Notes under the pieces: model-generated | What the model was told of the DNA's origin: nothing | Seen by the model: the letters and a program-made list of their open reading frames with translations, nothing else | Database searches by the model: none | Part shown: one piece after another, positions 1 to 33,306 of the stretch | Layout: each line of letters starts with the position of its first letter | Position numbering within the stretch: the first letter of the stretch is position 1 | Origin: a virus | Virus record (IMG/VR): IMGVR_UViG_3300046009_009467 | Coordinates: 1 to 33,306 of that record | Direction: 5' to 3' (one strand) | Length of the DNA: 33,306 bases | Program-made: the position numbers and the translations under genes

Positions 1-1
1 T

Positions 2-94
2 AAAAATGTTAACATTATGAAGAGAGATTTATCTTATGAAGAATTTTATAATGTGTGCAAATTAGTGGTTGAAAATAAAAAAGAAAATATTTAA
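2..94 (+). CDS. 3' end of a truncated gene (partial)
   Basis: An open frame runs from the left edge to a TAA at 92-94 and ends in a Lys/Glu-rich tail (VVENKKENI). No stop occurs between the window edge and the in-frame ATG at 17, so this is either the last ~30 codons of a gene that begins outside the window or a 25-codon small ORF. It lies 12 bases before the next start, on the same strand, which fits an operon. No family is recognisable from so short a stretch. Confidence 0.45.
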   Translation, partial: KNVNIMKRDLSYEEFYNVCKLVVENKKENI

Positions 95-106
95 AAAATA
101 ATTAAA

Positions 107-325
107 ATGAATGTAGGGGCATCTAAAGATTGGGTACAACAATTATATGTTAGAGAGTTTGGACCTAAACTACAACAAACTGATTTCTATTACGATAAAC
201 AAGGTAGAATGGTTATGACAGAATCATATCATAAAAGACGAGGAAGATGTTGTGGAAATGGATGTTTACATTGTCCGTATGAACCAAAACATGAAAGAGG
301 AACAACTAAATTAGAAAATCACTGA
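107..325 (+). CDS. small Cys-rich DUF5522-like protein
   Basis: A 72-aa protein whose centre reads HKRRGRCCGNGCLHCPYEP (residues ~42-60). The CCGxGCxHCPY signature with a preceding Tyr-His and basic run is the hallmark of the DUF5522 family, short cysteine-rich proteins common on Bacteroidetes chromosomes and of unknown function. The four cysteines plus His could bind zinc or another metal (inference). The aromatic N-terminal half (YVREFG, DFYYD, MVMTESYH) also fits that family. There is no Shine-Dalgarno sequence; the leader is A-rich. The stop codon lies inside the stem of a strong terminator, so this closes a transcription unit upstream of the baseplate operon. Presence in a phage suggests acquisition from a host. 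Confidence 0.7.
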   Translation: MNVGASKDWVQQLYVREFGPKLQQTDFYYDKQGRMVMTESYHKRRGRCCGNGCLHCPYEPKHERGTTKLENH

Positions 326-344
326 GAAATCAGTGATTTTTTTT
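315..344 (+). terminator. Rho-independent terminator
   Basis: A perfect 10-bp inverted repeat, AAAATCACTG at 315-324 and CAGTGATTTT at 331-340, has a 6-base loop (AGAAAT) and leads into a T run to 344. It contains the stop codon of the DUF5522-like gene and separates it from the baseplate genes. Confidence 0.9.
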
Positions 345-357
345 ATTTATATAAAAT
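344..357 (+). promoter_or_regulatory. TATTTAT-type box, candidate promoter of the baseplate operon
   Basis: TATTTATATAAAAT lies directly after the terminator and 38 bases before the gp25-like start codon. A second, weaker copy (TATTTATG) occupies 370-377. This is one of a family of similar boxes found in most gaps between genes in this window. The promoter role is inferred from recurrence and position. Confidence 0.4.
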
Positions 358-381
358 ATCATAAGAATATATTTATGTTAT

Positions 382-846
382 ATGGCAGATGGAACGACAT
401 ATGGTATTGTATTCCCATTTAGAGATAGTACAAAGGGTACCTATTTTAAATTATCAGAATTAACTTCAGAAGAAATTAGAAGTAATCTTCTTCATTTAAT
501 TTTAACAAGAAAAGGTAGTAGGTATTATTTACCCGATTTTGGTACAAGAATATATGAGTTTATTTTTGAACCATTAGATGGACAAACATTTGAGTCTATA
601 AGATCTGAAATTGAAGAACAAGTGGAGAAATATATACCAAACGTAACAATAAATAATATTACAGTTGAGGCGTACACAGATAGTGAAGATGCTGCAGGGT
701 CGTTAAATACGGACTTGTTAAACACATTTGATATATATAAAATACCAGGTTTAGCGGTTCAAGAGTATACAGCAAAATTAAAAATTGACTACACTGATGA
801 TAGTAATGGGTTTGGGGCAAATCAATTTATAATAATAAACATTTAA
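382..846 (+). CDS. baseplate wedge protein, gp25/GPW family
   Basis: A 154-aa protein of the gp25-like family (PF04965), which forms the inner baseplate wedge next to the sheath in contractile tails. Visible hallmarks in order are GIVFPF (residues 8-13), LTRKGSR (41-47), PDFGT (51-55) and FEP (62-64), then an acidic helix with EIEEQVEKYIPNV and a C-terminal beta region. The family usually has about 130-150 residues, so this is full length. It sits four bases ahead of the gp6-like gene. T4 gp25 and gp6 interact directly in the wedge, so the adjacency supports both calls. The start ATG is the first in frame and has an AT-rich leader. Confidence 0.93.
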   Translation: MADGTTYGIVFPFRDSTKGTYFKLSELTSEEIRSNLLHLILTRKGSRYYLPDFGTRIYEFIFEPLDGQTFESIRSEIEEQVEKYIPNVTINNITVEAYTDSEDAAGSLNTDLLNTFDIYKIPGLAVQEYTAKLKIDYTDDSNGFGANQFIIINI

Positions 847-849
847 AAA

Positions 850-2685
850 ATGGCAAAAAAAATATCATATACTGAAAGGGAATTTGTTGGATTAAGACAA
901 GATTTAATTAATTTTACTCAGCAGTACTATCCAGAATTAGTACAAAATTTTAACGATGCTTCAATATTTTCGGTATTGATGGATTTAAATGCCGCCATTG
1001 GGGATAACCTACATTATCATATAGATAGAAGCATCCAAGAAACGGTATTACAATATGCCCAGCAAAGATCTTCAATATATAATATAGCAAGAACGTATGG
1101 TTTAAAAATACCGGGTTATAGACCTTCGGTAACTATTTTAAATCTTTCTATTACTGTTCCGGTATATAATGATTCGGATGATACAAGATATTTGGGGGTG
1201 TTAAGAGCGGGATCTCAGTTTTTTGGTGCAGGGACTGTATTTGAAAACCTTTATGATATTGATTTTTCTTCTGAATATAGTGCGTTAGGGTTTCAAAATA
1301 GAACAAAAATACCCCTTAAAAATTCATCCAATACTACATATGCATATACCATAACGAAACAAGAAGTGGTAGTAAATGGAACTACAAAAATATTTAAAAA
1401 ACCAATAAACCCTGCAGATGTAGTTCCGTTTTACAATGTATTTTTACCGGAAAGAAATGTTTTAAGTGTTACGTCAATAATACAAAAAGATGGGACTAAT
1501 TACTCAACAGTTCCGAATTATGGTGAGTTTATTACGTCAACGAACAAATGGTATGAGGTTGATGCTTTAGCACAGGATACTATATTTGTTGAAGATCCGA
1601 CAAAACCTATTGATTCTACGGGAGTAAAAACAGGTAGGTATATAAAAACGGACACACGTTTTATTACTGAATATACACCGGAAGGGTTTTTAAAAGTTCA
1701 ATTTGGTGGAGGAACAACTACACCAAATGAGCAATTAAAAGAGTTTACTAAAGTTGGTATCCCATTAAGTGTGCAAAATTTTCAAAATAACATTGGACTT
1801 GGATTAACCGTAAACCCAAATACTACTATTTTTATACAATATAGAGTTGGCGGTGGATTAGCATCTAATGTTGGTGTTGGGGCAATAAACCAAGTTGGTA
1901 CTATTGATTTTTCTGTAAATGGTCCGTCTAACACTGAAAATCAAAAAGTAATACAATCATTATCTGTCACAAATGTTACCGCAGCAATTGGTGGGTCAAA
2001 TCCGCCGACCGTTGAAGAAGTACGTAATATGGTATCATTTAACTTTGCGGCACAAAAAAGAGCGGTCACTTTAAATGATTATAAATCAATTATAGATACG
2101 ATGCCTGGTAAATTTGGTGCTCCATCTAAAGTTGCGATATCTGAAAAGGATAATAAAATTGCGGTTAAAGTTTTATCATTAGACACAAATAAAAAATTAA
2201 CACAAACCGTTTCTAATAATTTAATTAGTAATATTGCGATATACCTCTCAAATTATAGAATGATAAATGATTATGTATCGGTTGAGGTTGCAAAAGTCAT
2301 TGACTTGGAATTTGAATTTTCTGTTGTATTGGAGGGTGGGGTAAATCAAGGACAAGTAATAACTCAAATAATAAATTCTGTTTCAGATTATATGCAACCT
2401 AACAATAGAGAAATGGGGCAGAACCTAAATGTTTCTGACATCAGACGATTAGTTCAGGATGTTTCCGGGGTATTGACACTTGCAAATTTAAACATATATA
2501 ATAAAGTCGGTGGTCAGTACTCGTCATCAGAAACATCCCAAAGATACATTGATCCTGAAACAAAACAAATAGAAATCATAGACGAGACAATATTTGCGGA
2601 ACCCGATCAAATTTATCAAATAAGGTTTGATAATGTTGATATTAAAGTAAGGGTTAAAAATCTAAATACTGTAGACTTCTCCTAA
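850..2685 (+). CDS. baseplate wedge protein, gp6-like (baseplate J superfamily)
   Basis: A 611-aa protein resembling T4 gp6 (660 aa), the dimeric wedge subunit that forms the inner iris of the baseplate. The N-terminal segment (residues ~15-85) has the typical layout: YPEL, then a short loop, then IGDNLHYHIDRS and QQRSSIYNIARTYGLKIPGY. The middle has VEEVRNMVSFNFAAQKRAVT followed by LNDYKSIIDTMP (residues ~390-420), matching the conserved core of gp6/J proteins. The C-terminal part (NREMGQNLNVSDIRRLVQ...) matches the family's final domain. Starts three bases after the gp25-like stop. It would work with gp25 in wedge assembly. Very unlikely to be anything but a baseplate J/gp6 homologue. Confidence 0.9.
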   Translation: MAKKISYTEREFVGLRQDLINFTQQYYPELVQNFNDASIFSVLMDLNAAIGDNLHYHIDRSIQETVLQYAQQRSSIYNIARTYGLKIPGYRPSVTILNLSITVPVYNDSDDTRYLGVLRAGSQFFGAGTVFENLYDIDFSSEYSALGFQNRTKIPLKNSSNTTYAYTITKQEVVVNGTTKIFKKPINPADVVPFYNVFLPERNVLSVTSIIQKDGTNYSTVPNYGEFITSTNKWYEVDALAQDTIFVEDPTKPIDSTGVKTGRYIKTDTRFITEYTPEGFLKVQFGGGTTTPNEQLKEFTKVGIPLSVQNFQNNIGLGLTVNPNTTIFIQYRVGGGLASNVGVGAINQVGTIDFSVNGPSNTENQKVIQSLSVTNVTAAIGGSNPPTVEEVRNMVSFNFAAQKRAVTLNDYKSIIDTMPGKFGAPSKVAISEKDNKIAVKVLSLDTNKKLTQTVSNNLISNIAIYLSNYRMINDYVSVEVAKVIDLEFEFSVVLEGGVNQGQVITQIINSVSDYMQPNNREMGQNLNVSDIRRLVQDVSGVLTLANLNIYNKVGGQYSSSETSQRYIDPETKQIEIIDETIFAEPDQIYQIRFDNVDIKVRVKNLNTVDFS

Positions 2686-2708
2686 CTATCTTTATTTTGG
2701 ATTAATAT

Positions 2709-2750
2709 TATTTATCTTTAAAAATAGGATCATAACTATTTATTTTAAAA
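2709..2750 (+). promoter_or_regulatory. two TATTTAT-type boxes in the gap before the 1658-aa gene
   Basis: The 71-base gap after the gp6-like gene holds TATTTATC at 2709-2716 and TATTTATTTTAAAA at 2737-2750. The second starts 20 bases before the ATG at 2757. No hairpin terminator is obvious in the gap, so transcripts may also read through from upstream. Confidence 0.4.
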
Positions 2751-2756
2751 GATTTA

Positions 2757-5700
2757 ATGAGCAAAAGTTATAGGCTTAGAACCAAACCGGGAATAGACCA
2801 AAATATTAGAATAAACATAAATCAAGATTTTGATTTTCTTGAAATTTTGTCTTTAAAATTAAGGCAAGAAGACGTTTACACAAGATTTTGTGCGGATTAT
2901 GGGGTTGTTGCTGGTAGAGTTGTGGCTAATGGAGGTTTTGGTATACCTAATGCGAACGTATCTATCTTTGTGCCTTTAAGTGATATTGATGAAAATGATC
3001 CCGTAATATCCACTTTATATCCTTATAAATTTTTAGATCAAAAAAACGAAGATGGATATAGATATAATCTTCTTCCATATGTTAGTGAATATAACGGACA
3101 CACACCAACAGGGACATTTCCATCAAGAGAAGATGTTTTAACACGTAAGGAGGTTTTAGAATTATACGAAAAATATTATAAATACACCGTTAAAACAAAT
3201 GATAGTGGTGATTTTATGATTGTTGGTGTACCATTAGGGAATCAAAAAATTGTAATAGATTTAGACCTTTCAAATATGGGTTGTTTTTCTTTAAGACCTG
3301 CAGATTTAGTTAGAATGGGTAGAGGCGTATCTGAACAATTTGACGGGCAAAGATTTAAATCCTCTTCTGATTTAGGATCATTACCACAACTTTTTAACAC
3401 TGCAAAAGATATTGACGTGACTTCATTTTGGGGTGAAGAAGATATTTGTACTGTTGGAATTACAAGGGTGGATTTTGATCTAAGAGACTACAATATTGAT
3501 ATTAAACCTCAGGCAACATTTATGGGGTCAATCTTTTCAACTTCGGATGAAGATTATTTAAAAACTAATTGTAAGCCTAAAAAAGATTCCGGTAATTTAT
3601 GTGATTTAGTTGCAGGTCCTGGTAGGATTTTAGCGATTAGACAAACTAAAGATTATGATATTGATGGGAGACCCGTTTTAGAGCAATACAATTTAGAAAA
3701 CGGAGGAAATGTAATTGACGAAAATGGGGCGTGGTTAGTAGAAGTACCAATGAACCTTGATTACGTGGTGACAAATGAATTCGGAGATCAAGTTTTATCA
3801 AATGATCCGTCCGTTGGAATACCAACAAAAGGGAAATATAGATTTAGAATACAATACCAAAATGAAGATGGTTTAAATAATGATATATTAAGGGCTGATT
3901 ATTTAGTGCCTAATGTAAAAGAATGGGGATGGACTGGAATTAATCCTCCTGTTGGGTCTACAGAACAATTAAAATCCTATGCGTTTAGTTTAGATTGGAA
4001 TGATTATGGGGACACTACGACCGCTAATGGTATACAAATGATAAATGAGGCGATAAAGTGTGAAGATAGGTTTTATGAGTTTAATTATAATAAAGTTTAT
4101 ACTATTGCAAATTTCTTTGATAGATGGAAATGGGGGTATAATAGAAGTAGACATTTAGGGATTAAAGAGATCACCGATAGAAGTTGTTCAACCACAAATA
4201 ATCGTTTTCCGGTAAATGATGGGGTTAGGAACTTTGATTTTATATTTTTCCTTTTTAATTTATTGGTAACTATTTTTACACTAGTTTTTGTTGCATTAAT
4301 ACCTATTTTACACGTACTAGCCCTTATTTGGCCGGTGCTTAAATGGGTTATTGCAATAGCATTACCTGCATATTTTATATACATCGCCACAAATTATGCT
4401 GTTTCTGCGGTCGTTGCTGCACCTGCGTGGGGACTCACTATACTTTTTGCTATAGTTGCTGGAGTATTAGGGGTGGCCGCTGGCGTTTTTATTAGTAAAG
4501 TTTCTCCGTTTTTAATTAAATTTAATTTTAAAGGACTATCATTACCAATGATGTCATATCCTGATTGTGAATCATGTCCTTGTGATATTCCGGATTTGGA
4601 ATTGGATGAGGTGACAGGGGGGTTGTTTGGGGGTAATGGTAGTAATCAACAAACTAAAATTGGCAAATATACTATAAATTCTAGAACGAGTGGGAGTATT
4701 TTATCAGACACAAACTCTAATATATTTTGGGGTGGTGTGCCTAATAATAGTTTATGTAATGTAGATGATAGTGATAATCAAGTATTAGAAGGTGGTTATC
4801 CTACTTATTTTTGTTATATTGATCCGGATAGTTATGGAGGAAGTACTAATAAACAAAATAATAAATATCAAGCAGATAGTTATGGTATACGTTATGGGAT
4901 AGCGGGTTATCCGACACCTCCAGAGATTGGTATGCCTGTCGTCACTAAATTTTCTAACAAAAAATATATTCCAAATACGGACATCACTTATTCTCAGTCA
5001 TTAAATTTAGCCAATTTAAGAGTTAGATATTTTGATAGTAGTGCACCGAATAGAATTAAAACAACAATAAATGCAACTAATCCACCTGTTTTTGATAATG
5101 TTTTAATATTGATGGTGGATCCTAATACGTACTCAACAATACCTGCAGGGACACTATTAAGTTTTACTAATCCAAATTCAGTTATAGACACTAACCTTAC
5201 AGGGGCAACAAATGAAAATCAGTTTGGGTCTAATGCGGTGACAGGAACGTCATTTACCTCACTTACCTCAACCAATATAACATATATTGATCCTGTAACT
5301 TTAAACCCTCAGAGTGTTAACGTTTTTATATCAGGAAATACTACAGAAAAAGAGTACAAGTTTAAAACAGGTATTGAATATTTTCAAGTGGTCACTGGTA
5401 TGACAATGTATGATGCGGATTTAATCACTTCAGGGATTAAAATAAGTACTAACCCTGACCCTGCAACTCATTACGACACTACGTCACTTTTAAGAAAATA
5501 TATATTAAATAAATTACAGAATATAACATATGAAGATAATTCTAATGTGGGTGATAGTGGAGATATAAGGACAGAATTAATTAACCCATTAACTGTAAAT
5601 GGGGATAGTTGGCAAAACCAAGAACTGATTTTTTTGGTTAGGGGTGTTGACCCTTTTAGTGATAAACAAAACATTGAGTATGATTTGTCATTGATTTTTG

Positions 5701-7733
5701 GTTATGGACTTGGATCTGGACCTAAAGTAAGTGGTGAATATTATCTTAATATTCCAATACAATCTAATTCAGGTTCAGGGACTTGGTATAATGATAAAAA
5801 AACACCTGAACCGCACAATTTACCTTATAGTACGTCGAAGTTGTATCATAGACCATTTAATTTTCAAGTTGATGGTACACAATTTAGTTCTGTTACCTCA
5901 TCATCTATTAGATATTATTCATCTTTAGATAGATCAATACCGGCTTCGTATACACCTAATGGAGGTAATACTATTGGGTTTTACACTGCCGGATTATCCA
6001 TAAATGATAATGGAAGTACTAACCAAAAAATAAGATTTTATTCTTCATCATATCAGGGAATAGTTGAGGGAGGTGCTTTGATGGCAAGTACCCAACCAAC
6101 ACCAACAACAATTAATGCCCTTAGTAATTATAATGGTAGGATATATAGTCCAGCATATCACTTAACAGGGTCTTTAAGTGTTACAATACCATCGGGAGCA
6201 AACCCTAAATTGGTTTTAAGATCGGACAGGTTGCCAACATCAGATAAAACACAATCTTACGGGTCTATGTCTATGTTGTTACATCAAAATGATAATTTTG
6301 CAGTGTATTCATATAGTGATGGATTTGCAATGTCGGTATTTTTAATACAACCAACAGACACATCTAATAATTCCCAAGATTTTGGAGGAGATGTACCAGG
6401 GCAAACAAGTAACGTACTTTCAACGTTTGATTGTGAGGGTATGGTTCCATTAAAATGTTATGAAATTGATCCGGTTACCAATAGTTTTACAGTTGAGACT
6501 CCTTGTCCTGATAATGAAGAACCTGTCAGGGTAAAGTCAGGGTGTTATTTGTTTATACAAAAACCATATGTATCCGGAATAGTCAAGGACTTTGAAAATT
6601 TTGCAGAATGGAAAGCTAGATTTAGAATGATGTTTGGTGCGTGTAGGGGGGTTTTTTCACACGTATTCCAAAACAATTGGATTAATGGGTCGTTATATAT
6701 GTTTTCATTTAAAAAACAAACAACGTATAGTGTAATAGGACAACCTAAAAAATACAAATATTGTGGTACATATGAGAGTACTATAAGACCGGGGCAAGGG
6801 CCGATATTTTATACTTCAGGAAGTACAAACTCATTCTTTTACCGATCAACACCTTATAACGGGATAAACTTTGTTGGGCAAACACCGTTACAAGGATCAT
6901 ATTTAAACCCAACGCCACAACCTGTTGATTTTGGGGGAACCAACGATAAAAACATATTGTTCCCAACCACTATTATGGATTTAGGTCCTAGAGATGAGTT
7001 TACAAAAGAAATATGTTTTAACCCTCAATTTGAAGGATATTTAGTTGATACTGTTAGATCTACCTCATATAATGATACGTCTGATCTTTTACAGCTATTT
7101 ATTGTTTCTCGTTTAATGAACACCGGATTTTTAAGTGAAATTATTGGTTATGGTGATGCGTCTATAAATGGATTATTTTCTAGGACTGAAGATAGAATGG
7201 ATGGTGATGTGGTACAAATGTTTAGTATTAATTCTGAGTATGGTGTGAATGGTTTCAGTGAAGATGAATATGATGGTGTTGGTGATATTTATATTGCAAC
7301 AACAGGTCCGGCGACTATGGGTGTTTTCTTTTCATCAACAACAGCAAATAGACAATTATTATCACCTGGAAAAACAAGTTATACGACGTTTGGTTATCCT
7401 AAAACACAAGTTGTTCCTATGTATAAATGGGAGAGCAAAACTCAAAACACTATTTTTGGAAGTGATAAAAATGATTGGTATACACAAGGTCCTTTTTATA
7501 AACAACCATACCAATCTATGGATTTTACGCAAACAGATTATTTTAAACCAGGAAATGGAGAAAAATTAGGATACATTTATAGTAGAGATTCTTTATTGAA
7601 TATTAGCACAGGATGGCCAAATGGTCAAAATACGAGATATGTGGTTGGTGCCCCTTATCATTTTTATTTTGGATTAAAAAAAGGACAAAGTGCGGTAAAT
7701 AGGTACATAACTAAATATATTTTTAATCAGTAG
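2757..7733 (+). CDS. giant tail/baseplate structural protein with central membrane-like block
   Basis: A 1658-aa protein, the largest in the window. Residues ~45-180 look like a carboxypeptidase-regulatory/Cna-B-type beta sandwich: GRVVANGGFGIPNANVSIFVP early, then YTVKTNDSGDFMIVGVPLGN after an inserted loop. Residues ~493-580 are almost entirely hydrophobic (FIFFLFNLLVTIFTLVFVAL, then further blocks with WPVLKWVIAIALPAYFIYI and VVAAPAWGLTILFAIVAGV) and would be scored as about three transmembrane helices. A Cys cluster follows (DCESCPCD, ~603-610). The remaining ~1050 residues are Gly/Ser/Thr/Asn-rich and beta-like, typical of virion proteins. Its place right after the wedge genes makes a baseplate or tail-tip role likely, but no specific T4 counterpart is recognised. 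The membrane block could be used at host-membrane contact (inference). Confidence 0.6.
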   Translation: MSKSYRLRTKPGIDQNIRININQDFDFLEILSLKLRQEDVYTRFCADYGVVAGRVVANGGFGIPNANVSIFVPLSDIDENDPVISTLYPYKFLDQKNEDGYRYNLLPYVSEYNGHTPTGTFPSREDVLTRKEVLELYEKYYKYTVKTNDSGDFMIVGVPLGNQKIVIDLDLSNMGCFSLRPADLVRMGRGVSEQFDGQRFKSSSDLGSLPQLFNTAKDIDVTSFWGEEDICTVGITRVDFDLRDYNIDIKPQATFMGSIFSTSDEDYLKTNCKPKKDSGNLCDLVAGPGRILAIRQTKDYDIDGRPVLEQYNLENGGNVIDENGAWLVEVPMNLDYVVTNEFGDQVLSNDPSVGIPTKGKYRFRIQYQNEDGLNNDILRADYLVPNVKEWGWTGINPPVGSTEQLKSYAFSLDWNDYGDTTTANGIQMINEAIKCEDRFYEFNYNKVYTIANFFDRWKWGYNRSRHLGIKEITDRSCSTTNNRFPVNDGVRNFDFIFFLFNLLVTIFTLVFVALIPILHVLALIWPVLKWVIAIALPAYFIYIATNYAVSAVVAAPAWGLTILFAIVAGVLGVAAGVFISKVSPFLIKFNFKGLSLPMMSYPDCESCPCDIPDLELDEVTGGLFGGNGSNQQTKIGKYTINSRTSGSILSDTNSNIFWGGVPNNSLCNVDDSDNQVLEGGYPTYFCYIDPDSYGGSTNKQNNKYQADSYGIRYGIAGYPTPPEIGMPVVTKFSNKKYIPNTDITYSQSLNLANLRVRYFDSSAPNRIKTTINATNPPVFDNVLILMVDPNTYSTIPAGTLLSFTNPNSVIDTNLTGATNENQFGSNAVTGTSFTSLTSTNITYIDPVTLNPQSVNVFISGNTTEKEYKFKTGIEYFQVVTGMTMYDADLITSGIKISTNPDPATHYDTTSLLRKYILNKLQNITYEDNSNVGDSGDIRTELINPLTVNGDSWQNQELIFLVRGVDPFSDKQNIEYDLSLIFGYGLGSGPKVSGEYYLNIPIQSNSGSGTWYNDKKTPEPHNLPYSTSKLYHRPFNFQVDGTQFSSVTSSSIRYYSSLDRSIPASYTPNGGNTIGFYTAGLSINDNGSTNQKIRFYSSSYQGIVEGGALMASTQPTPTTINALSNYNGRIYSPAYHLTGSLSVTIPSGANPKLVLRSDRLPTSDKTQSYGSMSMLLHQNDNFAVYSYSDGFAMSVFLIQPTDTSNNSQDFGGDVPGQTSNVLSTFDCEGMVPLKCYEIDPVTNSFTVETPCPDNEEPVRVKSGCYLFIQKPYVSGIVKDFENFAEWKARFRMMFGACRGVFSHVFQNNWINGSLYMFSFKKQTTYSVIGQPKKYKYCGTYESTIRPGQGPIFYTSGSTNSFFYRSTPYNGINFVGQTPLQGSYLNPTPQPVDFGGTNDKNILFPTTIMDLGPRDEFTKEICFNPQFEGYLVDTVRSTSYNDTSDLLQLFIVSRLMNTGFLSEIIGYGDASINGLFSRTEDRMDGDVVQMFSINSEYGVNGFSEDEYDGVGDIYIATTGPATMGVFFSSTTANRQLLSPGKTSYTTFGYPKTQVVPMYKWESKTQNTIFGSDKNDWYTQGPFYKQPYQSMDFTQTDYFKPGNGEKLGYIYSRDSLLNISTGWPNGQNTRYVVGAPYHFYFGLKKGQSAVNRYITKYIFNQ

Positions 7734-7735
7734 TA

Positions 7736-9451
7736 ATGAGTCAAGAAAGTGAAATAAGAATTGTTTTAGGATCAAAAAGAAATGCTGTCACATCAAATAA
7801 AGATGTGCAAATTCAAGTACCTTTATTTGGTGATAGAAATTCATATACTGAAAATGATAGAAATATTCTTATAAATTTACAAGAAAGATTTAATGAAGAA
7901 AGACAAAAAAGTGATACTTTTAGACTATCAGGTAAAATTATAAACATATTTGATAATACGTTAAGTGGAAAAACTGATTACGTCCCGTTTAAAAATAACT
8001 TGTATTATTTAAACCCTGAAGAATCTATAACAACAAATGTTTGGAAAGGTTATCCACAGTATAGTGAGTTTACTTTTGGTAGAACAGAAGGGATTCAAGG
8101 TCATATACCATTTGTGGCAAAAAGTGCAAACACATATAATTGGACTGTTTATGCGTCGTATGCGTATTCTAGTAGTACTGCTCAAACAATGTCATATACA
8201 GATGAAATTAGAGGAGTGACTATAAATAATTTTTTATGCTCTGATGGTATTCCTTTTGTGATGAAAAAAGGTAAATACAATGGTAAAAATGTAGTATATG
8301 TTTATTGTGGTGCTAATCATAATTTAAATGAGGGTGAATGGGTTGAGTTGTCAACACCTATAAATGGTAAAAAAGTATTTAAAGTACTTGGGTTAGGTGA
8401 CGGATCTTATGAGTCTGAAGAAAAAGTTTTTTATTTTTTTAATTTAAAGTTTTTAAATACTGAAGTGTTTGATGGAAAAAATGGGACACTTAAAAGAGTG
8501 ATTAATATACAAAATAGTGGGGAAACAAAATCTAGATATTATGTTAGATTACATAAAATTTTAACAAACGTTAATGATGTAAACATTAAAAAAATTGCAT
8601 TTGAAAACAACCCATTCGGAGTAAAAAAGAAATTAGAATATTCGGGATTAACCCCAAATCAGATACAAAGAGTTTCAATCAAAGAGGATTCTCAATCCTT
8701 TTCTTTTAGTTTTGATAAAGATATACATATTAATACATTAGTTGACAATAATGGAAAACCAGTTACTGAACTATTTGTAACCGTATTAAACAAAGGTTAT
8801 ATGGGTTGGTTCAATAATCCTGGCATTCATCAAACGGCAATTGACATTGGGTGGGGATTTAATTTTTTAAAAAATAGTATAGATAATTGGTGGAACAGAA
8901 CATCGGTGGTTAATAAAGATAATAGTATTTTAAATGGTAATTACCAGTATAATGGTGAAACTTTTTATTATAATAAAGATTTAAAAATAGGTAATGTTAT
9001 TAAAGGCGATTTTTGTGAATATAACGATATTGAACAAAAAGAATATGTAATATCAAAACTATATCATAAATATTCGTTTAATCGACAGTTATTTTTAGAT
9101 AATTCAACAAGGGCATTACCTGCGGGATATTGTTACATACCTCATCATTCTATACCGGTAAGAGTTTTTAGTGATTATATAGAAAGTTTTTCACAAGGTA
9201 ATTCTTCTGGGTTACCTATTGTCGGATTACCAAATTATGCGTGGTATTCAGAATATGAAAATAATTGGTTTTGGAGAGATATATATGATTATGGTTTTGT
9301 GGATCCTGAAAACAGAGGACTTGATATACCATTTACCAATGGTGCTCATTACTCGTTTAAATTAATAACTTTTTTACAAACACCAATAAAACGAACAACA
9401 TACGTTGAAACCACACAAATAAACGGAGCTATTTTTGACAATTGTGAGTAG
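7736..9451 (+). CDS. putative baseplate/tail structural protein (571 aa)
   Basis: Not recognised. The N-terminal ~60 residues are charged with a short helical stretch (NILINLQERFNEERQ); the rest is rich in Tyr, Phe, Asn, Gly and beta-like, as in virion proteins. There is no signal peptide or membrane segment. Aromatic stretches such as YAWYSEYENNWFWRDIYDYG (residues ~500-519) could be interaction or sugar-binding surfaces, though this is speculative. It starts two bases after the stop of the 1658-aa gene and overlaps the next gene slightly, so it belongs to the same translationally packed structural operon. Confidence 0.5.
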   Translation: MSQESEIRIVLGSKRNAVTSNKDVQIQVPLFGDRNSYTENDRNILINLQERFNEERQKSDTFRLSGKIINIFDNTLSGKTDYVPFKNNLYYLNPEESITTNVWKGYPQYSEFTFGRTEGIQGHIPFVAKSANTYNWTVYASYAYSSSTAQTMSYTDEIRGVTINNFLCSDGIPFVMKKGKYNGKNVVYVYCGANHNLNEGEWVELSTPINGKKVFKVLGLGDGSYESEEKVFYFFNLKFLNTEVFDGKNGTLKRVINIQNSGETKSRYYVRLHKILTNVNDVNIKKIAFENNPFGVKKKLEYSGLTPNQIQRVSIKEDSQSFSFSFDKDIHINTLVDNNGKPVTELFVTVLNKGYMGWFNNPGIHQTAIDIGWGFNFLKNSIDNWWNRTSVVNKDNSILNGNYQYNGETFYYNKDLKIGNVIKGDFCEYNDIEQKEYVISKLYHKYSFNRQLFLDNSTRALPAGYCYIPHHSIPVRVFSDYIESFSQGNSSGLPIVGLPNYAWYSEYENNWFWRDIYDYGFVDPENRGLDIPFTNGAHYSFKLITFLQTPIKRTTYVETTQINGAIFDNCE

Positions 9452-10280
9452 TAATTATTATAGATATAAAATTGACATAATACCGACCGATGGGTATATT
9501 GATATACCTGTGCAAATAACATTTGATAATTTAGGTAGGGATGATGGATTAAAACAATATGAAGAAAATGTAATAGAGGAAGTTATCAATCCCATTTCTG
9601 ATTTTGAAACCACAAGTTTTGCACATGCTACGTGGGGATCGGCAAACGAAACGAGTATAAATTATGAGTTTTATTTTTATAATGGAGGTGACCCATCAAC
9701 AGTTACCGCAACAACGGATAGTTCAAGTTGGGTTGTGGATTATGAGGCTGCGGATTTTACAGATTCTGAAATATATTATTTTGCGAATTCTTTTAAAGGT
9801 AGTTTTTTTAAACTTGATTTCTATGATACAAAGGACACGGCAAATCAAAAAATATTTTTTAGTGTTATCTTACCAACACAACAAGGTGTGATGGAGGATG
9901 GATTTATAGGACCAACAGTAAACCAAACACCTGTAAAGGTTAAAAGACCAAAATACATTTTAGATTATGTGGGTGCTGATAAAGAGGGGTTTTTTATTTA
10001 TTGGTTAAAAAATCAATCATATGTTGACCAAACGGAATATTATGTTAGTGCAAAATTTTTTAATGCAAAAACAGGACAATTTGTTAGGTTGATGAATAAG
10101 TCACAAGGTAATATATTGGAAAAATTTAATTTTAACAAATCAAGGTTATTTTATTATAAGTGTATTTTAGATTACAATACCTATGAATATAAATTTTATA
10201 AAGAAAATAATTTAGGAGGACTAACAAGAGTAGGTACAACGTTAAGTCCGATAAAGTGGTATGAATATGTTAACCCGTAA
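9444..10280 (+). CDS. putative baseplate/tail structural protein (278 aa, GTG start)
   Basis: Not recognised. A beta-rich protein with repeated aromatic/charged strands (YYVSAKFFNAKTGQFVRLMN, then a C-terminal block ending KWYEYVNP). There is no ATG near the start. The frame offers TTG at 9435 and GTG at 9444. I prefer GTG because it overlaps the preceding stop closely (GTGAGTAG, stop at 9449-9451), like the tight junctions elsewhere in this operon; TTG would add three residues. It ends in a TAATG overlap with the next gene, so co-translation is likely. Context makes a baseplate or tail role likely. Confidence 0.5.
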   Translation: MSSNYYRYKIDIIPTDGYIDIPVQITFDNLGRDDGLKQYEENVIEEVINPISDFETTSFAHATWGSANETSINYEFYFYNGGDPSTVTATTDSSSWVVDYEAADFTDSEIYYFANSFKGSFFKLDFYDTKDTANQKIFFSVILPTQQGVMEDGFIGPTVNQTPVKVKRPKYILDYVGADKEGFFIYWLKNQSYVDQTEYYVSAKFFNAKTGQFVRLMNKSQGNILEKFNFNKSRLFYYKCILDYNTYEYKFYKENNLGGLTRVGTTLSPIKWYEYVNP

Positions 10281-11410
10281 TGGATGCAATAAAATATTCC
10301 ATAGTTATATCTCCTGAAAATGTCTCGGAAGATATAAGATTTTACCCATATAGTGGTTCCTACTATACTGAGTCTTGCGGAATCCCGACAGAAGAAAATA
10401 AAACTTACAATTTTGGGTTATATTCTGATTTTACAAGTATTTTAAGTGGAGGTACTAATGGTACGTCATTATTAACTGGGTTAACTGTTCCTATACTTTT
10501 TACACAATCTATTAATGATTTAGGTTATTATTCAGAATTTGATGGATTTATTTTACAAAAAAATGTTGTAACTAATTTTTTATACTCTGGAGATGTTACA
10601 AACATTTATGAAGTTACTATATACAATACATCCGGAAGTCAATATATGTCATTTTTAAAGTTATCTTCATATCAAGTAGATTGGGGAGATGGATCTCAAC
10701 CTGATAATTTAACGTTTACAAATCAGACTGCGACCCATTTATACCCTAATGTACCGTCAGGGTATACAATTAGCTTAAAACAAACAAATCCCTGGGGAAC
10801 CACTACCATAAGTAAAAAAATATCATTACCAAACACCGGTGTAACTGTTAATAATTTAAATGGTGAGATATTTTTTACTCCACAAGGGGGTAGTTGGTCC
10901 GGAATCCCATTAAGTTATGAATATATCTATAGTGGTGATTCGGGTTATGAAATGTCACAATACGTTAGTGAAGAATATACAACAGTACCGTTTGTTATAT
11001 CTGGGTATACCACTTCCAAATTGTCAGATTTAAGAAGATATGGGCCGAACCCATACACCATAGGATATATTCAGTATATTAAAGGAAGACCATTAGGTCA
11101 AGTAACTGAAATGACACCTGATTATACTGCATATACTATAAATGATGTCAATTATTATGATTTAACAGATGGTAGAACATTTTATATTGCTGAATCATCG
11201 GGAATAACATATAACGATTTTACATTTTCAGCACTTACTAAAGATGAATATTTATTAGATTTTGTTATGGCTCCTGAAATACAGTCTGGGGTTTATATTG
11301 AAAGAGGAAAGTATTCGGGATTTGAACCACTACAAAGATTAGGTGAGGTTGATAATTTTGGTGATCTTAAAAGGTATGGTTATGGATATTTTAAAATTAA
11401 TACCACATAA
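10280..11410 (+). CDS. structural protein with a PKD-like domain
   Basis: A 376-aa protein. Residues ~118-186 form a PKD-type beta sandwich: YQVDWGDGSQPD is the family's WGDGS signature, followed by TATHLYP and a TISLKQTNPWGTTTISKKI strand pair. PKD folds in phage tails and in Bacteroidetes surface proteins mediate protein or glycan contacts. The flanking parts are beta-rich and unassigned, ending in GDLKRYGYGYFKINTT. Translation is coupled to the previous gene by TAATG at 10278-10282. A baseplate-periphery or fibre-attachment role is likely from position; the exact role is unknown. Confidence 0.6.
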   Translation: MDAIKYSIVISPENVSEDIRFYPYSGSYYTESCGIPTEENKTYNFGLYSDFTSILSGGTNGTSLLTGLTVPILFTQSINDLGYYSEFDGFILQKNVVTNFLYSGDVTNIYEVTIYNTSGSQYMSFLKLSSYQVDWGDGSQPDNLTFTNQTATHLYPNVPSGYTISLKQTNPWGTTTISKKISLPNTGVTVNNLNGEIFFTPQGGSWSGIPLSYEYIYSGDSGYEMSQYVSEEYTTVPFVISGYTTSKLSDLRRYGPNPYTIGYIQYIKGRPLGQVTEMTPDYTAYTINDVNYYDLTDGRTFYIAESSGITYNDFTFSALTKDEYLLDFVMAPEIQSGVYIERGKYSGFEPLQRLGEVDNFGDLKRYGYGYFKINTT

Positions 11411-11425
11411 AAAATATAGATAAAC

Positions 11426-11437
11426 TATTTATAAAAT
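11426..11437 (+). promoter_or_regulatory. TATTTATAAAAT box before the 302-aa structural gene
   Basis: TATTTATAAAAT begins 18 bases before the ATG at 11444, in a 33-base gap. The region from the box to the start codon matches the leader at 18548 in all but one base. It is either a promoter with a very short leader or a translation-start element. Confidence 0.45.
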
Positions 11438-11443
11438 AAAATT

Positions 11444-12352
11444 ATGGCATTAGGAACTTACGGAATAAATAGACCTGCTGACGTATCACCTGAGGATGTT
11501 GAAATACTTTTACATTACACAGCTTCAAGGGATGTTACAAACAACTTTGTTTTAAAAAAATTAAACGCTTCAAATATTTTAACACCGTATTTTCATAATG
11601 GTGAAACCGGAGGTAATGCAAATGTTGAAATTTTAGGGGGTCTTTATAATTTAAAATTACCAGCATCTGAATTCACTAGTTTAGGGATTTATACTTTATA
11701 TATAAGACCTGCCGAAATAAGAACAACAATATTGGATTGTGGGGTGTTATCATCAATACCGAATGTTAAAGGAATTGTTATAGACATAAATCAAGTACCC
11801 TCTCAATATAGAAATAAGTTTGTAAATCAAGGACTTGTTGGTTTTAGAGTTGAATATTTAAATTCTGATGGAACAAAAATCCCTAATTTTTATAGAATTG
11901 TAACATCATCTTTCTTTTGTGAACCTGTAGTTTCTAATCAAACAAACACATCACAAAAGGCGATTAGATATAGATATGTGAATGGAAGTACCGATTTAAT
12001 ATTTTGTACATTATCACCTTCTTCTTCACCTACAAATAAACCTGATGTGATACCTTTTATTGGTCAACCAAATCAGAGTATTATTGTGACTAATACTTTT
12101 TTTAACCCAATAACTATAGATATTCAGATGGCTGAACACGATATTGATACTTTAGCAATTGCCCTTTATGGTAATCAAACTAAAAGTGTTGATGATGGTA
12201 TCTACACTCTTTATGATAGTGCTGGTAATATCTATAAACAATATAACTTGTTTGAAATTAGAGATAACTTTAATGAGTTATTATATGAAGTTAGACAAGA
12301 CAGAGGAACTAATATAGACTTCAGTAAAAACTTCACAAACATTATTAGTTAA
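11444..12352 (+). CDS. putative tail/baseplate structural protein (302 aa)
   Basis: Not recognised. The protein begins MALGTYGINRPADVSPEDVE, continues as a beta-rich body (VKGIVIDINQVPSQYRNKF) and ends in a helical-looking segment (FNELLYEVRQDRG). There is no signal peptide, membrane segment or catalytic motif. It has its own TATTTAT box upstream and ends in a TAATG overlap with the 990-aa gene. That coupling suggests the two products act together, probably in the baseplate or tail tip; this is inferred from context only. Confidence 0.5.
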   Translation: MALGTYGINRPADVSPEDVEILLHYTASRDVTNNFVLKKLNASNILTPYFHNGETGGNANVEILGGLYNLKLPASEFTSLGIYTLYIRPAEIRTTILDCGVLSSIPNVKGIVIDINQVPSQYRNKFVNQGLVGFRVEYLNSDGTKIPNFYRIVTSSFFCEPVVSNQTNTSQKAIRYRYVNGSTDLIFCTLSPSSSPTNKPDVIPFIGQPNQSIIVTNTFFNPITIDIQMAEHDIDTLAIALYGNQTKSVDDGIYTLYDSAGNIYKQYNLFEIRDNFNELLYEVRQDRGTNIDFSKNFTNIIS

Positions 12353-15324
12353 TGGCAAAGAAAAAATATTTTTATCCACCTGTACCACCCTCAGGATCTC
12401 AGACATTTTCTAACGAATTAGTCGGGTTACAACTCGTGCAAGGAGGTGGACTTACTATGGGTAATTTTGAATTTACAAGTGCTATATTTGAAAAAAGTGA
12501 TAGGAAGTTTGATACGGGGGTTTTTTCTCAACCATACAATCTATCAAATTTAAACATAGCTAGTATTGAACAAAGTAAGTTATTAGTTCAAAAAAATTTC
12601 CAAGTATATCCTAATTTTGATATTTCACAAATAACTAGTTTTTCATTATATGGGTCTTTACAAAAAAGATTAGAAACGTCAATAACTAAAGTTATTAATT
12701 ATTTTCCTGCATCTATTTTGGTTAGAAAAAATATAGGAACAGGGTATAGTGCGTTAACGGCAAATAATATTCAATATAGTAATATTGACAATGAAACAAC
12801 ATTTACAATAAACGTTAAATATTTAACAAATCCATTTGATATTGATTATACTGTAAACGCATCTCAAAACATACGATTTAGTCCAATTAAATTAAGTGAA
12901 TATAGGGATTTAACATCTAATTATAAAAAATACGCGTTATACGTTGAAAGTCCTAACAATCAAGAGTATAAAATTATTTATTTTGAACCGTCAGCGACAT
13001 TTAGTGAGGGGAATTTAACATTTATTGTTGAAGGGAATCCATTTTCAGGACAAACGGCATTTACTGAAACATTAATTATAAAACCAAATAATGAAAATAC
13101 TGAAAAAATTTTTAATGAAAGTTTTGATGAGGTAGAGGATTTTATTTTAAATAGACAGGTGTTTCCTAAATACACCGCAACGTTTCAATATCCTGATTAT
13201 GATGTTGACGGAACATATTCATTAAATGTAAAAAGTGTGACTTGGCCGTTAGGGGATGAATGGAATTTAGATATACAGTCAGTGTCATTTGAGAATTATT
13301 TAACGGAAATACAAAACATTGCGGTACTACTTGATAGGTATAAAACCAATCTAATATCTAGGTTTTTAACTACCGGGTCTTTAAAAGATTTTGACACTCC
13401 TGAACAAAAAATGGAAAAGGTGTTACAAATTTATGGTAGAAGTTTTGATGAGACCAAAAAATTTATAGATTCATTGGCTTATATGAATTCTGTTAATTAT
13501 ATTGTAGGTAATGATATACCCTCACAATTATTAATAAATTTAGCACAAACAATCGGATTAAATAGTAACGTTTCACCAATTACGAATGATCAGTTTTTAG
13601 GTACCGTGTTTTCAACGGAAAATACTTCTGATTATGAAGGGATGTCAAAACCTATGACACCTACTGAGTTAAACTACCAGTTTTATAGGAATTTAATATT
13701 AAATGCCGCTTATCTATTTAAATCTAAAGGTACCCGAAGATCAATTGAATTTATATTAAGAATGGTTGGAGCCCCCGACGCATTAATTGAATTTAATGAA
13801 AATATTTATTTGGCCGATGGTACTATAAATTTTGATGATTTTAAAGATCAATATATTTGTATATCAGGAAGTACATTATTAGTTGAAAATACAGTATTAG
13901 ATCCTACGGTGACTTTTAGTATACAGGGGACAATGTATACCGGTTTTACGGTTTCAAATACTGTTCAGACAGTGACCGCAACCTTTGATGATTTTCCGAT
14001 ATATGAAAGTGGATACCCAAAAACGGTTAAAGATAAACCGGATTATTTTTTCCAAAAAGGTGCTGGGTGGTTTGAACAAACACCTGAGCATACGTCAGAA
14101 GAAGTTATTGATAATGAAAATTCAGTATTTAGTGGAAATACCGTTTCTTTGGTTACTAAATTTAAACCTTTTACGTATGGTCAAGATTGGCTTGATAGAT
14201 TTAGAAAGTTTCCATTTATGACAAACGTTGGTTACAATTTAGTTAGAACGGTGGATAACACAAAATCTTGGCCAACTAACCAAGTGGGTCTTAGAAAAAA
14301 CGGTTCAGTAACTGCTCCAACATATTATAGAATTGAAGATGATAGATTAGCAATTAATGTTAAAAACATTGATCTTTATTTAAATATGGGTCAGGGAATT
14401 ACTTATGACGTTTGGGAGCAATCCGTATTGTATAACTACCCAATACCAAGTACAGGGTTAACTGCTCCATATCCGAGTCCTGGTGATACCGATTGGACTG
14501 TCATAAACCCTAAACCCGATCAAAAAACGTTTTTTGAATTTGCTCAAACATTTTATAATAATTTAATTAACGTTAGAAACAGACAATACATAAGTGACGG
14601 TAAAACAGGAGGGTATCCTGCATTACAATCAATTTTTTGGAAGTACATTCAAAGTGAACAAGCTATGAATATACCATCAAATAAATTTACTTATCAAAAA
14701 ATGATTGATTTTACATTAGCACTTGGTGATTATTGGGTGAGACTTGTAGAACAATTTGTTCCTGCAACAACCATTTGGAATACAGGTCAAAAAATGGACA
14801 ATAGTATTTTCCATAGACAAAAGTTTGTTTGGAGAAGACAACGTGGATGTGAATTTATACCCGTTAATTGTATTCCTTGTACGTTTAATGGTCAACCATT
14901 TGGTTATGATTGTATTGATCAAACGTTAAACTGTAGTTTAGAAATTGGACAGAATTATGGTGCGGATGCATTGGGTGGGGCATTAAATAAAGTGATAGAT
15001 GATCAAGGATATACTCAAAATCAGTGTGACTTAAACGGAATGAAAAGTTATTGGTATATTGATGTAAGACTTGATGATGTGACTCTAATTCAAGAACAAT
15101 TTTATACTGGTTATGGGAGTGTGGACTATCCGACACAATCAACTATTTTTAATTCAATAAACGAAAAACTTGAAGGTTTATATGTTTATGGGTTAAACTA
15201 TTATTTTGCAGGTAGCTCATTAGTTATTAGTAATAGTAGTTGTTACGATGATTTTACAAATAAAAAACTGTATTTAAATATTGGGATTATGATTGATATA
15301 AACTGTAATAATGACGGAGAATAA
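12352..15324 (+). CDS. large baseplate-associated protein with P2 gpI-like segment
   Basis: A 990-aa protein with a Pro-rich start (YPPVPPSGS). Residues ~345-485 resemble the phage tail protein I (P2 gpI) pattern: KMEKVLQIYGRSFDETKKFI, then SQLLINLAQTIGLNS, then LILNAAYLFKSKGTRRSIEF and ILRMVGAPDALIEFNE. In gpI-like proteins the 'sKGT...lL...G' part links the baseplate to fibres. Residues ~728-853 form a second conserved-looking block (YWVRLVEQFVPATTIWNTGQ, then KFVWRRQRGCEFIPVNCIPC) with paired cysteines. At almost 1000 residues it is several times longer than gpI (~170-200), so it would be a fusion or large elaboration. Coupled by TAATG on both sides. The gpI assignment is moderate; a structural role is fairly safe. 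Confidence 0.5.
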   Translation: MAKKKYFYPPVPPSGSQTFSNELVGLQLVQGGGLTMGNFEFTSAIFEKSDRKFDTGVFSQPYNLSNLNIASIEQSKLLVQKNFQVYPNFDISQITSFSLYGSLQKRLETSITKVINYFPASILVRKNIGTGYSALTANNIQYSNIDNETTFTINVKYLTNPFDIDYTVNASQNIRFSPIKLSEYRDLTSNYKKYALYVESPNNQEYKIIYFEPSATFSEGNLTFIVEGNPFSGQTAFTETLIIKPNNENTEKIFNESFDEVEDFILNRQVFPKYTATFQYPDYDVDGTYSLNVKSVTWPLGDEWNLDIQSVSFENYLTEIQNIAVLLDRYKTNLISRFLTTGSLKDFDTPEQKMEKVLQIYGRSFDETKKFIDSLAYMNSVNYIVGNDIPSQLLINLAQTIGLNSNVSPITNDQFLGTVFSTENTSDYEGMSKPMTPTELNYQFYRNLILNAAYLFKSKGTRRSIEFILRMVGAPDALIEFNENIYLADGTINFDDFKDQYICISGSTLLVENTVLDPTVTFSIQGTMYTGFTVSNTVQTVTATFDDFPIYESGYPKTVKDKPDYFFQKGAGWFEQTPEHTSEEVIDNENSVFSGNTVSLVTKFKPFTYGQDWLDRFRKFPFMTNVGYNLVRTVDNTKSWPTNQVGLRKNGSVTAPTYYRIEDDRLAINVKNIDLYLNMGQGITYDVWEQSVLYNYPIPSTGLTAPYPSPGDTDWTVINPKPDQKTFFEFAQTFYNNLINVRNRQYISDGKTGGYPALQSIFWKYIQSEQAMNIPSNKFTYQKMIDFTLALGDYWVRLVEQFVPATTIWNTGQKMDNSIFHRQKFVWRRQRGCEFIPVNCIPCTFNGQPFGYDCIDQTLNCSLEIGQNYGADALGGALNKVIDDQGYTQNQCDLNGMKSYWYIDVRLDDVTLIQEQFYTGYGSVDYPTQSTIFNSINEKLEGLYVYGLNYYFAGSSLVISNSSCYDDFTNKKLYLNIGIMIDINCNNDGE

Positions 15325-17950
15325 TGGCTTGTGTTTCAGGTTTAACAAATGGGGTATTTAGTTACGTTGATTGCTGTGGGATATTACAGACCGGAGTATC
15401 TTTAGGTCAAAGCATATGTTTAGACGAAGCATTTAGTGGAACTTCATTTGGTGTTTATATCGCTTCAGGGCAATCTTGTACTCAAAACTGTAACCAGGGT
15501 ACGTTAAGTTATAGTTTTCAAATTACGGGTGTTTGTGATACATCTTACGGGCAGATAATATTTACACCTTCTGGTGGTATACCTCCATATACAATAGATC
15601 CTGTAACACCTACCGGAACTACATTAACCGCACAAACAAGTAGTGGGGATATCACCTTTACTGGTTTAACAGGTGGGACTTATGTTTTCCGTCTAAATGA
15701 TTCACAAGGGTTACAAAACAATGAATTATATATTAATACAATAATATCAAATTGTTTTGAGGCAAACGTATATGGGGTTTCAGGATCAACTTGTGGGTTA
15801 AGTAACGGATATATAAACATAACCGCAACGACAAGCGCGTCTCCATATACGATTATTGTTTATAAAGACGGGGGTGTATTTGATGTATCAACAGAGGCGA
15901 CATTACCTGTAACATATTCTAATTTACCTTCAGGAATTTATTATGCGACGGTTTTTGATTATGGGTCAGTGACGGCAAATACTGAAAATTTTGTAATAGA
16001 TGAAAGTGTTGGGGTTGATTTTGGTTTTTGGAAAGTTAACACATCGACTTGTGTTATTGATAAAGGTAAACTTGCGGTAACGGGATTAACGGGTACTGGT
16101 CCGTATACTTTTTTATGGAGTAATAATGAAACAACCCAATTAGTTACGGGGCTTACACAAGGTACATATAGTGTTACTGTGACGGATGCGTTAGGATGTT
16201 CAACCACAAAGTCTGAACTTATTGGTACTGCAGATCCTATAGGTCTTGGGTTTTTGACAGCAGTTAATCCGTCTTGTTTCTCAAATGATGGGTCTTTAAC
16301 TTTTACAATAACAGGAGGTACGGTTCCTTTTTATTATTCTGCTTCTACCTATGAAGTGGGGTATACATTATCTGATACGTTTACAATATCTAATTTGGCG
16401 GGTGGGGCGTACCAAGTATTGGTAAGAGATGCTAATTTTTGTGAAGTTATTTTAAATGGTACCATAAATACCGTTAATGGTTTTAATGTTGTTGAAATTG
16501 CAACTACACAATCATCTTGTAATCAGACTAGTGGAAAGATTGGAGTAACTATAGAAGGTGCGAACAATTTTTATACGTACGCAATTTCAGGATTAACCAC
16601 AAATTACACCAATGGAATAACCACTCAAAGTCAAACACATAACTTTACTAATTTATCAAACGACACTTATTTATTAGTTATATCAGGATCGGGTACAAAT
16701 TGTAGTTATAGTGAATTTGTTACAATCGCTTCAGTTGATAAGTTTCAAGTAAATTATACTGCAACAACCGCAAGTTGTGGGTTAAATAACGGGGTTATTA
16801 GTGTTGAGGTAGGGACTGGTTATACGGGAGTATTAGATTATGTTTTAAGTGACGGACAATCAATTATAGATACACCATCTACCGCTTACACATTTAGTAA
16901 TTTAGTTGAGGGTCAATATACGTTAAGTGTTACCGATAATGAAAACTGTACGGTATCTAAAGATTTTGAAATAACAACAACAGGGGAATTGACCTTTATG
17001 GTTAATGCTGTTGATTGTACTGGGGTAAATGATGGGTCGGCAAGTGTTTTAATAAATAAAGGGGAACCTACATTTGCATATGAATGGTCCGACAATGTGC
17101 CAGGAAACCCAACAGGGTCTACGGTTACAGGTTTATCGGGGGGTACATATTCGGTAATAGTTACGGATAGTAGTGGGTGTAGTAATAAACAAATATTTGA
17201 TATATTGTGTGGAAATAGTAATATTGTTTCTTATCAAATTGTCAATCTTTGTGTTAATGAGTTTAATACCCAATCAGGAAATAAAAGAGGTTTTTCTGAA
17301 ATGTTAAATGAAGGGTTTTTAGATTTAACAAATGAATACACAAATTGTATTTTAAGTTCCGCAACATTTAATTGTAATATAGACATTAATGGAACCGCTT
17401 ATACCCAATCTTTTTACACAACGAATGAATTTAGCGATGTCCCTAGTGATGCTTTATGGCAAAGTACTATTGAAGGTATATTATCATCAATAACTGAAAT
17501 AGGTTCTTACAATGTTAATTTACTTAATAACACATTACAAATTAATTCTAATTGTGATGGGGATAGTGATCCTCTTGGGGGTAAACCAATTACCATTGAA
17601 TTAGAAATAGCGTACACATTGAATTGTGAATCTTCAGGTAACACAATGTGTTTTTCATATTCTAGTGATACTATGGGTTATAATTTTGAAGGTGAACCTG
17701 TGGGTATAAATAATAATAGACCTTACTATTATATAAATGATAATGGGTTTACTGCGTACGTTTATTGGAATGATGTTTATAATGTTTGGATTTTTTCGCA
17801 AGCACTAAATGAAAGTATAGAAAATGCGTACTCAACGTTAGATAACTTCTATAATCCAAGCCCTGAAAGTGATATGACTTACCTTTGGGAAAATGGTGGA
17901 CAATCTGTGTTGTATAAAATGGATTCATCAACAATTGGTTCTTGTCCATA
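15324..17950 (+). CDS. SprB-repeat adhesin-like virion protein (tail fibre candidate)
   Basis: An 875-aa protein. The N-terminal ~65 residues are Cys-rich (YVDCCGILQ, GQSCTQNC). Seven consecutive Ig-like repeats of ~75-85 residues follow (residues ~68-630), each with a Cys near its start, a G(G)TxPYTYxW-type turn, LxxGTYxVxVTD and a second Cys. The clearest are GTGPYTFLWSNNETTQLVTG with GTYSVTVTDALGC, and TFAYEWSDNV with GGTYSVIVTDSSGC. This is the SprB repeat (PF13573) of Bacteroidetes surface and gliding adhesins. The last ~240 residues are non-repetitive and include a NNNRPYYYIND...VYNVWIFSQAL domain also seen in the genes at 21038 and 22927. There is no signal peptide or type IX secretion tail, which argues for a virion protein. 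Likely a fibre or receptor-binding protein. Stop TAA at 17949-17951 overlaps the next start. Confidence 0.7.
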
Positions 17951-18244
17951 ATGGCTAGTGTTTTAAACATATCAAACATATCAGGAGGTACACCACCTTA
18001 TAGTTTTTATGTTTGTGATGAAAACGGAAACAACTGTTCTTTATTAGGAACTACCGCAAGTGCATATACATTAAATACCTTTTATTCAACTGCAAACACA
18101 TTACTAATAAAAGTGATAGATAGTAATTCTTGTCAATTTTTCACTTTAATTTCTTGTCCTATTGATAGTTGTATAATTTTAACTGAAGACTTAGATAAAA
18201 TCACGACAGAAGATGGGGACTTCCTTGTATTTTGTGATTTTTAA
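17951..18244 (+). CDS. single-domain SprB-like mini-protein A
   Basis: A 97-aa protein, essentially one SprB-like repeat: ISGGTPPYSFYVCDENGNNC near the start and LLIKVIDSNSCQFF near residue 60, plus a short acidic tail (ILTEDLDKITTEDGDFLVF). I place the start at ATG 17951, which overlaps the upstream stop as TAATG; a TTG at 17942 is in frame but less likely. Two related mini-proteins occur at 18256 and 22641. It may be a small decoration or adaptor subunit on the fibres; function unknown. Confidence 0.6.
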   Translation: MASVLNISNISGGTPPYSFYVCDENGNNCSLLGTTASAYTLNTFYSTANTLLIKVIDSNSCQFFTLISCPIDSCIILTEDLDKITTEDGDFLVFCDF

Positions 18245-18253
18245 TATTTATTG
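18245..18253 (+). promoter_or_regulatory. TATTTATTG box before mini-protein B
   Basis: TATTTATTG fills most of the 11-base gap before the ATG at 18256 and begins 11 bases before it. This is closer than other copies, so a role in translation start or chance AT-richness is as plausible as a promoter. Confidence 0.25.
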
Positions 18254-18255
18254 TT

Positions 18256-18543
18256 ATGATAGTACAAATCACAGGATCTACGAGCGGACAATCACCATTT
18301 GATGTTTTTTTGTGTGATTCAACAAACACGTCCTGTTTTTATGTTTCAGGTCTTACATATTTAACACCCGTTGTTATTTTTGATACAAATAACTATTTTC
18401 CAAATGAAACCGTTCTATATTTAAAAGTTATTGACTCTCTCGGTTGTACATTTATTGAAAAGTTAGATTGTGGGGAAGGAAAAATGTACCAAGACGGAAT
18501 ATATGTCAAATTTATGGACGGAGTTGGTTATTATTTCCAATAA
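18256..18543 (+). CDS. single-domain SprB-like mini-protein B
   Basis: A 95-aa paralogue of mini-protein A. It has SGQSPFDVFLCDSTNTSC at the start and VLYLKVIDSLGCTFIEKLDC in the second half, then a different tail (MYQDGIYVKFMDGVGYYF). The common pattern of the three mini-proteins is G-x-[ST/TP]-P-[YF]-x-[FV]-x-x-C-D, a central variable stretch and KVID-x-x-C. No signal peptide. It sits between mini-protein A and the GIGTTSP tail fibre gene, consistent with a virion accessory role. Confidence 0.6.
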   Translation: MIVQITGSTSGQSPFDVFLCDSTNTSCFYVSGLTYLTPVVIFDTNNYFPNETVLYLKVIDSLGCTFIEKLDCGEGKMYQDGIYVKFMDGVGYYFQ

Positions 18544-18547
18544 GGAA

Positions 18548-18559
18548 TATTTATAAAAT
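18548..18559 (+). promoter_or_regulatory. TATTTATAAAAT box before the tail fibre gene
   Basis: TATTTATAAAAT begins 18 bases before the ATG at 18566, with the same sequence and spacing as the copy at 11426-11437. The strict repetition of box and leader at two unrelated genes is the best single argument that it is functional. Confidence 0.5.
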
Positions 18560-18565
18560 AAAACT

Positions 18566-19714
18566 ATGCCAACTTATCAGTTTCTTACGGATAGATCATT
18601 AGCCCAATCTACGGCAATAACGCCGACAACTATTATACATATTGTAACCACTGCGGATACAACCCAAAGTGTTTATGGGTCATCATATAAAGCGGAATTA
18701 CAACAATTAATACCTATTTTTAGTGGATCAACTTTTAGCGGAGGTTCTGGAAATTGTATAACTGATTTGTATACATCAAATATCCACTCTTGTTCGCCAT
18801 TAAATATAAACCCATTAGATGAGGGAAATGTATATTTTGGTTCAACAAGTGGAGTAACTGTGGACGTTGTAAATAGTAGATTAGGTGTAGGTACTGAAAC
18901 ACCAACTGATAATTTAACTGTTAGTGGTTCGTCATTTTTTAATACATCGTCATTGACAACAGGGACTACGCCGGCATTTAAATTTTTAGATGGTGTGTCA
19001 ACACCCACAGATACAACCACTGTAAAATCCGTTTATAAAGAATTTAGACCAACAACAAAAACCACGACAACAGTTGTTGGTGATGGAACCCTATTATATC
19101 CGAACATAAATTCATCTTCTTCCGCTATTTTTTATGCCAAGGCAAATTTAACATTATATACTGATAATTTATCATTACTTACAAGTAATGAGGCTTTGAA
19201 AGCGGAAACTAATGTTATTCAAATACAATCATCGTCAGGGACTTATAGTGGTGTTACGATGGGAACTATGTCAGTTTTACGAAACATAACAGCAGGAGGA
19301 ACGATAGATAAGTATGTTGGTTTTTGGATGAATGGTTTTGATGTGAACTACACACATAATGGAACCACTAATAATATTTACGGTTTTTATATGGATAGTC
19401 AGTCAGGTAGATCTGGTAACGTACCACCAACAACTAATAGATATGGCGTGTATATTGAAGATGTGGGTAGAAACTATTTTGCAGGAACCGTTGGTATTGG
19501 AACAACATCCCCTTCAGAAAAATTAGAAGTTAGTGGAAACACTTTAATTTCAGGGGGTATGTCAGCATCTACCATGACAATTACAAATCCTTATGTACCA
19601 ACAGGATCTACAGACCCAACAGGAACTGAGGGAACTATAAGTTGGAGTGGTGATACGTTATATTTTAGAAATACTACGGGATGGGTTAGAATTACAGGAC
19701 AAACATCTTGGTAA
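18566..19714 (+). CDS. tail fibre protein (GIGTTSP-type repeat)
   Basis: A 382-aa protein. Two copies of a shaft motif, GVGTETPTDNLTVSGSSFF (residues ~109-127) and GIGTTSPSEKLEVSGNTLIS (~310-330), match the VGIGTTSPxxKLEVxG element common in trimeric phage tail fibres and Bacteroidetes fibre-like proteins. Between them are Thr/Ser/Asn-rich beta segments. The C-terminus is short (GTISWSGDTLYFRNTTGWVR) with no S74-type intramolecular chaperone, which often follows such motifs, so the trimerisation signal must lie elsewhere or another protein acts as chaperone. It probably contributes to receptor binding. It has its own TATTTAT box and is followed by the glycosyltransferase gene. Confidence 0.65.
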   Translation: MPTYQFLTDRSLAQSTAITPTTIIHIVTTADTTQSVYGSSYKAELQQLIPIFSGSTFSGGSGNCITDLYTSNIHSCSPLNINPLDEGNVYFGSTSGVTVDVVNSRLGVGTETPTDNLTVSGSSFFNTSSLTTGTTPAFKFLDGVSTPTDTTTVKSVYKEFRPTTKTTTTVVGDGTLLYPNINSSSSAIFYAKANLTLYTDNLSLLTSNEALKAETNVIQIQSSSGTYSGVTMGTMSVLRNITAGGTIDKYVGFWMNGFDVNYTHNGTTNNIYGFYMDSQSGRSGNVPPTTNRYGVYIEDVGRNYFAGTVGIGTTSPSEKLEVSGNTLISGGMSASTMTITNPYVPTGSTDPTGTEGTISWSGDTLYFRNTTGWVRITGQTSW

Positions 19715-19747
19715 TTTCATTTATTTATTTTCATTATTTCATAATAT

Positions 19748-20992
19748 ATGAATATGAAAATATTTATTCAAATTGCGTCATATAGAGATCCTGAATTAAT
19801 ACATACAATTAAATCTTGTTTAGAAAACGCCAAAAATCCGCAAAATTTAATTTTTGGTATTGCAAGACAATACAGTGAAGATGATAAATTTGATGATCTT
19901 TCTGAATATGAAAATGACGAAAGGTTTAGAATATTAAATATCCCATACCAAGAGTCAAAAGGAGTTTGTTGGGCAAGAAACCAAGTCCAACAACTGTATA
20001 AAGATGAAGAGTACACCCTTCAAATTGACTCTCATATGAGATTTGAAAAAGATTGGGACGACACTCTTATTGAAATGTTAAAACAACTACAAGAGTTAGG
20101 GATTCCGAAACCTTTATTAACGGGGTATGTGTCGTCTTATAATCCAAAAAATGATCCACAAGAAAGAGTAAGGGTGCCTTGGAGGATGGTATTTGATAAA
20201 TTTATTCCTGAAGGTGCCATCTTTTTTTTACCTGAAACAATACCAAATTGGCAAGATTTAGAATTACCCGTCCCGGCTAGATTTTATTCTGCCCATTTTT
20301 GTTTCACGTTAGGTGAGTTTTCAAAAGAAGTGCAACACAATCCTGATTTTTATTTTCACGGTGAGGAAATATCCATTACTGTAAGGGCATTTACAAACGG
20401 TTATGATTTATTTCATCCCCATAAAGTTATTATTTGGCATGAATATACAAGAGAAGGTAGGACAAAACAATGGGATGATGATAAAGAATGGTACAAGAAA
20501 AATGAAAGTTCACATCTTTTAAATAAAAAACTTTTTGGAATGGATGGGTTGGATCAAGAAGGTCATGATGGGAAATACGGTCTTGGTAATGTTAGATCTT
20601 TAAGAGATTATGAAGAATATGCCGGGATTTTATTTTCTAAAAGATCCGTTCAAAACCACACACTACAAAAAAATTACCCACCAAATCCAAATTATTCAAC
20701 TGAAACAGAATTTTTAGAATCTTTTACTAATATTTTCGACTATGAAATAAAATTAAATAAAGAAGATTTTAAAGAATCTGACTATGATTTTTGGGCGGTT
20801 ATTTTCCATAATAATGATGGTGAAGAGGTTTTTAGAAAAGATGCTGACACAACCGAAATACAAATATTATTAAATATGGATCATTTAAAAATAAGAAGAT
20901 CGTTTTTATCATATCAAAAACCAAAAAGTTGGACTGTGTGGTCACATAGTATTTCTAAAGGGTGGGATAAAGAAATAAAAGGAATAATATAA
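19748..20992 (+). CDS. GT60-type GlcNAc transferase (PF11397-like)
   Basis: A 414-aa cytosolic glycosyltransferase with no signal peptide or membrane segment. Hallmarks of the PF11397 'Glycosyltransferase (GlcNAc)' family are IFIQIASYRDPELIHTI (residues ~5-21), GVCWARNQ (~72-79), the metal-binding D-x-H of LQIDSHMRFEKDWD (D94, H96) in place of the usual DxD, and a later HGEEIS...IIWHEYTR block (~205-235). Characterised GT60 members add GlcNAc to proteins: hydroxyproline on Dictyostelium Skp1 and Thr in trypanosome mucins. The C-terminal ~100 residues are extra and unassigned. The gene lies between a tail fibre gene and the Pro-Thr-linker protein gene, so virion fibres are plausible acceptors (inference); host glycans are the alternative. 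An in-frame ATG at 19754 is an alternative start. Confidence 0.85.
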   Translation: MNMKIFIQIASYRDPELIHTIKSCLENAKNPQNLIFGIARQYSEDDKFDDLSEYENDERFRILNIPYQESKGVCWARNQVQQLYKDEEYTLQIDSHMRFEKDWDDTLIEMLKQLQELGIPKPLLTGYVSSYNPKNDPQERVRVPWRMVFDKFIPEGAIFFLPETIPNWQDLELPVPARFYSAHFCFTLGEFSKEVQHNPDFYFHGEEISITVRAFTNGYDLFHPHKVIIWHEYTREGRTKQWDDDKEWYKKNESSHLLNKKLFGMDGLDQEGHDGKYGLGNVRSLRDYEEYAGILFSKRSVQNHTLQKNYPPNPNYSTETEFLESFTNIFDYEIKLNKEDFKESDYDFWAVIFHNNDGEEVFRKDADTTEIQILLNMDHLKIRRSFLSYQKPKSWTVWSHSISKGWDKEIKGII

Positions 20993-21011
20993 CATAAAAT
21001 AAACATTTGAT

Positions 21012-21025
21012 TATTTATATAAAAA
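21012..21025 (+). promoter_or_regulatory. TATTTAT-type box before the Pro-Thr-linker protein gene
   Basis: TATTTATATAAAAA begins 26 bases before the ATG at 21038 and is followed by an A-rich leader. It is nearly identical to the copy at 344-357. Confidence 0.4.
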
Positions 21026-21037
21026 CAAAAAAAGTTA

Positions 21038-22633
21038 ATGGCTACAGTCTATCTTGAACGTTGTTGCGATAATACTATAAACTATGAGGTAAATGGTTGG
21101 ACGGGATCCACATCATTGGGTAATGTATTTTCAATTACTGGAGATACCGGTATTATAAATGGTTGTTATACAATTGTTTCATCATTAGTTGCTCCTGTTG
21201 TTACTTTCGATGGTATTGAAACATCCGTTGTTGATTGTAACGACCCATTATGTATTGATTGTTGTGATACTGAATTATGTTTTAATGTAAATTTAATATC
21301 ATATTCCGGGTATAATGGAACATATGAATTAACGGGTAATTATAATGGAAATTATTATTGGACTGGAGGTACAAGTCCCGGATATTTATTTTTTGATAAT
21401 ATAAAATGGTGTTTAAGTTCATCTTTGGGGGGTACTTGCGATTTTTATGGGTCAAACCCAACAAGTTCATTATGTCCCGATCTTGATGAAAGTTTATTAA
21501 CTATTGGTGTATGTGTACCAACACCGACACCTGTTGATCCTTGTTATGGGTTAGATTTTGATGTGTTATTAGAATGTAATATCCCGACGGCAACTCCGAC
21601 ACCAACACCGACACCCACACCTACACCGACACCAACACCGACACCTACAAATGTTTGTGATCCTTTTTCTGCTACTGTTAGTGTGACTGCGGTAACAATC
21701 ACGCCAACACCGACTCCAACACCAACGCCAACACCAACGGTTACAAGACCTATTATAATTTCTGGAAATTCAGTAAATTTCATAATAGATGATGGTGTGT
21801 TTGTATGTTCAAATGTAAAAGAATTGGTTGATTGCGAATCTAATGAAAAATATTATATATCGGGAGTATTAACGTATACTGGATCACCTATAAGTATTGG
21901 AACTACTTTCTTAGCTTTATTTGGTACCTCAGGTTCAAGTCAAGTTAAATGTGTTACTTATACTAACACTGTTGATGGTTCGCCAAATCAGGCGTTAAAT
22001 TCAGTTGTTGAGGTTTATTCGGGAGGATGTGAAAATTGTAATTTACCAACACCTACGCCGACACCGACTCCGACTCCTACGCCGACACCGACCCCAACAC
22101 CGACACCAACACCTACATTGGTACCTAATACTAAATTTGTGTTTACAAGTTGTACGGACACGTCAATGATTGTTCAATCTACATATCAACCATCAAATGT
22201 TATTGAAGGTGATGTCATCAAAGATCTTTCTGGTAATTGTTATACTTATGTTGGATCATTTGTCGGTTATGTGCCACCATCAGGGTATATTGTTGTTAAT
22301 GATAATGTATTTACAGCAACTACTGCAACAACATACACTACTTGTGTTAGTTGTTTAACACCTACACCAACTCCGACACCGGCATATAAAGAATGGGTAG
22401 GAATGGCTGAATTTACCATTTCTTGTCCTGTTTGTGAATTAACCGATTATGGTGTTCCTTATACTTTTTACACATCTGCAAGTGTTAGTTCATTAACGGA
22501 CGGAACTGAGATTTATGATAATATGAATCTTACAGTACCGACACTTGTGACTTATATTAAATACGGAAATAAAATATACATAAATAATGATGGTACAATA
22601 ACTGAACATTGTACCGTGAATGGAAATTGTTAA
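21038..22633 (+). CDS. modular adhesin/fibre protein with Pro-Thr linkers
   Basis: A 531-aa protein built of small Cys-containing domains joined by (Pro-Thr)n linkers at residues ~183-204, 222-234, 337-360 and 441-448. Domain order is: a YLERCC...GCYTIV...CIDCC module (1-77); a GTYELTGNYNGNYYWTGG...WCLSSSLGG module (~85-160); linker 1; a short spacer; linker 2; a second CC-type module (~258-335, ending GGCENC); linker 3; a third CC-type module (~362-437, ending TTCVSC); linker 4; and a C-terminal module (~450-531) with GTEIYDNMNLTVPT and a final Cys. There is no signal peptide. The linkers are mucin-like and would be extended; they are possible acceptor sites for the glycosyltransferase just upstream. 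Likely a virion surface or receptor-binding protein. Confidence 0.6.
   Translation: MATVYLERCCDNTINYEVNGWTGSTSLGNVFSITGDTGIINGCYTIVSSLVAPVVTFDGIETSVVDCNDPLCIDCCDTELCFNVNLISYSGYNGTYELTGNYNGNYYWTGGTSPGYLFFDNIKWCLSSSLGGTCDFYGSNPTSSLCPDLDESLLTIGVCVPTPTPVDPCYGLDFDVLLECNIPTATPTPTPTPTPTPTPTPTPTNVCDPFSATVSVTAVTITPTPTPTPTPTPTVTRPIIISGNSVNFIIDDGVFVCSNVKELVDCESNEKYYISGVLTYTGSPISIGTTFLALFGTSGSSQVKCVTYTNTVDGSPNQALNSVVEVYSGGCENCNLPTPTPTPTPTPTPTPTPTPTPTPTLVPNTKFVFTSCTDTSMIVQSTYQPSNVIEGDVIKDLSGNCYTYVGSFVGYVPPSGYIVVNDNVFTATTATTYTTCVSCLTPTPTPTPAYKEWVGMAEFTISCPVCELTDYGVPYTFYTSASVSSLTDGTEIYDNMNLTVPTLVTYIKYGNKIYINNDGTITEHCTVNGNC
21584..21649 (+). repeat. Pro-Thr-coding imperfect repeat, tract 1
   Basis: Twenty-two codons of alternating CCN and ACN with one GCA. 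The units are imperfect (ccg/cca/ccc/cct and aca/acc/act/acg vary), so the protein pattern is better conserved than the DNA pattern. Confidence 0.85.
21701..21739 (+). repeat. Pro-Thr-coding imperfect repeat, tract 2
   Basis: Thirteen alternating Thr and Pro codons. It resembles tracts 1 and 3 closely enough for homologous recombination between them. Confidence 0.85.
22046..22117 (+). repeat. Pro-Thr-coding imperfect repeat, tract 3
   Basis: The longest tract, 24 alternating Pro and Thr codons, sits between two CC-type modules of the same protein. Confidence 0.85.
22358..22381 (+). repeat. Pro-Thr-coding imperfect repeat, tract 4
   Basis: A short tract of eight alternating Thr and Pro codons that precedes the C-terminal module. 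Confidence 0.75.
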
Positions 22634-22640
22634 ATAAAAT

Positions 22641-22862
22641 ATGTCAGTAATAGTAAATATAGATTCAATAATATCGGGGACGAGTCCATATGATGTTTGG
22701 ATTTGTGATAAATGTGATAGTTCTGGTGTTTGCCAGTACATTGCCACGTTTACTGATGCTGAATTACCCTATAGTTTTACACTACCATCTGTTTATGAAA
22801 CTTACCCATCGTATGTGGTAAAAGTAATTGATGATAATGGATGTGAGTATTGTTCGGTTTAA
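22641..22862 (+). CDS. single-domain SprB-like mini-protein C
   Basis: A 73-aa third member of the mini-protein set, with ISGTSPYDVWICDKCDSSGVC near the start (split here as ISGTSPYDVW and ICDKCDSSGVC) and YVVKVIDDNGCEYC at the end. It is shorter than A and B because it lacks their C-terminal tail. It lies eight bases after the Pro-Thr protein. No signal peptide. As with A and B, a virion accessory role is inferred from context; biochemical function unknown. Confidence 0.6.
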   Translation: MSVIVNIDSIISGTSPYDVWICDKCDSSGVCQYIATFTDAELPYSFTLPSVYETYPSYVVKVIDDNGCEYCSV

Positions 22863-22926
22863 AATAAAAATAAGTTAATATATCCTTTGAGTTAAAATAA
22901 AATATTATTAAGAGTAAATAACATAA

Positions 22927-24543
22927 ATGAGTCAATTAAGCGGAAATAGTTGTAATATTATAACACTTCTACCATTAGGGTTAGATTGTGAAAGTATTAG
23001 TGCGAATACTCCATACACTACAGATGGTTTAATAACTTTATTTGTGACAGGAGGTACTCCACCATACACAATAAATTGGAGTAATGGGTCTCAAGGGTCT
23101 TATTTATTTAATTTAGCACCTGGTGATTATACTGCAACCGTTATTGATTATTATGGTGATTTTACAGCAACTACTACTTGTAGTGTTGGATACGAAAACT
23201 TTTATTTAGAAAAATTCCAAAATTGTGTTAATAGTGCGACTACGGTTTATTACGTTGCAAATATGCCATCTACGTTTATTACTGATAAAGTATATAGATT
23301 GCAAGGGCAAACTGGATGTTGGGAAAGTAAAGGTTTAGAATTAACATCTGGACAAACTTATGTGGACTCATATGCGGTTGTAACTGCAGGACCTTACCCT
23401 AATTGTAAGGGATGTTTGCCTATTGATCCTGTAATTCCAGTTAAACCTGAAAAGTTATGTTTGGAATATAAAAGTGGAGGGGTAGTTCAAACAACTACGT
23501 ATATACAATTTAGTTCGGGAGGTACTATAAATAATAAAAACTCATGGACAAGTGTTACGCCTTCATATGTGATTTATTATAATAGTGGGTCGACAAATTG
23601 GCAAATAAGTGGATGGACAGGATCAGGAAACCCAACACAAGTTAATACCGTTTCATCTCCATTAGGTTCTTGGGTTATTTATGGAGGATCGGGAAGTATA
23701 AATGTCGTTGGAGGTACTTGTGTTATTAAACCTAATATGTTTATTAAAACAAATAGTGCGACTTGTTCTGACGTAAGCAATGGTTCAGTGGTGATAACTG
23801 CAATAGGGGGTACTCCGCCTTATGAGTACTCTTTAGATGGGGTTTTATATCAACCTTCAAGTATGTTTATTGGTCTTTCGTCTGGAAACTATACTGCGTA
23901 CGTTAAAGATAGTTCAGGAGCAACAAACTCACAAAGTTTTACAATAAACGCATCATCTACTCAAACAACATATACAGTAAACCTTTACCAACAACCAATT
24001 GCAACACCAATATATAACAACACGTCTAATTACACACAAATAACATATAATTGGTATGCTGATGTTACACCACCTCTTCCATCTGGAAAAACAATAACTT
24101 TTGATATAATACAAAGTGTGAATAGTGAAAGTAGAAGTGGGTATTATAATGTTACCGAAGTATTTCCTACGTTACAATATTCATCAATAACGGGTGTTAC
24201 AGGTGGAGGGTCAATTACTGCGACCACAACCACAACACCGGTAATTACATCACCAACATCACCGACCTGTGTAAATACAATATCAACAACCGCGTATACT
24301 AACACGTACAAGGCGTTAATTACTGGAATTGGAAATATATACGGACAAATAAATAAAAAAATAACAACACCAAACGGAACGGTAGGGGGTTGTCCAACAT
24401 ACGGATTGTTAAACGATACAATAAACATCGCAAACGTAAAATTGGTTAATGCTAGTGTTTGTGAACTTATAAACACTAGAGTACCACCACTACCATTAAA
24501 CTTAAGTAGGACCGGAGGGGTGTTATTTTTAAATAAGGGATAA
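22927..24543 (+). CDS. modular fibre/adhesin protein with SprB-like and CC-type domains
   Basis: A 538-aa protein. Residues ~30-85 form an SprB-like repeat (LFVTGGTPPYTINWSNGSQG, then LAPGDYTATVID). Residues ~93-172 form a CC-type module like those in the Pro-Thr protein (YLEKFQNCV...DKVYRLQGQTGCWES...YPNCKGC). Residues ~175-265 resemble the PYY/W module (KLCLEYKSGG...YVIYYNSGSTNWQISGW). Residues ~275-345 are a second SprB-like repeat (SATCSDVSNGSVVITAIGGT, then GNYTAYVKDSSG). The C-terminal ~190 residues are Thr/Val-rich beta sequence, ending GGVLFLNKG. This mix of domains from its neighbours suggests it is a receptor-binding or surface protein made by domain shuffling. No signal peptide. 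Confidence 0.6.
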   Translation: MSQLSGNSCNIITLLPLGLDCESISANTPYTTDGLITLFVTGGTPPYTINWSNGSQGSYLFNLAPGDYTATVIDYYGDFTATTTCSVGYENFYLEKFQNCVNSATTVYYVANMPSTFITDKVYRLQGQTGCWESKGLELTSGQTYVDSYAVVTAGPYPNCKGCLPIDPVIPVKPEKLCLEYKSGGVVQTTTYIQFSSGGTINNKNSWTSVTPSYVIYYNSGSTNWQISGWTGSGNPTQVNTVSSPLGSWVIYGGSGSINVVGGTCVIKPNMFIKTNSATCSDVSNGSVVITAIGGTPPYEYSLDGVLYQPSSMFIGLSSGNYTAYVKDSSGATNSQSFTINASSTQTTYTVNLYQQPIATPIYNNTSNYTQITYNWYADVTPPLPSGKTITFDIIQSVNSESRSGYYNVTEVFPTLQYSSITGVTGGGSITATTTTTPVITSPTSPTCVNTISTTAYTNTYKALITGIGNIYGQINKKITTPNGTVGGCPTYGLLNDTINIANVKLVNASVCELINTRVPPLPLNLSRTGGVLFLNKG

Positions 24544-24568
24544 AAACATTAAAAAATTTAATTAAATA

Positions 24569-24580
24569 TATTTATCAAAT
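24569..24580 (+). promoter_or_regulatory. TATTTATCAAAT box abutting the 740-aa gene start
   Basis: TATTTATCAAAT ends exactly at the ATG (24581). If this were a promoter the mRNA would have almost no leader, so a role in translation initiation should be considered too. Confidence 0.3.
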
Positions 24581-26803
24581 ATGTCATACATAATTAAAAA
24601 TACTGCAGGTCTTATTAACACAATGTTGACGGATGCGGCAAGAAAAAGAATTTCACAAGGTAAATTTGATATATCATATTTCCAAGTTGGAGATAGTGAG
24701 GTAAGTTATAATAGTATTAACAACATTGACCCGACGAGTTTAAATGTACTTATGCCACAATTTAATGCTCAAAACACGACATTAATTCCTGAAAAAAATA
24801 GAATGCACGTTAAATATCCACTATTTGTGGATTCAACATCGGGATCCACTTATGGTATTCCTGTTGATGCGTCGTATTTTGATTACATTTATAATACTGC
24901 GGCACCAAGAGGGTTTTTTACGGGAAATACTAATAATTATAGTGCTTTTACTACAAGTGCGATTACAATAAACCCAAATTTTATAATTCCTAATTCTGCA
25001 TTTACATCAGGGAACACGATAGTAATTGAAAGAAGCGACATTAACCCTATTGTTTCGGGATCGGTTACAAGTGGGATGGTAATGACATTATTTACGACAA
25101 CTGACATAACACCATTTACAGCTAACACACCTATGTTTACGTATTTTGTGGTTGGTGTAACAGGAAATACTTCTGGAGATACTACCGTTACAATAAAAGT
25201 TGACAGAAACTTACCTGACTTTAATACATTAGGGTTTACAGGTAATAGTAGAGTTTTATTTTACCCACCTAATATGACAAGTTTATATGATTCAGTAACA
25301 CCTGAACCATATTGGGCGACAAACGTATTTAATTTTGAATCAAATTGTGATATATCACAGGCCGATGTGAAAGTATGGAATATGAATATTCCTTGGACTG
25401 AATCACCTGCTGGGTTATTTAACAATACTTATCAAGACTACAATTATTTTGGATCAACAGGGTATTGTGGGTCTAAAGAGTATTTTGGATACACAACAAA
25501 TGATGGTCAAAATGATACTAGTTATTCTTATTTTTATAATTCATTTGATGAAATTGTAGAAGTCGAAGCAAAAGACCAAAAAGCAATTGCAATACTTCAT
25601 TATACTAATCAATCTATTGATAATTTTTATGGTGAAAAATTCGCATTTCAAGAATATGACGTTTCGGATCCGGGAGCGACTGGACAAGCAAGAAACTTTA
25701 AATTATCTCTTCCATGGCTTATGTGGCATAAAAACCCAACCGGCACAATAGGAGAGGAGTTTTTTGTTGATCCATCGGGTTTCACAAGTATTGATTTATT
25801 TCAAGTTCAATATATCAAATCAAATAAGACCTCATCGTTTAATGATCCGGGGTTGAGATATTATCATTTATGGGATACACACGCTAATGGTGATGGGTAC
25901 CCAAGTAGAGTTGGTAAAGTTTTTCCTGATTTAAAAATGATTATTTTTGATGATGATGAAATTGTCGCATCACTTAATTATAAAACTAATAGATCTTGGA
26001 CTCTTCCCGCACCTAAATTGGGTCTTATAACTCCTAACACATTTGGAGGGGTATTGGGAGGAACAACGGGATTATTAACAGGAAGTACCGATACATTATT
26101 TTTAACATATAGATTTAATAATAGTGCATTTACTAACTCACTTCATTGTAATTATTATTCAACAATTAAAAACTTTACAAATGAATGTGCTCCTGACGGA
26201 ACATTAGTTGCAGGATCATCTGATGTTATAGTTAGATTTGGAAATGAATTTCCGTTTTTAGTGTCTAATTTAACGACAACACCTTCAGGATTTACGGCAA
26301 ATAATATGAAGGTATTGGCTCAAATAGTACCAAGTGGTACAACAAGACCAAGTGCGAATCAATGGAAAGAAATTGATATGTATTCACAATTATCGGGTTC
26401 GTCTGTTAATGGTAATTTAACAGTAACAGGTATCACAGGAACTACACTTCAAATAACAAAGTCAATGTACGACTCAGCACCTTTTTATCAATTATCTAAT
26501 TACATAACATTACCACAACTTAATGAGTCAGGAACAACATTTAATTTTGGATCCGAATATTATTTTTATGGGACATTAAAAACTGACATTCAAGCAACAA
26601 TTTATGTTATGAATTACCTATGTAATTTAGGACAAACACAGTTTCAAGATTCATCTAATCCAACTTGGAATAATACCGTACCACCTTATGTTACGGAAGT
26701 GGCTCTTTACAATTCAGACAAAGAGCTTATGGTTATTTCTAAGATACAATCGCCTGAAAAAAGACAAGGTATTCAGCAGTATCCGATTAAATTAGATTTT
26801 TAA
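24581..26803 (+). CDS. tail-collar/fibre-like baseplate protein (740 aa)
   Basis: The N-terminus (IIKNTAGLINTMLTDAARKR, then ISYFQVGDSEVSY) follows the pattern of P2 gpH-type fibre N-domains (phage tail-collar fibre, PF12571): a Thr/Asn-Ala-Gly start, a helix of alanine-rich residues, then 'it.f.vGDg'. The C-terminus (PPYVTEVALYNSDKELMVIS, then KIQSPEKRQGIQQYPIKLDF) resembles the end of that same domain. About 600 residues of beta-rich sequence lie between. This suggests a baseplate-anchored fibre or plug with a large insertion. No catalytic motif or signal peptide is seen. It closes the structural cluster, five bases ahead of the RuvC-like gene. Confidence 0.5.
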   Translation: MSYIIKNTAGLINTMLTDAARKRISQGKFDISYFQVGDSEVSYNSINNIDPTSLNVLMPQFNAQNTTLIPEKNRMHVKYPLFVDSTSGSTYGIPVDASYFDYIYNTAAPRGFFTGNTNNYSAFTTSAITINPNFIIPNSAFTSGNTIVIERSDINPIVSGSVTSGMVMTLFTTTDITPFTANTPMFTYFVVGVTGNTSGDTTVTIKVDRNLPDFNTLGFTGNSRVLFYPPNMTSLYDSVTPEPYWATNVFNFESNCDISQADVKVWNMNIPWTESPAGLFNNTYQDYNYFGSTGYCGSKEYFGYTTNDGQNDTSYSYFYNSFDEIVEVEAKDQKAIAILHYTNQSIDNFYGEKFAFQEYDVSDPGATGQARNFKLSLPWLMWHKNPTGTIGEEFFVDPSGFTSIDLFQVQYIKSNKTSSFNDPGLRYYHLWDTHANGDGYPSRVGKVFPDLKMIIFDDDEIVASLNYKTNRSWTLPAPKLGLITPNTFGGVLGGTTGLLTGSTDTLFLTYRFNNSAFTNSLHCNYYSTIKNFTNECAPDGTLVAGSSDVIVRFGNEFPFLVSNLTTTPSGFTANNMKVLAQIVPSGTTRPSANQWKEIDMYSQLSGSSVNGNLTVTGITGTTLQITKSMYDSAPFYQLSNYITLPQLNESGTTFNFGSEYYFYGTLKTDIQATIYVMNYLCNLGQTQFQDSSNPTWNNTVPPYVTEVALYNSDKELMVISKIQSPEKRQGIQQYPIKLDF

Positions 26804-26808
26804 ACGTT

Positions 26809-27414
26809 ATGTCAGAAAAAACAGATTTGAAAAACTCACCAAAAGTATTAGGTTTAGATATTTCAACCAAAACAATTGGTTGGTCTTTATTTGATATCCA
26901 AACAAAAGACTTATTAGAATTAACACATTTTTCACCAGTTATAAAACCAAAACCTGAAGATAAAATTGAGGAACTAATTTTAAAAGTTAGGGCATTTGAA
27001 GAAAAAATAGAAGGTTATAGAAATTTAGGGATCACAAAAGTTGTTATTGAAGAGCCACTTTTAAACTCAAATAACATTTGGACGGTAGGGACTCTTTTAA
27101 GATATAACTCAATGATTACAAAATCAATTTATGATATATTGGGGATCGTACCTTGTTTTATCTCAACATACAATTCAAGAAAATGTGCTTGGCCTGACTT
27201 AGTTCAAGAAAATGATAAAGGTAAGAAAGTTTTATTTGGAGGTCTTCCGAAAGACATCGACAAAAAAGAAATCATTTGGAAAAAAGTATCAAACAAAGAA
27301 CCTCAAATTACTTGGCTTTATACAAAAAACAACACACTTAAAAAAGAATGTTTTGATATGTCAGATGCCTATACCTGTGTGATGGGATATATGAAACAAG
27401 AAAATATATGGTAA
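26809..27414 (+). CDS. RuvC-like RNase H-fold nuclease (Holliday junction resolvase-like)
   Basis: A 201-aa protein. LGLDISTKTIGWSLFD (residues 14-29) supplies the first catalytic Asp (D17) on strand 1. VVIEEPL (78-84) supplies the Glu (E81 or E82). FDMSDAYTCVMGYM (182-195) supplies D183 and D186 on the last helix. This D...E...DxxD set is the RuvC active site. Related phage enzymes resolve four-way junctions to debranch replicating DNA before packaging. The length is close to RuvC (~170 aa) with an N-terminal extension. It is the last gene before a terminator and the first DNA-metabolism gene after the virion block, perhaps co-expressed with late genes, as suits a packaging-stage debranching enzyme (inference). 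Confidence 0.82.
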   Translation: MSEKTDLKNSPKVLGLDISTKTIGWSLFDIQTKDLLELTHFSPVIKPKPEDKIEELILKVRAFEEKIEGYRNLGITKVVIEEPLLNSNNIWTVGTLLRYNSMITKSIYDILGIVPCFISTYNSRKCAWPDLVQENDKGKKVLFGGLPKDIDKKEIIWKKVSNKEPQITWLYTKNNTLKKECFDMSDAYTCVMGYMKQENIW

Positions 27415-27439
27415 AATCAGTTTTTAACTGATTTTTTTT
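27414..27439 (+). terminator. Rho-independent terminator after the RuvC-like gene
   Basis: A perfect 9-bp stem, AAATCAGTT (27414-27422) with AACTGATTT (27426-27434), has a three-base loop and a T-rich tail to 27439. It closes the long structural/RuvC transcription unit. Confidence 0.88.
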
Positions 27440-27450
27440 ATTTTATTAAG

Positions 27451-27465
27451 TATTTATAATAAAAA
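27451..27465 (+). promoter_or_regulatory. TATTTAT-type box before the tagged small protein gene
   Basis: TATTTATAATAAAAA sits just after the terminator and begins 22 bases before the ATG at 27473, as expected for a promoter starting a new transcription unit. Confidence 0.45.
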
Positions 27466-27479
27466 TTGAATTATGAAAA
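27458..27479 (+). repeat. duplicated leader, copy 1 (partner at 27828-27849)
   Basis: Twenty-two bases ending in ATGAAAA, containing AATAAAAATTGAATT, are identical to 27828-27849. The repeat covers the leader and first codons of two genes whose bodies differ. Confidence 0.8.
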
Positions 27480-27808
27480 GAACAATAAAATTAACCGAAT
27501 CAGAAAAAAATAGAATTCTTGAAATGCATAAAACCGCAACAATGAAACAATATTTAAATGAACAAATAAATGATGGAAAAAATTTAGATCAAATTTTAAT
27601 TTCTAAATTTATTGAAATGGGAAAAGCGGGAAAAGAGTATAATACACCTGGAATGATGACTCAATTTTTTGATGATTATTCTACTGAATATCAGGATTGG
27701 TTGGTTAAAAATGGATTTAAAATGTCAGATGTAAATTTATCAGTTGGATCTAAAACTGAAGATATTAAAAGAGTTAATGATCTAATTAAACAGAAAGGTT
27801 GGAAATAA
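27473..27808 (+). CDS. small protein with conserved N-terminal peptide, body 1
   Basis: A 111-aa protein of unknown function. The N-terminus MKRTIKLTESEKNRIL, followed by EMHKTATMKQYLNEQ (to residue 31), shares M-K-x-x-I-x-L-T-E-x-x-x-x-R-I with the next gene and likewise ends in L-x-E-Q. The body (residues 32-111) is helical and charged (LDQILISKFIEMGKAGKEYN, YQDWLVKNGFKMSDVN, RVNDLIKQKGW). There is no membrane segment. The N-terminal peptide may be a removable targeting signal, as in T4 internal head proteins (inference). It is flanked by terminators together with the next gene and shares that gene's leader. Confidence 0.6.
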   Translation: MKRTIKLTESEKNRILEMHKTATMKQYLNEQINDGKNLDQILISKFIEMGKAGKEYNTPGMMTQFFDDYSTEYQDWLVKNGFKMSDVNLSVGSKTEDIKRVNDLIKQKGWK

Positions 27809-27827
27809 CCACAATTTTCATTACTAA

Positions 27828-27849
27828 AATAAAAATTGAATTATGAAAA
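27828..27849 (+). repeat. duplicated leader, copy 2 (partner at 27458-27479)
   Basis: Identical to copy 1 over 22 bases. Copy 2 lacks the TATTTAT box upstream (it has TTACTAAAAT instead), so the shared part is more likely a translation leader than the promoter. Confidence 0.8.
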
Positions 27850-28298
27850 AAATTATAAGATTAACAGAAAATGATTTAACTCGTATCGTTAAAAGGGTTT
27901 TAAGGGAGCAATCAACAGATGAAAATAAAGTTGAAGTTTATGGATTAAATGATAATACGTATGTTCACTGGGATTTCCCATCATTAAAAACAAATCCATC
28001 AGTGATATATAATTTAAGTATTAAATGTACAAAAAAATGCCAAGGTGTACGAAGTAGTGAAAATAAGGAAGGTGATTATTCTTTAGATAAAAAAGGATTA
28101 AAAGAAACTAATGTAGGATTAGGTTTAGGTTCTTCATATAATAATATTAAATTCCGTAATTATTTGGTTAAAGTGGATGCGGTATCTAATGGTAAAGTGG
28201 TTGCATCAATATCAAAAGAGTATGGTCCGGGATTACCCGATGGTAAACTTACAGATTTAACTGCTACGACAGGGGGAGGTAAACCTAAAACATTTTAA
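27843..28298 (+). CDS. small protein with conserved N-terminal peptide, body 2
   Basis: A 151-aa protein of unknown function. The N-terminus MKKIIRLTENDLTRIV, followed by KRVLREQ (to residue 23), is a basic amphipathic helix related to that of the preceding gene. The body is unlike the preceding protein: it looks beta-rich (NLSIKCTKKCQGV, NYLVKVDAVSNGKVVASISK) with a Cys pair and ends in a Gly/Thr tail (TATTGGGKPKTF). One small beta-sandwich domain is plausible. The different bodies behind a common N-terminus suggest the N-terminus is a sorting signal rather than part of the fold. Confidence 0.6.
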   Translation: MKKIIRLTENDLTRIVKRVLREQSTDENKVEVYGLNDNTYVHWDFPSLKTNPSVIYNLSIKCTKKCQGVRSSENKEGDYSLDKKGLKETNVGLGLGSSYNNIKFRNYLVKVDAVSNGKVVASISKEYGPGLPDGKLTDLTATTGGGKPKTF

Positions 28299-28322
28299 AT
28301 GAAATTATAAAAAATCATATTA

Positions 28323-28349
28323 ACCCACCCCATTAAAGGTGGGTTTTTT
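28323..28349 (+). terminator. Rho-independent terminator, GC-rich stem
   Basis: ACCCACC (28323-28329) pairs with GGTGGGT (28338-28344) around an 8-base loop and runs into TTTTTT. The GC-rich stem stands out in this AT-rich DNA. It separates the two tagged proteins from the HNH gene. Confidence 0.9.
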
Positions 28350-28359
28350 GTTGTGTAAA

Positions 28360-28370
28360 TATTTATATAA
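28360..28370 (+). promoter_or_regulatory. TATTTATATAA box before the HNH gene
   Basis: TATTTATATAA begins 14 bases before the ATG at 28374 and immediately follows the terminator, so the HNH gene may have its own promoter. Confidence 0.4.
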
Positions 28371-28373
28371 TGT

Positions 28374-28895
28374 ATGTGTAAAGTATGTATTATTTGTAAA
28401 ATTGAAAAACCATTAAGTGAATTTCATAAACACAAAGGAAGAAAGGATGGTTATAGAGAGAGGTGTAAACTATGCCGTTCTAATCAGTTCAAGGGAGATT
28501 ACGAATTAATTAAATATGAACATAGAGAACGGTCAAAAAAATTTAGACAAAATAATAAAGAATATCTTAGAGAATTTTATAAAAATTATTATAAAAAAAA
28601 CAAACATCAGTATTCTTGGAGGACTCTACTGTACAGAACAATTAAACATTTAGATATTACAAAAAATGACCATACGATAAATATATTGGGATATAGTGCT
28701 CAAGATTTAAAAGATCATTTAGAAAAACAATTCAAAGAAGGGATGTGTTGGGAAAACTATGGTGAATGGCACATTGACCATATAAGACCAATTTCTTCGT
28801 TTGATAAAAATGACGATCCTAAAATAATTAATGCGTTAAGTAACTTACAACCGTTATGGGCATTAGAAAACTACATTAAAAGTAATAAGTTTTGA
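28374..28895 (+). CDS. free-standing HNH endonuclease
   Basis: A 173-aa protein. The N-terminal zinc-finger-like part has CxxC at C5/C8 and C31/C34 (KPLSEFHKHKGRKDGYRERC between them), followed by a Lys/Tyr-rich DNA-binding linker. The C-terminal HNH core is WHIDHIRPISSFD (residues 132-144; H133, D135, H136), then NLQPLWALENYIKSNK (N157, N166). This is the common phage HNH homing-endonuclease layout, which nicks or cuts DNA and promotes its own spread. It is bracketed by a terminator on the left and a 30-base gap on the right. Nothing shows that it interrupts another gene. Confidence 0.9.
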   Translation: MCKVCIICKIEKPLSEFHKHKGRKDGYRERCKLCRSNQFKGDYELIKYEHRERSKKFRQNNKEYLREFYKNYYKKNKHQYSWRTLLYRTIKHLDITKNDHTINILGYSAQDLKDHLEKQFKEGMCWENYGEWHIDHIRPISSFDKNDDPKIINALSNLQPLWALENYIKSNKF

Positions 28896-28925
28896 TTTTT
28901 ATAAAAAGTTTTATTATTATTTCGT

Positions 28926-29846
28926 ATGGAAGATTACGAAGTGGTAAAAGACATACTTGATGGCATTTTTGGGGAGGCTCAAAAATATGATGATAGTAAA
29001 GGTCAAATTGCATATGATTGTCCAGTTTGTTCACACGAAATAAAAGGACTTGATAAGGGTGACGGTAAAGGTAATTTAGAGGTATCTTTAGAAAAAAATG
29101 CATATCATTGTTGGTCTTGTGGTGAAACTCACGACACTCACGGACATTTAGGAAAACTTATTGATATATATGGATCAAAAAAAGATAAAAAAACATATAA
29201 GTTAATAAGGCCCGACGATTTTGAAAAAAAAGAAAGAAAGTATAAAAAACTTGAATTACCAAAAGAATATAAAAAATTTGATGAGGTTAGTCATTTATAC
29301 CCACCAAGAAAAGAAGCGTTAAATTATTTAAAACAACGAGGGATAACTGATGAAATAATTGAAAAATATCAGATCGGTTTTTGTTATGAAGGTGATTATG
29401 CAGGAAGAGTGGTTGTTCCGTCTTTTAATAAAAAGGGAGAGTTAAACTTTTTTGTTTCAAGGTCTTGGAATAAAAGATCAAAGTTAAAATATAAAAACCC
29501 TGAAGCCCCCAAAGATTTTTTGATATTCAACGAAAGTTTGATTGATTTTAAAAAAGATATATACATTGTTGAAGGCGTGTTTGATTCATTTTTTCTTAAT
29601 AACTCAATTGCTCTTCTTGGAAAGTTTATAAATGACAACTTATGGGAGACATTATATAATAAGGCAAAAAAGAATATAATAATTTGTTTGGATGGAGATG
29701 CATTTGATGATGCAATGAAGATATATCAAAAATTAAACGGAGGTACATTATATAATAAAATAAAGATTGCAAAACTACCAAAAGATAATGATGTTTGTGA
29801 TCTAAAAGGAAATATTGAAGATTACTTAATTGAGGTTAGAGGATAA
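28926..29846 (+). CDS. DNA primase, zinc-finger plus TOPRIM (T4 gp61-like)
   Basis: A 306-aa protein. The N-terminal zinc ribbon has C32-P-V-C35 and C62-W-S-C65 (DCPVC ... YHCWSCG), as in DnaG/gp61 primases. A linker with ALNYLKQRGITDEIIEKYQIG, the typical pre-TOPRIM helix pair, follows. The TOPRIM core has IYIVEGVFDSFF (Glu ~216), ALLGK, and IIICLDGDAFDDA (D256, D258). T4 gp61 has 342 residues, so this is a complete short primase without a fused helicase; it would make RNA primers for the lagging strand with a separate helicase. Followed four bases later by the RecB-like nuclease, in a DNA-metabolism operon. Confidence 0.88.
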   Translation: MEDYEVVKDILDGIFGEAQKYDDSKGQIAYDCPVCSHEIKGLDKGDGKGNLEVSLEKNAYHCWSCGETHDTHGHLGKLIDIYGSKKDKKTYKLIRPDDFEKKERKYKKLELPKEYKKFDEVSHLYPPRKEALNYLKQRGITDEIIEKYQIGFCYEGDYAGRVVVPSFNKKGELNFFVSRSWNKRSKLKYKNPEAPKDFLIFNESLIDFKKDIYIVEGVFDSFFLNNSIALLGKFINDNLWETLYNKAKKNIIICLDGDAFDDAMKIYQKLNGGTLYNKIKIAKLPKDNDVCDLKGNIEDYLIEVRG

Positions 29847-29850
29847 AAAT

Positions 29851-30708
29851 ATGGATTTATATAAAATAAGAGATGAGATCAATGAGATCATCAAACAAAA
29901 ACAACAAGAGTTAAATTTAACATTTGACGAGGAAAGTCATACCTATACGATGATGGATAAAGAAGGTAATTTAAAATCGGATTGGCCTTCAGTATCAAAG
30001 GTTATGAAATTATTCTACACCGAGTTTGATTCTGATGGGATTGCTGAAAAAAAGGCAAAAGGTGATCCTATGGAAAAGATGAGATTGTTAAACGAATGGT
30101 CAGCTGCTGGAACATATTCAACAAATATGGGTTCAAGAGTCCATTATTTTTTAGAAAAGAAATCTTGTGAAATGTTTGGGTTGGATAAAGAAGTAAGGGA
30201 ACCAATATTTGAGGTTGATTTTGAACAAACAATAAAAGGGGATTCTATGATAAATGCTGGTGAGGAGTACCTTTATTTGATGAAAGAAAGAGAAGGTCTT
30301 TTATTGGATACAGAAATTGTTTTGGGTAGTAATGAACTTGGATATGTGGGGCAACCTGATAAGAAGTGGTTGTTTTTTAATAAAGACAAAACTGAGGTGG
30401 GAATTGTTGTAACCGATTGGAAATCAAATAAAAAAAAGAATTTTGAAGCAAATCATTTTACAAAAAAAATGAAATACCCATTTAATGATTTAGATGACAC
30501 TGCGTTAGGTCATTACTTTACCCAGTTACCTTTTTATGGTAAATTGTTTTTGGATATGTTAAAAGGAAGTAAGTATGAAAACATTAAACTATTTGGTTGT
30601 GTTGTAGTACATTTAAGTGATGATGGAAAGTACGAGGAGTATAGAATACCAAAAAGAGTAATCAACACAATTCTTGAAATGGATATGTCACATTATTTGA
30701 CAAAATAA
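29851..30708 (+). CDS. PD-(D/E)XK nuclease, RecB/Cas4-like
   Basis: A 285-aa protein. GSRVHYFLE supplies the RecB-family His (H98). Then come E155 (DTEIVLG), D170 in GYVGQPDKKW, and D189-x-K191 in VTDWKSNKK. Q225 in HYFTQLPFYGKLF is the family's motif IV glutamine (QxxxY-type). This set defines RecB-like exonucleases. There is no Cys cluster for an iron-sulfur centre as in Cas4/AddB. It probably trims DNA ends for recombination or degrades host DNA. I choose ATG 29851, four bases after the primase stop; the in-frame TTG at 29830 would overlap the primase. Confidence 0.82.
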   Translation: MDLYKIRDEINEIIKQKQQELNLTFDEESHTYTMMDKEGNLKSDWPSVSKVMKLFYTEFDSDGIAEKKAKGDPMEKMRLLNEWSAAGTYSTNMGSRVHYFLEKKSCEMFGLDKEVREPIFEVDFEQTIKGDSMINAGEEYLYLMKEREGLLLDTEIVLGSNELGYVGQPDKKWLFFNKDKTEVGIVVTDWKSNKKKNFEANHFTKKMKYPFNDLDDTALGHYFTQLPFYGKLFLDMLKGSKYENIKLFGCVVVHLSDDGKYEEYRIPKRVINTILEMDMSHYLTK

Positions 30709-30730
30709 AAAAAATAAATTATATTTTACT

Positions 30731-30820
30731 ATGGAAAGTAATATTACAATTGCTTGGTGGTATAATACCACTTGGGATCGACAAATCGGAAAAATAAACG
30801 TCAAATACACAATAAAATGA
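30731..30820 (+). CDS. possible 29-aa small protein
   Basis: MESNITIAWWYNTTWDRQIG, then KINVKYTIK and TGA. It begins 22 bases after the RecB-like stop behind an A/T-rich leader, and its TGA overlaps the ATG of the next gene as ATGA. The overlap is what suggests it is translated. No family recognised. Confidence 0.4.
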   Translation: MESNITIAWWYNTTWDRQIGKINVKYTIK

Positions 30821-31065
30821 AAATTAGAATGACAAGATCGTATAGTGTTTGGGAATCTTACGAATCTATTGAAATCAACCCAGAAGATTACCCTGAACTA
30901 GAAGGCATGACAGAAAAAGAAATTGTTGAGTATATCAATGAGAATGCTTACGAGTTTGAATTGAAAGACGGAAGTGAAGGTAGTCTTGTTGATGAAATTA
31001 TGTTTGGTAAAGACATTGTTAAAGATAAACAAACTGATGATGAGGTTGAATTTTATTTAGACTAA
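30817..31065 (+). CDS. small acidic protein (82 aa), unknown function
   Basis: MKIRMTRSYSVWESYESIEI, then an acidic body (NPEDYPELEGMTEKEIVEYI, ELKDGSEGSLVDEIMFGKD) ending DDEVEFYLD. It is very acidic, a common trait of early phage proteins that act on host or replication proteins. I place the start at ATG 30817, in an ATGA overlap with the 29-codon ORF; a TTG at 30772 is in frame but less likely. It lies in the primase-nuclease operon. Function unknown. Confidence 0.55.
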   Translation: MKIRMTRSYSVWESYESIEINPEDYPELEGMTEKEIVEYINENAYEFELKDGSEGSLVDEIMFGKDIVKDKQTDDEVEFYLD

Positions 31066-31069
31066 GATT

Positions 31070-31282
31070 ATGGATGATATTATTAGACCAAAAATAGATT
31101 TAAGAACACAAGAAACGGTAGAATGTGAAAAGTGTCAGTCAAAATATTTTAAAGAAGTTGTCCTACTTAAAAAAGTACCAAAACTATTAACAGGTAGTTC
31201 AGAAGACACGTTAGTTCCGTTCCCAACATATATGTGTAACGAATGTGGACACGTAAATGCTGACTTTCAATTATTTGATTGA
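31070..31282 (+). CDS. small zinc-ribbon protein (70 aa)
   Basis: Two CxxC knuckles, VECEKCQSKYF (residues ~17-27) and YMCNECGHVNADF (~53-65), are separated by ~30 residues with KKVPKLLTGSSEDTLVPFPT between. This is a typical zinc ribbon. Similar short proteins are common in T4-like phages, where the role is mostly unknown; binding to nucleic acid or to a polymerase is possible. It begins four bases after the previous stop in the same operon. Confidence 0.7.
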   Translation: MDDIIRPKIDLRTQETVECEKCQSKYFKEVVLLKKVPKLLTGSSEDTLVPFPTYMCNECGHVNADFQLFD

Positions 31283-31283
31283 T

Positions 31284-31430
31284 ATGGAAATAGGAAAAAT
31301 GACAATAAGTGAAGCTTATCCACATTTGAAGTCAATTGCAAATGTTTATGGGTTAAATTTGAATAGAGTTAAAGAATTTAAGTTTGCAAGATTGATGCTT
31401 GCAAACTTATATAATAGAGAATTATGTTAA
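31284..31430 (+). CDS. small helical protein (48 aa)
   Basis: MEIGKMTISEAYPHLKSIAN, then VYGLNLNRVKEFKFARLML and ANLYNRELC. The ATG comes one base after the zinc-ribbon stop, and the TAA overlaps the next start (ATGTTAA), so it fits tightly into the operon. It appears alpha-helical with Leu/Ile spacing. No family recognised. Confidence 0.55.
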   Translation: MEIGKMTISEAYPHLKSIANVYGLNLNRVKEFKFARLMLANLYNRELC

Positions 31431-31693
31431 CACACAAAGAATTTTATATTTGGTTGGAAGGTTATCTATATGGAAAGTTGGAAAACAAACATATAGATAT
31501 TACACCAATTATTGAAAAGATGAATGAAGTTAAAGATGAACCAAAAATTGGAATTTCTGAACCTTATACCATACCAATACCGGTTAACCCTCTTCCAAGA
31601 AGAGCCGACCCATATAAACCACCATATGAAATATATTGTGGAAAAAATAAACAAGACGATAATTCAGATCGTCCACCAAAAAATATAATATGA
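31424..31693 (+). CDS. small protein with FYIWLEGYL helix (89 aa)
   Basis: The start LTHKEFYIWLEGYLYGKLEN is of the 'EFxxWLxGYL' type seen in many small phage proteins of unknown role. The C-terminal half is Pro-rich (TIPIPVNPLPRRADPYKPPY) and likely unstructured. It overlaps the previous ORF by 7 bases and the next by 4 (ATGA at 31690-31693), so translation is probably coupled. Confidence 0.6.
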   Translation: MLTHKEFYIWLEGYLYGKLENKHIDITPIIEKMNEVKDEPKIGISEPYTIPIPVNPLPRRADPYKPPYEIYCGKNKQDDNSDRPPKNII

Positions 31694-32448
31694 AATTAAA
31701 AGAATTTTTAGAAGTTGCCTTATTAGGTAAAGAGGATAACCCAAATCTAACTAATGGAACATTTGTTGATGAAACTTGTCTTTATGGTTATGAATTGGAT
31801 AAATATAAAAACATCATTAAAGAATGTGATGAATTTACTAAATGTGATTCGTTAGAGATTTTATCTATGCCGTTAGTTAAAGGTAAAAAAGATAAAATTT
31901 ATACTGCTGAAACTATTAATTTATCCGATTTAATGGAATTTAAGGGTAAATGTTATTTATTATCATTGGCCTTAACACCTGAAATGTATGACCCAAATCA
32001 ATTACTTAAACCTGTTAAAAATGGGGCCGCCATGGGACCTACAATTTATGACCCATCAACATTTGAACCAAGAAAACACATTTTATTAACTTGGTCACCT
32101 GAAATGGTACAAGATTTATCAGGAACTAATGATGAAGTAACATTGAGAAATGATATTCACAAGTTATTGGATGACGTATTGGACAATCCTGATGAATACA
32201 AAACTAAAGGTACGAGATATGTTTTGGTTAGAGGTTTATTTGAAGTTATTGAAAGAGGTGATGTCACCGAAGTAAAAGAGTATGATATTGATTTAAAAAA
32301 GAATGAATCAGATGCTAATGAAACAAAAGAAAAGTTTGATAATATTTTGAAAAAAAATAAGCAAGTTGAAGACAAGATTGCTGAGGTTGAAAAATATCAT
32401 GAAGGAGTTAAAAAACTTATGAAACTTAAAAAAGAAGGTAAAAAATGA
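31690..32448 (+). CDS. unknown protein with C-terminal coiled coil (252 aa)
   Basis: Not recognised. The N-terminal ~180 residues look alpha/beta globular (YGYELDKYKNIIKECDEFTK, KCYLLSLALTPEMYDPNQLL, HILLTWSPEMVQDLSG). The last ~50 residues are Lys/Glu-rich with a heptad-like pattern (NILKKNKQVEDKIAEVEKYH), a likely coiled coil. It is linked by ATGA overlaps to the gene before and to the gp47-like nuclease after it, so it may work with the nuclease; this is inferred from context only. Confidence 0.5.
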   Translation: MKLKEFLEVALLGKEDNPNLTNGTFVDETCLYGYELDKYKNIIKECDEFTKCDSLEILSMPLVKGKKDKIYTAETINLSDLMEFKGKCYLLSLALTPEMYDPNQLLKPVKNGAAMGPTIYDPSTFEPRKHILLTWSPEMVQDLSGTNDEVTLRNDIHKLLDDVLDNPDEYKTKGTRYVLVRGLFEVIERGDVTEVKEYDIDLKKNESDANETKEKFDNILKKNKQVEDKIAEVEKYHEGVKKLMKLKKEGKK

Positions 32449-33224
32449 TTAATAAACTAGTACATTTTTCTGATTTACACATACGTCTTTTTAAGGATCA
32501 CGATCTTTATAGATCAATACTTGAGGATGCTTTAAACCAGTGGAGAGAATTGGGTCCTGATAGAATTGTATTTACAGGAGACCTTGTACATTCAAAAAAT
32601 CAGATGACACCTGAACTTATTGAAATGGTTAGTTGGTTATTATTAGAATGTTCAAAAATTGCAAAAACAATCATTATACTTGGAAACCACGATACTAATT
32701 TGAATAATGAAGACAGATTAGATTCTATAACACCAATTGTAAAAACCTTACAAAATAAAAATATTTTCTATTATAAGGATAGAGGTGTTTATGCGGATGA
32801 AAACATTAGTTGGTGTGTGTATTCACAGTTACAGGGAAATATTCCGCCTGATCTAAATGATGCTACCGGAATTAAAATTGGATTATTTCATGGACCAATA
32901 CAAGGAATGAAAACGGATCTTGGATATGATTTTGGAGATCATGCATACGAAATATCAAAGTTTGATGGTCTTGATGTTGTATTATGTGGGGATATTCATA
33001 AAAGACAAGAATTTGACATAAAAAATGGTAAAGGTTATATGATCGGATCAACAATACAACAAAACATCGGAGAAAGTATTGGAAGACACGGATATGGTAT
33101 TTATGAGATAAAAACCAAAAACTATCAATACGTTAATTTAGAAAATCCAAAACCTTTTATGAAGTTCGCAATTAAATCTTTTGAAGATATTATAAATGGA
33201 TCCGAACTACTCACAAATATTTAA
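32445..33224 (+). CDS. gp47/SbcD/Mre11-like recombination nuclease
   Basis: A 259-aa calcineurin-like phosphoesterase with all five metal motifs: SDLHIR (D10, H12), TGDLVH (D46, H49), GNHD (N81, H82), FHG (H149) and GDIHKRQ (D183, H185). T4 gp47, SbcD and Mre11 share this set and pair with gp46/SbcC/Rad50 ATPases to process DNA ends for recombination-dependent replication. T4 gp47 has 339 residues, so this version lacks most of the C-terminal capping region. A gp46-like partner would be expected nearby downstream, outside the window. Starts in an ATGA overlap with the previous gene. Confidence 0.88.
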   Translation: MINKLVHFSDLHIRLFKDHDLYRSILEDALNQWRELGPDRIVFTGDLVHSKNQMTPELIEMVSWLLLECSKIAKTIIILGNHDTNLNNEDRLDSITPIVKTLQNKNIFYYKDRGVYADENISWCVYSQLQGNIPPDLNDATGIKIGLFHGPIQGMKTDLGYDFGDHAYEISKFDGLDVVLCGDIHKRQEFDIKNGKGYMIGSTIQQNIGESIGRHGYGIYEIKTKNYQYVNLENPKPFMKFAIKSFEDIINGSELLTNI

Positions 33225-33306
33225 TTCAAGGGTTTTGGATCAGATAGATTCTTATTGCTCTTTAAATAATATTGAAGATATTGATAAGTTTATATCTGAT
33301 TGTTTC
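33196..33306 (+). CDS. 5' end of a gene running off the window (partial)
   Basis: An open frame from ATG 33196, overlapping the nuclease stop by 29 bases, runs to the window edge without a stop: MDPNYSQIFNSRVLDQIDSY, then CSLNNIEDIDKFISDCF. It is helical and looks like a real protein start. If the ATG is not used, the frame must start at a rarer codon within the overlap or beyond. Too short to classify. Confidence 0.5.
   Translation, partial: MDPNYSQIFNSRVLDQIDSYCSLNNIEDIDKFISDCF

Follow-up and report, generated by a model that had tools for sequence, protein, structure and literature searches.

We propose that two neighboring small proteins encoded in a fragment of viral DNA carry capsid-targeting propeptides of an enlarged, modular T4-style system, a reading to which we give a probability of roughly 0.8 on the basis of sequence comparisons. 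The fragment, hereafter the window, is the whole stretch analyzed, a virus record of 33,306 bases, in which both genes (27473..27808 and 27843..28298) were confirmed as open frames. Among related phages we observed shared N-terminal tags on diverse bodies, a sharp end of the tags at [I/L]xE, swaps of tags at the predicted cut, and the co-occurrence of gp21 and gp23 genes. For the tagged proteins, we infer late expression, core binding, cleavage, packaging, and ejection. The proteins would be made late, and the tag, a short lead strand followed by a helix, would be bound by the prohead core, which would take the passenger into the growing head. A gp21-type prohead protease would then cut after the Glu of [I/L]-x-E and free the unrelated mature protein, which would remain in the head and probably enter the host with the DNA. 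The cargo genes would be interchangeable cassettes, with the tag joined to the body at the cleavage point. The tag apparently serves as an address label on cargo packed into the head for delivery to the bacterium, and it could be used to find cargo genes from sequence.

The Two Tagged Genes of the Window

The two genes form a cassette with the following features.

27451..27457, + strand: TATTTAT, late-promoter-like motif upstream of the tagged gene pair
27458..27479, + strand: 22-base leader/start AATAAAAATTGAATTATGAAAA, copy 1, identical to copy 2
27473..27808, + strand: tagged gene 1, 111 aa
27473..27562, + strand: class II tag MKRTIKLTESEKNRILEMHKTATMKQYLNE of gene 1, predicted cut after E30
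27563..27805, + strand: predicted mature cargo 1, 81 aa, starting QINDGK; no close relative found
27828..27849, + strand: 22-base leader/start AATAAAAATTGAATTATGAAAA, copy 2, identical to copy 1
27843..28298, + strand: tagged gene 2, 151 aa
27843..27908, + strand: class I tag MKKIIRLTENDLTRIVKRVLRE of gene 2, predicted cut after E22
27909..28295, + strand: predicted mature cargo 2, 129 aa, starting QSTDEN; no family
28322..28345, + strand: terminator-like hairpin and T run, end of the two-gene cassette

The original prediction, made from the window alone, had described an identical 22-base leader/start in both genes. The two copies are exact (27458-27479 and 27828-27849), and they were the only matches to AATAAAAATTGAATTATGAAAA in the window even when up to three mismatches were allowed, with 0.00 expected from shuffles. 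Other parts of that description also held: both MKRTIKLTESEKNRI and MKKIIRLTENDLTRI fit the pattern MKxxIxLTExxxxRI, the peptides end in L28-N29-E30-Q31 (gene 1) and L20-R21-E22-Q23 (gene 2), and the bodies of the two proteins are unrelated. The notion of a shared N-terminal peptide stood in part, in that the MK..I.LTE start and the [IL]-x-E end are common to both proteins, but the supposed single peptide proved to be two tag classes.

Searches of Pfam and PHROGs with both window proteins returned nothing usable, and no body relatives of either were confirmed in viral_contigs. The single-sequence structure model of cargo 1 was mostly helical at low confidence (pLDDT 61) and that of cargo 2 was too poor to use (pLDDT 35.5); at these values, neither is good enough for a fold search.

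Three Tag Classes with a Common Sharp End

The suggestion that this N-terminus would be found elsewhere on diverse bodies was borne out in related phages, in which it is common. We distinguished three classes, with the consensus sequences MKKIIRLTESDLxRIVKRVIxE↓ (class I), MKxxIISEEEKxRILxMHxxAxxRxYLxE↓ (class II), and the short MKIIITESQYKxLxE↓ (class III), where the arrow marks the predicted cut. Over all fetched loci, body clusters numbered 167 for class I, 54 for class II, and 33 for class III (239 in total), and these counts, coming from pattern-selected loci, are lower bounds for the collection.

In class I, 218 distinct complete tagged proteins fell into 158 body clusters. Most tag positions carried about 2-3 bits of information, which collapsed right after the Glu, to 0.96 bits at the next residue and then to 0.1-0.3 bits, as expected from the earlier claim of a tag ending in the gp21 motif (L/I)-x-E; the 3.72 bits at the Glu itself arise partly by construction, because the site was used for alignment. 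When a class I set unconditioned on the site was taken (n = 135), E stood at residue 22 in 115 of the 135 proteins, and the others were mostly of a form longer by four residues, or one helical turn (HRIVKNSVKRILKE, E26). In an alignment of 139 tagged proteins, the majority consensus was confined to the tag, and M1, K2, L7, T8, E9, L12, and E22 were each conserved in at least 90%.

Class II tags, exemplified by MKKFLITEEEKSRILGMHKSAIAREFLGE↓Q and MKQFIISEQEKSRILEMHQSATSRQYLME↓A, ranged from 19 to 37 residues, and [ILV]xE was still kept in 40 of 42. Strict [IL]xE occurred in 86% of class II members versus 15% of control windows, and [IL]xE[QNSGADE] in 83% versus 6%; a later, looser class II scan (111 stretches) required the Glu and was left out of this site test. 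The site was missing in about 37% of class III members. Residues preferred after the predicted cut were Q/S/N/E/D, and in the capsid proteins of these phages and in T4 ipII/ipIII the residue was A. As read from these alignments, the three classes differ in length and sequence, and all stop at [I/L]xE, the gp21 cleavage motif.

Tag Swaps and Probable Cassette Exchange

Tags of more than one class were found on 14 body clusters. Homology in three strong swap pairs began exactly at the first residue past the predicted cut: LLSE↓AVGVPKGI (class I, L102) versus ILQE↓AVGVPKGI (class III, L081), with 63% identity over 398 columns; IVKE↓NEENWIS (class I, L341) versus YLKE↓NEDEWID (class II, L243), with 60% over 183 columns; and VINE↓NQEEVDRI (class I, L030) versus FLIE↓NQEVVDRI (class III, L292), with 57% over 154 columns. 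Two chimeric N-termini were also noticed, in which a class I tag is followed by an apparent class II tag end, SGISRQYLKE in L050 and GTSRHYLIE in L066:1598-2122. They look as if one tag had been put in front of another, and the L050 chimera is what would be expected if tags get replaced by recombination.

Differences at one locus were also visible between close relatives. Most structural proteins shared by the window and its near relative G036 are 91-100% identical. The single tagged gene of G036 at the window's locus (L231) matches window gene 2 exactly over the first 69 nt and differs from it in the body; two other tagged bodies occupy the same locus in L038. Such a pattern might arise if the shared 5' ends were a recombination handle or mobile leader for body exchange and the peptide had no function, and chimeras such as L050 would fit that explanation as well. 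Codon identity at identical residues was indeed higher (0.49 overall, 0.55 within loci) than the expected 0.41. However, this excess is only moderate, the peptide is kept across phages despite codon drift, and the retention of tag residues amid unrelated bodies needs selection on the peptide. Thus, we concluded that such selection, beyond DNA copying, keeps the tag, and we regard a functionless leader as very improbable. A role as a recombination handle is probably true in addition to that of a capsid-targeting propeptide, as the route of cassette swapping.

The window interval 26809-29846, between a gene at 26809 (LGLDISTKTIGWSLFD, RuvC-like by eye) and a primase-like gene, is a hot spot whose tagged genes differ between the window, G036, and L038, and in the window it also contains an HNH-like gene. 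Two further observations concern the make-up of the tags. A protein family near the capsid gene, recognizable by RYMFFSNLEQM, has a full class I tag in G003 (L202:10113-10604), and its orthologue in G015 (L176 10719-11174) has only the second half of that tag (MKNLDNLIKQVLKEQ), which suggests a minimal tag. In G003, a row of short paralogues starting MKYLITESKL (L197:11640-14179) shares a gene cluster with class I tagged genes; their N-terminus is tag-like, but these proteins are alike over more of their length, and the family was not counted as tag reuse for this reason.

Head Protease and Capsid Genes of Tag-Bearing Phages

The gp21 family (PF03420) was present in 23 of 44 tag-bearing records and the gp23 family (PF07068) in 21 of 44, and all six records larger than 285 kb had both; the HK97-type capsid family PF05065 was found in none of the 44. 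The original prediction had named a gp21-like protease gene as the companion to be sought, and the lack of a T4-type protease as evidence against packaging. Such a gene was found in every tag-bearing record with a T4-type capsid gene (21/21 with gp23 encode gp21). The only PDB match of the protease was T4 gp21 (5jbl, E 1.5e-15), and the matches of the capsid protein were gp23 and gp24 family proteins. One such gp21 homologue is encoded at L201:17086-17811. All 16 capsid N-termini that were read contained an invariant LINE↓A upstream of the VRR region, the part aligning with T4 gp23, and the capsid protein is predicted to be processed at this site. The gene order in G003 and G015 was, as in T4, a portal-like gene, two short genes, the protease, a scaffold-like acidic protein, and the capsid. 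The window itself is a 33-kb fragment without the head module (neither gp21 nor gp23), and we infer the protease of its own genome from the syntenic relatives G003, G004, and G006.

These data bear on the possibility that the tag is a signal to another place (the host membrane, a replication compartment, or the tail) and that [I/L]xE merely marks where an amphipathic helix stops. In favor of this, the tag peptide is basic and helix-forming, the models of both window proteins predict, at low confidence, a helix over its second half, and packaging itself is predicted. Nevertheless, three classes of different lengths and sequences all end at [I/L]xE, the strong body swaps occur exactly there, and the same motif stands in the capsid N-terminus, accompanied by a gp21-type protease. 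We thus consider another destination improbable and retain the capsid-targeting reading.

Predicted Cargo of the Tagged Proteins

Pfam searches with 139 tagged proteins matched only eight families, one member each. The recognized cargo included a phage lysozyme (L080), a Tae4-type amidase (L082), a peptidoglycan-binding domain (L218), LysM (L041), and an S-adenosylmethionine lyase (L102), types that, judged by their predicted families, suit virion delivery; the lysozymes could be ordinary lysis enzymes. In phage T3, S-adenosylmethionine lyase has anti-restriction activity, and the enzyme would therefore be a sensible protein to inject. An anti-restriction role has been described for T4 IPI (PMC9026906).

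Some tagged genes, for example L178 and the RYMFFSNLEQM family near gp23, adjoin the protease and capsid genes. This location would fit late structural components of the usual kind (core, decoration, or neck proteins) that happen to have a core-binding peptide in common and do not enter the host. As a general account this is unlikely, given that the tagged set is too diverse, includes enzymes, and is too variable between near-identical phages, although a minority of the tagged proteins may be core parts.

On balance, we lean toward the broader proposal that a clade of large T4-like phages has a general cargo-delivery platform, with several unrelated, interchangeable head-entry tags, each cleaved off by a single protease, and a large, rapidly exchanged set of injected effectors of anti-restriction, cell-wall, and unknown functions, the tag identifying first-strike proteins of uncultivated phages. 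Injected phage proteins act ahead of the host defense response, and their bodies have nothing in common by which they could easily be recognized. With a tag whose end is defined, such proteins and their mature N-termini can be picked out in uncultivated phages by a sequence rule. Since the great majority of the tagged proteins have no known family, they make a ready list of candidate anti-defense and host-takeover proteins. The tags could also be of use for packing large phage heads with foreign proteins.

Upstream Motif and Distribution of the Tags

The motif TATTTAT was found upstream of most tagged genes (101 of 156, within 60 nt), usually 19-29 nt ahead of the ATG. With a narrower upstream interval in G003, G004, and G006, it preceded 26 of 39 tagged versus 154 of 1011 untagged genes (Fisher P = 2.6e-12, with operon structure not controlled for). 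Within the window, gp25, tail, and fibre genes and the first tagged gene have the motif upstream, and the primase, exonuclease, and phosphoesterase genes do not. These positions fit a late promoter, a reading that is suggestive only because operon structure was uncontrolled.

A DNA pattern for MKxIIRLTExDLxxIV (class I) had at least 120 exact matches in viral_contigs and a single one across 257 Gb of genomes from bacteria and archaea. This sole prokaryote match is probably viral, since the 4-kb contig that contains it comes from a metagenome bin and has two tagged genes side by side. The large records carried about ten or more tags each. The 23-aa tag had no tblastn match among cultured phages at E<=10, and a pattern for the exact class II start of the window gene had no match. 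Searches of the literature found the tag named nowhere as IRLTESDL or LTESDL, the RLTES matches listed were unrelated by title, and nothing was found that combined a capsid targeting sequence with metagenomics.

Comparison with Known Systems

The closest parallel is the capsid targeting sequence (CTS) of the T4 internal proteins IPI, IPII, and IPIII, which is 10 residues long and is used with the gp21 motif L/I-x-E (PMC9026906). In the T4 record, ipII and ipIII, whose internal-protein role is described (PMC9026906), share MKTYQEFIAE↓A on different bodies. Both systems thus have a short N-terminal peptide with an MK start and an [I/L]-x-E end that recurs on bodies unrelated to one another, and both occur in genomes of one kind that also encode a gp21 protease and a gp23 capsid. 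By contrast, the tags described here are mostly 15-31 residues long versus 10 in T4, form at least three classes on hundreds of bodies, and favor Q/S/N after the cut. Class I and II profiles had no significant similarity to T4 ipI, ipII, or ipIII (E 0.15 or worse). Because the function-defining sequence features are present and similarity to the T4 peptides is lacking, we regard this as a T4-like targeting system that uses tags of its own.

For the giant phages phiKZ, 201phi2-1, and SPN3US, we know of no description of a short tag common to many bodies. They are likewise large, their head protease cuts propeptides after Glu, and their heads hold many ejection (E) proteins, whereas the cut motif of phiKZ is S/A-x-E (PMC5694885, PMC9026906).

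The nearest cultured relatives of the capsid protein include Flavobacterium phage immuto, Microcystis phage Mel-JY01, and Rhodothermus phage RM378 (36-41% identity), which makes a Bacteroidota host plausible. Immuto (NC_055915) is itself T4-like, has a Bacteroidota host, and encodes gp21 and gp23. Several of its small proteins share a basic N-terminus (MKKSELVKLIKEEL, MKKSQLREIIRKEL), and this N-terminus is repeated, with MKKSQIVKAVQEVLEE as a further instance, at 2294-3359 and 23355-23576 (L249). The sequence differs from that of the tags described here, of which it is possibly the equivalent, and cultured immuto would be a good system in which to test the tags.
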